Shown: positions 1 to 64,000 of the stretch, one piece after another
Numbering within the stretch: the stretch's first letter is position 1
Layout: each line of letters starts with the position of its first letter
NCBI RefSeq assembly: GCF_000506985.1
Contig: NZ_KI650979.1
Location: 1,054,001-1,118,000 of the forward strand
Length of the DNA: 64,000 nucleotides
Reading direction: 5' to 3'
DNA from: Advenella kashmirensis W13003
GTDB taxonomy: Bacteria; Pseudomonadota; Gammaproteobacteria; Burkholderiales; Burkholderiaceae_B
Notes under the pieces: model-generated
Told to the model about the DNA's origin: nothing
Seen by the model: the letters and a program-made list of their open reading frames with translations, nothing else
The model's database searches: none
Position numbers and translations under genes: made by a program

Positions 1-288
<288 letters not shown>

Positions 289-843
289 TCAGGGGTAGAG
301 GTCCTGCAGTGCCGCAAACGCCGGGAAGTGCCGGTCCCGCTCGGCCAACAGGCGCCGCTCGCCCGGCACCCGCCAGTCGATATTGAGCTGGGGATCATCG
401 AAAGCCACGCCCCGCTCTGCCTCGGGGGCATAGGGCGCGTCGGTTTTGTAAGAAAAAATAGCCTGTTCACTGAGTACGGCAAAGCCGTGTGCAAAGCCGA
501 CGGGGATAAATAGCATCTGTTTTGTCTCGGCATCCAGTTCAATTTGCAGAGACTGACCAAAAGTGGGGCTGCTTTTACGCAAATCGACCACGACGTCCCG
601 CACCCGCCCCTGCACCACCCGCACCAGTTTGCTCTGGCCCCAGGGCGGCAATTGGTAATGCAGCCCCCGAATCACGCCATAGGCAGACAGCGACTCATTG
701 TCCTGCGTAAAACGCACCGGGCGTCCCAGCGCATCGTCAAGCACCTGTTGCCGGTAGGTTTCCAGAAAATAACCGCGCGCGTCGCGATGCACCCTGGGCG
801 TGAGCAGCAGGACATCGGGGATAACCAGGCGTTCTGTTTTCAT
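289..843 (-). CDS. rfbC: dTDP-4-dehydrorhamnose 3,5-epimerase
   Basis: This 184-residue protein has the usual RmlC length when the ATG at 843 is used. An in-frame extension to 987 would add about 48 residues with no family similarity and would run into the divergent rfbB promoter region, so I reject it. RGLHYQ places the catalytic histidine at about residue 62, GFAHGF lies at about 117-121 and the active-site tyrosine is in SYKT at about 132. The enzyme epimerises C3 and C5 of dTDP-4-keto-6-deoxyglucose, the third step of dTDP-L-rhamnose synthesis. It acts directly after RfbB, which is encoded divergently next door. rmlA and rmlD are not visible here. No clear Shine-Dalgarno precedes the ATG. 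Confidence 0.93.
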   Translation of the reverse strand: MKTERLVIPDVLLLTPRVHRDARGYFLETYRQQVLDDALGRPVRFTQDNESLSAYGVIRGLHYQLPPWGQSKLVRVVQGRVRDVVVDLRKSSPTFGQSLQIELDAETKQMLFIPVGFAHGFAVLSEQAIFSYKTDAPYAPEAERGVAFDDPQLNIDWRVPGERRLLAERDRHFPAFAALQDLYP

Positions 844-883
844 GAAAGCGTTGACATGCCATGAGGGGATCGGATCAACACCG

Positions 884-889
884 ATTATA
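884..889 (-). promoter_or_regulatory. Candidate -10 box for rfbC in the divergent rfbC/rfbB spacer
   Basis: Read on the minus strand, 889-884 is a perfect TATAAT about 40 bp upstream of the rfbC start codon. I see no good -35 box at the proper distance, so an activator or an extended -10 may be involved. The 146-bp spacer (844-989) also has to hold the rfbB promoter. A TATGAT at about 946-951 on the plus strand is a weak candidate for it. Confidence 0.3.
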
Positions 890-989
890 GCGGATCGATA
901 CGGAGCGCGGCGGGCCGACAGGCCAAGGCACACGGGCATCCTGTTATGATAGTCGATTACCACTTTGACTTGACAGCCCGAAGACAATC

Positions 990-2072
990 ATGGCCTCTCT
1001 GCTCGTTACCGGTGGCGCCGGATTTATCGGAGCCAACTTCGTTCATTACTGGCTGGCGCAGCACCCCGACGACACGCTGGTCGTGCTGGATGCACTCACC
1101 TATGCGGGCAACAGGGAGAACCTGGCGGAACTGGATGCGCGTCAGAATTTCACTTTTGTGCACGGCAACATTACCAATACCGACAAGGTCATTGCCCTGC
1201 TGCGGCAGCACCGCATTGATACGATCGTGCATTTTGCCGCGGAAAGCCACGTGGACCGCTCCATCCAGGGTCCCGATACGTTCATCCAGACCAATATTAC
1301 CGGCACTTACAGCCTGCTCAAGGCCGCCCGCCAGGTGTGGATCGAGGCGCCGGCACTGCAGAATAAGCCTGCCTTGCCGCATCGTTTCCATCATGTCAGC
1401 ACCGACGAAGTGTTTGGCAGCCTGCAGGCAGACCAGCCGGCCTTTACCGAAAACACTGCGTACGCGCCCAATTCACCGTATTCAGCCAGCAAAGCGGCAG
1501 CCGATCATTTGGTACGCGCCTTCAACCAGACGTATGGACTGGCCACCACGCTCAGCCGCTGTTCAAACAACTACGGCCCCTATCATTACCCCGAAAAACT
1601 GATCCCGCTGGCACTGACCCATATCCTGCACGATAAAACCATTCCGGTTTTCGGCGATGGCCGGCAAATCCGCGACTGGCTGTATGTGCTCGATCATATT
1701 CGCGCAATCGAAACCATTCTCCTGCGAGGCAAAGCCGGCGATACCTGGAATATCGGCGCCCGTTGCGAATTGACGAATATTCAGGTGCTGCACACGCTGT
1801 GTCGTGTCATGGACGAGGCCTTTGCCACGCAACCACAATTGCGGCAGCGCTTTCCGCTGGCCAGGGCCGCGCGCGCGGGACAATCAACCTCCCTGATTCG
1901 TCATGTGCAGGACCGGCCGGGGCATGATCGCCGCTATGCCATTGATCCTGCAAAAATCGAGCGGGAACTGGATTTTGTCGCGCACGAGCCGTTTGACTCG
2001 GGGATTGTCAAGACAGTAGCATGGTTTCTTGACAATGAATCGTGGTGGCGCACGGCGCTATCACAGACGTAA
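990..2072 (+). CDS. rfbB: dTDP-glucose 4,6-dehydratase
   Basis: This 360-residue extended SDR protein has the NAD-binding motif TGGAGFIG at residues 7-14. The RmlB catalytic trio TDE lies at 138-140 and the YSASK (YxxxK) motif at 164-168. It removes water from dTDP-glucose to give dTDP-4-keto-6-deoxyglucose, the substrate of the divergently encoded RfbC. The C-terminal half keeps the family sequences FGDGRQIRDWLYV and DRPGHDRRYAID. It is convergent with the DUF1501 gene, leaving 38 bp in which I see no clear terminator. Full length and intact. Confidence 0.95.
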   Translation: MASLLVTGGAGFIGANFVHYWLAQHPDDTLVVLDALTYAGNRENLAELDARQNFTFVHGNITNTDKVIALLRQHRIDTIVHFAAESHVDRSIQGPDTFIQTNITGTYSLLKAARQVWIEAPALQNKPALPHRFHHVSTDEVFGSLQADQPAFTENTAYAPNSPYSASKAAADHLVRAFNQTYGLATTLSRCSNNYGPYHYPEKLIPLALTHILHDKTIPVFGDGRQIRDWLYVLDHIRAIETILLRGKAGDTWNIGARCELTNIQVLHTLCRVMDEAFATQPQLRQRFPLARAARAGQSTSLIRHVQDRPGHDRRYAIDPAKIERELDFVAHEPFDSGIVKTVAWFLDNESWWRTALSQT

Positions 2073-2110
2073 TAGGCCGGGCTTTGAGGCAGGCCGAGTT
2101 AACGCCCGCA

Positions 2111-3304
2111 TCAGATCATCTTGATTGCAGACGCTTTGGACGACGGGAACACTTTCTGCACTTGCTCATTATTCAGCCCATAAATTTCTTTGAACAGACC
2201 ACCGAGCACATCCCGTGAATTGTTCAGCACCTTGTAATCACGTTCTTCATTCAGCGCCGCAATGCTGACGTCGGTTTGTTCGCCCAGAATTTTACCGCCG
2301 TTGATCGCGCCCCCCAGCACCCAGTGCACCGAACCGTGGCCGTGGTCCGTTCCGCCACTGCCATTTTCACGAAACGTTCGGCCGAACTCGGACATCACAT
2401 ACACCACGGTTTTGTTCCACTGCGGGCCCATTTCGTCGGCAAAGGTTTTCAGACCACTGCCCAGGTTTTTGAACTGATTGGCCAGCATTCCGCTGGCGCC
2501 ACCCTGACTATAATGGGTATCCCAGTTACCAATATCCAGAAAACCCAGGCTGTACTTGTCTTTCATCAACGAGGCCATGCGTTTGACCTGCAGATCAAAC
2601 CCTTTGGCGCTGACTGCATTTCTGCTGGCGGCTTCCTTCTCTTTCTCAAACTCCTCCAGCATCATTCTATGGTTGGCTACGCCTTCGGCGACAATCTCCT
2701 CCTGTTTGCTGTTTTTGTACAGATCTTCCAGCAGGGATATTTGATTATCTCTGAACACCGACTTGCCTGATCCGCTCAGACCAATCAGGGGAATGCGGGC
2801 GGGCCCCTGCATGATGAGCGGGTTGTTGTTGGTGAATGAAACGGGCTGCGCCTTTGCGCCCAGAACGGTGGCTAGCCGGTTCAGGAACCCCGTCCCGTAA
2901 GCGCGTTTACCATTGGCCGGTTGCCCGCTCTCCATCAGGTCCTGCGTCTCGAAATGGCTGCGGGACAAATCGGCAGTACCCGCAAAGGGAATGAATGCAA
3001 TCTGCTTTTTCTCCCAAAGCGGCATCAGCGTTTTCTGAAAGACCGGGTGCATGCCCCAGTGATTGTCCAGCTTGAGCGCTGCGTCTTGCGCACTGCCGGG
3101 CTGGGCAATAGCGATACGCGGGCGATTTTCGTAATAATCGTCACTGGTGTAGGGCACCAGAAAATTACAGGCGTCATAGGCGCCGCGCAGGAAAATAACC
3201 AGCGTTTTGATATCCGTGCTTTCGGCAGCAAACAACTGGTGGCTATTGACCGTGAGCGGCGCCAGCATGGCGGTCGCCAGGAAATCACGTCGGTTCATGT
3301 TCAT
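2111..3304 (-). CDS. DUF1501 family exported protein
   Basis: The 397-residue protein starts with MNMNRRDFLATAMLAPL, a twin-arginine signal (RRDFL), so it is probably exported folded by Tat. DUF1501 proteins belong to the alkaline-phosphatase/sulfatase-like superfamily. Family-like segments visible here are VIFLRGAYDACNFLVPY near the N-terminus, LDIGNWDTH in the middle and MSEFGRTFRENGSGGTDHG near residue 310. The ATG at 3304 overlaps the stop of the upstream DUF1800 gene as ATGA, so translation is probably coupled. A GGGAG stands upstream. A longer start at 3358 would remove the signal and overlap the upstream gene by 58 bp. The biochemical role of DUF1501 proteins is not established; the pairing with DUF1800 is recurrent. 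Confidence 0.85.
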   Translation of the reverse strand: MNMNRRDFLATAMLAPLTVNSHQLFAAESTDIKTLVIFLRGAYDACNFLVPYTSDDYYENRPRIAIAQPGSAQDAALKLDNHWGMHPVFQKTLMPLWEKKQIAFIPFAGTADLSRSHFETQDLMESGQPANGKRAYGTGFLNRLATVLGAKAQPVSFTNNNPLIMQGPARIPLIGLSGSGKSVFRDNQISLLEDLYKNSKQEEIVAEGVANHRMMLEEFEKEKEAASRNAVSAKGFDLQVKRMASLMKDKYSLGFLDIGNWDTHYSQGGASGMLANQFKNLGSGLKTFADEMGPQWNKTVVYVMSEFGRTFRENGSGGTDHGHGSVHWVLGGAINGGKILGEQTDVSIAALNEERDYKVLNNSRDVLGGLFKEIYGLNNEQVQKVFPSSKASAIKMI

Positions 3305-4941
3305 TTCTTGTACTCCCTGTTCATCCATTCTGGCGAGGAGAAGAGCATGGCATTCCACATTACCCGGTTTTTGGGGGTTTTGTTCAGCACGCCCAGCGTG
3401 GTCTCGGACAGATGCGGTTTGATGTTTTGCTCGTAGAAGTCATTGTTCAGATCAGGAACAGATCCTTTTATCTCGTCAGATTGCTTGCCATACTGGAAAA
3501 ATCTGGCGGTGCCTGTGCTCAGAAACCGAACTACTTCAAAGCGCTGAAAGAGCTGACTGGAGCCATCCCACATGCTTTTTTGCAGCGGATAGCCGTCTGG
3601 CGTCACTCTTTTGTATAAGCCCTGACCCAGGCGGTCGAGCGAATTGGTCAGGGGTAGATAGTTCTGTATTTGCCGATCTTCGTAAGCCAGCCTTGCGGTA
3701 GAGACGACCACTTCCATGGGGTCACGGAATTTGCTGCCCAGTGAGGCCTTGAATTCTTTGCTTTTGAACAGCGTTTCGAGCGTTTGCGAGATATCGCCGT
3801 CGCTTTTCATAAAACGCTCGCTCATAGCTTTGACCAATGCCGGCGCGGGCTGGTCGCCGACAAAAAACTGGGCCAGTTTGGTACTGATGTGCTTGGCGGT
3901 AGCGGGCTGTCTGGCAAGCAGATCGGCCAGCGCTTCAACTTCACCCCAGCCGTCACCCTTGATTTTTTTACCTAGCACGACCTTGTCCCCTGCGTCATGC
4001 TGACGAGGAAAGAACTGTATGCCATTTTTGCGAAAGAAACCCTCTTTAGATTTCTCGTTAAGCTTGGGCAGTGTGGGACTGAAATTGACACTGATCCCCG
4101 TCAGCACCCGGGCCACTTCCGTGATGTCTTTCTGTGTGTAGCCGCTGCCCACCCCCATTGTGTGCAACTCCATGAGTTCACGCGCATAGTTTTCGTTGGG
4201 CTTGCCTTTTTTGTTTTTGGAAGCATCCAGGTAATCAAGCATCGCCGGATGCGTCATGGTTGCCAACAGCAGATCCCTGAATTTCCCCAAGGCGTGGGGA
4301 CGCAGGGCACGATCTTCGTAGTCGCCTGCCTGAAAGCGAATATTGGCCTTTGCAGCGAACACAGAAAAATGATTCAGCCAGAACCAGGCCATTTGCTCTT
4401 TCAACTGCCAGGGTGAATAAATGGCGCGAATCAGGTGCCGGCGTTTGGCGACAGCCAGTACCTTGTTGCCTTCGCGACGGATCATGGTGTTAAATTCAGA
4501 CCGTTTCCTCTGGTCTTTGACTTCACGGACAAATTTCTGCCGCCTGACCGTCACATTCTCCATGACGGTCTGCATATCAACGACATTCCGCGCCAGATTC
4601 GCTTCAGTGGCCTCATCCAATTGGTCATTTGCGGGCGGATGCAGCTGTTTTTGCAGAAACTTTTCCCGTCCCAGTTTCTCGTACTCCATGGCCGTCTGTT
4701 TATTGACGCCATAGGTGATCCGGTCTATCCAGGCCAGGTCTTCCGCAGACAGGGCCGCCATTGCAATGCGGGGAGCCAGGAGCATCGCGGCAAGCAGCAA
4801 TGCGCTAGTGGCAAACCGGCGTGTGGCCGCAATTGAGTCCGGGGACGCGGCTTGTTCCAGATTGGGCGACACGTTTGCCGTAATGAGAGACGGCTCGGAG
4901 CGCTTGTCGGATTGCCAGGCGCGGTTCCATATTTTGTTCAT
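3301..4941 (-). CDS. DUF1800 family protein
   Basis: This is a 546-residue protein. A long polar N-terminus is followed by a hydrophobic stretch at about residues 43-62 that ends in AMA-A, consistent with a signal peptide or anchor. The DUF1800 core follows: WIDRITYG, then WFWLNHFSVFAAKA, then NENYARELMELHTMGVGSGYTQKDITEVARVL (described in pieces; about residues 240-275), then a C-terminal region with DRLGQGLYKRVTPDGYP. DUF1800 proteins are nearly always found with DUF1501 partners, and here the two reading frames overlap by 4 bp. The function is unknown; a secreted or surface complex is the common assumption. It is divergent from the small gene at 5224, and the 282-bp spacer shows no strong regulatory motif. 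Confidence 0.83.
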   Translation of the reverse strand: MNKIWNRAWQSDKRSEPSLITANVSPNLEQAASPDSIAATRRFATSALLLAAMLLAPRIAMAALSAEDLAWIDRITYGVNKQTAMEYEKLGREKFLQKQLHPPANDQLDEATEANLARNVVDMQTVMENVTVRRQKFVREVKDQRKRSEFNTMIRREGNKVLAVAKRRHLIRAIYSPWQLKEQMAWFWLNHFSVFAAKANIRFQAGDYEDRALRPHALGKFRDLLLATMTHPAMLDYLDASKNKKGKPNENYARELMELHTMGVGSGYTQKDITEVARVLTGISVNFSPTLPKLNEKSKEGFFRKNGIQFFPRQHDAGDKVVLGKKIKGDGWGEVEALADLLARQPATAKHISTKLAQFFVGDQPAPALVKAMSERFMKSDGDISQTLETLFKSKEFKASLGSKFRDPMEVVVSTARLAYEDRQIQNYLPLTNSLDRLGQGLYKRVTPDGYPLQKSMWDGSSQLFQRFEVVRFLSTGTARFFQYGKQSDEIKGSVPDLNNDFYEQNIKPHLSETTLGVLNKTPKNRVMWNAMLFSSPEWMNREYKK

Positions 4942-5223
4942 AAATCAGCCATTTTCTGTTATGAAGAGAGTCACCCACACTTGCGTACATGGGCAAGATG
5001 CATCAGTAACAAAACAGATTCTAGTGTACCGGGCCTGATCGCAGGCTTAACAAATTGAAAGCGGCTGAAACCACGTGCCAGTAACCCGATTTGACAGCGA
5101 TGAACCTTTTCGGGACGCATGCGCCGCCGTTCACCGCGATCACCCTCACGCAACTATCTGGCCCATGTCAGCGGATTTGTATTACTATATCGGCAATGGG
5201 TTTTCATAGTCAGGGGAATTAAA

Positions 5224-5490
5224 ATGAAAGTGCTGATCACATATGACCGCCGTCTGCTGGGAACACGCTTTACCAAGTTAAAGCAACTGATCGATGAACA
5301 TTTTCCCAGCCGCTGGCATTGCTATGACTCAAGTTATATTGTGTCCACCAGCCTGGGAGTCACGCAGGTGCGCGAGCTGTTGCTGCCTGCCCTGGACACC
5401 AACGACAGTCTCCTGGTGATCGAACTGGGAAATAAATGGGCTGGCATCGGACTATCGGAAAAAAACCGCAGCTGGCTTGACCTGGACTGA
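5224..5490 (+). CDS. Small SinR/Cas2-fold-like protein
   Basis: An 88-residue protein starts at 5224 behind a good ribosome site (AGGGG, then ATTAAA). Upstream in-frame codons back to 5119 carry no family-like sequence. It begins MKVLITYD, continues with DSSYIVST and TQVRELLLPALD, and ends with LLVIELGNKWAGIGLS. This layout (beta strand with YD, central W...SSYIV, terminal LLVIEL) is that of the small SinR family, which is related in fold to Cas2 ferredoxin-like nucleases. There is no cas1, CRISPR repeat or toxin partner nearby. The assignment rests on pattern recall only. It stands alone, convergent with dsbD, with a CTGCAC/GTGCAG hairpin at 5517-5530 between them. Confidence 0.65.
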   Translation: MKVLITYDRRLLGTRFTKLKQLIDEHFPSRWHCYDSSYIVSTSLGVTQVRELLLPALDTNDSLLVIELGNKWAGIGLSEKNRSWLDLD

Positions 5491-5534
5491 CCTTCCCTTC
5501 TCTATTCAAGATTGCCTGCACTGTGTGCAGCCGG

Positions 5535-7571
5535 CTATTGCTGTGCCTGTTGCAGCTTTTCCAGAAACCGGTCGGCTTTTTGAAAGCCCACGACCCGGTT
5601 ATCGACCATTTCCCGGCCGCCCCGGTCAAAAAAGATAATCCCTGGCGGGCCAAACAGCCGAAAACGCTTGAGCAACTCCCGATCCTGCGCATTGTTACCC
5701 GTCACATCGGCCTGCAGCAGAAGCATTGAGTCCATGAGCCCGGCTACCCGGCTGTCGGTAAACGTGAATTTTTCCATCTCATGACAGGAAATACACCAGT
5801 CGGCATAAAAATCCAGCATGACCGGCTTGCCGGCTGCGGCGACACGCGCCTCTAGCTCAGTCAGGGATTTGACCCGTTCAAACTGCACTTTTGTGTTACT
5901 GGCGGGTGCTGCACCATTGACTTGCGTGATGCCTTGCAGGGGGGCCAGAGGGTCGCGGCTGCCGGTGGCCAACCCGATCAGCAGCAACAAGGCCCAGGCC
6001 GCCGCCAGCAGGCCCAAGGCGCGCAGTATCAGGCGCAGGGGACCCGTGTCGCCAACCGGAGCGGTATCAGCGCGGAAGGCGCCCAGCAATACCGCCAGAC
6101 ACATACTCAGGAAGGCCCAGCCCAACATCTGTACCCACAAGGGAACAACGGGCATCAGCATCCATAATGCCGTCGCCAGCAACAGCAGGCCGCAGAAATA
6201 TTTGATACCTTCCATCCACGGGCCGGCCCTGGGCATCAGCGCGCCCGAGGTGGCGCCCAGAATCAACAGCGAAGCGCCCTGCCCCCAGGCCAGCACAAAC
6301 AGCGCCAGCCCACCCAGCAACAAGTTACCGGTCTGCGAGATAAACAGCAAAATGCCCGCCAGGGGCGCCGCTACGCAAGGACCACAGATGAGTGCGGACA
6401 GCATCCCCATCCCGAAAGATCCGCCGTAACGCCCGCCAGGCATGCGCGACACCTTATTGTTCAACGCGGTTTGCAGCGACACCGGCATTTGTATGGTGAA
6501 AGCGCCAAACATGCCGATGGCCAGCACAATCAATATCAGGGCGAACGCCGACAGGACCCAGGGATTCTGGATCCAGGCTGCCAGGACTGAACCGACAGAG
6601 GCTGCCGCGATGCCCAGCACCGTGTACACAACGGCGGTGCCCAGCACATACATGAGCGTCAGCGCGAAGCCGCGCCCTTTGGAGGGAACTCCGCCGCGCG
6701 CCTTCTGGTCGCCGACGATGACGGACAACAGAATCGGCAGCATGGGCAGCACGCAGGGGGTAAACGACAGCACGACGCCCAACGCAAAACAGATCAGCAA
6801 AATGCGGACCAGCCCGGCTTCTGACAGCCATTGGGCGATCGTTGTATCGCCTGCATCAAAAAGGGATGGCGTTGCGGCATCGGCACCGGGACCGGGACCG
6901 ATCTGATTCTGGGATGCGTTCTGCCCGGTTGCTGATGGCTGCGCCAGACTGCGGGTCAGATCAGACGTGGCAGTAGACGTAATCTGACCTGCGCCATTCC
7001 CGGAAGCATCTGCGTTGGTTGGCGGACTATCGACCGAGCCTGCGGGAGCCGCGCCTTTTTTAACGCCGCGCGTCCCGTCTACAATGCTCAGGCCGCCGCC
7101 AGGCGCCGGTTCCAGTTCGATTTCATACGTAATGGGTGGGTAGCACAGACCGGCATCGGCACAGCCCTGGCCGACGACCTGAAGCGTAAACGGTGTGGTC
7201 TGTTTAAGCAGCGGTAAAGTAATGCCCACCTGGTTATGGAAGACCTCCATCTTTTTGTCGAAGGTCGGGTCATACTTCACTTCCCCCTTGGGGAAAACCG
7301 GGGTTCCCAGCAGCGTGCGTGCCTGGGACTGATCCGCGTCGCCCTTTACATGAAACTCAAAGCGCTCGTGATACATATAGTATTTCGGCGCAATACGATA
7401 GTCTATACGCAGTTGCGAAGGGTTTTGCATTTGCGCAGAAAACACAAATGCCTGTTCCGGATCCAGAAACTCTTCTTCTGCATGTACTATCGGCCCGGCC
7501 ATGAGCACCAGCATGGCAATGAGCCCCAGCAGCCACATCATGCGGCTCTTCAGATCAGACAACGTCAACAC
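5535..7571 (-). CDS. dsbD: Thiol:disulfide interchange protein DsbD
   Basis: This 678-residue protein has all three DsbD parts. A signal/TM segment (about 12-31) leads into the periplasmic alpha domain, with the paired cysteines in GCADAGLC. Eight or so membrane helices follow, with the redox cysteines in FTPCVLP and CGPCVAAP. A C-terminal thioredoxin-like gamma domain has CISC at residues 593-596. DsbD carries electrons from cytosolic thioredoxin across the inner membrane to periplasmic DsbC/DsbG and to cytochrome c maturation. A Pro/Gly/Ser/Ala-rich linker (about 170-235) separates the alpha and membrane parts. It is 9 bp downstream of cutA, as in many beta- and gammaproteobacteria, and is probably in one transcript with it. 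Confidence 0.95.
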   Translation of the reverse strand: MLTLSDLKSRMMWLLGLIAMLVLMAGPIVHAEEEFLDPEQAFVFSAQMQNPSQLRIDYRIAPKYYMYHERFEFHVKGDADQSQARTLLGTPVFPKGEVKYDPTFDKKMEVFHNQVGITLPLLKQTTPFTLQVVGQGCADAGLCYPPITYEIELEPAPGGGLSIVDGTRGVKKGAAPAGSVDSPPTNADASGNGAGQITSTATSDLTRSLAQPSATGQNASQNQIGPGPGADAATPSLFDAGDTTIAQWLSEAGLVRILLICFALGVVLSFTPCVLPMLPILLSVIVGDQKARGGVPSKGRGFALTLMYVLGTAVVYTVLGIAAASVGSVLAAWIQNPWVLSAFALILIVLAIGMFGAFTIQMPVSLQTALNNKVSRMPGGRYGGSFGMGMLSALICGPCVAAPLAGILLFISQTGNLLLGGLALFVLAWGQGASLLILGATSGALMPRAGPWMEGIKYFCGLLLLATALWMLMPVVPLWVQMLGWAFLSMCLAVLLGAFRADTAPVGDTGPLRLILRALGLLAAAWALLLLIGLATGSRDPLAPLQGITQVNGAAPASNTKVQFERVKSLTELEARVAAAGKPVMLDFYADWCISCHEMEKFTFTDSRVAGLMDSMLLLQADVTGNNAQDRELLKRFRLFGPPGIIFFDRGGREMVDNRVVGFQKADRFLEKLQQAQQ

Positions 7572-7580
7572 TTGACCTCT

Positions 7581-7904
7581 CTACTTCGATGTTTGCGCTT
7601 TCACCCAGTTCAGGTAGGGCACATGCCCGCCCAGGACAGGCAAAATAATGATTTCCGGTACGTCATAAGGGTGCAATTGCACAATCCGCTCCTGACAGCG
7701 CAGACTGGCCTGGCTGGAGGTCTTGATGGTGAGGGTGATTTCCTCTGTCCCTTCGACGTTCTCTTCCCACAAATAAATAGACAGGCCGGCAGGGCTTAAG
7801 TTCACACAGGCGGCCAGATGTTCTTCAACCAGCAAATGGGCTATGCGCTTTGCCAGTAACAGGTCGGGCACGGTGGTGTGCATGACTACGCATTCGGTTG
7901 TCAT
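7581..7904 (-). CDS. cutA: Divalent-cation tolerance protein CutA
   Basis: The 107-residue protein matches the CutA1 size and pattern: VPDLLLAKRIAHLLVEEHLAACVNL, the YLWEENVE strand and HPYDVPEIIILPV near the C-terminus (motifs given in parts). CutA is a very stable trimer with a PII-like fold. It was genetically linked to copper tolerance through its operon with dsbD, but its direct role is unsettled. The gene lies between an MFS transporter (25-bp gap) and dsbD (9-bp gap), all on the minus strand. Confidence 0.93.
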   Translation of the reverse strand: MTTECVVMHTTVPDLLLAKRIAHLLVEEHLAACVNLSPAGLSIYLWEENVEGTEEITLTIKTSSQASLRCQERIVQLHPYDVPEIIILPVLGGHVPYLNWVKAQTSK

Positions 7905-7929
7905 TTTGAAACTCCCGGAATGAAAAAAG

Positions 7930-9174
7930 CTAGTCCAGCGCCATTCCCTTGCGTTCAGGAATCAGAAACAGCGTCGCAATAATGTCCAGCACGTACAGGG
8001 AAGCCAGCAAAGCCAGCGCCACTTCAAAGGAATACGCAGCGGCAAGCGCGCCCACGACCACAGGCCCGAAACCACCCACGGCCCGGCCGATATTGAACAG
8101 CACATTCTGCGCCGTGGCCCTGGCCGCCTTGGGATACAACTCGGAAATAAGCGCCCCGTATCCACCAATCATACCATTGACAAAAATCCCCATGATGGCG
8201 CCGCCCCACAATAATGCAGCCGGCGTTGTCAATTGAGAATACACATACACCATGATCACGGCGCCACCCTGGTAGATCAGGAAACTGGGGCGACGCCCGA
8301 TGCGGTCCGCCAGTTGCCCGAACAACCAGATGCCCAGGCTCATGCCCACCACCGTCATCGCCGTCCAGCTGGCTGATTTGGTGAGCGAATAGCCGAACTG
8401 AGTGGACAGGTAGGAGGGCATCCAGATCATGAGTCCGTAATAACCGAAGTTCTGGACTGAACAGAGGATGATGACGCCCACGCTGCGTCTGATGGTCTCT
8501 GCATCTTTGATCAGCAGTCGCAAGGGTGCGAGGGTAAATGAGCGCGCCACGGGCGTGGATTTGACGAACTGTTCAGGCTCGCCGATGTAGGATCGAACCA
8601 CAAACGACACGATGGCCGGCAGCACGCCGACCGCGAACATGCCGCGCCAGCCGATAATGGGCAGCAACAATGGCGTGAGCAGCGCGGCCGCCAGCACCCC
8701 GGCCTGCCAGCCAAGGCCCACGTAGGAGGACACACGAGCGCGCTGCGACGGGCGACAGGCTTCGGTGGCCAGGGCCATGCCGATACCAAACTCTCCCCCC
8801 AGGCCCAGCCCTGCGATTGTGCGATAGACAAGCAGATCCCAGTATCCTTGCGCCAGCGCGCACATGCCCGTGAACACGGCAAAGAGCAGGATTGTCCAGG
8901 TCAGCACGCGTACCCTGCCGTAGATATCGCTGAGCAGACCGAAGCCGACGCCACCGACCACCGCGCCGACCAGCGTCCAGGTCACCAGGGATCCCGCTTC
9001 GGTGCTGGTCAGCCCCAGCCCTGCGCTCACGGCCGACAGAATAAAGCCCAGGATCAGCAGATCAAAGCCGTCCAGTGCATAACCGATAGAAGAGGCCCAG
9101 ATGGCTTTTCTGGCATTTTTTTCGTAATCGGGTTCTGCAGGCGCAGCAAGACCTGACACAGACGAAGCACGCAT
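7930..9174 (-). CDS. MFS transporter, AAHS/sialate-porter-like
   Basis: The 414-residue protein has about 12 membrane segments. The MFS signature between TM2 and TM3 reads GLLSDIYGRVRV and the matching one in the second half reads GQLADRIGRRP. ALDGFDLLILGF in TM1 (an acidic DxFD) and RTIAGLGLGGEFGIG in TM4 are typical of aromatic-acid:H+ symporters and related organic-acid porters. Uptake of an organic or aromatic acid by proton symport is the likely role; the substrate is not readable. It precedes cutA-dsbD by 25 bp and may simply share their transcript. Intact. Confidence 0.85.
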   Translation of the reverse strand: MRASSVSGLAAPAEPDYEKNARKAIWASSIGYALDGFDLLILGFILSAVSAGLGLTSTEAGSLVTWTLVGAVVGGVGFGLLSDIYGRVRVLTWTILLFAVFTGMCALAQGYWDLLVYRTIAGLGLGGEFGIGMALATEACRPSQRARVSSYVGLGWQAGVLAAALLTPLLLPIIGWRGMFAVGVLPAIVSFVVRSYIGEPEQFVKSTPVARSFTLAPLRLLIKDAETIRRSVGVIILCSVQNFGYYGLMIWMPSYLSTQFGYSLTKSASWTAMTVVGMSLGIWLFGQLADRIGRRPSFLIYQGGAVIMVYVYSQLTTPAALLWGGAIMGIFVNGMIGGYGALISELYPKAARATAQNVLFNIGRAVGGFGPVVVGALAAAYSFEVALALLASLYVLDIIATLFLIPERKGMALD

Positions 9175-9293
9175 GGTACGTTCCTGGTGGAGAGAAGATG
9201 GGGGATTTTTTTGCAGGCCTTATTGTAGCGCGGGTATGACTGTCATCAATCTGAAAAAATCGGGTTTTAGAAAAAGAACGATATGGTGGATGC

Positions 9294-9560
9294 TCATTGC
9301 GCAATATCGTGTTCAATAAGCATCCTGATATATCGCGTGTATGGAATGCCTTTGCTTTTTGCCTTGGCTTTGATGGCATCCAGCAAATTCTGCGGCAATC
9401 GCAGATTGAGCGCTGCTGATTTGTTTTGCACCTCGAAGCGCATGGGCTTAAAACCGGAGAGATCGAACTCCGAAAGATCGGCTGAATCCACAAATTCCTC
9501 TGCCTGTCTGTCACTTTTGAGCGAAGGCATAGGCTTACGTTTTGACGCATTGCTGCTCAT
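9294..9560 (-). CDS. brnA: BrnA-type ribbon-helix-helix antitoxin
   Basis: An 88-residue protein starts at the ATG at 9560, which follows AAGGAGA at good spacing. Its C-terminal part (LNLRLPQNLLDAIKAKAKSKGIPYTRYIRMLIE, described in parts) is the CopG-like ribbon-helix-helix DNA-binding domain. The N-terminal half (SADLSEFDLSGFKPMRFE) is the toxin-wrapping extension typical of BrnA partners. BrnA binds BrnT toxin and represses the brnTA promoter. The upstream toxin gene is wrecked (see 9535-9686), so this antitoxin appears orphaned. An inverted repeat at 9698-9721 is the probable operator. Confidence 0.85.
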   Translation of the reverse strand: MSSNASKRKPMPSLKSDRQAEEFVDSADLSEFDLSGFKPMRFEVQNKSAALNLRLPQNLLDAIKAKAKSKGIPYTRYIRMLIEHDIAQ

Positions 9561-9686
9561 AATAGGCAATCTCCTTTTGATGCATATAACGTGCGCTAAT
9601 TGGACGAATCTCTTAGAAACCCCGTGTCTCGCGCATTTTGGCCAATTTCCGTTATCCCAATCGAATCCTGAAATGAAGAACTGCAT
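9535..9686 (-). pseudogene. brnT: brnT toxin remnant with internal deletion and frameshift
   Basis: Directly upstream of brnA, reading from 9686, one frame encodes the BrnT start (SGFDWDNGNWPKCARHGVSK). A different frame then encodes the BrnT end (RPISARYMHQKEIAYYEQQ...), stopping at 9535 and overlapping the brnA start by 26 bp as intact brnTA operons do. Family members have about 45-50 residues between these blocks, with the catalytic core. Here the two blocks are joined near 9624 with a shift of frame. The ribonuclease toxin therefore cannot be made. No toxin could be expressed unless a second brnT exists elsewhere. Confidence 0.8.
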
Positions 9687-9697
9687 TCCCATAGTAT

Positions 9698-9721
9698 ATA
9701 CAAATGTAGATATATTTGTAT
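9698..9721 (-). promoter_or_regulatory. Inverted repeat upstream of brnT/brnA, probable operator
   Basis: ATACAAAT at 9698-9705 and its exact reverse complement ATTTGTAT at 9714-9721 flank an 8-base spacer, just upstream of the brnT remnant. TTGAAA follows on the minus strand at 9726-9721. The AT-rich repeat overlaps any reasonable -10 region. RHH antitoxins normally repress from such sites, so autoregulation by BrnA is the likely meaning. Confidence 0.5.
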
Positions 9722-9862
9722 TTCAACAATCAATTTTATTTAACTACATGAGAATAGCAAAAATGACGCTTTAAGCAGATGTGAGTGTGACAGATTGCTC
9801 CTGCCCAAAAGACCACAACTGATTTTCGACGAACATCCAAGGCGCTTGTCGACCCAGCAGAC

Positions 9863-9900
9863 GCAAAAAAGGCACCTGCCAAAACAGATGCCTTTTTTGC
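9863..9900. terminator. Bidirectional intrinsic terminator after rplQ
   Basis: GCAAAAAAGGCA at 9863-9874 and its perfect complement TGCCTTTTTTGC at 9889-9900 form a 12-bp stem. An inner CTG/CAG pairing closes a small loop. Runs of A and T flank the GC core on both sides, so it can work in either direction. It ends the alpha ribosomal operon about 90 bp after rplQ. It also insulates the brnTA remnant, which is transcribed away from it on the same strand. Confidence 0.8.
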
Positions 9901-9989
9901 TGCCGATGTAAAATGCTCACCGGCCAAGAAATACTGCGACGCCTGCCGGTGTATGAACACCGGCGTGTCGACTTGCGATCTATGCCTTA

Positions 9990-10379
9990 TTATTCGGCGT
10001 CGACCACTTCGTCGGCCACTTCAGGACGGTCAACCAGTTCCATGAATGCCATTGGTGCGTTATCGCCCTGACGGAAACCCATTTTCAGAACACGGGTGTA
10101 ACCACCGTTGCGCTCTTTGTAGCGGGGACCGATTTCGGCAAACAGTTTAACGACGGCATCGCGATCACGCAGACGGGCGAATGCCAGGCGTTTGTTGGCC
10201 AGGGTTGGCTCTTTGGCCAGAGTGATAAGGGGCTCGATGACACGGCGCAGCTCTTTGGCTTTAGGCAATGTTGTTTTGATCGCTTCGTGCTGGATCAGAG
10301 ATACAGACATGTTGCGGAACATCGCCAGGCGATGGCTGCTGGTACGGTTCAGTTTACGAAGACCACTACGGTGACGCAT
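9990..10379 (-). CDS. rplQ: 50S ribosomal protein L17
   Basis: The 129-residue protein begins [17 protein letters not shown], the conserved L17 N-terminus. It contains [15 protein letters not shown] and [20 protein letters not shown]17 sits at the exit-tunnel side of the large subunit. It is the last gene of the alpha operon, 255 bp after rpoA. That spacer is longer than the others in the cluster and holds three hairpins. An acidic C-terminal tail ([10 protein letters not shown]) is typical of Alcaligenaceae L17. Confidence 0.97.
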
Positions 10380-10537
10380 GATAATTTCCTTTGAATCTAC
10401 GTTAAAGACGGCAGATGCCGCCTGTTTGGCCGGTTCTTCTATCCTGTTATGACAGCTGTCATAGCCGGCGGTCCGGTTGGCTTATGGAGAAAACAGGTAT
10501 GCCCGTTGCGACATGCCCGGTTTCATCCGGATTATTT

Positions 10538-10618
10538 GGCTCCCTTGCGGGGAGCCGCTTATTTTACAACAATTGTGAGCCTCAGGCTCATATCGACCGC
10601 CGGCTTTGACGCCGGCGG
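10538..10618. repeat. Three consecutive hairpins in the rpoA-rplQ spacer
   Basis: The 255-bp spacer holds three exact inverted repeats in a row. GGCTCCC/GGGAGCC lies at 10538-10556 (5-base loop), TGAGCCT/AGGCTCA at 10576-10590 (1-base centre) and CCGCCGGC/GCCGGCGG at 10597-10618 (6-base loop). None is followed by a clear T-run in the direction of transcription (minus), so they are not standard terminators. They could slow or process the mRNA and uncouple L17 from RNA polymerase alpha synthesis. Confidence 0.6.
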
Positions 10619-10634
10619 CCGACACTATGCAACA

Positions 10635-11618
10635 TTAAGGCCGCTCAAGTCCCAGTGGCGGCCAGCTTTCCAGCTTCATGCCCAGGGTCAGGCCACGCGC
10701 AGCCAGTACTTCTTTGATTTCGTTCAAAGACTTACGGCCCAGGTTTGGTGTTTTGAGCAATTCGTTTTCAGTACGCTGGATCAGATCACCGATGTAGTAA
10801 ATATTTTCGGCTTTCAGGCAGTTGGCGGAACGAACAGTCAGTTCGAGGTCATCAACAGGACGCAGCAGCACAGGGTCGATTTGCGGTACGCCGCGAACCG
10901 GTGTTTCAAACGTGTCGCTCGCGCCTTCAAGCGCGGCAAAGACGGAGATCTGGTCCATCAGGATACGTGCAGACTGGCGCACGGCTTCTTCAGGAGAAAT
11001 CACGCCGTTTGTTTCGATATCAAGAACCAGTTTATCCAGATCGGTACGCTGTTCAACACGAGCGCTTTCAACGGCGTAGCTGACGCGACGAACCGGGCTG
11101 AAAGAGGCGTCCATCTGGATGCGACCGATCGTGTGCGAGCGCTCGTCTGTAAGGGCGCGCATATTGCCGGCGACATAGCCACGGCCCTGCTCGATCTTGA
11201 TCTGCATTTCCAGCTTGCCGTTGTCGGTCAGCGTGGCGATGACATGATTCGGGTTGATGATTTCAACGTCGTGAGGCAGATCGATATCGCTGGCCAGAAC
11301 CGGGCCTGAGCCGGATTTGCGCAGCGTAACGGTCACTTCTTCACGATTATTCAGTTTGAATACAATACCTTTGAGGTTCAGAACGATGTCAACGACATCT
11401 TCACGCACGCCTGCCAGCGTAGAGTATTCGTGTACCACACCTGTGATCTGCACTTCTGTCGGCGCATAGCCAGTCATGGAAGACAGCAGGATGCGGCGCA
11501 GGGCGTTGCCCAGGGTGTGGCCATAACCACGTTCGAACGGTTCCATGACCACTTTGGCGTGGTTTTCGGTAACCGGTGTGACTTCAATGGAACGAGGCTT
11601 CAAAAAACCTTGAGACAT
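10635..11618 (-). CDS. rpoA: DNA-directed RNA polymerase subunit alpha
   Basis: The 327-residue protein has the usual length. The N-terminal assembly domain contains [23 protein letters not shown] (in parts, residues about 27-49). After a flexible linker near residue 235, the C-terminal domain carries [22 protein letters not shown] and the [14 protein letters not shown] helix, which contacts UP elements and activators. It lies between rpsD and rplQ as in the standard alpha operon. A terminator-like hairpin lies just upstream at 11709-11741. Confidence 0.98.
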
Positions 11619-11708
11619 AACTCTGTTTCCTTTTCAATACCCTCGGCTCGTTACACCGATAAGGCTGATGGATAAGATAAATACTACCTGGATACAAGCT
11701 GGAGAGAC

Positions 11709-11741
11709 AAAAAACAGGAAACCCTGAAGGTTCCCTGTTTT
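11709..11741 (-). terminator. Terminator-like hairpin between rpsD and rpoA
   Basis: On the minus strand a 13-bp stem (AAAACAGG.AACC paired with GGTT.CCTGTTTT, one mismatch, 5-base loop) is followed at once by six T residues (the A-run at 11709-11714 on the plus strand). This is a good intrinsic terminator inside an operon, 90 bp before the rpoA start. It could act as a partial terminator that sets the rpoA level, or there may be a separate rpoA promoter after it. Confidence 0.65.
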
Positions 11742-11752
11742 CCTGAAGCACA

Positions 11753-12376
11753 TTAACGTGAATACAATTCCACGATCATGGATTCGTTGATATCGCGAGC
11801 GACATCAGCGCGATCAGGAGCCTGTTTGAACGTACCAGTCAGTTTGCTGGTGTCCACTTCGACCCACTGTGGCAGGCCGTTGCCGGATGCCAGTTCCATG
11901 GATTCCTTGATGCGACCCTGGTTTTTCGATTTTTCACGAACAGAAACAACGTCGCCGCTGCTGACCAGCATGGAAGGAATATCTGCCTTGTGGCCGTTCA
12001 GTTCGATTGCACCGTGGGCAACCAATTGACGGGCTTCTGCACGTGTTGAACCGTAACCCATACGGTATACAACGTTGTCCAGACGTGATTCAAGCAACTG
12101 AATCAGGGTCTCGCCAGTGTTGCCACGGCGACGCTCAGCTTCAGCGAAGTATTTACGGAATTGCTTTTCGAGCACACCGTACATACGTTTCAGTTTTTGC
12201 TTTTCACGCAGTTGCAGGCCGTAGTCGGACGTACGGGCACCGGAGGTGCGGCCGTGCTGACCGGGTTTGGAGTCCAGCTTGCATTTGGAGTCGAGTGAAC
12301 GACGTGCGCTTTTCAGGAACAGATCAATGCCTTCGCGACGCGAAAGTTTGCATTTTGGTCCAGTATATCGTGCCAT
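11753..12376 (-). CDS. rpsD: 30S ribosomal protein S4
   Basis: The 207-residue protein begins [16 protein letters not shown]. The S4 RNA-binding domain lies at about residues 97-160 ([18 protein letters not shown]). S4 is a primary 16S rRNA binder, and in enterobacteria it is the translational repressor of the alpha operon. It ends 12 bp before the hairpin that precedes rpoA. No zinc-type CxxC motif is seen at the N-terminus, so it is the zinc-free form. Confidence 0.98.
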
Positions 12377-12393
12377 TTTTTTCCCTTGCTAAA

Positions 12394-12792
12394 TTAGATA
12401 CGACGACGTTTAGGAGGGCGGCAACCGTTATGCGGGACTGGCGTGATGTCTGAGATGCTGGAGATTTTGATACCCAGTGCATTCAATGCACGCACCGAAG
12501 ATTCACGACCAGGACCAGGGCCCTTGATGCGTACTTCCAGTGTTTTGATACCATATTCCAATGCTACACGGCCCGCTGACTCGGCTGCAACCTGCGCTGC
12601 AAAAGGCGTCGATTTACGAGAGCCTTTAAAGCCCGCGCCACCCGACGTCGCCCATGACAAGGCATTGCCTTGACGGTCAGTAATTGTGATGATTGTGTTA
12701 TTGAAAGACGCATGAACGTGTGCAATACCGTCCGATACGACCTTTCTGATTTTTTTGCGTGCGCGTGCAGCGCCGCCAGAAGCTTTCGCCAT
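12394..12792 (-). CDS. rpsK: 30S ribosomal protein S11
   Basis: The 132-residue protein has [19 protein letters not shown] near residue 25 and ends in [18 protein letters not shown], the conserved S11 tail. It binds the platform of the 30S subunit. It sits between rpsM (12-bp gap) and rpsD (17-bp gap). Confidence 0.98.
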
Positions 12793-12804
12793 AATCTACC
12801 CCGA

Positions 12805-13170
12805 TTATTTCTTCAGTGATTGTGCTGAACGACGTGGGCCCTTGCGTGTGCGTGCGTTAGTACGTGTGCGCTGACCGCGAACGGGCAAACCACGTTTGTG
12901 ACGCAGACCACGGTATGTACCCAGGTCAATCAGACGTTTAATCGAAAGTTGTACTTCACGACGCAAATCACCCTCGACTGTGAACTGACCAACCTGTTCA
13001 CGGATTTTTTCGAGTTCTGCATCTGTCAGATCTTTCACTTTCTTGTCAAAAGCCACACCGGCTGTTTCGCAGATTTTGCGAGAGCGTGTGCGTCCAATGC
13101 CAAAAATAGCGGTCAGACCGATTTCTGCATGTTGATGCGGCGGAATGTTAATGCCAGCTATACGGGCCAT
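12805..13170 (-). CDS. rpsM: 30S ribosomal protein S13
   Basis: The 121-residue protein begins [19 protein letters not shown] and carries the C-terminal tail [19 protein letters not shown], which contacts tRNA and the head of the 30S subunit. It is the first gene of the classical alpha operon and follows rpmJ by 31 bp. Confidence 0.98.
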
Positions 13171-13201
13171 GTCTGTTCCTCGTTAAATCGATGCACCAGG
13201 A

Positions 13202-13315
13202 TTAACCCTGACGCTGCTTGTGACGTGGATCTGTACAAATTACTCGTACAACTCCGTGTCGTTTAATGATCTTGCAATGACGGCAGATCTTTTTTACCGA
13301 TGCCATTACCTTCAT
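13202..13315 (-). CDS. rpmJ: 50S ribosomal protein L36
   Basis: This 37-residue protein lies in the gap between infA and rpsM. It reads [14 protein letters not shown]... and ends ...DPRHKQRQG. The zinc-ribbon residues (Cys 11, Cys 14, Cys 27 and His 32 in this numbering) are all present, so it is the zinc-binding form. The start at 13315 follows GGAGT by a short spacer. L36 is the smallest large-subunit protein and normally stands at exactly this place, between secY/infA and rpsM. Confidence 0.96.
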
Positions 13316-13340
13316 GGTTGACTCCTAGTTTTGTTTCCGC

Positions 13341-13559
13341 TTATTTGGAGCGGAAGACGATTCTTGCACGTGACAGGTCATAGGGTGTGAGTTCCACCGT
13401 TACCTTGTCACCCGGAAGAATCCGAATATAGTGCATTCGCATCTTGCCGGAAATGTGAGCCAGGACCACATGTCCGTTTTCGAGCTTTACACGAAAAGTT
13501 GCGTTTGGGAGGTTCTCGACAACCTCACCCTGCATTTGTATGACGTCATCCTTTGCCAT
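13341..13559 (-). CDS. infA: Translation initiation factor IF-1
   Basis: The 72-residue S1/OB-fold protein begins [20 protein letters not shown] and has the [19 protein letters not shown] segment of IF-1. It binds the A site of the 30S subunit during initiation. It starts 3 bp after the secY stop. infA between secY and rpmJ is the usual order in beta- and other non-gamma proteobacteria. Confidence 0.98.
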
Positions 13560-13562
13560 GTT

Positions 13563-14897
13563 CTATCTCATTGGTAAGCTCGAACCTTTGAAACTTGTTT
13601 TCTTCAGTAGCGAATCATACTGGTGTGACATCATATAGGCCTGTACCTGCGCCATGAAGTCCATTGTCACCACTACGATAATCAACAGCGAGGTGCCACC
13701 AAAATAAAACGGTACGTTCTGCCACTGCATCCGGAGAAATTCGGGAACCAGACACACCAGCGTGATATAAATCGCACCGATCAGTGTCAGGCGCATCAAA
13801 ATCTTGTCGATGTATTTTGATGTCTGCAGTCCCGGACGGATACCCGGAACAAATGCACCGCTTTTCTTCAGATTGTCTGCTGTTTCCCGGCTGTTGAAAA
13901 CCAGCGCGGTATAGAAAAAGCAGAAGAACACGACCAGGGCAGTAAATACTGTCACATACAGGGGCTGACCGGGCTGCAATGCAGCTGCCGCATCAGACAG
14001 CCAGCGCATGTTGCTTGACTGCGAGAACCAGCTGGCAATCGTGGCCGGAAACAGAATAATGGATGAAGCGAAGATGGGAGGAATCACACCTGCCATATTC
14101 AGCTTCAGGGGCAGATGCGAGCTCTGACCGCCATAAACCTTGTTACCAACCTGACGTTTGGCGTAGTTCACCGTAATCCGGCGCTGACCACGTTCAACAA
14201 ATACCACCAGTGCAGTTACCGCCACCACCAGAACCAGGATGAACAGTGCGGACACTGTACCGATCTGATTCTGACTGACCAACTCGAACATGCTTGCCAG
14301 CGCGGTAGGCAGACCGGCCACAATACCTGCAAAAATCAGGATTGAAATACCGTTGCCCAGGCCGCGTTCGGTAATTTGCTCACCAAGCCACATCACGAAC
14401 ATGGTTCCGGTTACCAGGGTGACCACGGTCGTGAAAACGAACATGGGTCCGGGTGCATTGACCAGATCAGGTTGAGCCTGCAGCGTGGCAGCAATACCAA
14501 AGGATTGCGCCAGCGCCAGCACAACCGTGCCATAGCGTGTGTACTGGGTGATCTTGCGGCGGCCGGCCTCGCCTTCTTTCTTGATAGCTTCAAGAGAAGG
14601 CATGACCGAGCTGAGCAGCTGCATGATGATCGATGCCGAAATATACGGCATGATACCCAGAGCAAATACCGAGAAGCGCGACAATGCGCCACCCGAGAAC
14701 ATGTTAAAGAGGCCCAGAATCCCGCCTGACTGAGAATTGAACAACTGGCGCATGGCATCGGGATTAATACCCGGAACCGGAATATGCGTGCCCAGTCGAT
14801 ACACAACCAGTGCGAGAATCAGGAACACAAGACGCTGCCTGAGGTCGCCGTATTTCTTACCGCTACCTGCTTTTCCTGCTGCCTGTGCTTTAGCCAC
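13563..14897 (-). CDS. secY: Preprotein translocase subunit SecY
   Basis: The 444-residue protein has ten membrane segments. Signatures include GTHIPVPGI near residue 38, [15 protein letters not shown] (TM2), [17 protein letters not shown] (TM4 area) and the cytosolic loop [18 protein letters not shown]. It forms the protein-conducting channel of the inner membrane with SecE and SecG. The gene lies between rplO and infA, as is standard for the spc operon. Confidence 0.98.
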
Positions 14898-14908
14898 TTT
14901 GACCCCTT

Positions 14909-15352
14909 TTACTCAGCGAGTGAACCACCAGCGGCTTCGATCGCTGCGCGGGCACCTGCTGTTGCTGTCAGCCCTTTGAGGGATACCTTGCGGGAAAGAT
15001 CACCGGATTTGATGACTTTCACATAACGTACCTGCTGACCAATAATACCTTCCTGCTTGAGCACCTGAACGTCAACCTCGTCGGCAGTCAGCTTCTGCAG
15101 ATCAGACAGACGTACTTGTGAGTACAGGTGCTGACCCAGAGGCGTAAAGCCGCGTTTTGGCAAACGACGTTGCAGAGGCATCTGACCACCCTCGAAGCCG
15201 ACTTTATGAAAGCCGCCTGAGCGTGATTTCTGACCTTTGTGTCCACGGCCGGCGGTTTTACCCAAGCCTGAACCAATACCGCGACCAACGCGGCGTTTGG
15301 CATGCTTGCTGCCTTCAGCGGGGGACAATGAGTTGAGTTGCATTTCGGACAT
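14909..15352 (-). CDS. rplO: 50S ribosomal protein L15
   Basis: The 147-residue protein has the glycine/basic-rich segment [19 protein letters not shown] near residue 23, then [17 protein letters not shown]. This is diagnostic for L15. It binds 23S rRNA during late assembly and immediately precedes secY. Confidence 0.97.
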
Positions 15353-15374
15353 CTCTATTCCTTTACGATAGGCT

Positions 15375-15563
15375 TCAGGCTTCCGAGACGGACACGAGAT
15401 AATCGACTTTGCGAATCATCCCGCGAACTTCCGGTGTATCCACCAGCACGCGGCTGCTGTTTACTTTACCCAAACCCAAACCACGCACTGTATCGCGGTG
15501 ATCTTGCTTGGTGCCGATAACGGACCGAACAAGCGTGACTTTAATTTGCTTCTTCTGTGCCAT
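15375..15563 (-). CDS. rpmD: 50S ribosomal protein L30
   Basis: The 62-residue protein begins [17 protein letters not shown] and contains [19 protein letters not shown]. Two adjacent ATG codons (15566 and 15563) follow the rpsE stop. I choose the second because the GGGG ribosome site is at a better distance and the family begins MAQK. It lies 22 bp upstream of rplO. Confidence 0.95.
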
Positions 15564-15566
15564 CAT

Positions 15567-16088
15567 TTACCCCAGAATTTCTTCGACGGACTTGCCACGC
15601 TTGGCTGCCACCTCGGAAGGTGTCAGGCAGGCGTTCAGACCGTTCAGTGTTGCGCGTACCAGGTTATACGGATTGCTTGAGCCCAGGCTCTTTGCAACCA
15701 CGTTACGGACACCCATCACTTCGAAAATGGCGCGCATCGGACCACCGGCGATCACACCGGTACCTTCGGCGGCCGGTGAAATCAGAACAGTTGATGCGCC
15801 ATGTTTACCCACGACGGTGTGATGCAGGGTACCCTCTTTCAGAGCGATACGAACCATGCCGCGACGGGCCTGTTCCATTGCTTTCTGAACTGCGACGGGC
15901 ACCTCGCGTGCTTTACCTTTACCCATGCCGATACGACCATCGCCATCACCGACCACTGTCAGGGCAGCGAAGCTCATTGTGCGACCACCTTTTACTACTT
16001 TGGTCACACGGTTGACCGCAATCATCTTCTCGCGAAAACCGTCATCGCGTTCTTGCTCAGGGGCGTTCTTGCCTTGTGCTTTTGCCAT
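15567..16088 (-). CDS. rpsE: 30S ribosomal protein S5
   Basis: The 173-residue protein has the double-stranded-RNA-binding N-terminal part ([18 protein letters not shown]) and the [18 protein letters not shown] loop, followed by a C-terminal S5 fold. S5 helps decoding accuracy and mRNA unwinding. It is separated from rplR by 15 bp and abuts rpmD. Confidence 0.97.
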
Positions 16089-16103
16089 TTGACAATTCCT
16101 CGA

Positions 16104-16469
16104 TTAGATCTTGAGGCCGGCTTCACGCGCGGCTTCAGCCAGCGCCTTGACGCGGCCATGGTAACGAAAACCGGCGCGATCGAACGCTACAGACTCGATG
16201 CCCGCTGCCTTGGCTTTCTCGGCAACGCGTTTTCCAACAATGACGGCTGCCTCAACGTTGCCACCATTTTTCTTGCCTTCGGCCAGTTCCTTGCGGACTT
16301 CAGGCTCGAGCGTAGAAGCGGTGAACAACACCTTGTCGCCTTCCGGCGAAATAACGTTTGCGTAAATGTGAAGATTCGAACGGTGAACTGACAGACGGTA
16401 TGCACCGAGTTCTGCAATTTTCCGGCGAGTCGCCACGGCACGACGCAAACGGGATAATTTTTTGTCCAT
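16104..16469 (-). CDS. rplR: 50S ribosomal protein L18
   Basis: The 121-residue protein begins [17 protein letters not shown] and has [17 protein letters not shown] and [19 protein letters not shown]. It belongs to the 5S rRNA-binding group with L5 and L25. It lies 21 bp after rplF. Confidence 0.97.
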
Positions 16470-16490
16470 GATATATCCTTGCCTGCGCTA

Positions 16491-17024
16491 TTATTTCTTC
16501 TTGGTTTCTTTGATGATGACGCGTTCGTCAGCATAACGGACACCTTTGCCTTTGTAGGGCTCTGGTGGACGATAGGCGCGAACTTTCGCAGCAACCTGAC
16601 CAACAGCCTGTTTGTCGAAGCTCTTCAGAACGATTTCGGTCTGAGTGGGGCATTCGGCTTTCACGCTTTTTGGCAGCGGATGCACGATGTCATGCGAGAA
16701 ACCAAGTTGAAGCTTGAGTGAATCTCCCTGAACCTGGGCACGGTAACCCACGCCAACCAGATTCAGACGACGTTCGAAACCCTTGCTGACGCCGGTAACC
16801 ATGTTGTTTACCAGAGCACGCAGAGTGCCGGACATTTCTTTTGCATGGCGGGAATCATCAGCCACCGCAAAAGAGATTTTGCCGTCGTCCAGTGTCAAAG
16901 CGACTTCGCCGCCCAGAGCCTGGTTCAGTTCACCCAAAGGGCCTTTAACATGAATGTTGCTGTCCGTGATGTTAACGTCAACACCTTTAGGGACTTCAAC
17001 AGGATATTTTGCTATACGTGACAT
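16491..17024 (-). CDS. rplF: 50S ribosomal protein L6
   Basis: The 177-residue protein begins [17 protein letters not shown] and ends with the [14 protein letters not shown] segment and a lysine tail. An in-frame extension to 17075 would overlap rpsH and adds no family sequence. The ATG at 17024 is preceded by AAGGAGAAG. L6 contains two copies of the same RNA-binding fold near the factor-binding site. Confidence 0.97.
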
Positions 17025-17034
17025 ATTCTTCTCC

Positions 17035-17430
17035 TTATGCCACGTAACACAGTACTTCGCCGCCCACGCCTTCATGACGGGCCTTGCGGTCGGTCATGAC
17101 GCCACGTGAAGTGGAGACGATGGCTACGCCCAGACCGTTCATCACCTGAGGGATGGCAGTACGGCCTTTGTAAATGCGCAGTCCAGGACGTGAAACGCGG
17201 TCAATGCGCTCGATCACGGGACGTCCCGCGTAATATTTCAGTGAAATTTCAAGCTCTGGCTTGGCTTTTTCACCTTTGACTTCAAAGCTCTCGATATAAC
17301 CTTCATCTTTCAGCACGGTGGCGATAGCCACTTTCAGCTTAGAGGAGGGCATCGATACCGAGACTTTCTCGACCTGCTGTGCGTTACGAATACGCGTCAG
17401 CATATCGGCGATTGGATCGCTCATGCTCAT
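17035..17430 (-). CDS. rpsH: 30S ribosomal protein S8
   Basis: The 131-residue protein begins [18 protein letters not shown] and has [19 protein letters not shown] at the C-terminus. S8 binds the central domain of 16S rRNA. In enterobacteria it represses the spc operon at the rplE start region. It lies 11 bp after rpsN and 10 bp before rplF. Confidence 0.97.
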
Positions 17431-17441
17431 AATTTATTCTC

Positions 17442-17747
17442 CTACCAGCTAGCCTTGGTCATACCGGGCACTTCTCCGCGCATTGCCATCTCGCGCAGTT
17501 TGTGACGGGTCAAACCAAATTTGCTGAACACGCCACGAGGGCGTCCGGTGATAACACAACGGTTACGCATACGGGTCGGGCTTGCATTACGCGGTAATTG
17601 CTGTAATTTCAAACGTGCGTCGTAGCGCTCTTCGTCGGATTTCGATGTATCGTTAATGATCGCTGTCAATGCGGCACGTTTGGCTGCGAATTTCTCAACC
17701 AGTTTGGCGCGTTTGATATCGCGATTGATGAGTGAAAGTTTTGCCAC
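17442..17747 (-). CDS. rpsN: 30S ribosomal protein S14
   Basis: The 101-residue protein has [20 protein letters not shown] and ends [13 protein letters not shown]. It is the long, zinc-free form: only one Cys, with no CxxC pairs. It lies between rplE (11 bp) and rpsH (11 bp). Confidence 0.97.
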
Positions 17748-17758
17748 GTCATCGCCCC

Positions 17759-18298
17759 TTAGTTACGAAACGGGAAGCTGAAGGCGGTAAGCAGTGCCTT
17801 GGCTTCTTCGTCTGTCTTAGCTGTCGTTGTGATACTGATATTCAGGCCACGCAGTGCGTCGATTTTGTCGTACTCAATTTCAGGGAAAATGATTTGCTCT
17901 TTCACCCCGACGTTGTAGTTACCACGACCATCGAACGCGCGACCGGAGATACCACGGAAGTCGCGTACACGAGGCAACGCAATCGTCACCAGACGATCCA
18001 GGAACTCGTACATACGCTGACCGCGCAATGTCACCATGCAACCGATAGGATAGTTTTCACGGATTTTAAAACCGGCAATCGCCTTTTTGGTTTTAGTCAC
18101 GACAGGTTTCTGACCGGAGATTTTTGTCAGGTCGGAAACAGCGTGTTCGATCACTTTCTTGTCGGCAACGGCTTCGGAAACACCCATGTTCAGTGTGATC
18201 TTGGAAATGCGAGGCACTTCCATGTCGCTCTGGTAACCGAACTGTTTCTTCAGATCGCCAGCAATTTTGCTGTTGTATAAGTCTTGCAAACGAGCCAT
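17759..18298 (-). CDS. rplE: 50S ribosomal protein L5
   Basis: The 179-residue protein has [10 protein letters not shown]-like N-terminal sequence (here [16 protein letters not shown]), the [16 protein letters not shown] segment and [20 protein letters not shown]. It binds 5S rRNA and contacts the P-site tRNA. Its start is 2 bp from the rplX stop, which suggests translational coupling. Confidence 0.97.
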
Positions 18299-18300
18299 GA

Positions 18301-18630
18301 TTACGCCCCTTTCGCTTTCGCGCCAACGACTTCGCCGTTAGAACGGTAAATACGGACGTTACGTCCATCCACTTCTTTCACGCCCACGCGATCAGCCTTG
18401 CCGGTAGCGGGGTTGAACAATGCGACGTTGGAAACGTGAATAGGCATTGTTTTGTCAACGATACCACCCGGGTTGTTGCTCATCGGATTGGGTTTGGTGT
18501 GTTTCTTGACAACGTTAACGCCTTCGACCAGGACGTAATTAGCGTCAACACGGGCCAGTACGACACCGCGGCGCTTTTTGTCACGACCGGTAAGGACGAT
18601 AACCTCGTCACCTTTACGAATATTTTCCAT
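18301..18630 (-). CDS. rplX: 50S ribosomal protein L24
   Basis: The 109-residue protein has an N-terminal KOW motif ([18 protein letters not shown]) and the later [19 protein letters not shown]. It is an early assembly initiator for the 50S subunit. It lies 11 bp after rplN. Confidence 0.97.
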
Positions 18631-18641
18631 CGATCTGCCCC

Positions 18642-19010
18642 TTACAGCACTTCAGGTGCCAGTGACACGATTTTCATGAAGCGGTCGGTACGCAGTTCAC
18701 GCGTAACAGGCCCGAAAATACGTGTACCGATAGGTTCAAGTTTGGCGTTCAGCAGTACAGCTGCGTTTCCGCCGAAACGAATCAGCGAACCGTCTTTACG
18801 ACGAACGCCCTTGGCGGTACGTACAACGACCGCGTTATAGATTTCGCCTTTTTTGACGCGTCCGCGCGGAGCTGCATCCTTGACAGTCACCTTGATGATG
18901 TCACCGATGGCTGCGTAACGGCGCTTTGAGCCGCCCAACACCTTGATGCACATAATACGGCGCGCACCAGTGTTATCAGCCACGTCTAGCGTGCTTTGCA
19001 TTTGGATCAT
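18642..19010 (-). CDS. rplN: 50S ribosomal protein L14
   Basis: The 122-residue protein begins [17 protein letters not shown] and has [18 protein letters not shown] and [24 protein letters not shown] (in parts). It is the first gene of this cluster. The usual upstream gene rpsQ and the rest of the S10 operon are not in the 2.5 kb upstream, which holds an accessory AbiE-like locus instead. A strong promoter candidate lies about 270 bp upstream. Confidence 0.97.
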
Positions 19011-19280
19011 GATTATTCCTGTTCCAACTTAGTTACATACACTGCCGGTCTCCCGACAGCCCGTTTGCCATTTCTGGACTCCCAACCCGTTTTTACCCAG
19101 TCACCCCAACGGCCATATTGGCTGTGGAAAATCAGGATATTAGGCAGGCAGCAAGCACCAGATGCTATTCATATAACCAGTTTTGGTCCCGTCAGGCCGC
19201 GCCCGTTAGTTTCGCGTGCGCCACCCTGGGTTGAAATCTGTTTAAATAGTTTTCCCGCTCGTAAACGAACGAAGTCCTCT
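19011..19280 (-). promoter_or_regulatory. Long untranslated leader of rplN
   Basis: No supported gene lies between the spc promoter and the rplN start. The stretch would be transcribed as a 5' leader of about 265 nt. I see no known riboswitch or ribosomal-protein binding fold by eye. The rplN ATG itself follows a weak site (AGGAATAATC). Confidence 0.35.
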
Positions 19281-19309
19281 AATATATCCTATCCGCTATC
19301 CGAATGCAA
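19281..19309 (-). promoter_or_regulatory. Promoter of the spc ribosomal operon
   Basis: Read on the minus strand, TTGCAT (19309-19304) is followed after exactly 17 bases by TATATT (19286-19281). Transcription would start near 19274 and give a leader of about 265 nt before rplN. This is the best sigma-70-like promoter I found in the window and explains expression of rplN-rplQ without the S10 operon. Confidence 0.65.
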
Positions 19310-19492
19310 GGGCTATTTACCGTGAAATTGCTTATTAATACTTGAAAAACAACAACTTTTTGCAAAAACGGTGAGTAGATTCCGTAGGCGAACCAGATGA
19401 CATGTTTAATTCCGGTAGTTGATATGGTGCTAAGCGTTGTTCGCACAGATTTGCGAGCAAGCCCATTGGCCATACGCATTAAGCTCAGCTGA

Positions 19493-19524
19493 TGTTTGAT
19501 GAAGTATATATACTTCATCAAACA
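19493..19524. repeat. Palindrome 1 upstream of the abiEi-like gene (32 bp, perfect)
   Basis: The left half TGTTTGATGAAGTATA is followed directly by its exact reverse complement, so all 16 base pairs match. The centre GAAGTATATATACTTC is shared with palindrome 2 and nearly with palindrome 3. The outer arm TGTTTGAT is not shared. An AT-rich TATATTATAAA stretch lies just to the right (19530-19540) and could be a -10 region for the plus-strand gene. Confidence 0.85.
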
Positions 19525-19571
19525 CCGTTTATATTATAAAACATCGCGGAATGGGTACGAACCGAATAGCC

Positions 19572-19609
19572 AGGGAGAGAATGAAGTATATATACTTCAT
19601 TCTCTCCCT
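19572..19609. repeat. Palindrome 2 upstream of the abiEi-like gene (38 bp, perfect)
   Basis: The left half AGGGAGAGAATGAAGTATA is followed at once by its exact reverse complement, giving 19 matched pairs. It has the same core GAAGTATATATACTTC as palindrome 1 but a wholly different, purine-rich outer arm. It would form a very stable hairpin if transcribed, or a cruciform in supercoiled DNA. Confidence 0.85.
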
Positions 19610-19639
19610 CTTGTGCCCATTTCCTTAGGTGGCATGGTA

Positions 19640-19667
19640 TTCTAGGATGTATATATACTTCCTAGAA
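19640..19667. repeat. Palindrome 3 abutting the abiEi-like start codon (28 bp, one mismatched pair)
   Basis: Arms TTCTAGGA (19640-19647) and TCCTAGAA (19660-19667) flank the core TGTATATATACT. One pair (19648/19659) does not match. It ends 5 bases before the GTG at 19673, so repressor binding or an RNA hairpin here would directly block transcription or translation of the gene. Confidence 0.8.
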
Positions 19668-19672
19668 CGCTG

Positions 19673-20563
19673 GTGAATAAAGTGGCTGTTTCCCGTATTC
19701 AAATCGCCAAGTCCGACATACTGAATGCCTTGGATCAGGGCGTACCGGTTCTGAAGCTTTCCGACCTGAAAATGCTTCTGTCCAATCAGCGGAGCTTTTG
19801 GCGCCTGGCAAAAAGCACGACCACGCAAGACTTCATTGAATTTCTCAAGAAACAGGGTAAGTTAAGGGAATATCACTTCCCCTTCCCCCACCGCAAGGAA
19901 ACCCGCTACGTCTGGGGAGAACAGCCGTTACTGAATATTCTCCAAACGCTACGCCCGAACAGCTATTTTAGTCACTATACGGCTATGCGAATGCATGGGT
20001 TGACCGAACAAATCCCCAAAACGATCTATATCAATCACGAGCAGCATTTGAAAAGCCAATCGTCGGGCGCACTCGAGCAAACCAACATCGACACGGCCTT
20101 CAGTCGCCAGCCCCGAATCTCCAATAATGTCATTGAGTTTGAAGGTAATCGCATCTATTTGCTGAACGGTAAAAATACCGGCCAGCTCGGCGTTATCAAC
20201 GAGCCGATGAATGATGAAGAGGGTCAGCAGGTCCTCGTTCGCGTCACCGGCGTCGAACGGACTTTGATTGATATTACAGTGCGTCCCGTTTATTCCGGGG
20301 GAGTCTATGAGGTACTAAAGGCATTTACACTGGCAAAGGAACAGGTCTCAGTCAACGCCCTAATAAGTATGCTGAAAAAAATTAATCATATTTATCCTTA
20401 CCATCAGGCGATCGGATTTTATCTGGAACGCGCCGGTTACCGGTCCTCACTTCTGGACTTGGTCAGACGGCTGCCTATTGAGTACGATTTTTATTTAGAC
20501 AATAAAATGCAGGATATGGAATATGTGAAGGCATGGCAACTATATATTCCGAAAGGCCTTTAA
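19673..20563 (+). CDS. AbiEi-like antitoxin / transcriptional regulator
   Basis: A 296-residue protein starting with GTG at 19673. A second GTG at 19682 has a better GGTGA site and may be the true start. The N-terminus (about 15-75) looks like a winged helix: LDQGVPVLKLSDLKMLL, then DFIEFLKKQGKL. The centre has SYFSHYTAMRMHGLTEQIP and VERTLIDITVRPVYSGG. Both are patterns of AbiEi-type antitoxins (TA type IV), where RTL.D and GG.EV.KA are typical. AbiEi proteins bind inverted repeats and repress their own operon. Three palindromes directly upstream fit that. The toxin-like gene is convergent, with a 24-bp tail overlap, not downstream in the same operon. Base composition is more AT-rich than that of its neighbours. 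Confidence 0.68.
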   Translation: MNKVAVSRIQIAKSDILNALDQGVPVLKLSDLKMLLSNQRSFWRLAKSTTTQDFIEFLKKQGKLREYHFPFPHRKETRYVWGEQPLLNILQTLRPNSYFSHYTAMRMHGLTEQIPKTIYINHEQHLKSQSSGALEQTNIDTAFSRQPRISNNVIEFEGNRIYLLNGKNTGQLGVINEPMNDEEGQQVLVRVTGVERTLIDITVRPVYSGGVYEVLKAFTLAKEQVSVNALISMLKKINHIYPYHQAIGFYLERAGYRSSLLDLVRRLPIEYDFYLDNKMQDMEYVKAWQLYIPKGL

Positions 20564-21424
20564 GCGATTCACCAGCCCCACAGTGAAGTCAAAATAGAAA
20601 TCAAAGCTTTCCAAGCTTACGCCAGGCGGGACAGTGTTCTGCACAGAAGGAAAATCCGGTCTGTGAAACTCCCGTTGCCCGGTGATCCTGTCCAGAAATG
20701 CCAAGTCTACCCTTTTACACTCGAACATTTCCGTGAGAATGTGATGCGCATGATCAGACACTAAGTCCAAATTCAGCAGTGTCACCAATTGGTAAATGTC
20801 GTAAAAATCTCGTGCTCTCGCACTCCCCGCCCGGGCCCTTTTGACCACAGGGCCATACTCCGGCATCTGTTGGCAAATAGCCCGAAGTTTTTCGCAAACA
20901 ATCATAAGGGGCGAATAGACGTAAATGATGTATCCATCAAAATCGTGAGCAACGCGGTCATTGACATATTCATGGCGACTGATGTCGATGAGGAATTTTT
21001 GCCCTTGCCCCACTCGCAAAGCATGCTTGCGAAGTAAATCCTGATCGCCTGAATGGTTGGCGAAAAAATCTGAGGGTACGAGCTTGAACTCAATTTTATA
21101 CCCGCCCCAGAAATCTTCGACGTCTACCGACAGCGTTTCCGGTCTACAGTGAAATTTGAAATCAAAAACCTGGTATCCATGCTGTTTAAATGTGTGCGTT
21201 AATGTCCGCTCTGCACGTTGCGCCAAATTCGCACTACCGCCTGGAAAATCAGCCTTCATTGAAAAATCGATATCGATCGACGCACGCGCCACAATATGAT
21301 GAATCAGCTCTATCGCGTTCCCACCCTTCAAAATGAGATGTTCAAAAAGCTCATCATCGGAAATAATGGCAGTAATTACCCACTTTTTTATGTGATCTAA
21401 CGTGATGCCCTGAATATTCACCAT
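20540..21424 (-). CDS. AbiEii/AbiGii-family nucleotidyltransferase toxin-like protein
   Basis: The 294-residue protein starts at the ATG at 21424; a TTG at 21430 is also in frame. LKGGNAIELIHH (residues 32-43) and SIDIDFSM (49-56) form the nucleotidyltransferase signature: GG, then the metal-binding D-x-D at 51 and 53. ARDFYDIYQL (about 211-220) is the conserved DFYD segment of the AbiEii/AbiGii family. Such proteins are GTP- or NTP-using toxins or phage-defence effectors that modify tRNA or other targets. It is tail-to-tail with the AbiEi-like gene, overlapping 24 bp at the 3' ends. No good ribosome-binding site precedes the ATG, so expression may be weak. I see no strong promoter in the 111 bp to the next gene. 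Confidence 0.72.
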   Translation of the reverse strand: MVNIQGITLDHIKKWVITAIISDDELFEHLILKGGNAIELIHHIVARASIDIDFSMKADFPGGSANLAQRAERTLTHTFKQHGYQVFDFKFHCRPETLSVDVEDFWGGYKIEFKLVPSDFFANHSGDQDLLRKHALRVGQGQKFLIDISRHEYVNDRVAHDFDGYIIYVYSPLMIVCEKLRAICQQMPEYGPVVKRARAGSARARDFYDIYQLVTLLNLDLVSDHAHHILTEMFECKRVDLAFLDRITGQREFHRPDFPSVQNTVPPGVSLESFDFYFDFTVGLVNRLKAFRNI

Positions 21425-21535
21425 AAACAAAAAACGTACTGAAAATGATAGTCCTGACGGCGAATCATCCTAATACAATACGCTGGCTGGCGGAACTACC
21501 CGGTGTAGCAGTCCCTACGCAATTTTGTCTACCGG

Positions 21536-22372
21536 CTATCCCTGCACACCCCCCATGCGCAGTCGTTCACTGCGGCGGCGCAGCCATTCCAGGGTCAGCA
21601 GCATGACGACCGAAAACAGAATAAGCAGCGTGGCGGCCGCTGCGATGGTCGGATTGAGATTTTCGCGGATGCCGCTGAACATGACCCGGGGCAAGGTGTA
21701 TTGGTCCGGTCCGGCAATGAACAGGGTCATGACCACTTCGTCGAATGACGTCCCGAAGGCGAACAGCGCGCCGGAAATGACGCCCGGCGCAATCAGCGGC
21801 AAGGTCACCTTGGTAAACGCATACAGTGGCGGCGCGCCCAGGCTGGCCGCCGCCCGGCCCAGATTGGTGTCATAGCCTTCGAGCGTGGCCATCACCGTAA
21901 TCAATACAAACGGCGCCCCCAGCACGGCATGCATCACAACCAGCAATCCCAGACTGTTCGCCAGCCCCAGCGGCGCGAAGAACAGATAGGCGGCCACGCC
22001 AAGAATGACGACGGGAACGACCATGGGGGAAATCAACAGCCCCAGCAACAGGCCTTTTCCGGGAAAGCGGGCGCGGTACAGCGCCAGGGCGGCCGCCGTG
22101 CCCAGTACGGTGGCGATCAGCGTGGCCAGCGGCGCGACGATCAGGGTGTTCTTCAGGCCCAGCATCCATTCAGGGGATTGAAAGAAGTTCTCATACCAGC
22201 GCAACGAAAAGCCACTGAGCGGATAGACCAGGAAGGAACTGTCATTGAACGACAGGGGCACAATGACCAGTACCGGCACGATCAGAAACAGCAGCACGAT
22301 CAGTGCCAGCAGCCAGTGCACGACGCGCCAGATGCGCTCAGAGGGAGTTAGGATTGCCTTATCCTGTGCCAT
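21536..22372 (-). CDS. Polyamine-type ABC transporter permease (PotC-like)
   Basis: The 278-residue permease has six membrane segments and the EAA-like loop GYDTNLGRAAASLGAPPLYAF. Together with FDEVVMTLFI near the C-terminus this is typical of PotC/YdcV-type permeases for putrescine, spermidine or related amines. It is the last gene of the operon. Its start is directly adjacent to the stop of the first permease gene. It ends in a short basic tail after RRRSERLRMGG. Confidence 0.9.
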   Translation of the reverse strand: MAQDKAILTPSERIWRVVHWLLALIVLLFLIVPVLVIVPLSFNDSSFLVYPLSGFSLRWYENFFQSPEWMLGLKNTLIVAPLATLIATVLGTAAALALYRARFPGKGLLLGLLISPMVVPVVILGVAAYLFFAPLGLANSLGLLVVMHAVLGAPFVLITVMATLEGYDTNLGRAAASLGAPPLYAFTKVTLPLIAPGVISGALFAFGTSFDEVVMTLFIAGPDQYTLPRVMFSGIRENLNPTIAAAATLLILFSVVMLLTLEWLRRRSERLRMGGVQG

Positions 22373-23551
22373 TTATGCCACCCCTAGGCGCGTGCTGCCG
22401 CTCAGGCGACTGTAGACAGCATACAAAATCAGCGTTGCCAGCAGCAACATGGCCGCCAGCGCCCCGGCCAGGCCCCAGTTGATGGTGCCGTTGGTATAGA
22501 ACGCGATGAAATAACTGATCATCTGGTCTTTGGGCCCGCCCAGCAATGCCGGCGTAATGTAATAGCCGATAGCGGTAATAAACACCAGCAGGCAACCGGC
22601 GCCGATACCGGGCAGGGTTTGGGGGAAGTACACGGCCCAGAAACTGCGCAAGGGATGACACCCCAGCGATACCGCAGCCCGCATATATGTCGGCGAAATG
22701 CCCTTCATCACGCTGTAAAGCGGCAGAATCATGAAGGGCAGCATGATATGAACCATGGCGATGTAGACGCCAAGGCGATTGAACACCAGTTGAACCGGCG
22801 CATCGATCAGCCCGAGATCCAGCAGCAGCCGGTTGATGAGGCCGCCGTTCTGAAGCAGCACAATCCAGGCCGCCGTACGCACCAGCAGCGACGTCCAGAA
22901 GGGCAGCAGCACCAGGATCATCAGCAAATTGCTGATCCGGGCCGGCAGCCGCGCCAGCAAATACGCCAGGGGATAGGCCAGCAGCAGCGCCACCACCGTC
23001 ACAATGGCGGCCATCCAGAAAGTGCGCAGGTAAATGGCCTTGAAAATGCCCTGATCGGCCGGCGCCGCGCCGATACTACCATCGGGCGCCTGTTTCAGAT
23101 CGAGCGCAGTCAACAGATAATAAGGCGTCTGCGCCCGGGCATTGTTTTTGAGAATACCCCAGTACTTCTGGTCTGACCAGCGCGGATCGATCTCGTCAAA
23201 CGCTTTCTGAAAACTGGGTGGATCGATTTTGAACGGCAGTTTGCGCGCGGTTTTGGAAATCAGGGTACGAAAGCCCGGCTCTTCGAAATTGAGCCGCTGC
23301 ATGAGCGGTCCCATTGCCTGTTCTTCACGGGCGCGGGCCAGATCATCGGCCAGCGCCCGATACATGACTTCGGAGACGGGCGAGCCCGCCTCCCATTTCT
23401 GTAATTGCTTTACAGTCGCCGGCAAGGTCGTGACCACTTCGGGATTGGCTACGCTTTTGCCCAGGAACGAGGCGATCGGCGCCACGAACGTCAACAGCAG
23501 GAAAAGCAACAGAGGAACGGTCAGCCACAGCGCCTTGCGTGAATCAGTCAT
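22373..23551 (-). CDS. Polyamine-type ABC transporter permease (PotB-like)
   Basis: The 392-residue protein is longer than ordinary PotB (about 280-300). After TM1 (about 9-30) there is an extra periplasmic region of about 130 residues (to about 165), and only then the usual permease core with LARLPARISNLLMILVLLPFW and the EAA loop YMRAAVSLGCHPLRSFWAVYFPQTLPG (in parts). The long form with an N-terminal periplasmic insert is known in YdcU/PotB-like permeases of proteobacteria. The start codon overlaps the stop of the binding-protein gene by one base (TAATG). Confidence 0.9.
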   Translation of the reverse strand: MTDSRKALWLTVPLLLFLLLTFVAPIASFLGKSVANPEVVTTLPATVKQLQKWEAGSPVSEVMYRALADDLARAREEQAMGPLMQRLNFEEPGFRTLISKTARKLPFKIDPPSFQKAFDEIDPRWSDQKYWGILKNNARAQTPYYLLTALDLKQAPDGSIGAAPADQGIFKAIYLRTFWMAAIVTVVALLLAYPLAYLLARLPARISNLLMILVLLPFWTSLLVRTAAWIVLLQNGGLINRLLLDLGLIDAPVQLVFNRLGVYIAMVHIMLPFMILPLYSVMKGISPTYMRAAVSLGCHPLRSFWAVYFPQTLPGIGAGCLLVFITAIGYYITPALLGGPKDQMISYFIAFYTNGTINWGLAGALAAMLLLATLILYAVYSRLSGSTRLGVA

Positions 23552-24621
23552 TATTTGGCGACCCAGGCGTTATACCGCTGCTCCAGAGAAACCCCATTGT
23601 CGATCCAGAAATCCACATCCAGGGCAATGGCATTCTTTTCGTTGTCCGGTGCCGTCGGCATGTCGGCCAGGAATTTTTTGTCGATCAGCTCAATGGCTTT
23701 TTTATTGACGGCGCCATATGCAATATTTTCTGCATAGACCTTCTGGGTTTCAGGCTTGCTGGCAAACGCAATGAATTTCATTGTCTCGGCCTTGCGTGCA
23801 TTGCCTTTCGGAATGGCCCAGTAGTCCAGATCATAAACGCTGCCATCCCAGACGACTTTGAGATTCTTGCCTTCGCGGGCTGCCTGCGAAATCCGGCCGT
23901 TGTAGGCCGAGGTCATGACGACATCACCCGAGACCAGATACTGTGCCGGCTGCGCGCCCGATTCCCACCACTGGATGTTGGGCTTGAGTTCATCCAGCTT
24001 GGCAAAGGCACGGTCCACGCCTTCGGGCGTGCTGAGCACTTTATAGACTTCTTTAGGTGGGACGCCATCGGCCATGAGGGCAATTTCAAGTGTGTACTTG
24101 GCGCCTTTGCGCAGGCCCCGCTTGCCGGGGTATTTCTTGACGTCCCAGAAATCGGCCCAGCTTTTGGGTGCGTTGTCCTTGAATTTATCGGCGTTGTAGG
24201 ACAGCGCGACCGACCACACGAACATGCCTACGCCGCAATCCTTATCGGTGGCCGCCTCGATGAAATCGCCTTTGTTGCCGATCACGCTCCAGTCGATGGG
24301 CTCGAACAGGCCTTCTTCACAGCCGCGCACCAGCTCGGGGCTTTCCACTTCCACCGCGTCCCAGCTCACACTGTTGGTGTCAACCATGGCCTTGATTTTG
24401 GCCTGCTCACCGTTGTATTCCGCAGCGGTGATTTTGGTTCCGGTTTCTTTTTCGTAAGGCGTGTAATACGCTTTTTCTTGGGCTGTCTTGTTATCGCCGC
24501 CAAACGAGACCAGTGTCAGGCTGTCGGCAGCCTGCACGCCCGTCATGGCCAGTCCCAGGCCGCTCATGACCGCAGCACGCAAGAATGCGGATTTGATTGT
24601 TTTACTTTTCATTTGTCTCAC
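23551..24621 (-). CDS. Polyamine-type ABC transporter substrate-binding protein (PotD/PotF-like)
   Basis: The 356-residue exported protein has a signal peptide (about 1-31, ending VQAAD). The mature chain begins LTLVSFGG and has the PotD-like features YTPYEKETGTKI, WDAVEVESPELVRGCEEGL and NARKAETMKFIAFASKPE. It is expected in the periplasm, delivering a polyamine or similar cation to the PotBC-like permease encoded next. I cannot tell which amine it binds. It is 12 bp downstream of the ATPase gene. Confidence 0.9.
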   Translation of the reverse strand: MRQMKSKTIKSAFLRAAVMSGLGLAMTGVQAADSLTLVSFGGDNKTAQEKAYYTPYEKETGTKITAAEYNGEQAKIKAMVDTNSVSWDAVEVESPELVRGCEEGLFEPIDWSVIGNKGDFIEAATDKDCGVGMFVWSVALSYNADKFKDNAPKSWADFWDVKKYPGKRGLRKGAKYTLEIALMADGVPPKEVYKVLSTPEGVDRAFAKLDELKPNIQWWESGAQPAQYLVSGDVVMTSAYNGRISQAAREGKNLKVVWDGSVYDLDYWAIPKGNARKAETMKFIAFASKPETQKVYAENIAYGAVNKKAIELIDKKFLADMPTAPDNEKNAIALDVDFWIDNGVSLEQRYNAWVAK

Positions 24622-24633
24622 TCCAGATAAAAA

Positions 24634-25758
24634 TTATGCTGCTGGTGTTTTTTCGAACGGATCCAGCAGCCGCACGAACTCATGATTCCAGCCCAGCTCG
24701 ACTGTTTCGCCCACGGCAATGTTGCGGCGAAGCTGGGAAACCGGCTGTTTGACAACAAAATCAGGGTCGCCATTGATGGCCAGGCGAACACGAACGTGAT
24801 CGCCCAGATAAATGACCTCCTGGACCTTGCCCTGGCAGCGCACATCCGTCGCATTCTCTGCTGGATCAAGCGCGATTCGCTCCGGACGGATGGACACTGA
24901 CACGCGATCGCCCACCTTCATGCCCAGTTGCTGCAGGCCACGTATCTGCAAGCCGCTATCCAGGTCGACCGTGGCCTGGCGCGAACTGGCCTGCGTGATC
25001 ACACCATGTGTCCGATTATTTTCACCAATGAACCCGGCGACAAAGGCCGTTTCGGGCGACTCGTAGATGTCCTGGGGAGAGCCGATCTGCTGAACCTTGC
25101 CATCGTGAAACACAGCAACGCGATCCGACATGGTCAGCGCCTCACCCTGATCGTGTGTCACGTAAACCACCGTGACCCCCAATTCGGCATGCAACCTTTT
25201 TATTTCAAGTTGCATATGCTCGCGCAGTTGCTTGTCCAGCGCGCCCAGCGGCTCATCCATCAATACCAGTTCCGGATCAAAGACCAGCGCCCGCGCCAGC
25301 GCGACGCGCTGCTGCTGCCCGCCCGATAACTGTGAGGGGAAGCGTTTCTCCATTCCATCGAGCTGCACCATGGCAAGCGCCGTTTTGACTTTCTCTTGCT
25401 GCGTGTCGGCATCGAACTTGCGAACCTTGAGCGGGAAGGCCACATTTTCCGCAACGGTCATGTGGGGAAACAACGCGTAGTTCTGAAACACCATGCCGAT
25501 ATTGCGTTTGTGTGGCGGCAGGTTGTCTATCTGCTCACCGGCCAATTCGATCGTGCCCGAGGTAGGCGCCTCGAAACCGGCCAGCATCATGAGCGTCGTG
25601 GTTTTGCCCGATCCCGATGGCCCCAGCAAGGTCAGAAACTCGCCCTGCCGGATATCCAGGTTCAGGTGTCTGACCACCAGGTTCTTGCCGTCATAACTCT
25701 TGCGTACGTTTTTGAAACGCACCAGAGGATTATTGTGGTTCGCAGTCGCGGCGCACAT
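24634..25758 (-). CDS. Polyamine-type ABC transporter ATP-binding protein (PotA-like)
   Basis: The 374-residue protein has an intact ATPase domain: Walker A GPSGSGKT, Q-loop in FQNYALFPHMTV, signature LSGGQQQR, Walker B LVLMDEP and H-loop THD. A C-terminal TOBE/MOP-like domain (about 285-365, with VSIRPERIAL) is typical of PotA/FbpC-type ATPases. It powers the two permeases encoded downstream and follows the aminotransferase gene by 18 bp. Confidence 0.92.
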   Translation of the reverse strand: MCAATANHNNPLVRFKNVRKSYDGKNLVVRHLNLDIRQGEFLTLLGPSGSGKTTTLMMLAGFEAPTSGTIELAGEQIDNLPPHKRNIGMVFQNYALFPHMTVAENVAFPLKVRKFDADTQQEKVKTALAMVQLDGMEKRFPSQLSGGQQQRVALARALVFDPELVLMDEPLGALDKQLREHMQLEIKRLHAELGVTVVYVTHDQGEALTMSDRVAVFHDGKVQQIGSPQDIYESPETAFVAGFIGENNRTHGVITQASSRQATVDLDSGLQIRGLQQLGMKVGDRVSVSIRPERIALDPAENATDVRCQGKVQEVIYLGDHVRVRLAINGDPDFVVKQPVSQLRRNIAVGETVELGWNHEFVRLLDPFEKTPAA

Positions 25759-25776
25759 AAGGCTTGCTTCTCCCTG

Positions 25777-27150
25777 TCAGGATTTCAGCGACTGCTGGGT
25801 GGCATCCAGTGCCTGAGTCACGGCATCAACCAGCGTGTCCACTTGCTCTTTGTTGATGATCAGCGGCGGGCAGAATGCCAGCGTGTCACCGATATTGCGC
25901 GTGATAACGCCCAGCTCCTGCAGCTTGCGACCAACGGCTGTTCCCAGCTGTCCTGGTGTTGCCAGCGCTGTCTTGGCTTTTTTGTCCGTGACCAGTTCCA
26001 CGCCGGCGATCAGGCCAACGCCTCGCACTTCGCCCACCAGCGGATGATCTCGCAGACTGCCAAGCCGCTCCTGCAGATGCGCCCCCGTTTCAGAGGCATT
26101 TTGTACAAGATTTCGCTCACGAATGATATTCACGTTTTCCTGACCCACTGCCACGGCGACCGGGTGCCCGCCGGCAGTAAAGCCATGCCCCAGCACGCCC
26201 AGCTTGTTGCTTTCGTCGGCGATCGGATCGAACATGCGGCTGTTGAGCAAAATGGCTGACAGCGGCTGGTAAGAGGAGGAGATCTGTTTTGACAGTACCA
26301 TGACATCCGGTTTGATGTCGTAAGTTTCACTGGCAAACATTTTGCCGGTGCGGCCAAAACCGCAAATCACTTCGTCGGCGACCAGCAGCACATCATATTT
26401 ATTCAGGACTGCCTGGATCTTTTCCCAATACGTTTTAGGCGGCACAATTACCCCGCCCGCCCCCATGACCGGCTCGGCAAAGAAAGCGGCAACGGTGTCG
26501 GGACCTTCCTTGACGATCAGCGCTTCAAGGTCGGCTGCCATGCGGGTGGCAAATTCCTCTTCGGTCTCGCCGTCTTTGCCTTCGCGCCAGTAATGCGGGC
26601 ACGTGGTGTGCAGCACGCGTTCAAGCGGCAGATCGAAGCCCTTGTGATTGCCAGGCAGGCCGGTGAGGCTGGCCGACGCAATGGTCACGCCATGGTAGCC
26701 CTTGTTGCGGGCAATGAGTTTTTTCTTGTTTGGCAGACCCAGTGCATTGGACCGATACCACAGCAGTTTCATGACGGTGTCATTGGCTTCGGACCCGGAG
26801 TTGGTAAAGAACACCTTGCTCATGGGCACGGGCGCCAGATCAATCAGAGTTTTGGCAAAACGGACAGCGGCGTCATGCGTTTTATGCGTAAACAGATGAT
26901 AGAACGGCAGGGTCTGCATCTGGCGCATGGCCGCATCCACCAGTCGCTGTTCGCTGAAACCGACGGCGACACTCCACAACCCGGCCATCGCTTCGATGTA
27001 TTTCTTGCCGTTTTCATCTTCGACATAAATCCCGTCACCACGCACAATCACCAGCGGCCCCTGCGTGGCATGGGTGATGGCGTTGGTATAAGGGTGCATG
27101 TGAAAGGCGATGTCGTCGTTGCCCTGTTGCGAGATTGAATTGCTGCTCAT
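25777..27150 (-). CDS. Class III PLP aminotransferase, putrescine/omega-amino-acid:pyruvate type
   Basis: The 457-residue protein starts at the ATG at 27150 behind a perfect GGAGG. A further upstream in-frame start lacks family sequence. FFTNSGSEANDTVMKL binds the PLP phosphate, LLVADEVICGFGRTG carries the Asp that contacts the PLP nitrogen, and the Schiff-base Lys is in VMVLSKQISSSYQP. The family includes SpuC putrescine:pyruvate and beta-alanine:pyruvate aminotransferases. Its place at the head of a PotABCD-like transporter operon suggests it deaminates the imported amine, giving an aminoaldehyde and alanine. The exact substrate is inferred from context only. Confidence 0.88.
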   Translation of the reverse strand: MSSNSISQQGNDDIAFHMHPYTNAITHATQGPLVIVRGDGIYVEDENGKKYIEAMAGLWSVAVGFSEQRLVDAAMRQMQTLPFYHLFTHKTHDAAVRFAKTLIDLAPVPMSKVFFTNSGSEANDTVMKLLWYRSNALGLPNKKKLIARNKGYHGVTIASASLTGLPGNHKGFDLPLERVLHTTCPHYWREGKDGETEEEFATRMAADLEALIVKEGPDTVAAFFAEPVMGAGGVIVPPKTYWEKIQAVLNKYDVLLVADEVICGFGRTGKMFASETYDIKPDVMVLSKQISSSYQPLSAILLNSRMFDPIADESNKLGVLGHGFTAGGHPVAVAVGQENVNIIRERNLVQNASETGAHLQERLGSLRDHPLVGEVRGVGLIAGVELVTDKKAKTALATPGQLGTAVGRKLQELGVITRNIGDTLAFCPPLIINKEQVDTLVDAVTQALDATQQSLKS

Positions 27151-27370
27151 GTTTCCTCCAAAATGAGTTGCGTCCGGTATATGGTTATTATCCATACTAT
27201 CGTGGCCGATGGCGAGCACTCCGGGGGGAGCCCGGGAAATCCCACCCCCGTCGAGCATCCGCCGCCCTTCACAAAGTCACAGTTGTCATATAACCGTCAG
27301 CGCCACCTTGCGGATATGCGCTATGATAATAAGATTACCTTTTTGATAAACACATTTGAAATTAACCACT

Positions 27371-28960
27371 ATGCCTGAATTAGATTGGTCTTTCCCCTAC
27401 CGTTCCCAGAAGATGCCCGTTTTTGCGCGCAATGTCGTCAGCACATCACAGCCGCTGGCAGCCCAGGCCGGCCTGTCGATGCTGTACCGTGGCGGCAACG
27501 CGGTGGACAGCGCGCTGGCCACGGCCATTGCGCTGACCGTGGTTGAACCGGTCATGAACGGCATTGGGGGAGACTTATTCGTGCAGTTATGGCATGAAGG
27601 TCGTCTATATGGGCTGAGCGCTTGCGGTCGTTCGCCCGAGAAATGGACTTACGACGTATTCAAAGGCAAGGACAGTATGCCCGGCAAAGGCTGGGGTACG
27701 GTCACTGTGCCTACGCAGATCGCAGGCTGGCGAGCGCTGTCGGAAAGATTCGGCAAACTGCCCTTCGAAGATCTTTTTGAGCCTGCCATCCGGTATGCCG
27801 AACAGGGGTTTCTGGTCTCGCCGACCATCTCCCGTATCTGGGCCGCACAAGGTGAAACCTGCAAGGACCAGCCAGGCTTTGCCGAGGCATTTATGCCCAG
27901 CGGGCGTTTTCCGACAGCGGGAGAGCTCTGGCGATTCCCTGAACAGGCAGCGACGCTCAAAGACATTGCCCAAACCCGGGGCGAGAGTTTTTACCGCGGC
28001 GCGCTGGCCGAAAAAATTCTGGCGTTCTCCGACAAATCCGGCGGCTACTTTACCGCCGCCGATCTGGACAGCGCCGCCGCCGAATGGGTCGAACCCATCA
28101 GCGCCCGGTTTCGCGATCTGACCCTGCATGAAATCCCGCCCAACGGCCAGGGGATCGCCGCCCTGATGGGCGTTGGCATACTGGACCAGTTCGATCTGGA
28201 AGCCATGGGCGTGGATAGCCCCGATTTTTATCATGTGGGCATCGAAGCCATGAAACTGGCGTTTGCCGATTTGCATGAGCATATTGCCGACCCGACGCAT
28301 ATGACGATGACGACCGCCGATCTGCTGTCAACTGCCTACCTGCAGGAACGTGCCCGCCAAATCCGCATGGATCAGGCAACGACCCCACAAGCGGGCATGC
28401 CGGCAGCGGGCGGAACCGTCTATCTGACCGCAGCCGATGAAGCGGGCACGATGGTGTCGTTCATTCAGTCCAATTATCACGGCTTCGGTTCGGGCGTGGT
28501 GGTGCCGGGCACCGGCATTGCGCTGCATAATCGCGGTTGCGGATTCAATGTCCGCGAAGGTCACGGCAACTGCGTGGGACCAAAGAAAAAGCCGCTGCAT
28601 ACAATTATTCCGGGTTTTGTGACACGCAAGGGCGAACCCCTGATGTCCTTTGGCGTGATGGGTGGCAGCATGCAGGCTCAGGGTCATGCGCAAATGGTGG
28701 CGCGCCTGGGGGCGTTCGGGCAAAATCCGCAAGCCATGAGCGATGCCCCGCGCTTCCGCGTCGAAAACGGGCCCATTGTGTATCTGGAAGCACATACCCC
28801 GGACGCAGTAGTGCAAAGCCTGAAAGCGCGAGGCCATCGCGTGGAAGTAGCAGCTCCCGACAGCCTGGAATTCGGTTCCGCGCAGCTTATCTATAAAGCC
28901 GAGCACGGCTATTATGCCGCTTCTGATTCCCGGCGCGACGGCCAGGCTGTCGGTTTCTGA
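27371..28960 (+). CDS. Gamma-glutamyltransferase family protein
   Basis: The 529-residue protein has the GGT fold: QPLAAQAGLSMLYRGGNAVDSALA near the N-terminus (in parts), NGIGGDLF, and the self-cleavage region GGTVYLT, with Thr349 at the position of the catalytic threonine of the small subunit. NYHGFGSGVVVPGTGI and SFGVMGGSMQAQGH are small-subunit features. It has no signal peptide, so it is probably cytosolic, unlike classical periplasmic GGT. Members of this branch act on gamma-glutamyl or acyl amides. It is divergent from the aminotransferase and followed by an N-formylglutamate-deformylase-like gene, which suggests glutamyl-amine or amide salvage. The ATG has almost no Shine-Dalgarno. 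Confidence 0.87.
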   Translation: MPELDWSFPYRSQKMPVFARNVVSTSQPLAAQAGLSMLYRGGNAVDSALATAIALTVVEPVMNGIGGDLFVQLWHEGRLYGLSACGRSPEKWTYDVFKGKDSMPGKGWGTVTVPTQIAGWRALSERFGKLPFEDLFEPAIRYAEQGFLVSPTISRIWAAQGETCKDQPGFAEAFMPSGRFPTAGELWRFPEQAATLKDIAQTRGESFYRGALAEKILAFSDKSGGYFTAADLDSAAAEWVEPISARFRDLTLHEIPPNGQGIAALMGVGILDQFDLEAMGVDSPDFYHVGIEAMKLAFADLHEHIADPTHMTMTTADLLSTAYLQERARQIRMDQATTPQAGMPAAGGTVYLTAADEAGTMVSFIQSNYHGFGSGVVVPGTGIALHNRGCGFNVREGHGNCVGPKKKPLHTIIPGFVTRKGEPLMSFGVMGGSMQAQGHAQMVARLGAFGQNPQAMSDAPRFRVENGPIVYLEAHTPDAVVQSLKARGHRVEVAAPDSLEFGSAQLIYKAEHGYYAASDSRRDGQAVGF

Positions 28961-28988
28961 TTAATCTTTGTTTCAGGACGGAGCAACT

Positions 28989-29786
28989 ATGACGGACGAC
29001 ATTTTTTCGCTGCATCGGGGCTCCCTTCCGCTGCTCGTTTCCATTCCCCATATGGGAACGCAGCTGGACCCGCAGATTGCAGAAAATTTCACGCAGGTCG
29101 CCACCTTTGTGGACGATACCGACTGGCATCTGGACCGCTTGTACGCCTTTGCAAAAGAGGCAGGCGCCTCGTTTCTGACGCCTGCATATTCTCGATACAT
29201 CATCGATCTGAACCGACCGCCCGATGACGAAAATCTGTATCCGGGCCAGGATACCACCGGCCTGTGCCCGATTGACACGTTCGATAAAGAACCGCTTTAT
29301 CTGGCGGGTCGCGAACCATCCGAACACGAAAAAGCGCGGCGGCGTGACCTGTTCTGGCAACCCTATCACACTGCGCTGCAGACAGAGCTGCAGCGGCTCA
29401 GGGAAGAACACGGGTACGCCGTGCTTTGGGAAGCGCACTCCATCCGCTCTGAAATCAGCCGGTTCTTTCCCGGCAGGCTGACCGACTTCAATTTCGGCAC
29501 GGCCAATAACAAAAGTGCTCACCCTGAACTGTGCGCAGTGCTGGCAGCTCAAATCGAACAGGACGGCCAGTATACTGCTGCGGCCAATGGGCGCTTCAAG
29601 GGTGGCTATATCACACGTCAATACGGCAATCCCGCAGACCGCATCCACGCTGTACAACTGGAACTGACACAAATCGCCTATATGGAAGAGTCGCGGCCCT
29701 TTGCCTACGACGAGAACAAGGCCGCCCGAGTGCAGCCGTTGCTGCAACAGGCACTGGAGACGACATTGCACTACGCACAAAAATAA
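28989..29786 (+). CDS. N-formylglutamate deformylase (HutG-like)
   Basis: The 265-residue protein starts at 28989 after AGGACGGAG. Family motifs are LVSIPHMGTQL near residue 18, DDTDWHLDRLY, YSRYIIDLNRPP and WEAHSIRSEI, which has the zinc-binding Glu/His. N-formylglutamate amidohydrolase releases glutamate and formate, usually the last step of one histidine-degradation route. No other hut gene is near, so it may instead serve the neighbouring amide/amine pathway. It follows the GGT-like gene by 28 bp and ends at a strong terminator. Confidence 0.88.
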   Translation: MTDDIFSLHRGSLPLLVSIPHMGTQLDPQIAENFTQVATFVDDTDWHLDRLYAFAKEAGASFLTPAYSRYIIDLNRPPDDENLYPGQDTTGLCPIDTFDKEPLYLAGREPSEHEKARRRDLFWQPYHTALQTELQRLREEHGYAVLWEAHSIRSEISRFFPGRLTDFNFGTANNKSAHPELCAVLAAQIEQDGQYTAAANGRFKGGYITRQYGNPADRIHAVQLELTQIAYMEESRPFAYDENKAARVQPLLQQALETTLHYAQK

Positions 29787-29863
29787 CGGTCACCTGCCGG
29801 GCAGCAAACGTTATCGTCCAGTCCGCCAGACAATTTGTCATTTGTGATACGCAATAAATGTAA

Positions 29864-29894
29864 ACAGGCGTCCCGCAGGACGCCCGTTTTTTTT
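29864..29894 (+). terminator. Intrinsic terminator after the hutG-like gene
   Basis: GGCGTCC (29867-29873) and GGACGCC (29878-29884) form the stem with a 4-base loop, followed by CG and eight T residues. It lies 80 bp after the hutG-like stop and just before the convergent tctA end. Confidence 0.82.
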
Positions 29895-29914
29895 ACCGCC
29901 AAGCAAAGAGTTGC

Positions 29915-31456
29915 TTATTCGCCGTCTTCCGCTACCTGTGCCAGCAGTTTCTTGCCCTTGCGGCTGAATTTGCGCATCAACAGCGGCAACAGCACGACCG
30001 CTGCCGAAGCGAGCCATAAGCCAATTGAAATATTGCTTTCAACCAGGATACTCGCATCACCATTGGTGATAGACAAGGCACGGCGCAGGTTCTGCTCCAT
30101 CATATCGCCCAGCACTACACCCAGCACCAGCGGTGCCATGGGGATTTCCATTTTCCGCAGCCAGTAGCCGATGACACCGATAATCACAACCATCATCAGA
30201 TCGAAACTGCCCGCGTTGATCGCATAGACACCGATAAAACTGATGCAAAGCACACCAGGTACCAGGAGCCAGCCCGGAACCGCCAATACTTTGGAGAAGA
30301 CACGGACCATGGGTACGTTCATGATAAACAACATGACGTTGGCGATGAACAGAGAAGCAATCAGCCCCCACACCAGTTCAGGTTTGGAGTCAAACAACAC
30401 CGGACCGGGTGTAATGTTATACAGCGTCAACGCACCCATCATGACCGCAGTCGTGCCCGAGCCGGGTACGCCCAGCGTCAGCATGGGCACGAACGAACCG
30501 ATAGCCGAACCGGTGGCGGCCGCTTCAGGTGCGACCAGACCACGCATATCCCCCTTGCCGAATTTCGCATTGGGATCCTTGTTCTCGATAATGCGCTTTT
30601 CCTGCGAGTAGGCAACGGCCGCAGCCACACTGGCACCCGCGCCAGGCAGCACGCCGACAAAGAACCCGACAAAGGCACTGCGCACCACGCTCCACCAGGT
30701 GAAGGCCAGTTCTTTCAAATTAAACAACTTACGACCGCTGGAATCGACTTCGACATGTTGCCCGCCCATCACTTTTTCAAGCATTTCAAGCAGCTCGGCC
30801 ACAGCGAACAGGGCAATAACCACGACCACAAATTCAATGCCGTCGGCCAGATGCACCGAGTCGAACGTGTAGCGATAAACGCCTGAATTGGCATCGACGC
30901 CGACCACGGAAATGGCCAGCCCGATCATGGCTGCCAGCACACCCTTGACCGGTTTTTTACCCAGCAGGCTGGTCAGACAGCAGAACGAGAACACCATCAG
31001 TACAAAATACTCTGGCGGACCGAAGGCCAGCGCCCAGCTTGCCAGCAACGGGGCCAGCAGCATAATGCCAATCACCGAGACCGTCGCGCCAAAGAATGCA
31101 GACCAGGCCGAGAGGGACAAGGCGACATTGGCCAGGCCCTGGCGTGCCAGCGGGTAGCCGTCAAGCGTGGTCATGATGGCACTGGCTTCGCCGGGCACAT
31201 TCAACAGAATGGACGTAATACGACCGCCATATTCGGCACCCACATACACCGCCGCCAGCAGAATCAATGCTGACTCCGGCGGAAAATTCATGGCGAACGC
31301 CAGCGGAATCAGCATGGCTACACCGTTGATCGGACCCAGGCCGGGCAACACGCCTACCAGCGTACCCAGGAATGCACCCACGGCAGCAATCAGCAGATTG
31401 CTCCATGTCATGGCCACCCCGAAACCGATAGATAAGTGATCGAACAAGCCGCTCAT
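29915..31456 (-). CDS. tctA: Tripartite tricarboxylate transporter large permease TctA
   Basis: The 513-residue membrane protein has about 11-12 helices. GVLPGLGPINGVAMLIPL near residue 35 and YGGRITSILLNVPGEASAIMT are the repeated PGLG/PGEAS-type TctA signatures. The second half repeats GVLPGAGASVAAAVAYSQEKR. TctA is the channel for tricarboxylates such as citrate, driven by an ion gradient and fed by the TctC binding protein. Its ATG overlaps the tctB stop (ATGA, 31453-31456). It is the last gene of tctDE...CBA. Confidence 0.94.
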   Translation of the reverse strand: MSGLFDHLSIGFGVAMTWSNLLIAAVGAFLGTLVGVLPGLGPINGVAMLIPLAFAMNFPPESALILLAAVYVGAEYGGRITSILLNVPGEASAIMTTLDGYPLARQGLANVALSLSAWSAFFGATVSVIGIMLLAPLLASWALAFGPPEYFVLMVFSFCCLTSLLGKKPVKGVLAAMIGLAISVVGVDANSGVYRYTFDSVHLADGIEFVVVVIALFAVAELLEMLEKVMGGQHVEVDSSGRKLFNLKELAFTWWSVVRSAFVGFFVGVLPGAGASVAAAVAYSQEKRIIENKDPNAKFGKGDMRGLVAPEAAATGSAIGSFVPMLTLGVPGSGTTAVMMGALTLYNITPGPVLFDSKPELVWGLIASLFIANVMLFIMNVPMVRVFSKVLAVPGWLLVPGVLCISFIGVYAINAGSFDLMMVVIIGVIGYWLRKMEIPMAPLVLGVVLGDMMEQNLRRALSITNGDASILVESNISIGLWLASAAVVLLPLLMRKFSRKGKKLLAQVAEDGE

Positions 31457-31890
31457 AGCAGGCCCTCCAGAATACCTGTCGGCAGCACGACGTCAAGCGC
31501 ACGGTCAAACAGGAAGAAAAACAGAATACCCATGACCAGACCACCGGTCAGGCATTTGATCCAGGCGCCGCCAAACAGGCGCCCAACCAGCACCGTCATC
31601 AGCGTAGTCGCGATAATGAAACCCAGCCATTGAAACAGGAAAGCATAGCCAAGCGCGACCAGCACCATCAGGAAAATCCGGCCGTTAGCGCCGGGCGGGT
31701 TGGCTTCGGCAGTGAATTCGTTTTTGTAGATAAGCCACAGGCCACACAGGCCAATGACAAGTGCAATCAGCAATGGAAAAGCGCGAGGCCCGACGGGTTC
31801 GTAAGACACCGGTGCGTGCAGATTCCAGCCGAAAACGGTCAGAAATACGGCAGCAGCCAGGGCAACAATTCCCAAGATGCGATCATTCAT
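31453..31890 (-). CDS. tctB: Tripartite tricarboxylate transporter small permease TctB
   Basis: The 145-residue protein has four membrane segments (about 5-22, 38-56, 75-110 as a pair, 120-140) and the VGPRAFPLLIALVIGLCG segment common in TctB. The start at 31890 is chosen because the extension to 31920 is not hydrophobic or family-like. It pairs with TctA in the inner membrane. The 91-bp gap to tctC (31891-31981) shows no strong hairpin. Confidence 0.9.
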   Translation of the reverse strand: MNDRILGIVALAAAVFLTVFGWNLHAPVSYEPVGPRAFPLLIALVIGLCGLWLIYKNEFTAEANPPGANGRIFLMVLVALGYAFLFQWLGFIIATTLMTVLVGRLFGGAWIKCLTGGLVMGILFFFLFDRALDVVLPTGILEGLL

Positions 31891-31981
31891 GATAGAAATT
31901 CCAGACAGAGAGAGAGTCACAGCGCGCCAGCGCGGCCCGTTATCCGCGATAAATCACACAGACAACGGGCAGGGAGCACTG

Positions 31982-32977
31982 TTATTTTTTCATCAGGCCG
32001 AAAGAGTCAGCCAGCTTGCGGTACGCTTCAACGCGTTCCTTGATATAGGTATCCAGCTCGGCGCCGGTTTTGTCAAAGGGGAACAGGCCCTGCTGTTCAC
32101 GCAGTTTGGCGAACTCGGGATCGGCCGTCATTTTCTTGAATGCATCGATCCAGAAGTTGTAATCCTCATCGGATACCTTGGGTCCGACATAGTAGCCACG
32201 GATAATCGGCCATTCAATGTCAAAGCCCTGTTCTTTGGCGGTGGGCACGTCCTTGAACTTGCCTTCCAGGCGTTTGTCGTTGAACACGGCCAGCACTTTG
32301 ATGGGTGCGCCCCCTTCAAGCATGGTGAAGGCCTCGGCCGCATCACCCATATACGCCTGAATATGACCACCACGCAAGGCCGTCACGGCTTCGCCACCCC
32401 CTTCAAATGCGACAAAACGCATTTTCTTGTAGTCGACACCAGCCGCACGCGCCGTCAGCGCCGCTTTCATCCAGTCCTGGCTGCCCACTGTGCCGCCGGC
32501 ACCCAGTACCACTTTGGTCGGGTCGTCCTTGAAGGCCTGCATCAGCGATTTCAGATCCTGATAAGGAGAATCCTTGCGTACAACAGCCACGCCATAATCG
32601 GTACCAACCGCGGCCAGCCAGCGTACGTCGTTTTCGTTGTACTTGCCGAACTTGCCCTGGGCCAGATTCAGCAGCGAACCGCCGGAGAAGGCCACAATAT
32701 TGCCGCCCTCAGAGGGTTTTTGAGCAACCACGTTGTTGTATGCCACCGCGCCAATACCGCCCGGCATGTAGACAATCCGCATGGCGGACTTCAGGGCACC
32801 GCTGTGCTTGAGGCCTTCCTGCGCAAGGCGGCAGGTCAGGTCAAAGCCGCCACCGGGCTGGGCCGGGGCGATACATTCAGGGCGGCGGGGTTCATCGGCA
32901 AAGGCAGTCTGTGCGATCACAAGCTGCGCAGCAATCACGGATGCGCCGAAAACTCGGGACAGAAAAGAAGAACGCAT
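31982..32977 (-). CDS. tctC: Bug/TctC-family tricarboxylate-binding protein
   Basis: The 331-residue protein starts at 32977 (GATGAGA ahead) with a signal peptide ending at about AFA-D; a start four codons earlier is also possible. Unlike typical Bug proteins, the mature start is EPRRPECIAPAQPGGGFDLTCRLAQEGL. This APAQPGGGFDLT form, with a Cys pair, is that of true TctC citrate-binding proteins. It works with TctB and TctA encoded downstream and with the TctDE regulators upstream. Confidence 0.9.
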   Translation of the reverse strand: MRSSFLSRVFGASVIAAQLVIAQTAFADEPRRPECIAPAQPGGGFDLTCRLAQEGLKHSGALKSAMRIVYMPGGIGAVAYNNVVAQKPSEGGNIVAFSGGSLLNLAQGKFGKYNENDVRWLAAVGTDYGVAVVRKDSPYQDLKSLMQAFKDDPTKVVLGAGGTVGSQDWMKAALTARAAGVDYKKMRFVAFEGGGEAVTALRGGHIQAYMGDAAEAFTMLEGGAPIKVLAVFNDKRLEGKFKDVPTAKEQGFDIEWPIIRGYYVGPKVSDEDYNFWIDAFKKMTADPEFAKLREQQGLFPFDKTGAELDTYIKERVEAYRKLADSFGLMKK

Positions 32978-33119
32978 GTTTAGTCTCATCTTTATAATTG
33001 AATGATAGAAAAGTCCGGCCCCGGAACAGCACGAGCCGGAATCCGTGCAAACGGCCTGAACCACGAAACAGCCCGTACATTACAGATTCAACCTTTCGGT
33101 TAGCTTTCAAATTCAGCGT

Positions 33120-34544
33120 TCAACCCGCTTGCGTGCCCAAATTAAGGGTAAACACTAGGCACACGCGCAAACCCCTGAGCTTTTCTGCCGGCCCCAGGAC
33201 CATCTGCGCCTGATGCATTTGCACAATCGTATTGACGATCGCCAGGCCAAGCCCGGCTCCCGGCAAATGCTTGCCGGCCTTGCCGCGACGAAAGCGGATG
33301 CCTGCCTTTTGTTGGTCTTCCTGCGACATGCCGGGCCCACTGTCTTCAATCACCACTTCGACCGTGGTGTCGTTCACACGCCGCAGCTCAATGGCAACGG
33401 CCCCTTCGCGCGGGCAATAGCGAATCGCATTGTCCAGCACATTGCGCAACGCTTCCTGCAGCAACCAGGCCACACCCCGCACGTACAGGACGGTATCGGG
33501 CCGGATCACCTCCAGATCAATACGCCGCTCGCGGATCAGCGGCCATAAATCGCGCACCAGATCATCTACCAATGCCCCCATGTCCACATCGGCACTATCC
33601 CGCCAGACCTGATTATCCAGCGAATCGCGTACGCGGGCCAGCGCCAGCATCTGGCTGGTCATGCGGATCGCCCGGTCTACACCGTCGTTCATGGACTGCA
33701 ACACCTCGCGCACTTCCTGGGGGTCTGATTCGCGCAAGGCGTAATCGATCTGCGTTTTGAGCACAGCCAGCGGTGTTTTCAGCTGATGCGAGGCATCATC
33801 CAGAAACTGACGCTGGCGCTCGGCCTGATCTGTGTAACGCTGCATGTGCGAATTGATGGCGTTGACCAGCGGCTTGACTTCCTTGGGCATGCCTTCGGTG
33901 CTGACGGGTCTCAAATCATTGATGGTGCGCGAGCGCATCTCATGGCGCAGACGCTCCAGCGGTCGCACGGCAAATATAATCCCCACGATCACGATGATCA
34001 TAACCACCATGATCAACAACAAGTCGCGCCCGACCGAACGCCACAACATGCGTTCGATAAAAGACTCACGGTCACCAATACCCTCGGCCACCTGAATGAT
34101 GATGCGCACACTCTTGTCACCATACAGGGGGGGATCGGCTTCGCGGGCCATGACCACAGAACGCACGGGCGCGCCAAGGTAATTGGTGTCGAAGAAATAG
34201 GCCTTGCCGGAAGTCAGCGCCATGTCAGGCATAGGCAGGTCAGCATTGCCGATGACGGACAGTCCGTCTTCGGCGGCGATCTTGAAAAACACATCGGCAT
34301 TGGCGGTGAGCTGATAGAACTCAAGCAATGTATAAGGCTGCTCCAGCGACAGTCCGCCACTTTGCGTCGAAATATTGTGATTAAGCGAATTGAGCGCCCC
34401 CACCAGCGAACGGTCATAGGCCACCGTGATCTGCCTGCGCAAGTCCTTGTTCGAGATGCCCAGCGCGGTCAGCATGGTGAGCAAAAGCGCGGGCACCAGC
34501 AGCCAGAGCAGAATGGATTTGAGACTGCGGGAGAACAGCTTCAT
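33120..34544 (-). CDS. tctE: Sensor histidine kinase TctE
   Basis: The 474-residue protein has TM1 (about 10-27), a periplasmic sensor domain (about 28-160), TM2 (about 172-192), a HAMP linker, the H-box ASHQLKTPLAVLKTQ with His253, the N-box NVLDNAIRYC and G-boxes DSGPGM and GAGLGLAIV. It is expected to sense tricarboxylate in the periplasm and phosphorylate TctD. It overlaps tctD by 4 bp. The 142 bp to tctC would hold the tctCBA promoter; I see no convincing -35/-10 pair there. Confidence 0.92.
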   Translation of the reverse strand: MKLFSRSLKSILLWLLVPALLLTMLTALGISNKDLRRQITVAYDRSLVGALNSLNHNISTQSGGLSLEQPYTLLEFYQLTANADVFFKIAAEDGLSVIGNADLPMPDMALTSGKAYFFDTNYLGAPVRSVVMAREADPPLYGDKSVRIIIQVAEGIGDRESFIERMLWRSVGRDLLLIMVVMIIVIVGIIFAVRPLERLRHEMRSRTINDLRPVSTEGMPKEVKPLVNAINSHMQRYTDQAERQRQFLDDASHQLKTPLAVLKTQIDYALRESDPQEVREVLQSMNDGVDRAIRMTSQMLALARVRDSLDNQVWRDSADVDMGALVDDLVRDLWPLIRERRIDLEVIRPDTVLYVRGVAWLLQEALRNVLDNAIRYCPREGAVAIELRRVNDTTVEVVIEDSGPGMSQEDQQKAGIRFRRGKAGKHLPGAGLGLAIVNTIVQMHQAQMVLGPAEKLRGLRVCLVFTLNLGTQAG

Positions 34545-35221
34545 TCGTGCGCCACCGCGGCCTCAAGACTGTACCCCACGCCACGCACCGTCACGATTTG
34601 TGCGCCGCTGTCCGTCAGTTTTTTGCGCAGGCGATGCACAATGACCTCGATAGCCTCCAGATTGACTTCCTTGTCGTCGGCGACCACCCTGTCCAGAATA
34701 GACTGTTTGCTCACCGGCTCACCGCTGCGCTGCATCAGTACCCGCAGCACCGCAGTTTCCCGTGGCGACAGTGCCAGGGGTTGATCGGCAATAAAGAACT
34801 GTTGCAAGGCGGTATCGAGCGCCAACTGGCCCAGCAGCAGACGCGGCCGGCTTTTGCCACGACTGCGGCGGATCAGCGCCGTCAGGCGCGCCTCCAGCTC
34901 GCCCACCTCAAACGGTTTGGCCAGGAAATCATCGGCGCCCTGATGCAACAGGTCGATCCGCTGGTTCAGCGAGTCACGCGCGGTCAGCACCAGTACCGGC
35001 GTGCGATCATCCCTCGCGCGCATTCGCGCCAGTACGCCCGCCCCATCCAGGCCCGGCAGGCCCAGATCCAGAATGACCGCGTCGTATTCTTCCAGTTCCA
35101 GCCTGCGCACTGCCAGCAGACCGTCATCGGCCCATTCGACGATAAATCCGGCATAGCGCGCCAGGCTCTTGGCAAGCCATTTGGCCAGGGAAGGTTCGTC
35201 TTCGACAAGTAAGATTCTCAT
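34541..35221 (-). CDS. tctD: OmpR-family response regulator TctD
   Basis: The 226-residue protein starts at the ATG at 35221; a TTG at 35230 is in frame. The receiver domain has acidic VEDEP (residues 6-10), phospho-acceptor Asp52 in ILDLGLPG and Lys in FLAKPFEVGEL. The winged-helix domain ends IVHRLRKKL...TVRGVGYSLE. It pairs with TctE and most likely activates tctCBA. The 275-bp spacer to the divergent aldehyde dehydrogenase (35222-35496) carries no obvious repeat. Confidence 0.93.
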   Translation of the reverse strand: MRILLVEDEPSLAKWLAKSLARYAGFIVEWADDGLLAVRRLELEEYDAVILDLGLPGLDGAGVLARMRARDDRTPVLVLTARDSLNQRIDLLHQGADDFLAKPFEVGELEARLTALIRRSRGKSRPRLLLGQLALDTALQQFFIADQPLALSPRETAVLRVLMQRSGEPVSKQSILDRVVADDKEVNLEAIEVIVHRLRKKLTDSGAQIVTVRGVGYSLEAAVAHE

Positions 35222-35496
35222 TATTTGCAATACCCGGGCTGCTCGGGCGGCTCCGGAAACGGGCGGACATCGGGGATGGGCCGATTATGAACCGTCGGAC
35301 CACGAACTGCAACCGCGGCAGTCAGATGATAAATATTTCATTACTCCATGCTGCGCATGCAAAAATGCGCCAGTCCGTTTATCATCATCATAGGCATAAC
35401 AATTCCTAGAAAAACCGCTTTTGTCCGGCGGGTCGCCCGCGACCGGCCGGCGCAATCTTTATATTTATATATTCACAGACACAGAAAGGATAAGCA

Positions 35497-36930
35497 ATGA
35501 GCCAGTATGAAGCACTCAGTCTCTATATTGATGGTGAGTTTCTTTCAGGAGACGGTCGAACCACGCAGGATGTCGTCAACCCCGCCACGGGCGAGGTGCT
35601 GGCGCAACTGCCGCATGCCAGCGAAGCAGACCTGGACCGCGCACTGCAGGCCGCCGAACGCGCCTTCCAGACCTGGAAGCACAGCTCGCCCATGGACCGC
35701 TCGGCGATTCTGCGTAAAGCGGCCGAGCTGGCACGCGAGCGCGCTCAGGAGATTGGCCTGAACCTGACACGCGACCAGGGTAAGCCTCTGGCTGAAGCCG
35801 TCGGTGAGATCGTCAGTTGTGCGGATCATTGCGACTGGCATGCCGAAGAATGCCGCCGCATTTATGGTCGTATCGTGCCACCACGCAACCCCGCAGTACG
35901 CCAGCTTGTCGTGCGCGAACCCATTGGCGTATGCGCTGCCTTCACGCCATGGAACTTCCCTTTCAACCAGGCCATTCGCAAAATCTCCGCCGCCATCGGC
36001 GCAGGCTGCACCATTATCCTGAAAGGGCCGGAAGATGCGCCCAGCGCCGTCATGGCCATCGCCCGCATTTTCCAGGATGCCGGTCTGCCCAAGGGGATTC
36101 TGAATATTGTCTGGGGTGATCCACCGAAAGTATCCGATTACCTGATCCGCTCGCCAATCGTGCGTAAAGTATCATTCACGGGTTCCGTTCCGGTGGGCAA
36201 ACAACTGGCCGCGCTGGCCGGCGCTCACATGAAACGCATCACAATGGAACTGGGGGGACACTCTCCGGTGCTGGTATTCGATGATGCGGATATTCCAAAA
36301 GCAGCCAAAATGCTGGCCAAGTTCAAGATCCGCAATGCCGGTCAGGTATGTATTTCCCCGACCCGCTTCTACGTGCAGGAAAAGGCCTATGACCAGTTCC
36401 TGTCGGTCTTTGTCGACACGCTCAAAGGCATCAAGGTCGGCGACGGCACGGCCAAGGACACTGAAATGGGCCCGCTGGCGCATGAGCGCCGCGTAGGTGC
36501 GATTGCCTCTTTTGTGGAAGACGCCCGTAAAGGCGGTGCCACCATTGAGCTGGGCGGCGATCCGCTGGGCGGCGAGGGCTATTTCTTCCCTCCCACTGTG
36601 GTCACCAATATCAGCGACGAGTCCCGCCTGATGACTGAAGAGCCGTTTGGTCCGATTGCACCGGTCGTGCGTTTCTCCGATACAGACGAAGTCATCAAAC
36701 GCGCCAACAGCCTGCCCTTCGGACTGTCGTCTTACGTGTTCACCACCTCGCTGCAGACCGCGCACAAGGCGTCCAATGAAATAGAGGCCGGCATGGTCAA
36801 CATCAATCACTTTGGCGTGGCTTTGCCTGAAACACCGTTTGGTGGCGTCAAGGACAGTGGTATCGGCAGTGAAGGCGGCACCGAAACCTTTGACGGTTAT
36901 CTGGTCACCAAATTCATTACCCAGATCTGA
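35497..36930 (+). CDS. NAD(P)-dependent aldehyde dehydrogenase, succinate-semialdehyde type
   Basis: The 477-residue protein starts after AAAGGATAAGCA. The nucleotide-binding region is in [18 protein letters not shown] and [11 protein letters not shown]. General base Glu251 is in MELGGHSP and catalytic Cys285 in [12 protein letters not shown]. The GabD-like pattern suggests oxidation of succinate semialdehyde or a similar omega-aldehyde. It could finish breakdown of the amines handled by the aminotransferase at 25777, although it is 8 kb away. The conserved [10 protein letters not shown] and [10 protein letters not shown] segments are present. A strong terminator follows. Confidence 0.9.
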
Positions 36931-36977
36931 TGCGCGATGACGTAACGTTATCCGTTTCGTCATAAAACGCCAGTGCA

Positions 36978-37014
36978 CAAACCGGTATCGCCGCAAGGGA
37001 TGCCGGTTTTTTTT
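36978..37014 (+). terminator. Intrinsic terminator after the aldehyde dehydrogenase
   Basis: ACCGGTATC (36981-36989) pairs with GATGCCGGT (36999-37007, one G-T wobble), followed by a run of eight T residues. The flanking GCACAAA and TTTTGTGC can extend the stem. The rest of the 287-bp spacer shows only the ribosome site AAGGGAG of the next gene. Confidence 0.8.
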
Positions 37015-37217
37015 GTGCGTATTCAGACGGTGTCGGGATCGCATTAAGGACAGAATGTCCCCGCTGACGAGTTGGTTATTTGCGAGCCAGCGGTGCTAGA
37101 ATGCAAGAATCGGAATTGACGCACTGCGGGCGAGCCTGCTGCTTTGTTTTTCAGGACGCGTTACACGCCCGTTTGGTATTGTTATGACAACTGTGTTCAC
37201 AACCAAGGGAGCAGATC

Positions 37218-39698
37218 ATGAACGCCATCGCGGCACTACTCACGCTACTATCGGGACTTGCGCTTGCCATCGGCGGTGGCTGGCTGCTGTCCCTGGGCGG
37301 CAGCATTTATTACGTGGCGGCCGGGATAGTCCTGCTGATTACGGCATTTCTGCTGTTCCGGCGCCGTCCCTCAGCCTTGGTGCTCTATGCAGCCTTCCTG
37401 ATCGGCACCGCCGTCTGGGCATTTTTCGAATCCGGCTATGACTGGTGGCCGCTGGCAACCCGTCTGGGCTTTTTCCTCATACTCGGCCTGATTCTGCTGC
37501 TGCCGGGCGTTGCACGGCCACTACGCAGCCGCCTTGAGTCGGACCGGCGCATGGCCGCCAACGAGGCGACCAACGCAAAAGCCGTGCTTGCTGTCATCAC
37601 AGTATTGATCGCCGTTGGCGCCCTGGGCAGCATTGCCAATCCGACCCACGATGTAGCCGGAGAACTGCCCGATGCGATCGTGAGCGCCGAACCGGATATG
37701 GGTAATAATGCAAGCACCGGTGACAACGACTGGCACGCTTACGGCCGCACCGCTTATGGTCAGCGCTATTCGCCGCTGAACCAGATCACGCCGGACAATG
37801 TAGGCAAGCTCAAGCTGGCCTGGACCTATCAAACCGGTGATATCAAGGGCGAAGGCGACACCAACGAATTTACCTATCAGGCCACGCCCATCAAAATCGG
37901 CAATACACTCTATTTGTGCACACCACATAACTGGGTGATTGCCCTTGATGCCGACAGCGGCGAGAAAAAATGGGAATACAAGGCCGATGTCGTCGCCGAT
38001 GGTCAGCGTCAGCACCAGACCTGCCGCGGTGTGTCATACTGGCCCGGTGATGCCGGTGCGCCGGCTGCAGCAAGCGCCCCTGCTGCTGAGAATACCGCCG
38101 GCGCAAGCGACAATGCTTCTGCTGCTGCACCTGCCGCCGATACCACGGCCGCTACAGCAACAGCCAGCACGCCCGACTCCACCGCTGCCTGCAACAGTCG
38201 CCTGTACCTGCCCACCGCCACGGCCAAGCTGATTGCGCTGGATCCGCAGACAGGCAAAGTATGTACCGATTTTGCCGAGAATGGTGAACTGGATCTGACC
38301 CATAACATGCCGTTCAAGCAGCACGGCTATTATTATTCGACCTCGCCTCCCGTGGTGGCCGACGGAAAAATCATCGTAGCGGGTGCGGTCAATGACAATT
38401 ATGATATTCATTCACCCTCGGGCGTGATTCGCGCCTATGACGTTCGCAGTGGCAAGTTGTTGTGGAACTGGGATTCGGGCAACCCGGACGACACCGCCCC
38501 GTTCGACCCCAACAACCCCGACCAGAAATACACGGAGAGCTCGCCCAATAGCTGGTCTGTCGGTAGCGCGGACGAAAAGCTGGGCCTGGTCTATTTCCCC
38601 ATGGGCAACCGCACGCCGGACCAACTGGGTCGGTATCGTAATGAAGCAGAGGAAAAATACTCAACGTCAGTGGTTGCACTGAATCTGAAGAACGGTCAGG
38701 TGCAATGGGTGCACCAGTTCATTCATCACGATTTGTGGGATATGGACTCGCCGGCGCAGCCAAGCCTGATGGATATCAGTACGCAGCAGGGCGTCGTGCC
38801 CTCGCTGGTGGTGCCCACCAAACAGGGCGACATCTTTGTGCTGGACCGTCGCACCGGAGAGGCTGTCCTGCCGGTGCGTGAGGTCAAGGCACCACAAGGC
38901 GCCATCGAAGGCGAGCGCACCTCCCCCACCCAGCCGGAATCGGCTCTTAATTTCAAGCCGGAACCGCTGACCGAAGCCAAAATGTGGGGCGGCACGCCGT
39001 TTGATCAGCTCTGGTGCCGGATCGCATTCAAATCGCTGCGCTACGAAGGCCAGTACACTCCGCCTTCATTGCAGGGCTCGATTGTGTATCCCGGCAATTT
39101 CGGCGCATTCAATTGGGGCGGCATCGCGGTTGATCCGAAGCGCCAGGTCATGTTCGGCATGCCCCTGCAGCTGGCCTTTGTATCGCAGATGGTACCCAGG
39201 GAAGAGCTGGGCAAAGATGTCAAAATGAACGTCGGCGAACAGGGTGTTAACAGCAATGAGGGCGCACCGTACGCCGTGAACATGCATCCGTTCCTCTCGC
39301 CTTTGGGCGTGCCGTGCCAGCAGCCGCCATGGGGGTTTGTCACCGGTGTGGATCTGCGCACCGGCAAGATCGCATGGAAGCATAAAAACGGTACCGTACG
39401 CGACCTTACGCCACTGCCACTGCCCATTAAAATGGGCGTTCCAGGCATTGGCGGGCCCATGATTACCGGTTCGGGTGTCGTGTTTATGGGGGCAGCGGTC
39501 GACAACTACTTGCGCGCCTACAACCTGACAACCGGCGAAGTGCTATGGAATGCCCGTCTGCCTGCAGGGGGCCAGGCGACCCCCATGACCTATCTGAACA
39601 GCAAGAATGAACAGATGGTCGTGCTGGTAGCCGGTGGTCATGGTTCTATCGGCACCAAACTGGGCGATTATGTGATGGCTTATAAATTGGCGCAATAA
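37218..39698 (+). CDS. Membrane-bound PQQ-dependent dehydrogenase, glucose/quinate/shikimate family
   Basis: The 826-residue protein has five membrane helices in residues 1-145, then a periplasmic eight-bladed PQQ propeller. DWHAYGRTAYGQRYSPLNQI starts the propeller. ATPIKIGNTLYLCTPHNWVIALD, the DLWDMDSPAQPSLMD region and the GGPMITGSGVVFMG blade are typical of mGDH and quinate dehydrogenase (sequences given in parts). It oxidises a sugar or cyclic polyol in the periplasm and passes electrons to ubiquinone. An Ala/Thr/Ser-rich stretch of about 47 residues (about 278-324) interrupts the propeller between SYWPG and CNSRLYLPTATAKL. No PQQ synthesis genes are in the window. It ends at a strong terminator. 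Confidence 0.9.
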   Translation: MNAIAALLTLLSGLALAIGGGWLLSLGGSIYYVAAGIVLLITAFLLFRRRPSALVLYAAFLIGTAVWAFFESGYDWWPLATRLGFFLILGLILLLPGVARPLRSRLESDRRMAANEATNAKAVLAVITVLIAVGALGSIANPTHDVAGELPDAIVSAEPDMGNNASTGDNDWHAYGRTAYGQRYSPLNQITPDNVGKLKLAWTYQTGDIKGEGDTNEFTYQATPIKIGNTLYLCTPHNWVIALDADSGEKKWEYKADVVADGQRQHQTCRGVSYWPGDAGAPAAASAPAAENTAGASDNASAAAPAADTTAATATASTPDSTAACNSRLYLPTATAKLIALDPQTGKVCTDFAENGELDLTHNMPFKQHGYYYSTSPPVVADGKIIVAGAVNDNYDIHSPSGVIRAYDVRSGKLLWNWDSGNPDDTAPFDPNNPDQKYTESSPNSWSVGSADEKLGLVYFPMGNRTPDQLGRYRNEAEEKYSTSVVALNLKNGQVQWVHQFIHHDLWDMDSPAQPSLMDISTQQGVVPSLVVPTKQGDIFVLDRRTGEAVLPVREVKAPQGAIEGERTSPTQPESALNFKPEPLTEAKMWGGTPFDQLWCRIAFKSLRYEGQYTPPSLQGSIVYPGNFGAFNWGGIAVDPKRQVMFGMPLQLAFVSQMVPREELGKDVKMNVGEQGVNSNEGAPYAVNMHPFLSPLGVPCQQPPWGFVTGVDLRTGKIAWKHKNGTVRDLTPLPLPIKMGVPGIGGPMITGSGVVFMGAAVDNYLRAYNLTTGEVLWNARLPAGGQATPMTYLNSKNEQMVVLVAGGHGSIGTKLGDYVMAYKLAQ

Positions 39699-39715
39699 GG
39701 CGCTGCACACAATGA

Positions 39716-39750
39716 AAACTGCCCGGGCATGACAACCCGGGCAGTTTTTT
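39716..39750 (+). terminator. Intrinsic terminator after the PQQ dehydrogenase
   Basis: ACTGCCCGGG (39718-39727) and CCCGGGCAGT (39736-39745) form a perfect 10-bp stem with an 8-base loop. A-run and T-run on either side extend it, and six T residues close it. Likely bidirectional, since it also lies just after the minus-strand toxin gene. Confidence 0.88.
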
Positions 39751-39817
39751 CTGTCCCTGACAGTTTCTGGCCCAGGTTATTTACCTGGAATATCGACATT
39801 ACCCAGAGCAGCGTTGC

Positions 39818-40093
39818 TCAGCCAGGCCACCTCGTTGCAGTGTGTACAACCCGAAGGATGCGCACTTGGTCACTCACCAAGTCATACACTAATAGATAGT
39901 TGGCGTGCACGACTAACTCAAACGTATCGGGAACCCGACCCGGCCGCCCAATATGGGGATATCGGGATAGAAGCGCGGCCCCTTTTTCAAACTGTTCGTC
40001 CAACGATAATGCGGCGCGTGGACTGTCATTTTCAACATAGCTGTAGATACGATCGCGGTCATCCAATGCATCTATCGTCCAAAACAACTCCAT
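39818..40093 (-). CDS. RelE/ParE-family toxin
   Basis: The 91-residue protein has the ParE/RelE layout: WTIDALDDRDRIYSYVENDSP in the N-terminal helices, PHIGRPGRVPDTFELVVHANY in the middle and the C-terminal strand VRILRVVHTATRWP. ParE-like members poison gyrase; RelE-like members cut mRNA. The GRPGRVPDT.EL form is closer to the ParE side. The gene is 2 bp after the antitoxin gene, in the same operon. Confidence 0.87.
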   Translation of the reverse strand: MELFWTIDALDDRDRIYSYVENDSPRAALSLDEQFEKGAALLSRYPHIGRPGRVPDTFELVVHANYLLVYDLVSDQVRILRVVHTATRWPG

Positions 40094-40095
40094 TT

Positions 40096-40386
40096 TTATT
40101 TCTCTGGCATTCCGAGTCGCCGGCGTGTTGCCGCACGTTTTGCCGCAAATTTGGACTCAACGTCGGCGGCCGGTATCAAACGGCCCTCATTTGCCGATTC
40201 AATGCCTGCGAGCACCTGGCGTCGGTACCAGTTGTCGTACTCTGCTTCTTCATTCTGTTGTGTCACGTATTCACGCATGAAGTCACGCAGAATCTGAGCA
40301 CCAGTGCGATCACGCGAACGGGCAGCAGAGGTAAACTCCTGCTTCAAACTCTCTTCAACACGAAATGTAAATGTACTCTCGCTCAT
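40096..40386 (-). CDS. Ribbon-helix-helix antitoxin of the ParE/RelE-like toxin
   Basis: The 96-residue protein starts FTFRVEESLKQEFTSAARSRDRTGAQILRDFMREYV (in parts, about 6-41), a ribbon-helix-helix DNA-binding domain. It is followed by a charged C-terminal part (EYDNWYRRQVLAGIESANEG) that would wrap the toxin. It precedes the toxin by 2 bp. A perfect inverted repeat overlapping the promoter just upstream (40401-40428) is the expected autoregulatory operator. Confidence 0.85.
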   Translation of the reverse strand: MSESTFTFRVEESLKQEFTSAARSRDRTGAQILRDFMREYVTQQNEEAEYDNWYRRQVLAGIESANEGRLIPAADVESKFAAKRAATRRRLGMPEK

Positions 40387-40400
40387 GAGAAGGCCTCAAT

Positions 40401-40447
40401 GTGTTACATGAAAAGTGCATTGTAACACTTACTCAGGGGTCATGTAA
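40401..40447 (-). promoter_or_regulatory. Promoter and overlapping operator of the ParE/RelE-like module
   Basis: GTGTTACA (40401-40408) and TGTAACAC (40421-40428) form a perfect 8-bp inverted repeat with a 12-base spacer. On the minus strand TACAAT (40424-40419) is a good -10 with TTACAT 17 bases upstream (40447-40442). The operator covers the -10, so antitoxin or toxin-antitoxin complex binding would block transcription. Confidence 0.6.
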
Positions 40448-40486
40448 TTCGGATAAATACGAAGGCCTCCACGGCGAATTAACACC

Positions 40487-40578
40487 AATATTTCAATCGT
40501 TTCTTATCAGGGCGAACCCAACCGTCACCCATATTCCATGATTCTCAATTTCTCAAATATTTCATTTGCAATATTTCA
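40487..40578. repeat. Three AATATTTCA repeats in the AT-rich spacer before the liv operon
   Basis: The 9-mer AATATTTCA occurs at 40487-40495, 40556-40564 and 40570-40578; the last two belong to a 10-bp direct repeat spaced 14 bp. The 390-bp stretch between the toxin-antitoxin operator and livG (40430-40821) holds no supported gene. The repeats may bind a regulator or may be chance in AT-rich DNA. Confidence 0.3.
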
Positions 40579-40776
40579 TAAATAAAAATATCCGCACTGC
40601 GTTTTAATCCAATTGTCATCCACGCGACAGACAATGTACTGAAAATGCGCCTACAGCTTCAATCTTCACTGAAGTTGCCCTTTTCTGACGCGAAGCGATG
40701 GCGAATTTATTCACCTATGGTTAGCACTAATAGCAAATTTACGTCTACGTAAGCATACTGTCCGCTACAAACGGCA

Positions 40777-40805
40777 GCGGGTGAATGACCCGCTTTCTTG
40801 CGGGT
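40777..40805 (+). promoter_or_regulatory. Mutually exclusive hairpins in the liv leader
   Basis: GCGGGT (40777-40782), ACCCGC (40788-40793) and GCGGGT (40800-40805) lie in a row. The middle element can pair with either neighbour, but not with both. The second pairing leaves TTTC and then the livG start 16 bases further on. This is the logic of an attenuator or translational switch, but there is no long T-run. Confidence 0.4.
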
Positions 40806-40821
40806 TTCACAAGACAAGAAC

Positions 40822-41595
40822 ATGACAGATCTAATATTAGAGACAAAGAAGCTGACCAAGGAATTTCTCGGTTTCGTGGCGGTCAACGAGGTTGATCTGC
40901 GGGTGCGAAGAGGTTCCATCCACGCACTTATTGGCCCCAATGGCGCCGGCAAGACAACCTGTTTCAATCTGCTCACCAAATTCATTACGCCCACCGCGGG
41001 TCAGATTTTTTTCAACGGCCAGAATATTACATCTGAAAAGCCGGCGCAGATCGCCCGCAAAGGGATCATCCGTTCCTTTCAGATTTCTGCTGTCTTTCCC
41101 GACATGACGGTACTCGAAAATGTACGCATCGGACTGCAGCGTGAGCAAGGCACCTCTTTTCATTTCTGGCGAAGCGATGCCTCTCTGGAAAAACTGAATG
41201 ATCGGGCACGTGAGTTGCTGGCTGAAGTGGATCTGCTGGAGTTCGAGGACCATGTGACCTCCAGCCTGCCCTACGGCCGCAAGCGCGCCCTGGAAATAGC
41301 TACGACACTGGCCATGGAGCCGGAGCTGATGCTGCTGGACGAGCCTACCCAGGGCATGGGCCACGAAGATGTGGATCGCGTCACGCAACTGATCAAAAAA
41401 GTGAGCGCTGGTCGCACGATTCTGATGGTGGAACATAATATGAATGTGATTTCGTCCATTGCCGACCATATAACCGTACTGGCGCGTGGAAACGTACTGG
41501 CCGAGGGAGACTATCGCACGGTATCGACCAATCCCGCGGTCATGGAAGCCTACATGGGTACATCCGAAGGTGTTCTGCAGGGAGCGCATGCATGA
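40822..41595 (+). CDS. Branched-chain amino acid/amide ABC transporter ATPase (LivG-like)
   Basis: The 257-residue protein starts at the ATG at 40822; a TTG at 40798 inside the leader hairpin is also in frame. Walker A is GPNGAGKT, Walker B is LMLLDEP with TQGMG after it, and the switch His is in MVEHNMNVI. The signature is YGRKRALEIA, a YG..R form commonly seen in LivG-like members. It energises LivH/LivM together with the LivF-like ATPase, whose start overlaps by 4 bp. No strong ribosome site precedes the ATG. Confidence 0.9.
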   Translation: MTDLILETKKLTKEFLGFVAVNEVDLRVRRGSIHALIGPNGAGKTTCFNLLTKFITPTAGQIFFNGQNITSEKPAQIARKGIIRSFQISAVFPDMTVLENVRIGLQREQGTSFHFWRSDASLEKLNDRARELLAEVDLLEFEDHVTSSLPYGRKRALEIATTLAMEPELMLLDEPTQGMGHEDVDRVTQLIKKVSAGRTILMVEHNMNVISSIADHITVLARGNVLAEGDYRTVSTNPAVMEAYMGTSEGVLQGAHA

Positions 41596-42311
41596 GCGCC
41601 TACGCACTTGAAATAAATGACCTGCACGCCTGGTATGGCGAATCGCATATTCTGCATGGCGTAAATATGACCGTCCCCAAAGGCAGCGTCGTGACGCTGC
41701 TGGGTCGCAACGGCGCGGGCCGGACCACAACCATGCGCGCCATGCTGGGCCTCACGGGCGATCGCAAAGGTTCAGTGAAAATCAATGGCACGCAAGTCAT
41801 CAGTATGCCCACCCACAAAATCGCCCACCTGGGTGTAGGGTACTGTCCGGAAGAGCGTGGCATTTTTTCCAGCCTGAGCTGCGAAGAGAATCTGCTATTG
41901 CCCCCTCCCCTGAAAAACAGGAATGCCGCTGCCAACGTGATGTCGCTGGACGAAATCTATGCGATGTTTCCGAATCTGAAGGAACGGCGCAATTCCCCCG
42001 GCACCCGCCTGTCGGGCGGCGAACAGCAAATGCTGGCTGTCGCGCGCATTTTGCGCACCGGTGCCGATATCCTGCTGCTGGACGAAATATCCGAAGGCCT
42101 GGCCCCCGTCATTGTCCAGGCGCTGGCCCGCATGATCACCACGCTCAAGCAAAAAGGCCTGACGGTGATCATGGTTGAACAGAATTTTCACTTCGCCGCC
42201 CCCCTGGCCGATCATTTCTATGTCATGGAACACGGTGAAATTGTAGAAGCCTTTCCTGCCGACCAACTGGCCGCCAAACAGGAGACGTTGAACGAGCTGC
42301 TGGGCGTTTAA
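41592..42311 (+). CDS. Branched-chain amino acid/amide ABC transporter ATPase (LivF-like), Walker A Arg variant
   Basis: The 239-residue protein is LivF-like: LSGGEQQMLAVARIL signature, ILLLDEISEGLAP Walker B region and VEQNF switch. The Walker A motif reads GRNGAGRTT, so the invariant Lys is Arg44 (codon CGG at 41721-41723). In other ABC ATPases a Lys-to-Arg change here usually lowers ATP hydrolysis. I recall this form in some LivF proteins of betaproteobacteria, but cannot check how common it is. Its partner LivG-like ATPase keeps Lys. It overlaps livG by 4 bp and precedes the binding-protein gene by 46 bp. Confidence 0.9.
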   Translation: MSAYALEINDLHAWYGESHILHGVNMTVPKGSVVTLLGRNGAGRTTTMRAMLGLTGDRKGSVKINGTQVISMPTHKIAHLGVGYCPEERGIFSSLSCEENLLLPPPLKNRNAAANVMSLDEIYAMFPNLKERRNSPGTRLSGGEQQMLAVARILRTGADILLLDEISEGLAPVIVQALARMITTLKQKGLTVIMVEQNFHFAAPLADHFYVMEHGEIVEAFPADQLAAKQETLNELLGV

Positions 42312-42357
42312 CGAACCATTCAACAACAATTAATCCTTCATTTACTGGAGAGTAACG

Positions 42358-43554
42358 ATGAGACTCACAAAAACGCTTTGTGCGCTTGCTCTGGCTTCGC
42401 TGGGCACCCATGCCATGGCCGCAGGCATTTCCGATGACGTGATCCGTATCGGTTTCATCACCGATATGTCCGGCGTGTATTCCGACATTGACGGCAAAGG
42501 CGGTATCGAAGCCATCAAAATGGCCATCGAAGATGCTGGCGGTGCGGTTGACGGTAAAAAAATCGAGGTATTGAGCGCCGATCACCAGAATAAAGCTGAC
42601 GTGGCATCTGCGCGCGTGCGCCAGTGGATCGATCAGGACAAGGTTGATGTCATCATTGGCGGCACCAACTCGGCAACTGCGCTTGCCTCTGCCGGGGTTG
42701 CTGCAGCCAAGAAAGTGCCCTATATCGCAATCGGCCCGGGCAGTACGGCGCTGACCAACGCCAATTGCACAGCCTACACCATTCATTATGCGTACAACAC
42801 CAAGGCACTGGCCAATGTAACCGGCGGAGCAGTCGTCAAGCAGGGTGGCAAGAAATGGTTCTTCCTGACCGCCGATTATGCCTTCGGTCACTCGCTGGAG
42901 GCCGATACCACAACTGTGGTCAAAGCGAACCAGGGCGAGGTGGTAGGATCTGTCAAGGTGCCGCTGGGTACCACCGACTTTTCTTCCTATATGCTGCAGG
43001 CCCAATCGTCCGGCGCGCAGATCATGGGGCTTGCCAATGCGGGCGGCGACTTCATCAATTCCATGAAGGCCGGCAGCGAATTTGGTGTCTTCCCCGCAAT
43101 CAAACCCGCCGGACTGCTGGTATTTATCAACGACGTGCACTCGCTTGGCCTGCAGACCACGCAAGGTCTTTATCTGACCGCCTCGTGGTACTGGGACCAG
43201 GATGACGAATCGCGCGCCTGGGCCAAGAAATTCGAAGACCGGGTCAAGCGCAAACCGTCCTTCCTGCAGGCCGGAGATTACGCCGCCGTTGAGTCCTATC
43301 TGAAAGCGGTTGCCGAGACCAAAACCGATAATGGCGATGAAATCGTCAAATGGTTCAAGTCCAACAAAATCAACAATATGTTCATGAAAAACGGCGTGAC
43401 CCGCAAGGACGGCCTGGTTGTGCATGATATGTATCTGATGCAGGTGAAAAAGCCGGAAGAGTCCAAAGGACCTTGGGATTACTACAAAGTCGTGGAAAAA
43501 GTCCCCGGCGAAACAGCCTACGGACCGGAAAGCGAATCGACCTGCAAGCTATAA
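42358..43554 (+). CDS. Branched-chain amino acid/amide ABC transporter substrate-binding protein
   Basis: The 398-residue protein has a signal peptide (about 1-21, ending AMA-A) and a LivK/AmiC-type periplasmic-binding fold: IRIGFITDMSGVYSDIDGKGG, VDVIIGGTNSATALASAGVA, WFFLTADYAFGHSLE and DYAAVESYLKAV. In this operon it would hand amino acids, amides or short acids to the Liv permeases. The gene follows the two ATPase genes rather than preceding them. A 10-bp hairpin separates it from livH. Confidence 0.9.
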   Translation: MRLTKTLCALALASLGTHAMAAGISDDVIRIGFITDMSGVYSDIDGKGGIEAIKMAIEDAGGAVDGKKIEVLSADHQNKADVASARVRQWIDQDKVDVIIGGTNSATALASAGVAAAKKVPYIAIGPGSTALTNANCTAYTIHYAYNTKALANVTGGAVVKQGGKKWFFLTADYAFGHSLEADTTTVVKANQGEVVGSVKVPLGTTDFSSYMLQAQSSGAQIMGLANAGGDFINSMKAGSEFGVFPAIKPAGLLVFINDVHSLGLQTTQGLYLTASWYWDQDDESRAWAKKFEDRVKRKPSFLQAGDYAAVESYLKAVAETKTDNGDEIVKWFKSNKINNMFMKNGVTRKDGLVVHDMYLMQVKKPEESKGPWDYYKVVEKVPGETAYGPESESTCKL

Positions 43555-43566
43555 CCCTTTGTTGTC

Positions 43567-43597
43567 CTGGCAGACGCGCCCAATGGACGTCTGCCAG
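43567..43597 (+). repeat. Intercistronic hairpin between the liv binding-protein gene and livH
   Basis: CTGGCAGACG (43567-43576) and CGTCTGCCAG (43588-43597) form a perfect 10-bp stem with an 11-base loop. No T-run follows. Such hairpins after periplasmic binding-protein genes commonly protect the upstream mRNA and lower expression of the permease genes. Confidence 0.7.
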
Positions 43598-43636
43598 ATT
43601 CATGAATGTTATTTAATCTGACGCAGTCATTGAAAT

Positions 43637-44524
43637 ATGATTACCATTTTTGGCATACCCCTCGCCGCTTTCCTGGGCCAGATTCTTCTGGGGCTGGTCA
43701 ACGGCTCGTTCTATGCGGTGCTCTCACTCGGACTGGCCGTAATTTTCGGCCTGCTCAATGTGATCAACTTTGCGCATGGCGCGCTGTACATGCTGGGCGC
43801 ATTCATTGCATGGATGGGCCTGCAGTTTCTGGGACTGAACTATTGGGTCATGCTGATCATAGCACCGCTGGTGGTCGGTTTGCTGGGCATTATTATCGAA
43901 CGGCTGTTGCTGCGTCATCTGTATAAGCTGGACCATCTGTACGGCCTGTTGCTGACCTTTGGCCTGACCCTGCTGATTGAGGGCATCTTCCGCAGCATGT
44001 ACGGCGTCTCAGGCCAGCCCTATCCAACCCCCGAAGCGCTGCGCGGCGCTGTAAACCTGGGCTTTATGGTCTTGCCGATTTATCGCGGCTGGGTCGTGGT
44101 CGCCTCGATCATTGCCTGCCTGCTCACCTGGTTCGTCATTGAGCGGACCCGCCTGGGGGCGCTGCTGCGGGCCGGCACAGAGAACCCCAAGCTGGTGGAA
44201 GCTTTCGGTATCAACGTGCCGCTGATGGTCACGCTGACCTATGGCTTTGGTGTGGCTCTGGCCGGCTTTGCGGGTGTTCTGGCCGCGCCCGTGCTGCAAG
44301 TGTCCCCGCTGATGGGATCAAATCTGATTATTGTTGTCTTTGCCGTGGTAGTGATCGGTGGCATGGGCTCGATTATGGGTTCCATTCTTACCGGGCTTGG
44401 GCTGGGTGTCATTGAAGGCCTCACCAAAGTGTTCTGGCCGGAAGCGTCCAGCACCGTTGTTTTCATTATTATGGCAATTGTCTTGTTATTGCGTCCTGCC
44501 GGACTCTTCGGGAAAGTGAAATGA
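43637..44524 (+). CDS. Branched-chain amino acid/amide ABC transporter permease (LivH-like)
   Basis: The 295-residue permease has about eight membrane segments. LGLVNGSFYAVLSLGLAVIFGLLNVINFAHGALYMLGAF (in parts, about 14-52) is the LivH N-terminal signature. FGVALAGFAGVLAAP and VVVIGGMGSIMGSILTGLGLG follow near the end. Its stop overlaps the livM start by 4 bp. Confidence 0.93.
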   Translation: MITIFGIPLAAFLGQILLGLVNGSFYAVLSLGLAVIFGLLNVINFAHGALYMLGAFIAWMGLQFLGLNYWVMLIIAPLVVGLLGIIIERLLLRHLYKLDHLYGLLLTFGLTLLIEGIFRSMYGVSGQPYPTPEALRGAVNLGFMVLPIYRGWVVVASIIACLLTWFVIERTRLGALLRAGTENPKLVEAFGINVPLMVTLTYGFGVALAGFAGVLAAPVLQVSPLMGSNLIIVVFAVVVIGGMGSIMGSILTGLGLGVIEGLTKVFWPEASSTVVFIIMAIVLLLRPAGLFGKVK

Positions 44525-45501
44525 ACCGCCAACTGCTTGCCTTGCTGGTGTTTGCCCTGGCGCTGGCCTTTCTGCCTGCCCTGGGCGTCTATCCGATTTT
44601 CGTGATGAAAATCCTGTGTTATGCGCTGTTTGCCTGCGCCTTCAATTTGCTGCTGGGCTATGTAGGGCTGCTGTCCTTCGGTCATGCCGCTTTTTTTGGC
44701 GGTGCCGCCTACGCTGCCGGCCACGCCATTAAAATCTGGGGGCTGACACCCGAACTGGGTATTTTGTTCGGGGTCCTGGTCGCCGCGATTCTGGGGCTAA
44801 TCGTCGGCTGGCTGGCGATTCGGCGCAGTGGAATTTATTTCACCATGATTACCCTTGCCATGGCGCAAATGGTGTTCTTCTACTTTCTGCAGGCGCCGTT
44901 TACCGGTGGCGAAGATGGTCTGCAGGGCGTGCCACGCGGCAAGCTGTTCGGTCTGATCGACTTGAGAAACGATATCAACCTGTACTATTTGGTGATCGTG
45001 ATTTTTGTGATCGGCTATTTCATCTGCTGGCGCACCGTCAAGTCGCCGTTCGGGCAGGTAGTCCGCGCCATCAAGGAAAATGAGCCACGCGCCATTTCGC
45101 TGGGCTACGATGTTGAAAAATTCAAATTGCTGGCTTTCGTACTGTCAGCCGGTCTGGCGGGCCTGGCCGGCGCGACCAAAACGCTGGTCTTCGTGTCGGC
45201 TACGCTGTCCGATGCCATGTGGCAGATGTCCGGTACCGTAGTGCTGATGACGCTCATCGGCGGGGTGGGCACCTTTACCGGACCGGTCATTGGTGCGCTG
45301 ATCGTCGTATTCATTGAAAATAAAATCGGCGACATTGGCCGGATGCTGGCCAGTTCAACCGGTATTCAATGGTTCCAGACGCTGGGAGAGTCGGTCACCA
45401 TTGTCATGGGACTGATTTTCATTGTATGCGTGATGGCGTTCCGCCGCGGCATCGTTGGAGAGCTGCTGGCCCTGATGCCCGCCACACGCAAAAAAAACTG
45501 A
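44521..45501 (+). CDS. Branched-chain amino acid/amide ABC transporter permease (LivM-like)
   Basis: The 326-residue permease has CAFNLLLGYVGLLSFGHAAFFG, the RRSGIYFTMITLAMAQM segment, KENEPRAISLGYDVEKFKLLAFVLSAGLAGLAG (in parts; the ATPase-coupling loop) and GGVGTFTGPVIGAL. It forms the channel with LivH. It is the last gene of the operon, followed by a terminator. Confidence 0.93.
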   Translation: MNRQLLALLVFALALAFLPALGVYPIFVMKILCYALFACAFNLLLGYVGLLSFGHAAFFGGAAYAAGHAIKIWGLTPELGILFGVLVAAILGLIVGWLAIRRSGIYFTMITLAMAQMVFFYFLQAPFTGGEDGLQGVPRGKLFGLIDLRNDINLYYLVIVIFVIGYFICWRTVKSPFGQVVRAIKENEPRAISLGYDVEKFKLLAFVLSAGLAGLAGATKTLVFVSATLSDAMWQMSGTVVLMTLIGGVGTFTGPVIGALIVVFIENKIGDIGRMLASSTGIQWFQTLGESVTIVMGLIFIVCVMAFRRGIVGELLALMPATRKKN

Positions 45502-45540
45502 TCCGCCCAGTACCCCCTGCCGTCGTTCAATAAAGACCGT

Positions 45541-45580
45541 CAGCCCGCCCGAAAACGCTTCGGCGGGCTGTTTTCATTTT
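45541..45580 (+). terminator. Intrinsic terminator of the liv operon
   Basis: CAGCCCGCC (45541-45549) pairs with GGCGGGCTG (45562-45570); inner CGAA/TTCG extends the stem with one bulged base. TTTTCATTTTT follows. Confidence 0.8.
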
Positions 45581-45864
45581 TCGGGCCGCCAAGCGCACTT
45601 TGCGTTCTGTGGTATATCGGATATCAGACATTGACAGGATCCTGAATTTCACACAGTTTGCAACAGCGATTCATATATATGCAAAACATGCAGCATTCCG
45701 CGTTCAGCAACAGGCCTGGCCCGAAAATCAGACATGTCAGTCGTAATATCACGCATCTCGGAACTCAGAGTGACAGCGTAATCGGGACGCACCAATGCAT
45801 CACATTACAGCCCCATTACATCGCATCAGGTCTACGCAATTACCCTAGGTTCAAATATTAGGGC

Positions 45865-45894
45865 TTGCCTCCGGTGCATATTCCTTAATACTAT
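45865..45894 (+). promoter_or_regulatory. Candidate promoter of the second tctCBA operon
   Basis: TTGCCT (45865-45870) and TACTAT (45889-45894) stand 18 bp apart, about 115 bp upstream of the Bug gene start. Nothing else in the 500-bp stretch 45502-46008 is supported as a gene. A short open frame at 45658-45861 has no ribosome site and no recognisable domain. Confidence 0.35.
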
Positions 45895-46008
45895 CTTGTT
45901 TTAATTAAAGCCAAGTTGCGCGAGACCCGCCACGGTGTTTGAATTAATACGCCAGGATTTCATCTGTAATGATGCCATCTCCGAAAATTCTATAACGAAG
46001 GAATGTCA

Positions 46009-46992
46009 ATGAAAAAGCGTACCCTTTTTTCAGTTGTTACATCTGCCCTTTGTCTGAGTGCCGTAACTATGGGCTCTGCACAGGCAGCGGACTATCCAAG
46101 CAAACCCATCCGCGTGATCGTGCCTTTTGCGCCCGGCGGCTCCACTGATATCGTTGCCCGTGTTGTCACGAGCAAAATGAGCGATATTCTGGGCAAGCCC
46201 ATGGTCATTGAAAACAAAGGCGGCGCCGGCGGCGCGCTGGGCGCAACTGAAGCGGCCCGCGCCAAACCCGATGGCTACACGCTGTCTATTGCGACCGTGT
46301 CCACCATGGCGGTCAATCCCGCATGCAAACCCACTGGCCTTGGCTACGACGCGCTGAAAGATTTCGCACCGGTGGTCAACTTCGCCAATGTACCTAATGT
46401 TCTTGAAGTAAACCCGAAATTCCCATCCAAAGACTTCAAGGCTTTTCTTGAAGAAGTCAAGGCCAACCCCGGCAAGTTCTCCTATGGTTCATCAGGCACT
46501 TGCGGCGTGCTGCACCTGGCCGGAGAAGCCTTCAAACAAACCACCAAAACCGATATTGTGCACGTGCCTTACCGTGGCTCGGGCCCAGCCGTAACCGACG
46601 CTGTCGGCGGACAGATACAAATCCTGTTCGACAATCTGCCTTCATCATTACCCCAGATCCAAGGTGGCAACCTGCGGCCCCTGGCAATCGCCTGGAAAGA
46701 GCGCCTGCCTGCGCTTAAAGATGTACCCACTTTCGCTGAACTGGGTTATGAAAACCTGAATCAGCCCGTCTGGTATGGCCTGCTGGCCCCTGCCGGCACC
46801 CCCAAGGAAGTGATCGACAAACTCAACAGTGTGGCTGTAGAAGCACTGAAAGATCCCAAAGTTGTTGAGGCTCTGGAAAAACAGGGAGCCTTTGTTTCCG
46901 CCAATACACCGGAAGAATTCGGCAAGGAAATCCAGCAACAATTCGATTGGGCCAAGGACGTCGTCAAAAAGGGCAATATCAAGCTCGACTGA
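46009..46992 (+). CDS. Bug/TctC-family extracytoplasmic binding protein
   Basis: The 327-residue protein starts at the second of two close ATG codons, since AAGGA at 45998-46002 fits 46009 better. It has a signal peptide (about 1-27, AQA-ADYPSK). The mature start DYPSKPIRVIVPFAPGGSTDIVAR is the classic Bug motif, and the ligand-loop regions VIENKGGAGGALGA and VPYRGSGPAVTDAVGG are present. It is expected to bind a carboxylate or amide and to serve the TctB/TctA pair encoded next. Confidence 0.92.
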   Translation: MKKRTLFSVVTSALCLSAVTMGSAQAADYPSKPIRVIVPFAPGGSTDIVARVVTSKMSDILGKPMVIENKGGAGGALGATEAARAKPDGYTLSIATVSTMAVNPACKPTGLGYDALKDFAPVVNFANVPNVLEVNPKFPSKDFKAFLEEVKANPGKFSYGSSGTCGVLHLAGEAFKQTTKTDIVHVPYRGSGPAVTDAVGGQIQILFDNLPSSLPQIQGGNLRPLAIAWKERLPALKDVPTFAELGYENLNQPVWYGLLAPAGTPKEVIDKLNSVAVEALKDPKVVEALEKQGAFVSANTPEEFGKEIQQQFDWAKDVVKKGNIKLD

Positions 46993-47094
46993 CGCCAATA
47001 GCGCGCCACTTGTGTCACCGGGATTGGGCATCCCGGGCAGCAGCGTGGCCGCCGTGTTCCTTGCGCAAGTTAAATTTAAAACGAAGGTTAGTTT

Positions 47095-47640
47095 ATGCAC
47101 ATCAAAAATCAGCAGGATTTCTGGTCGGGTGTCATGTTTATTGTGATCGGCGTGGGTTTTGCCCTGCTTGCCGAATCCTATGACATGGGTACGCCCGCCC
47201 GCATGGGTCCGGGTTATTTTCCATTCTGGCTGGGCGTCTGTCTGGCTCTTCTGGGCGCCATCGTCCTGATGACCTCCTTGCGAGGCGAAACCAAAGAAGA
47301 CACAGAAATCGGTCATTTCGACTGGGATATTCTGTTTCTGATCATCGGTTCAATTGCCGTGTTCGCTCTCATGCTCGACCATCTGGGACTGTATATTTCC
47401 GTTCCGTTGCTGATCATCTTCAGCAGTCTGGCAAGTCATGAGTTCAGTATCAAGATCGCCATTTTCAATGCCATTTTCCTGACGCTGTTTACGTGGCTGG
47501 CGTTCATCAAGGGCCTGGGTCTTATCTTCCCCTTGCTGCCAGTGCCTTTCGGCGAATGGTCTCTGCTCGCGCAGATATTTGTCCCGCTGTCACTCATTAT
47601 TGCGGTAGTGACCCTGGCACGTCGACTCAAAGGAAAATAA
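47095..47640 (+). CDS. Tripartite tricarboxylate transporter small permease (TctB family)
   Basis: The 181-residue protein has four membrane segments and the N-terminal QDFWSGVMFIVIGVGFAL stretch with ARMGPGYFPFWLG, a common TctB pattern. The ATG follows AACGAAGG at some distance (AAGGTTAGTTT). It lies 102 bp after the Bug gene and 4 bp before tctA. Confidence 0.9.
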   Translation: MHIKNQQDFWSGVMFIVIGVGFALLAESYDMGTPARMGPGYFPFWLGVCLALLGAIVLMTSLRGETKEDTEIGHFDWDILFLIIGSIAVFALMLDHLGLYISVPLLIIFSSLASHEFSIKIAIFNAIFLTLFTWLAFIKGLGLIFPLLPVPFGEWSLLAQIFVPLSLIIAVVTLARRLKGK

Positions 47641-47644
47641 CATC

Positions 47645-49150
47645 ATGGAAATATTAGATCACCTGGCGTTAGGTTTTTCAGTCGCATTCACGCCGGAAAA
47701 CCTGCTCTACGCACTGCTCGGATGTATTCTGGGCACCCTGATTGGCGTGCTGCCCGGCATTGGCCCGGTCCCTACGATCGCGATGCTGCTGCCACTCACT
47801 TATGTTCTGCCACCCGTCGCCGGCCTGATTATGCTTGCCGGTATTTACTACGGTTCACAGTATGGGGGGTCCACCACGGCCATCCTGGTCGCGTTGCCGG
47901 GGGAAACCTCGGCGGTGGTCACGGTGCTGGACGGCCACCAGATGGCCAAGAATGGGCGAGCGGGGGCGGCACTGTCCATCGCCGCGCTGGGCTCGTTCTT
48001 TGCCGGCTGCTTTGCGACCGTTCTGCTGGCTGCCTTTGCACCGCCCCTGGCCGAAGTGGCCTTCAAGTTCGGTCCGGCCGAGTACTTCTCGCTCATGGTG
48101 CTGGGTCTGATCGGTGCCGTGGTGCTGGCCTCCGGTTCGTTGCCTAAAGCCATCTGCATGATTCTTTTGGGTCTGCTGCTGGGTATGGTGGGTACCGATG
48201 TGAACTCGGGTGTCGCCCGTTATGACTTCGGCATTCCTGAACTGCAGGATGGCATCGACTTCGCCGTTGTTGCCATGGGCGTGTTCGGCCTGGCCGAGAT
48301 TATGAATAATCTGGCGCAAAAAGAAAATCGCGTCGATATTACCGACAAGATCGGCAGCCTGTATCCAAACAAACAGGAGTTCAAAGAAGCGGCACCGGCC
48401 TCCTTGCGTGGCACGATGCTGGGTTCTGCACTGGGTATTCTGCCAGGCGGCGGTGCCGTACTCTCGTCTTTTGCGTCCTACACGCTGGAGAAGAAGCTTT
48501 CCAAGAACCCTGAACGCTTCGGTAAAGGCCACCCTGCCGGTCTGGCCGGTCCTGAATCAGCCAATAATGCGGCTGCACAGACGTCCTTCATCCCGCTGCT
48601 CACACTGGGTATTCCCGGTAACGCGGTGACGGCGCTGATGGTGGGTGCGATGACGATTCACAACATTCAGCCTGGCCCGCAGGTGATGACCAGCAACCCC
48701 GATCTGTTCTGGGGCCTGATCGTTTCCATGTGGATCGGCAACATGATGCTGGTGATTCTGAATCTGCCACTGGTCGGTCTTTGGGTCAAACTGCTCAAAG
48801 TACCTTACCGTGTGCTGTTTCCCGCGATTGTGCTGTTCTGCTCAGTCGGTGTGTACTCGTTGAACTACAACGTGTTCGACATCTACATCATGGCCATCTT
48901 CGGTATCATCGGCTATTTCTGGAGCAAGCTCAAATGCGAAGGCGCACCGCTGCTGTTGGGACTGGTGCTGGGCCCGATGATGGAAGAGAACTTCCGTCGT
49001 GCTCTGCTGCTGTCACGAGGTGATTTCACCACGTTCGTCACGCGTCCGCTGTCCATGTCTCTGCTGGTTGCAGCGGCAATACTGGTGGTGATTGTTGCGA
49101 TCCCATCGATTCGCAAGAAACGTGAGGAAACCTTCGTAGAAGAAGATTAA
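47645..49150 (+). CDS. Tripartite tricarboxylate transporter large permease (TctA family)
   Basis: The 501-residue protein has LGCILGTLIGVLPGIGPVPTIAMLLPL (in parts, about 26-52), YGGSTTAILVALPGETSAV and in the second half LGILPGGGAVLSSFASY. These paired PGIG/PGGG motifs define TctA. It is the ion-coupled channel of the second TTT system in the window. It shows the same architecture as, but clearly different sequence from, the copy at 29915. A terminator follows. Confidence 0.93.
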   Translation: MEILDHLALGFSVAFTPENLLYALLGCILGTLIGVLPGIGPVPTIAMLLPLTYVLPPVAGLIMLAGIYYGSQYGGSTTAILVALPGETSAVVTVLDGHQMAKNGRAGAALSIAALGSFFAGCFATVLLAAFAPPLAEVAFKFGPAEYFSLMVLGLIGAVVLASGSLPKAICMILLGLLLGMVGTDVNSGVARYDFGIPELQDGIDFAVVAMGVFGLAEIMNNLAQKENRVDITDKIGSLYPNKQEFKEAAPASLRGTMLGSALGILPGGGAVLSSFASYTLEKKLSKNPERFGKGHPAGLAGPESANNAAAQTSFIPLLTLGIPGNAVTALMVGAMTIHNIQPGPQVMTSNPDLFWGLIVSMWIGNMMLVILNLPLVGLWVKLLKVPYRVLFPAIVLFCSVGVYSLNYNVFDIYIMAIFGIIGYFWSKLKCEGAPLLLGLVLGPMMEENFRRALLLSRGDFTTFVTRPLSMSLLVAAAILVVIVAIPSIRKKREETFVEED

Positions 49151-49170
49151 CCCTGCGTTCTGACAGAACA

Positions 49171-49228
49171 ATCCCCGCCCGGATCTGTTGTTAAAAACAA
49201 GAGGATCCGATCAGGCGGGGATTTTTTT
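49171..49228 (+). terminator. Intrinsic terminator after the second tctA
   Basis: ATCCCCGCC (49171-49179) pairs with GGCGGGGAT (49214-49222), with inner GGATC/GATCC pairing, followed by TTTTTTT. The long upper stem-loop is unusual but the base is strong. Confidence 0.8.
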
Positions 49229-49337
49229 GTCTGTCGTTTTTGTGAAAAGTTTTTATGAAAGCCGGGTTCCGTTTACCGCGAACCCTTCACCTTGCAAACG
49301 AAACGCAGCGCATGGCGTCTGGCGCCATGCGCCGATA

Positions 49338-50165
<828 letters not shown>

Positions 50166-50205
50166 TCAATGACACGGACTAACCCGCAACTCAGGATTTA
50201 CCCTA

Positions 50206-50237
50206 TATACGGTTGTTCCTGGTGAAAGTTCCGTATA
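50206..50237. promoter_or_regulatory. Inverted repeat in the SDR/iclR spacer, possible IclR operator
   Basis: TATACGG (50206-50212) and CCGTATA (50231-50237) are exact complements with an 18-base spacer, in the 189-bp divergent region. TATACT at 50234-50239 could be a -10 for iclR. An operator for the adjacent IclR regulator is the likely meaning. Confidence 0.42.
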
Positions 50238-50273
50238 CTCGGTCATCACTTTTATCTGTAAAACTGGAATTTT

Positions 50274-51059
50274 ATGGCTGAAAAATCAACGGCTACTGCG
50301 GCCTCCCGCTATTCCGCGCCGGCCCTGGAAAAAGGAATGGCGATTCTGGAAGTGCTCAGCGAGAGCGCCGAGGGTTGCACCATGAACGAACTGAGCGCGC
50401 GACTGGGGCGGTCGGTCAGTGAAATATTCCGCATGGTGATCGTCCTGGAAAAACTCGGTTATATTGCCGCCGATGCGAGCGATCGCTATTGCCTGACCTT
50501 ACGGCTTTTTCATCTGGCGCATCGACACTATCCGGTGCGCCAACTCAGCGAATGCGCCCTGCCGTTGATGCAGGAGCTGGCCATTCAGTGCCAGCAATCC
50601 TGTCACTTAAGCATTTACCGGCAGGGGCGTCTGGTGATTATCGCGCAGGTGGACAGTCCGGCCCGCTGGTCGCTCAGTCTGAAACTGGGCACGCAAATGG
50701 GCCTGGGCGACACTTCATCCGGCCAGGTATTGCTCGCGTTCTGCGACGAGGCTGAACGCGTGCGGATGCTGCAGACGCATGTCCCGACAGACGGCGAAGT
50801 GATCGTGCCGGAAACACAGTTGCGCCGCCAGTTGGCCAAAGTCAGAAAAGACGGCTATTCAGTCATGAAAAGCCGGCAGATACAAGGCGTCACCAATATT
50901 GCGGCACCGGTGCGCGACCAATATGGCCAGGTGGTGGCTGCAGTGAATGTACCGCATATTGCCCGGATCGATGCCCTGCAAACCCCAGCGATTGAAGACA
51001 TCCGCCCCATGCTGCTGCAGGTCGCGGGGCGTATCTCGCATCGACTCGGCCAGCAATAG
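50274..51059 (+). CDS. IclR-family transcriptional regulator
   Basis: The 261-residue protein has an N-terminal winged helix (SAPALEKGMAILEVL, then MNELSARLGRSVSEIFRMV at about 40-60). The C-terminal effector domain contains SLKLGTQMGLGDTSSGQVLLAF and YSVMKSRQIQGVTNIAAPV. IclR proteins sense small acids in catabolic pathways. Its position between an SDR gene and an orphan Bug gene, beside a sugar-acid operon, suggests it controls that region. Confidence 0.92.
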   Translation: MAEKSTATAASRYSAPALEKGMAILEVLSESAEGCTMNELSARLGRSVSEIFRMVIVLEKLGYIAADASDRYCLTLRLFHLAHRHYPVRQLSECALPLMQELAIQCQQSCHLSIYRQGRLVIIAQVDSPARWSLSLKLGTQMGLGDTSSGQVLLAFCDEAERVRMLQTHVPTDGEVIVPETQLRRQLAKVRKDGYSVMKSRQIQGVTNIAAPVRDQYGQVVAAVNVPHIARIDALQTPAIEDIRPMLLQVAGRISHRLGQQ

Positions 51060-51274
51060 CAGAATCGCAACTGATGCCGCACCAGGGAGATACGTGCGCC
51101 AACCTGCGGTTATCGCAAGCCGCCTCTTGTATACGGGTATACCGGGGTATTGGAATGGAAAAGTCCGCCTTTCGAATTTACCGATAGGCATTCGGCGTCT
51201 TTGCCAACATACTATATGGCTGAACGTTACGCGTGCCTGCCTGTGCGCCAATGCCCCCTCATGGAGACATATTA

Positions 51275-52252
51275 ATGAAAATGACGCCCTTTCGCCTGAC
51301 CGCCGTGCTGGCTTTGCTCGTTTCTCCGGCCATCAGCGCCGCTGCCGACTACCCCGAGCACCCCATTTCAATGATCGTGCCCTTTGCCGCTGGCGGCCCC
51401 ACCGACGTTGTGGCTCGCTCGCTTGCCAATGAAATGGGCAAAGTCCTCAAGCAGACCGTTGTCGTGGAGAACAAAACCGGTGCAGGCGGCACCCTCGCAG
51501 CCGGTTATGTCGCCTCTTCCAAGCCCGATGGCTACACTATTTTCCTGCACCACACCGGCATGGCGACCGCCCCCGCCCTGTACAGCAAACTGCGTTATGA
51601 CCCGCTCAAAAGCTTTGAGTATATTGGTGAAGTAGTCGATGTCCCGATGACACTGATGGCGCGCTCGGACCTGCCGCCAAACACCTTCAAGGAATTTGTG
51701 GACTACGCCAAGGCCAACGGCGACAAGATCAACCTGGCCAACGCCGGCCCTGGCGCGGTATCACAGTTGTGTGGTTCCTTGCTGCAGCAGGCCATGGGCG
51801 TCAAATTCACCACTGTCCCGTTCCAGGGTACCGGCCCGGCCATGACCGCGCTCATGGGCAAACAGGTAGATGTGTTGTGCGATCAGACCACGCAGACGCT
51901 GCCCCATATCGCAGCCGGTGATCTGAAATTTTATGGCGTAACCACGCCTGAGCGACTCAAACAGCTGCCTGACGCGCCCACGCTGGACGAACAGGGCCTC
52001 AAGGGTTTTGATGTGAAAGTCTGGCATGGTCTGTATGCCGCCAAGGGCACCTCGCCCGAAGCCATCGGCAAGCTCAATGAAGCATTGAAAGTCGCGCTCA
52101 AGGCGCCTGCTTTCGTGGATCGGATGGAAAAACTCGGGGCACAGATCGTGAGTGAAGATCGCCAGACACCCGAGTCGCTACAGAAATGGCTGCAGGCTGA
52201 AGTAGCCAAATGGGGTCCGGTTCTGAAAGCGGAAAATATCAGCGTTAATTGA
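51275..52252 (+). CDS. Orphan Bug/TctC-family binding protein
   Basis: The 325-residue protein starts at 51275 after GGAGACATATTA; a start at 51233 would add a non-signal extension. The signal peptide (about 1-22) ends at SAAA-DYPEHP. Bug motifs are MIVPFAAGGPTDVVARSLA, VVENKTGAGGTLAAG and VPFQGTGPAMTALMGKQVD. No tctA/tctB gene accompanies it, as is usual for most Bug proteins in Alcaligenaceae. It may share a permease elsewhere, such as the one at 47095-49150. It is convergent with the aldose-epimerase gene. Confidence 0.92.
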   Translation: MKMTPFRLTAVLALLVSPAISAAADYPEHPISMIVPFAAGGPTDVVARSLANEMGKVLKQTVVVENKTGAGGTLAAGYVASSKPDGYTIFLHHTGMATAPALYSKLRYDPLKSFEYIGEVVDVPMTLMARSDLPPNTFKEFVDYAKANGDKINLANAGPGAVSQLCGSLLQQAMGVKFTTVPFQGTGPAMTALMGKQVDVLCDQTTQTLPHIAAGDLKFYGVTTPERLKQLPDAPTLDEQGLKGFDVKVWHGLYAAKGTSPEAIGKLNEALKVALKAPAFVDRMEKLGAQIVSEDRQTPESLQKWLQAEVAKWGPVLKAENISVN

Positions 52253-52325
52253 TCGCCTGCCTGTTTTAAGGCAGCGCGCCCGCCCACAATCTGCGCCTGT
52301 GATGCATCAAGCTCACAGGCGTTTT

Positions 52326-53234
52326 CTATTCACTGAACGCCACTTCAAATGTCATCACGCTGGTGAGCGACTGCCCCGGTTCCAGTTGCTGGCCGCCGAC
52401 CTGCATCGGCCCATGGGTGGCGTTCAGATTGAAGGCGTCGGAGGTATTGCTGACCGGTTCAGCGCAAAACCAGTCTTTACCGGGCGGACTGTAGACCACC
52501 AGAAAATCGAGCGGCTGGGTGGCGGTCATGCGCAGCGTGCGCCGTTCGTCGGGCCAGTGAATATCCACAATATGATCCCACTCGGTAAACGGATGGTCAA
52601 ATACGTGGCGGTCGATCGCAATGCCCTGTTTGAGCGCGTCGGTGTCCGGATGCATGGCCAGGTTCAGCGGCATGACCTCTTCGTCACTGATCCAGGCCTG
52701 TCCCACGCCGGCAGTCAGCGTGGTATCACTATGACGAACGAAATAGGGATGATGCCCGATTCCGACCGGCATGACCCGATGCCCGGTATTGGTGACCGTC
52801 AGATGCACCTTCAGCCTGAGCGGTTCCAGCACAAAGCGCTGTTCTGCGACAAACGCGTAAGGCCATGCGTCCGGCGCATGGGTATAGCGTATGACCAGTT
52901 CGTTTTCCGACTGGGAATCGACGGTCCATGGCTGGTTGCGCGCAATGCCGTGAATACTATGCGGCGAATCCGGTTTCGAAGAGGGGTAGGTGACCCGCTG
53001 TCCTTCGAATTCGAAGGTGCCGTTGCGCAACCGGCCGAACCAGGGAACCAGGGGGAAGCTGGACATATCCGAGACCCGGCCCTCTTCGATAGCCTGCGCT
53101 GAAGCGTCGCGCAGCCACGGGCAGATTACATCTTCGATACGATGACGGTAACCGGCAATGGCGCCGCCAATGTGAGGGGCGACAATCAGTTCGGCCTCGC
53201 CGGCACGCAGGGTAATCAGTTTTGATTCACTCAT
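52326..53234 (-). CDS. Aldose 1-epimerase family protein
   Basis: The 302-residue protein starts at 53234 behind AAGGATGTCAA. It has the galactose-mutarotase-like beta-sandwich pattern: HSIHGIARNQPW, GIGHHPYFVRH with catalytic His, DHIVDIHWP, and a Glu late in the chain (ESxT-like CAEPVSNTSDAFN). It interconverts alpha and beta anomers of a sugar. It is the last gene of the long minus-strand train, 27 bp after the isomerase gene. Confidence 0.87.
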   Translation of the reverse strand: MSESKLITLRAGEAELIVAPHIGGAIAGYRHRIEDVICPWLRDASAQAIEEGRVSDMSSFPLVPWFGRLRNGTFEFEGQRVTYPSSKPDSPHSIHGIARNQPWTVDSQSENELVIRYTHAPDAWPYAFVAEQRFVLEPLRLKVHLTVTNTGHRVMPVGIGHHPYFVRHSDTTLTAGVGQAWISDEEVMPLNLAMHPDTDALKQGIAIDRHVFDHPFTEWDHIVDIHWPDERRTLRMTATQPLDFLVVYSPPGKDWFCAEPVSNTSDAFNLNATHGPMQVGGQQLEPGQSLTSVMTFEVAFSE

Positions 53235-53261
53235 TTGACATCCTTTCTTTCCATTTACCAC

Positions 53262-54080
53262 TCAGGCGTCGTTGCGCTGCATCGCGCGTGGCGCAGCGTC
53301 CCAATAACGCTTCAGCCAGCCCAGGCCCTCGCGCGTGCCCTGCGCCGGTCTATACTCGCAGCCTATCCAGCCATCGTAACCCAGCGCTTCGAGCTGGGCA
53401 AACAGATACGGATAATGAAGCTCGCCGGTGTCGGGCTCGTGGCGGTCCGGCGCGCCGGCAATCTGCATATGCCCCACCAGCCCCGCTCCCACCGACGACT
53501 GGATATGACGACTGACATCGCCTTCGGTCCGCTGGCAATGGTAAAGATCCATCTGTATTCGCACATTGTCCATATTGACCTGCGCCAGCACCTCGCGTGC
53601 CTGCGCCTGGCCCGACAGAAAGTACCCCGGCATGTCCACCGGATTAATGGGTTCGATCATCAGGTCCAGGCCGGCCCCCTGCAGTAATGTGGCGGCCCGG
53701 GCGATGGTTTCCAGGTATTGCACGTGAGCGGCCGCCCGCGATGCCGGGTCGCGCACGATGCCCGCCATCACATGAATGCGCGGCACACCCAGGATCAAGG
53801 CATAATCGATAGCCTTTTTTACACCATCCAGACACTCGGTCTGGCGACCCGGCAGACTGGCCAGGCCTTTTTCTCCTGCAGCGGCAACGCCCGGCGGCGC
53901 ATTAATCAGTACCTGCTGCAAATCATGGTCCTGGAGACGACGACGAATCTCGCCGGCCTCTTCCTCATACGGAAACAGGCATTCCACGCCCCTGAAACCA
54001 TCCCGCGCCGCCTCTCCATAGCGATCCAGAAACGGTACTTCGTTGTAGAGCAAAGACAGATTGGCTGCAAACTTCAGCAT
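53262..54080 (-). CDS. Hydroxypyruvate isomerase-like (Hyi/OtnI family) TIM-barrel protein
   Basis: The 272-residue protein has the family pattern: KFAANLSLLYNEVPFLDRYGEAARDGFRGVE (in parts) at the N-terminus, the metal-binding MIEPINPVDMPGYF, IQMDLYHCQRTEGD, GHMQIAGAPDRHEPDTGE and IGCEYRP. The family contains hydroxypyruvate isomerase and 2-oxo-tetronate isomerase (OtnI). With a KDPG-type aldolase and dehydrogenases in the same operon, a step on a C3-C4 keto acid is possible. The start overlaps the preceding Ldh gene by 7 bp. Confidence 0.87.
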   Translation of the reverse strand: MLKFAANLSLLYNEVPFLDRYGEAARDGFRGVECLFPYEEEAGEIRRRLQDHDLQQVLINAPPGVAAAGEKGLASLPGRQTECLDGVKKAIDYALILGVPRIHVMAGIVRDPASRAAAHVQYLETIARAATLLQGAGLDLMIEPINPVDMPGYFLSGQAQAREVLAQVNMDNVRIQMDLYHCQRTEGDVSRHIQSSVGAGLVGHMQIAGAPDRHEPDTGELHYPYLFAQLEALGYDGWIGCEYRPAQGTREGLGWLKRYWDAAPRAMQRNDA

Positions 54081-55075
54081 GCCTGATACCCCATTTGCGC
54101 CAACAGACTGTCCGGTACGACAACCCCCTGCTCCTGCGCGGTATAGGCCAGATCATGGCGACGCGCGCCCGGCAGGCGTACACCCTCATCGTCCAGCATG
54201 GCGGCAATCAGGTCTTCAATACGGTTGAAATAAGTCTGTTGCCCGGCCAGCGCCTGCGGATCGATCAGAATGAACATCTGACCCAGGCGCGGTTCATTGC
54301 CGGTATCCTCATAGAGCTGGTCGGCTTCGTAACCGAAATTGGACCCCGTCAGCGCCACGCAGAGCAATTCGACCATCAGAGCCAGCATGGCCCCTTTGAC
54401 GCCGCCTGCGGCCTGCATACTGCCCTTGAGAGCGGCCTGGGCATCGTTCGTGGGCCGGCCTTCGCTGTCCAGCGCCCAGCCGTCCGGAATGGGCTTGTTG
54501 TCGCGTGCAGCCAGAATCACCTTGCCCCGCGCCACTTGGGACAGCGACAAATCAATCATGACCGGATCGGCCTGTTCGCGCGGAAAAGCGGCGGCAATGG
54601 GGTTGGTGCCGAACAAGGGGCGTTTACCACCCCAGGCCGTGATGGCCGAAGGCGAATTGCTGAATGCCAGACCAACCAGACCCGCCTGCGCTACGGGCTC
54701 CAGATGATAGGCAGCCATGCCGAAGTGATGGCTATTGGCCACGCCGGCCATGCAAATGCCCGTCTGTCTGGCTTTTTCAATGGCGGACTTGATGGCCAGC
54801 TCGCAGGCTGAAAATGCCAGCCCGGTTCCGGCATCGACCAGAAGCGCCGATGCTTTTTCCTGCACAATCTGTGGTTCGGCGGCACCATCGGCGCGCCCGG
54901 AAGACAAATGCAGCGCATAGCTTGGCACGCGGGAAACGCCATGTGTGGCTATGCCGCGCGCATCCGCGAATACCAGCGCATTGGCCGTGGCTTGCGCCAT
55001 GGCGGGATTGGCGCCCGCGCCTGCCAGCGTGTCACGTGCCAGTGCACTAAGTGAAGAAAGTGAAATTGTTGCCAT
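54074..55075 (-). CDS. Ldh-family (malate/L-lactate type) oxidoreductase
   Basis: The 333-residue protein starts after GACGAGGCAGC. It has the Ldh_2 pattern: DARGIATHGVSRVPSY, VANSHHFGMAAYH with the catalytic His, FSNSPSAITAWGG, FGTNPIAAAFP and MIDLSLSQVARGK. Members reduce or oxidise 2-keto/2-hydroxy acids with NAD(P), for example malate, sulfolactate, ureidoglycolate or 2,3-diketogulonate. A second member lies at 63063 in the same gene train. The 190 bp upstream to the aldolase gene holds no supported gene and might contain an internal promoter. Confidence 0.88.
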   Translation of the reverse strand: MATISLSSLSALARDTLAGAGANPAMAQATANALVFADARGIATHGVSRVPSYALHLSSGRADGAAEPQIVQEKASALLVDAGTGLAFSACELAIKSAIEKARQTGICMAGVANSHHFGMAAYHLEPVAQAGLVGLAFSNSPSAITAWGGKRPLFGTNPIAAAFPREQADPVMIDLSLSQVARGKVILAARDNKPIPDGWALDSEGRPTNDAQAALKGSMQAAGGVKGAMLALMVELLCVALTGSNFGYEADQLYEDTGNEPRLGQMFILIDPQALAGQQTYFNRIEDLIAAMLDDEGVRLPGARRHDLAYTAQEQGVVVPDSLLAQMGYQAC

Positions 55076-55266
55076 GCTGCCTCGTCCCTGTTGTTGTATT
55101 GAAATCTGCCGGACGCCGGCGAGCGATCACACGACATCCTGTTTTCAGTCTAATGATAATTCAGGAAAGCGCGGCCCGCTCAGGATCGCGATGACGATGG
55201 GCAATTTGTTACGCATTGCAGCGTGTCGTGCAGGAATGCAGGGTGCGGGCAGTCGCCGAATCGTTT

Positions 55267-55905
55267 TTATGAGGACTGGGCCTGCCCGGACGGCACGCTG
55301 GCCGCTGCCGCCAGTGCCGTAATGGCGCGCCAGTCCTGCGCTTTCACCAAATCGGCAGGCGCCAGCCAGGAGCCGCCCACGCAAGCCACATTGGGCAGCG
55401 CCAGATACGCCGCCGCATTCGCTGCATGGATTCCCCCGGTCGGACAGAACACAATATCGGGTAACGGACTGTGCAGGGACTTGAGCAACGGTATGCCGCC
55501 GACCGCTTCGGCAGGAAAGAGTTTCAGGGCATGAAAACCGGCATCAAACGCGTTCATGGCCTCGGTGGGCGTGGCCACACCAGGCAGAAAAGGCACCCGG
55601 TTGGCGGCCAGCGCCGGCAGCAGCGCTGCAGGCAGGCCAGGGGACACGGCAAAACGGGCGCCTGCCTTGAGTGCGGCATCCAGTTGGCCTGCATCCCGTA
55701 TAGTACCGACGCCGATCAGCGCATCGGGAAACGCATTCACCAGCTCGCGCACGCCGTCCAGGGCGGCAGGTGTGCGCAAGGTAATTTCAAATGTGTTGAT
55801 ACCACCTGCCAGCAAGGCGCGGGTGACCTGTAATGCCTCGTCGACAGACTGTATTACCATGACCGGCATGACCGGCCCGCGCTTGAGAATGGCAAGTGTG
55901 TCCAC
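55267..55905 (-). CDS. 2-keto-3-deoxy-(6-phospho)gluconate aldolase family protein
   Basis: The 212-residue class I aldolase has TFEITLRTPAAL with the catalytic Glu, ALIGVGTIRDAGQL, FAVSPGLPAALL, the Schiff-base Lys in ALKLFPAEAVGG and the phosphate loop FCPTGGIH. This is the Eda pattern. It cleaves a 2-keto-3-deoxy acid, phosphorylated or not, to pyruvate and an aldehyde. In the operon it would follow the IlvD/Edd-type dehydratase. Confidence 0.92.
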   Translation of the reverse strand: MDTLAILKRGPVMPVMVIQSVDEALQVTRALLAGGINTFEITLRTPAALDGVRELVNAFPDALIGVGTIRDAGQLDAALKAGARFAVSPGLPAALLPALAANRVPFLPGVATPTEAMNAFDAGFHALKLFPAEAVGGIPLLKSLHSPLPDIVFCPTGGIHAANAAAYLALPNVACVGGSWLAPADLVKAQDWRAITALAAAASVPSGQAQSS

Positions 55906-55950
55906 GGTTATATTTCCTTTGTGATTGGATTCGGGCAGAACGACTGCAGA

Positions 55951-57360
55951 TTACGCATGCCAGGATACCAGTTTGCCCGGATTAAAAATATTGTTCGGGT
56001 CATAGGCATGCTTGATCAGCCGCATCAATTCCAGCGCGTCCTCGCCATGCTCTTCTTTGAGGAAGGCCATTTTATGGATGCCGACGCCATGCTCACCCGA
56101 GCAGGTGCCATCCATGCGAATGGCGCGTGACACCAGCCGGCGGTTGATGTCCTCGGACATTTCCCATTCTTCGCGGCTGTCGGGATCAATCAGCATTTGC
56201 ACATGAAAATTGCCATCGCCCACATGACCGACGATGGTGTATGGAAACGGCATGCCTTCGAGTTCCTGCGCCGTCTCGCTGACACATTCGGCCAGGCGTG
56301 AAATCGGCACGCAAACGTCGGTGGCCACCGAGCGGGAACCGGGGCGCAACTGCAGCCCTGAATAATGCGAGTTATGACGGGCCGTCCACAGGCGCTTGCG
56401 GTCTTCCGATTTTTCTGCCCATTCAAAGTCCATGCCGCCATTGTCCCGGGCGATCTCCTGCACAATTTCGGCCTGCTCGCGCACGCCGGTTTCGCTTCCA
56501 TGGAATTCAAACAGCAGCAGCGGAGTCTCTTTGAGCGTCAGTTTGCTGTAGGCATTGACGGCCTTGACCGCACGCGTATCCATGAACTCAACCCGGGCAA
56601 TGGCCACGCCCGACTGCATGATTTCAATCACCGACTGCACTGCGCTTTCCAGTGTCGGGAAATTACAGATGGCGGCCGTCACGGCTTCAGGCTGCGGATA
56701 GACCCGGACTGTGATTTCAACAATGATGCCCAGCGTTCCTTCGCTACCAACGAACAGGCGTGTCAGGTCATAGCCTGAAGATGACTTGCGTGCGCGACTG
56801 CTGGTGCGAATGACTTTGCCGCCGGCGGTCACCACCTTCATGGAGACGACGTTTTCACGCATGGTACCGTAGCGCACGGCGTTGGTTCCCGAGGCCCGGG
56901 TACTGGTCATGCCACCGATGGAGGCGTGGGCGCCGGGATCGATCGGGAAAAACAGGCCCGTATGGCGGATTTCATCGTTCAGCTGAGTACGAATGACGCC
57001 CGGCTGCACTGTGACCGTAAAATCTTCGGCATTGATCGCCAGCACTTTGTTCATTTCGCTGAAGTCCAGCGTAATGCCGCCTTCGATAGGCAGCACATGG
57101 CCTTCAAGCGAAGAACCGATGCCAAATGGAATCACCGGCACTTTGTGTTGATTACAGATGTTGACGGCAGCAACCACTTCTTCTGTATCACGGGGAAAAA
57201 TGACGGCTTCGGGCGGGCAGACGGGATAGGGAGATTCGTCGGTGCCGTGGTGTTCACGTACGGCCATGGAGGTGATAAACCGTTCGCCGAAGCGATCCCG
57301 AAAGGCCGTAACGGCTGCATCGGAAAGGGTACGTACAGGTTGTTGATCCAGAACTGTCAT
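55951..57360 (-). CDS. GlcD-like FAD-binding oxidoreductase (D-lactate/2-hydroxy-acid dehydrogenase)
   Basis: The 469-residue protein starts at the ATG at 57360; an upstream start at 57390 is not family-like. The PCMH-type FAD domain has PRDTEEVVAAVNICNQHKVPVIPFGIGSSLEGH (in parts) and GGMTSTRASGTNAVRYGTM. The C-terminal domain ends HVGDGNFHVQMLIDP and SGEHGVGIHKMAFL, where the His residues bind metal or substrate in D-lactate dehydrogenases. It oxidises a D-2-hydroxy acid and may pass electrons to the respiratory chain. Confidence 0.92.
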   Translation of the reverse strand: MTVLDQQPVRTLSDAAVTAFRDRFGERFITSMAVREHHGTDESPYPVCPPEAVIFPRDTEEVVAAVNICNQHKVPVIPFGIGSSLEGHVLPIEGGITLDFSEMNKVLAINAEDFTVTVQPGVIRTQLNDEIRHTGLFFPIDPGAHASIGGMTSTRASGTNAVRYGTMRENVVSMKVVTAGGKVIRTSSRARKSSSGYDLTRLFVGSEGTLGIIVEITVRVYPQPEAVTAAICNFPTLESAVQSVIEIMQSGVAIARVEFMDTRAVKAVNAYSKLTLKETPLLLFEFHGSETGVREQAEIVQEIARDNGGMDFEWAEKSEDRKRLWTARHNSHYSGLQLRPGSRSVATDVCVPISRLAECVSETAQELEGMPFPYTIVGHVGDGNFHVQMLIDPDSREEWEMSEDINRRLVSRAIRMDGTCSGEHGVGIHKMAFLKEEHGEDALELMRLIKHAYDPNNIFNPGKLVSWHA

Positions 57361-57441
57361 CGTTATCTCGCTGCCCTGCCTGTGGTCCAAGACCTGCAGG
57401 CAGGGCGTCAGTCAATATCAATAAATGAATAATATGCGTGT

Positions 57442-59226
57442 TCAATGATTATCGCGCGATTCGCCCCGGGTTTCGATAATATCCACATAGGCGGTCGCCG
57501 CTTCCAGGCAGGCGCCATCTCCTTGCTGGCCGACCATGCCGCGGTAGATTTCCTCCCACGGCGTCATGTTCAGCAGCTCGGGTTTGACCCAGGCAGCCCG
57601 TCGTTGCGCCAGCTCTTCATCGGAGATCAACACGTCGACACGACAGGTATTCAGATCCACCCTCACGGTATCGCCGGTACGCAACAAGGCCAGGCCACCA
57701 CCCACGGCAGACTCGGGCGAGACATTCAGAATGGATGGGCTGGCCGAGGTGCCGCTTTGCCTGCCATCGCCCATGGTGGGAAGGGTATCGATGCCTTTAT
57801 TGAGCAGATAGGCCGGCGGTTGCATATTGACCACCTCGGCCCCGCCCGGGTAGCCGACCGGCCCGCTATTGCGGATCACCAGAATGGATTGTTCATCAAT
57901 GCCCAGCGCCGGGTCTTCAATACGATCGTGATAATCCTCGGGCCCTTCGAAGACAAAGGCCTTCAGATCCATCACATTCGGATGGGCCGGATTCGACAGG
58001 AAACGCGCACGGAATTTTTCGTCAATCACACTTGTCTTGATGACCGCGTTGTCAAACAGATTGCCACTCAGCACCACATAGCCAGCGGCCTCTTTCAGCG
58101 GACTGGCGTAGGCGCGGATGACTTCGCGATCCGGTTCAGTCACGGCGGTCAGGTTGTCGGCCAGGGTTTTACCCGTGACTGTCATGACGTCTCCATTGAC
58201 CTTGCCTGCGTCCAGCAACTCTTTCATCACCGCAGGTACACCCCCGGCACGATGAAACGACTCACCCAGGAAGCGCCCTGCCGGCTGGCAATCGACCAGC
58301 AACGGGATTTGCGGCCCCAGGCGCTGCCAGTCTGCAAGCGTGTGATTCACACCCATATGACGCGCGATCGCTACCATATGGATCGGGCAGTTGGACGACC
58401 CCCCCAGCGCCGCCGCTGCCACGACCGCGTTTTCAAAGGCAGCCTGGGTCATGATGTCCGACGGACGCAGGTTTTCACGCACCATATCCACAATGCGGCG
58501 ACCCGTTTCATAGGCCATCCAGCCCCGTTCACGGTATGGGCCCGGAATAGCGGCGCAGCCCGGCAGGGACATGCCCAGCGCTTCGGCCAGCGAATTCATG
58601 GACAGCGCCGTACCCATGGTGTTGCAATGGCCCACTGAGGGTGCGGACGAGGCCACATTGTTCATGAACTCTTCGTAACCGATTTCCCCGGCCGACAGGC
58701 GCTTGCGCGCATCCCAGACCACCGTGCCGGAACCGGCCAGCTTGCCTTTCCACCAACCGTCCAGCATGGGGCCGCCGGACAGGACAATGGCGGGAATATT
58801 GACAGTGGCCGCCGCCATCAGGCAGGCGGGCGTTGTTTTATCGCAGCCGGTCGTGAGCACGACACCGTCCAGCGGATAGCCGTGCAGGACCTCCACCAAT
58901 CCCAGATACGCCAGGTTGCGGTCGAGGGCTGCGGTCGGCCGCTTGCCTGTTTCCTGAATAGGATGGACCGGAAACTCCAGCGGAATGCCGCCCATATCAC
59001 GAATGCCATCGCGCACCCGTGTGGCCAGGTCCATGTGATGACGATTGCAAGGAGACAGATCAGAACCCGTCTGGGCAATGCCGATAATCGGCTTGCCCGA
59101 TTGCAGCTCCTCCCTGGTAATACCGTAATTCATATACCGCTCGATATACAGAGCGGTCATGCCGGGGTTCGCAGGGTTGTCAAACCACCGGCGACTGCGC
59201 AAGGGCTTTTTTTCGGACGAAGACAT
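57442..59226 (-). CDS. IlvD/Edd-family dehydratase, sugar-acid dehydratase type
   Basis: The 594-residue protein has the Fe-S cysteines of the family in DLSPCNRHH (near residue 59), [14 protein letters not shown] and [13 protein letters not shown], plus the C-terminal [19 protein letters not shown]. The [28 protein letters not shown] start (in parts) is that of the arabonate/xylonate/galactonate dehydratase branch, not of dihydroxy-acid dehydratase. It removes water from an aldonic acid to give a 2-keto-3-deoxy acid for the aldolase encoded downstream. Its substrate cannot be set by eye. Confidence 0.92.
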
Positions 59227-59258
59227 AACGGATTCCTTCTGTTTCTACAAGATGAGAC

Positions 59259-60278
59259 TTAAGCGCCGGACGCTTTTTTGGCCGCCTCAAGCACGCCTTC
59301 GACGGTTTCCTTGCCGATTTTCGCTTTCAGGCTTTCAACAATCGGCGCGACTTTTTCACGGATTTTCTCTTTTTCCTCGGTTGAAAATTCGGCCACCTTC
59401 ACATCATGCTCCTTCAGATATTTGAGCGCGTCCTCATTGCCCTGCCGGCTGGCCTTGCGCTGAAATGCCTGACTGTCTGCGGCTGCCTGTGTAATCACGT
59501 CTTTTTCATCCTGAGAGAGCTTATCGAACCATTTTTTCGAGGCCAGGAACACGAACGGCGTATAAACGTGATTGGACAGCGTCAGGTAAGGCTGGACTTC
59601 ATAAAATTTGCTGGTCTGGATAGTTGACAGCGGATTCTCCTGACCATCTACTGTTTTGGTTTCGAGCGCAGTGAACAATTCAGTGAAGGGCATCGGAATC
59701 GCATTGGCGCCCAGGCCCTTGAACACGCTCAACGCCACCTGGTTCTGCATGACCCGCAGCTTGATGCCGTTGATATCATCGAGCTTGGAAATCTCGTGAC
59801 GGGAATTGGTGATATTGCGAAAACCGTTTTCCCAGTAGTTCAGACCGATCAAACCCTTGGCAGGCAGTTTGTCCAGCAGTTTTTTGCCTTCCGGGCCATC
59901 CAGCACGGCATCGGCTACTTTTTCATTGTCAAACAAAAACGGCAGATCGAAGACGCCGAACTCGGGGATCAGGCTGGCTATCGGCGCGGTCGACACAAAC
60001 GTGATTTCGCCAGAACCGCTGATCAGAGAATTGATAAGTTGTTCATCGGGTCCCAACGCGCCATTGCCGAAAGTCTTGACCTTCATTTTGCCATCACTGA
60101 GTTTATCGACTACTTCGGCAAAATGCGCCGATGCTTTGCCGGTGGGGCTGTCATCGGCCAGACCGTAGCCGAAGCGGATAATGCGCGGCTTGATATCCTT
60201 GGCCCAGACCGCCGCAGAACTCATGCCCAATAGCGCTACGGCTGTCAGGCCAACCATCGTCTTTTTCAAAGTCTTCAT
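59259..60278 (-). CDS. dctP: TRAP transporter substrate-binding protein DctP
   Basis: The 339-residue exported protein has a signal peptide (about 1-26, VWA-KDI). DctP patterns are RFGYGLADDSPTGKASAHFAE, GDEITF-like GSGEITFVSTAPIASLIPEF, the carboxylate-binding Arg in INGIKLRVMQN and MPFTELFTALETKTVDGQENP. It binds an organic acid, probably the sugar acid used by this operon, and feeds DctQ/DctM. It lies 30 bp after dctM and 32 bp before the dehydratase gene. Confidence 0.93.
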   Translation of the reverse strand: MKTLKKTMVGLTAVALLGMSSAAVWAKDIKPRIIRFGYGLADDSPTGKASAHFAEVVDKLSDGKMKVKTFGNGALGPDEQLINSLISGSGEITFVSTAPIASLIPEFGVFDLPFLFDNEKVADAVLDGPEGKKLLDKLPAKGLIGLNYWENGFRNITNSRHEISKLDDINGIKLRVMQNQVALSVFKGLGANAIPMPFTELFTALETKTVDGQENPLSTIQTSKFYEVQPYLTLSNHVYTPFVFLASKKWFDKLSQDEKDVITQAAADSQAFQRKASRQGNEDALKYLKEHDVKVAEFSTEEKEKIREKVAPIVESLKAKIGKETVEGVLEAAKKASGA

Positions 60279-60308
60279 TGTCTTCTCCAGAGTATAGGTA
60301 TAGGCAGA

Positions 60309-61589
60309 TCAGTAGAACCAGTTCATTGGTACAGTGACAATCTGCGGAAAAATCACAAGCAACAGAATCAACAGCGTATAGGCGGCTACATATGGCCATA
60401 CGCCTTTGATGATGTCTTCCATGCGGATGCGGGCAACGCCGCATACCACGTTCAGCACGGTGCCCACCGGCGGGGTCAGCAGGCCGGCGCAGCCGACCAT
60501 GATGAAAATCACCCCGAAATAGGTCGGATCAATACCCGCTTCCTTGATCACCGGCATCAGCACCGGCGCCAGGATCAGGATAGTCGGCGTCAGATCCATG
60601 GCGGTGCCCACCAGCGTGAGTAGAATCACCAGCACGATCATGAGAAGCGTAGGTGAGTCGACCAGGGGCCCGAGCATGGCGATAAGTTCTTTGGGCAGAT
60701 CGGCCAGCGTAATCATGTAGGACGTGACCAGGGCTGCTGCCACCAGAAACATGACCACACTTGTGGTCGTGGCCGCGTTGACCAACAGCTTCATCAAATC
60801 GCGCGGTTTGATTTCGCGATAGACCACCATACCGACGAACAGCGCGTAAACAGCCGCAACCGCCGCCGCTTCGGTCGGCGTGAAGATACCAAAGCGCAGG
60901 CCGCCGATGATAATCACCGGCAAGACCAGCGCCCACCCCGATTCGCGCAAGGCCTTCATGCGGACGGACCAGGGCTCTTTGGGGAAAGGCTTGAAACTGG
61001 TGGAGCGGCGCGCCACAAATGTCCACACCATGACCAGTGTCAGGCCCATCAACAGCCCCGGTACGATGCCGGCCATGAACAGTTTGGTGACCGAGATATT
61101 GGTGGCCACACCGAAAATGATGAATGAAATGGACGGCGGGATAATAGGGGCGATGATGCCGCCGGCTGCGATCAGGCCGCAGGACTGTTTCAGGTCATAG
61201 CCGCGATTGCGCAACATAGGCACCAGCATGGCCGCCAGGGCGGCAGAATCGGCCACGGCCGAACCCGATAGCGCGGCCAGCAATACACTTGCCATAATCG
61301 CAACGTAACCCAGCCCGCCGTGAACGTGTCCCACCAGCGTACTGGCCAGAGCAACCATGCGGCGCGACATTCCACCGGCGTTCATGGCTTCGCCAGCCAG
61401 CATGAAGAGCGGCACAGCCATCAGCGAAAAGTTGTCCGCTCCGGCCAGCATATTCTGCGCAAGAATCTGGACATCAAAAAAATCCAGATAGAACATCAGG
61501 CCAATGGCGGAGAGCAGCAGGGCAAAGGCGATGGGCATGCCAAATGCCATAAAGCCGAGCAGCACGGAAAGAAAAATAGTGACTGTCAT
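60309..61589 (-). CDS. dctM: TRAP transporter large permease DctM
   Basis: The 426-residue protein starts at 61589 (MTVTIFLSVLLGFMAFGMPIAFAL); an extension to 61664 would overlap dctQ. About 12 membrane segments. VPLFMLAGEAMNAGGMSRRMV, GSAVADSAALAAMLVPML and GCAGLLTPPVGTVLNVVCGVARI are DctM signatures. It is the ion-coupled channel of the TRAP system. Order on the strand is dctQ, dctM, dctP. Confidence 0.94.
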   Translation of the reverse strand: MTVTIFLSVLLGFMAFGMPIAFALLLSAIGLMFYLDFFDVQILAQNMLAGADNFSLMAVPLFMLAGEAMNAGGMSRRMVALASTLVGHVHGGLGYVAIMASVLLAALSGSAVADSAALAAMLVPMLRNRGYDLKQSCGLIAAGGIIAPIIPPSISFIIFGVATNISVTKLFMAGIVPGLLMGLTLVMVWTFVARRSTSFKPFPKEPWSVRMKALRESGWALVLPVIIIGGLRFGIFTPTEAAAVAAVYALFVGMVVYREIKPRDLMKLLVNAATTTSVVMFLVAAALVTSYMITLADLPKELIAMLGPLVDSPTLLMIVLVILLTLVGTAMDLTPTILILAPVLMPVIKEAGIDPTYFGVIFIMVGCAGLLTPPVGTVLNVVCGVARIRMEDIIKGVWPYVAAYTLLILLLVIFPQIVTVPMNWFY

Positions 61590-61608
61590 GTTTGTTTCCT
61601 GTTGCCCG

Positions 61609-62166
61609 TTATTCCATATCGTCGACAGTGTCGACGGCCGTTCTGAAACGATATTGATAGGCACGATCGGCCGGCGTCATGATGGCAATGGCGATATCGC
61701 CAATCGCCAGCAGGAACATGGCAATTGCACTGAACCATACCATTCCGCTGAACAGCGCCTGCGACCACCCCGTGACCGGCAAAGACGTGTTGACGCCGAT
61801 GACCATCTGGTCCCAGCCGCCGTCCATCAGCAACCACAGTACCCACATGATGATGAGCTGGCGCAGGATATGAATGATTTTCTGGATCATGACCGGCATG
61901 CGGTCCAGCAGCATATTGATGCCCAAATGCTGTTTGGTGCGAAAGGCGATGACCGTACCCAGAAAAATCAGCCAGACAAAAGACAGGCGCGCGACCTCTT
62001 CAGATACAGTAATACCTGAGTTGAAGCCGTAGCGTAGCACAACGTTGCCGAACACTAGCAACAGCATGACCACTACGCAAAGCCCCAGTACATAGGTCAG
62101 GACTTTCTCGATGGCATGGGTCAGGGTGACCGCCGACCGGAAAAACGGACTTTCCAGTATCGTCAT
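61609..62166 (-). CDS. dctQ: TRAP transporter small permease DctQ
   Basis: The 185-residue protein has four membrane segments and the RLSFVWLIFLGTVIAFRTKQHLGINML stretch (in parts) between the second and third, typical for DctQ. It partners DctM. A remarkable 20-bp inverted repeat lies just upstream (62224-62275), between this gene and the SDR gene. Confidence 0.92.
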   Translation of the reverse strand: MTILESPFFRSAVTLTHAIEKVLTYVLGLCVVVMLLLVFGNVVLRYGFNSGITVSEEVARLSFVWLIFLGTVIAFRTKQHLGINMLLDRMPVMIQKIIHILRQLIIMWVLWLLMDGGWDQMVIGVNTSLPVTGWSQALFSGMVWFSAIAMFLLAIGDIAIAIMTPADRAYQYRFRTAVDTVDDME

Positions 62167-62223
62167 TGAATATCTCCTTTATATTTCAAATGTCATGCCG
62201 CTTCTGGCTGCATGCATTCCTTT

Positions 62224-62275
62224 TCTTTTCCGTGCAATGATGAACTTTGTAAAGATCATCATTGCACGGAAAAGA
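62224..62275. repeat. Long perfect inverted repeat between the SDR gene and dctQ
   Basis: The arms 62224-62243 and 62256-62275 match over all 20 pairs (TCTTTTCCGTGCAATGATGA against its complement), with a 12-base loop that can itself pair CTTT with AAAG. Transcribed on the minus strand, it gives a very stable hairpin between two genes of one operon. It has no T-run, so simple termination is unlikely. An mRNA-stability or processing element is one option, a dimeric-regulator site another. Confidence 0.75.
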
Positions 62276-62291
62276 TGACACGGCCATATCG

Positions 62292-63044
62292 TCAATAGGT
62301 GGCGCGACCACCTGACAAATCAAATACTGCGCCGGTACTGAAAGCACATTCTTCCGACGCCAGCCAGCAAATCATGGATGCAGCCTCGTCCACATGCAAA
62401 AAACGCTTCATGGGAATCCGCGACAACATATAGTCGATATGCTCCTGCGACATGGAATCGAAAATTTCTGTCCTTGCCGCCGCTGGCGTAATGGCGTTGA
62501 CCAGAATGTTGCGTTCAGCCAGTTCCTTGCCCAGCGACTTGGTCAAACCGATCAGGCCCGCCTTGGAAGCGCTGTAGTGTGAGGCGTTCGGGTTACCTTC
62601 CTTGCCGGCAATCGAGGCAATATTCACGATGCGACCATAGCCGTTTTTGAGCATGGCGGGCACCAATGCGCGGCAGGTGTAATATGGTGCCATCAAATTG
62701 GTCTGAACCACCTGTTGCCAAACGACCGGATCCAGTTCCCACGTGACGCCGTTGCCGCCGGTAATGCCGGCATTGTTGACCAGAATGTCCACCTTGCCAT
62801 GCTGCTGCAGCGTATCCTCGGCAGCCTTTTCTACAGCCCGCAGATCACTCAGGTCAAGTGTGTGCGTGCTGACGGCTCCCAATTCACCCAACTGCTGAGC
62901 GGCCTGCGCCAGCCGGTCCGCATCCAGATCCCACAGGGCGACTGTCGCTCCCGAGGCGAGCATACGCCTGGCAGCAGCAAAGCCGATACCGCGCGCGCCC
63001 CCGGTAATGACGGCAACGCGATTTTGCAAACTGTTCTGACTCAT
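62292..63044 (-). CDS. SDR-family 3-ketoacyl-reductase-like/sugar dehydrogenase
   Basis: The 250-residue classical SDR has TGGARGIGFA (residues 15-24), NNAGITGG, the active Ser in NIASIAGKEGN and YSASK. The FabG-like pattern fits many sugar, polyol and sugar-acid dehydrogenases; in this operon oxidation of the growth substrate is the likely role. It lies between an Ldh-family gene (18-bp gap) and dctQ (125-bp gap with a large hairpin). Confidence 0.87.
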   Translation of the reverse strand: MSQNSLQNRVAVITGGARGIGFAAARRMLASGATVALWDLDADRLAQAAQQLGELGAVSTHTLDLSDLRAVEKAAEDTLQQHGKVDILVNNAGITGGNGVTWELDPVVWQQVVQTNLMAPYYTCRALVPAMLKNGYGRIVNIASIAGKEGNPNASHYSASKAGLIGLTKSLGKELAERNILVNAITPAAARTEIFDSMSQEHIDYMLSRIPMKRFLHVDEAASMICWLASEECAFSTGAVFDLSGGRATY

Positions 63045-63062
63045 TCCTTATCCTTGTCTCAT

Positions 63063-64000
63063 TTATAGTGTGACTGGCATGGCGATGCCATATTTGTCTG
63101 CGCTGGCTGCAAGCAGTGGTGTAATAGACGAATGCAGAACCACGCCATGTTTTTTCTGTTCCTCATACAACGCCAGGCCGCGATCGCCCGGCATGCGGAC
63201 ATTGTCAATGCCCTCACGCGGCGGATTGTTGCGGCAGGCATCGGCAATCCAGTCCATCTGGCGTATAAATGCCTCGTTACCGCCGAATGCTGATGGATCG
63301 TACAGGCTGATGAATACCGTCGCGCCCCAGCCCTTGACGTTATCGGCGCGACCATGACCCGCCAGGCCACCGGTCAGCGCTTCAATGAGCAGTGCCAGAC
63401 CAAACCCCTTGTGGCCGACAGACAACCCCCCCAGCGGCAGAATGGTGCCTGGCGGATCCTGCGTCAGCACTGCCGGGTCTCGCGTGGGTTTGCCTTTGCC
63501 GTCTATCAGCCATTCCTCGTCGAACTGTTTGCCTTCTTTTGCCAGGCGCGCACTCATGCCATTTGTGGTAATGGACGCAGAGATATCCACCAGGAACGGC
63601 GAGGCCGACGGTATGCCGATTGCAATCGGATTGGGCGTGAACACGGCGCGCGTGCCGCCGAACGGCGCGACACTCTGGCCAGCCGGATCGGAGCAACTGA
63701 GCACTATCAGCATGTTCTCGCGTACGGCGCGCAACAGGTAGCTTGCGAGGCAGGCAATGTGGTGGCTTTGGCGAATGACCGCCGTTGCCGTGCCATACTC
63801 CCGGGCTCGAGGTACCAGCGCGTCAATGGCCTGGTTGACCAGCCAGGGACCTGGCAGACGTTTGCCATCCAGCAGCAGCGATGCGCCTTTATCGGAAAGC
63901 ACATCAGCCGTACCCTGCTTTGTCATCTGTCCCTGTTCAAGCTGATTCAGGTACGGATTGAGCAAGGCCAGGCCGTGCGTGGTATGACCCAGCAAATCGC
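63063..64000 (-). CDS. Ldh-family oxidoreductase, 5' end beyond the right edge
   Basis: At least 311 residues are present; the frame is open to base 64000 and begins with DLLGHTTHGLALL, which in the family lies about 40 residues from the N-terminus. IRQSHHIACLASYLL holds the catalytic His. FGGTRAVFTPNPIAIGIPS and LVDISASITTNGMSARLA are Ldh_2 patterns. It is a second, clearly different paralogue of the protein at 54074. Being the first gene seen of the train, it is probably near the operon start outside the window. Confidence 0.87.
   Translation of the reverse strand, partial: DLLGHTTHGLALLNPYLNQLEQGQMTKQGTADVLSDKGASLLLDGKRLPGPWLVNQAIDALVPRAREYGTATAVIRQSHHIACLASYLLRAVRENMLIVLSCSDPAGQSVAPFGGTRAVFTPNPIAIGIPSASPFLVDISASITTNGMSARLAKEGKQFDEEWLIDGKGKPTRDPAVLTQDPPGTILPLGGLSVGHKGFGLALLIEALTGGLAGHGRADNVKGWGATVFISLYDPSAFGGNEAFIRQMDWIADACRNNPPREGIDNVRMPGDRGLALYEEQKKHGVVLHSSITPLLAASADKYGIAMPVTL

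Follow-up and report, generated by a model that had tools for sequence, protein, structure and literature searches.

A 20-bp perfect inverted repeat lies between a short-chain dehydrogenase/reductase (SDR) gene and dctQ in a sugar-acid operon of Advenella kashmirensis W13003 that encodes a tripartite (TRAP) transporter. Here we report a comparative analysis of this repeat (hereafter referred to as H1), which, on sequence comparison, is a position-conserved element of the genus Advenella, a hairpin being predicted at this place in all six Advenella genomes in which the operon was found. The best reading, by analogy with known intercistronic hairpins, is that H1 would set different mRNA levels for the two parts of the operon, and we put at about one half the probability that it is an intercistronic processing or 3′-protection hairpin of the malE–malF kind. 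Comparison of the arms with those of the congeners further suggests that the exceptional perfection of H1 in this genome probably arose by template switching from one arm to the other.

Gene order around the repeat

The 64,000-nt stretch of DNA analysed here (the window) carries at its 3′ end an operon-like run of minus-strand genes. In the direction of transcription these encode an Ldh_2 malate/L-lactate dehydrogenase family protein, whose gene runs off the window (63063–63998; PF02615), the SDR-family dehydrogenase that forms the upstream side of the junction (62292–63044; PF00106), the TRAP small permease DctQ on its downstream side (61609–62166; PF04290), the large permease DctM (60309–61589; PF06808), the solute-binding protein DctP (59259–60278; PF03480), an IlvD/EDD-family dehydratase (57442–59226; PF00920 and NF009560) and a GlcD-like FAD-linked oxidase (55951–57390; PF02913 and PF01565), for which the best NCBIfam match, glcD, falls below its cut-off. 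The DctM start is the probable one, as the predicted open reading frame (ORF) extends to 61664 and the ortholog alignment begins at ORF residue 22–23 in six of seven Advenella rows. The FAD oxidase gene is followed by more minus-strand genes, seen as ORFs only, and the same strand beyond the window carries TctA and TctC transporter genes, an FAA hydrolase, a GntR/FCD regulator and a PfkB kinase.

The SDR–dctQ gap (62167–62291, minus strand) comprises 125 nt and is the widest in the seven-gene run that starts with Ldh_2 and ends with the FAD oxidase gene, the other five junctions measuring 18–51 nt with the DctM start placed as above. Its length alone means little, because a longer gap of 191 nt occurs further down the cluster. 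The likely ribosome-binding site of dctQ, AAAGGAG, was read from the sequence at 62174–62180 (minus strand), and GGAGAT is present there in all six genomes.

Sequence and predicted fold of H1

The arms of H1 (62224–62243 and 62256–62275) are perfectly complementary over 20 bp and are separated by 12 nt, exactly as the sequence-only reading of the window had placed them. Past one mismatch inward, three more pairs close a 4-nt loop, TACA in the minus-strand RNA, so that the whole hairpin spans 62224–62275 on that strand; a repeat search of the window reports the arms as 25 nt at 96% identity. We folded the minus strand, which is the coding strand of the adjoining operon genes. A 101-nt region around the repeat has a predicted free energy of −41.3 kcal/mol (z = −6.5), and the whole 125-nt gap one of −49.0 kcal/mol (z = −7.6), and in neither case did any of 200 shuffled sequences fold as well.

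In a 464-kb sample consisting of the window and 20 stretches of 20 kb, with loops of 3–24 nt allowed, there were four perfect stems of at least 17 bp, among which H1 is the second longest; H1 is thus unusual in this genome, although it is not the only stem of its kind. Two further long perfect hairpins from the sample, of 21 and 17 bp (L162, 5063–5108; L150, 12065–12102), likewise lack a U-tract, and each is located between co-directional predicted ORFs or at their edge.

Single-copy, non-terminator character of H1

The sequence-only reading had described a long hairpin between co-directional genes that splits the two dehydrogenase genes from the TRAP transporter, had judged that without a T-run it was not an ordinary terminator, and had offered, as an alternative to a regulatory role, the footprint of a small repeat element. 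The setting and the argument against a terminator both stand: no terminator-like site was predicted in 61900–62700, the stem is not followed by a T-run on either strand, and a Rho-independent terminator is rejected for a stem that has no U-tract. The repeat element does not survive the genome-wide search. An 18-nt arm probe allowing up to three mismatches found six matches in the 4.85-Mb genome, namely the two arms themselves and four sites with three mismatches, the closest of which lies at a distance of about 12 kb, and a single copy was found in the source genome by a covariance model built on the gap; together these results rule out a REP-like or otherwise dispersed repeat. In nine congeners, the same probe matched only sites with two or three mismatches.

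The H1 region matched no Rfam family at its gathering score. With the threshold relaxed to an E-value of 5, there were 15 matches in 61500–63500, all below gathering and mostly to microRNA and snoRNA models scoring on hairpin shape; the model for the cis-regulatory gltS RNA, with a gathering score of 47.5 bits, reached 23.1 (E = 2.5). A plasmid- or phage-borne hairpin was likewise rejected, as blastn of the 101-nt region against 72,556 plasmid and 50,697 phage records returned one partial match in each set, with E-values of 0.2 and 0.9, respectively, both at chance level. The gap contains one promoter-like match on the minus strand (62196–62169), where 1.0 is expected in shuffled sequences, and separate transcription of dctQ from this site is conceivable.

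Positional conservation of H1 within Advenella

A DNA search of 61 genomes (the source genome and 60 relatives) yielded eight matches. The match extends across the junction in the source genome and in five of the nine other Advenella genomes, and two further genomes (G010 and G045) match the SDR sequence only; in the four Advenella genomes without the junction, a search for dctQ at an E-value of 1e-40 gave no match. The gaps of the five congeners are 113–117 nt long and contain, in the place of H1, a shorter hairpin with the same TACA loop and a largely different stem, formed by about 8–10 bp and a further 2–4 bp around an internal loop. The stem of about 20 bp is thus confined to the window copy among the six genomes, and the fold of the gap in the congeners is modest relative to shuffles (z from −0.4 to −2.5).

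Across the six-genome alignment, H1 pairing is kept in 89.4% of cells, compared with 82.2% in shuffled alignments, a level reached by 1 of 500 shuffles. Double-sided changes occur at 5 of 15 pairs (again reached by 1 of 500), and 13 of 500 shuffles had at least as many further pair types. All five double changes distinguish the window from its congeners; there is none among the five congeners, where shuffles do as well. Between the window and G005, 12 of the 20 core stem positions differ and 9 of the 10 core pairs are kept, which has a probability of 0.0015 under random substitution matched to the observed number of changes per arm. For comparison, four-fold degenerate sites are 43–56% identical between the window and the congeners, and 43–77% across the six genomes. 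A stem that has changed while its pairing was kept favours, on this alignment, a conserved structure rather than a sequence-specific operator; the covariation could also come from template switching between the arms without selection.

A covariance model of the gap, searched against ten genomes, found one copy in each of the six genomes and a match in G002 at an E-value of 0.26, which we took as chance. Since the model was built from the six, their scores are high by construction, and what the search adds is the absence of further copies.

A second hairpin, conserved in sequence, near the dctQ start

A second, small hairpin (H2; 62188–62219, minus strand) lies 5′ of the dctQ ribosome-binding site. 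Its sequence is nearly invariant, with the core CATGCAGCCAGAAGC, and is the most sequence-conserved block of the gap: 16 of its 22 columns are invariant in the six genomes, compared with 39 of the 178 four-fold degenerate sites in the genes on either side (binomial value 5e-7, which is optimistic, as the block was picked after being seen). Its pairing is kept in 96.7% of cells, with covariation no higher than in shuffles (251 of 500 as high), and the 19-nt core has one exact copy in the source genome, the next best site having two mismatches. Short reading frames cross H2, one of which ends on the dctQ start codon in four of the six genomes (G005, G009, G007 and G001); in the window and G006 it stops earlier, and no good ribosome-binding site was seen before it. 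As regards a conserved leader peptide over H2, the short frames shift their start or stop between genomes. A structure, an RNA-binding site and a coding sequence are all candidates for what has been kept in H2.

The junction outside Advenella

We examined 26 non-Advenella loci, of which 2 came from a set of 80 loci and 24 were the non-Advenella members of 30 loci fetched; these 30 were drawn from 66 matching genomes in a search of 268. An orthologous SDR (67–70% identity) lies directly upstream of dctQ at six loci (L024, L025, L108, L110, L111 and L114), which represent four distinct genomes, as a 1-kb stretch of L024 recurs verbatim in L110 and one of L025 in L114. Three of the four, Allopusillimonas ginsengisoli (L024), Alcaligenaceae bacterium CGII-56 (L025) and L108, have SDR–dctQ gaps of 13–21 nt. 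H1 is therefore not needed for the operon as such, because these genomes share the gene order but leave too little space for the hairpin. In L111, the fourth genome, the gap is of Advenella-like length (113 nt) and folds no better than shuffles (z = −0.70 for the gap and −1.29 for its first stem), and this gap may or may not hold a related element. Among the genomes compared, the element as modelled is therefore seen in Advenella alone, and the operon order is wider.

At three other loci (L109, L112 and L113), a different SDR (30–33% identity) precedes dctQ, with gap z-scores of −0.99, +0.75 and −2.41, respectively. In L113, from another genus of the family, the gap at this non-orthologous SDR–dctQ junction (2059–2143, minus strand) forms two hairpins, which are possibly convergent or may reflect an old habit of such junctions. 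At the remaining outgroup loci, the upstream position is taken by a gene of another kind or shows no clear ORF.

Proposed role in differential mRNA decay

The repeat would be transcribed within an Ldh_2–SDR–dctQMP mRNA, assuming that these genes are co-transcribed, and H1 would fold as a stable hairpin just past the SDR stop codon. Endonucleolytic cleavage downstream of H1, at a site that may lie in the A-rich linker preceding H2 or deeper within dctQM, would then expose an upstream fragment whose H1 end is predicted to block 3′-to-5′ exonucleases. The dehydrogenase message (Ldh_2–SDR) may thereby outlast the transporter message, as in malE–malF, with a corresponding effect on their levels, and H2, adjoining the dctQ ribosome-binding site, is probably a 5′-end or translation element for dctQ. 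We favour protection of the Ldh_2–SDR message because the place of H1 after the stop codon, its strong stem, its lack of a U-tract and its kept position fit differential-decay hairpins.

As in the malE–malF type, H1 is a stable hairpin without a U-tract between co-directional genes. As to conservation, a hairpin is in the same place in all six Advenella genomes with the operon and 5 of 15 pairs show double changes, set against weak z-scores in the congeners, the lack of double changes among them and a pattern that template switching could mimic. The malE–malF structure is a REP sequence. The malE–malF case is described by Dar and Sorek (PMC5927463), who also report on Escherichia coli gene pairs whose 5′ gene is stabilised: in 26 of 34 such pairs, a stable hairpin lacking a U-tract sits immediately before the 3′ end, and 17 of these 26 protective hairpins are located within the coding sequence of the downstream gene and not in the gap. 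H1 resembles these hairpins in its stability, its lack of a U-tract, its place at the boundary between operon segments and its kept position in relatives, but it differs from them in being single-copy and not a REP, in that its decay effect is putative and in that most of theirs are embedded in the coding sequence of the downstream gene. Similarly, a study of Clostridium cellulolyticum (PMC4423207) found no U run in 28 of 33 stem-loops located at intergenic processing sites, and a higher upstream-to-flanking transcript ratio where folding was stronger. H1 shares with these selective RNA processing and stabilisation stem-loops an intergenic position at the 3′ end of the upstream gene within an operon; the phylum and the operon are different, and H1 is a putative processing boundary, whereas theirs sit at processing sites. 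Among the open-licence papers searched, we found none on an intercistronic hairpin of a TRAP transporter operon and none on an Advenella stem-loop.

If the protective reading holds, H1 adds a further example to the already known intercistronic protective hairpins, that of a beta-proteobacterial TRAP operon in which an RNA structure sets expression ratios. The genomes compared form a natural series at one junction, from no room for a hairpin through a short stem to a perfect 20-bp stem, and this series suits direct study both of how stem length relates to operon mRNA decay and of template switching in the making of stems.

Origin of the perfect stem and alternative explanations

We hold the protective reading at even odds because template switching weakens the covariation argument. 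The arms in the window look homogenised: GCACGG in the 3′ arm is the mirror of CCGTGC, a 5′-arm sequence found also in three of the five congeners (G005, G007 and G009), and TCTTTT in the 5′ arm mirrors the A-rich 3′ linker. Template switching can both create and maintain stems, according to PMC8794818, and H1 resembles the hairpins made in this way in having homogenised arms and a perfect stem, the features that copying of an arm should leave; in that study the events are placed on reconstructed histories of genes for microRNAs and rRNAs, whereas here the direction of change is not polarised. The five congeners do not polarise the change, because they may form a clade beside the window lineage and there is no outgroup hairpin; the congeners could thus carry the derived state, with stems shortened from a longer ancestor. 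H1 might be a quasi-palindrome that replication template switching has maintained and made perfect, a mutational by-product whose function is slight or absent. The concentration of all double changes in the window lineage and the three of four distinct outgroups with no room for a hairpin both speak for this reading. We regard this as a serious possibility with perhaps a quarter of the weight, since against it the hairpin persists in place with an unchanged loop in six Advenella genomes, despite the four-fold-site divergence given above.

The remaining alternatives assign H1 a different function. RNase III cuts duplexes such as an uninterrupted stem of roughly two helical turns, and the window stem, alone of the six, has this length, so that the enzyme could cleave both of its strands and separate the operon halves, exposing both to decay. 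Stems of about 8–10 bp are, however, shorter than typical RNase III substrates, and such cutting could not be a function shared with the congeners, whose stems are of this size; we consider it unlikely. A more elaborate combination seems to us a shade less probable still: a genus-level two-part RNA element (H1 and H2) would divide the catabolic from the transport genes, and template switching in the window would have turned a short protective stem into a two-turn duplex that is now an RNase III cut site, changing the decay logic of the operon in one step. An attenuator, a conditional (for example, Rho-dependent) terminator or an internal promoter region for dctQMP, perhaps acting with H2 or the short frames, would draw on the sequence conservation of H2, on the short frame that terminates at the dctQ start codon in four of the six genomes and on the promoter-like match, which occurs at chance rate; the lack of a U-tract, the earlier stop of that frame in the window and G006 with no good ribosome-binding site seen before it, and the lack of an Rfam family at gathering score in the region make it quite improbable. 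The dyad symmetry of H1 and the nearby same-strand gene for the GntR/FCD protein, 4.3–5.1 kb beyond the window (L147, 4307–5107), would fit a DNA operator for a dimeric regulator such as this protein. Its 20-bp arms exceed the usual half-sites of regulators, the half-sites are not conserved (12 of 20 core positions differ from G005) and the nearest other arm-like site, about 12 kb away, has three mismatches; we set this reading lowest in likelihood because the stem sequence is not conserved.

Other features of the window

Elsewhere in the window, three palindromes with a GAAGTATATATACTTC-like core lie at 19493–19668, upstream of an ORF (19673–20563) that has no Pfam match and adjoins a minus-strand ORF (20540–21430) matching the AbiEii toxin. 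The exact 20-nt core of the palindromes has two copies, which are the sole ones in the genome at up to two mismatches, and the palindromes may be operators of an abiE-type toxin–antitoxin pair. At 13138–13217, the Rfam Alpha_RBS family (alpha operon ribosome binding site) matches just above its gathering score, near ORFs that look like ribosomal protein genes.
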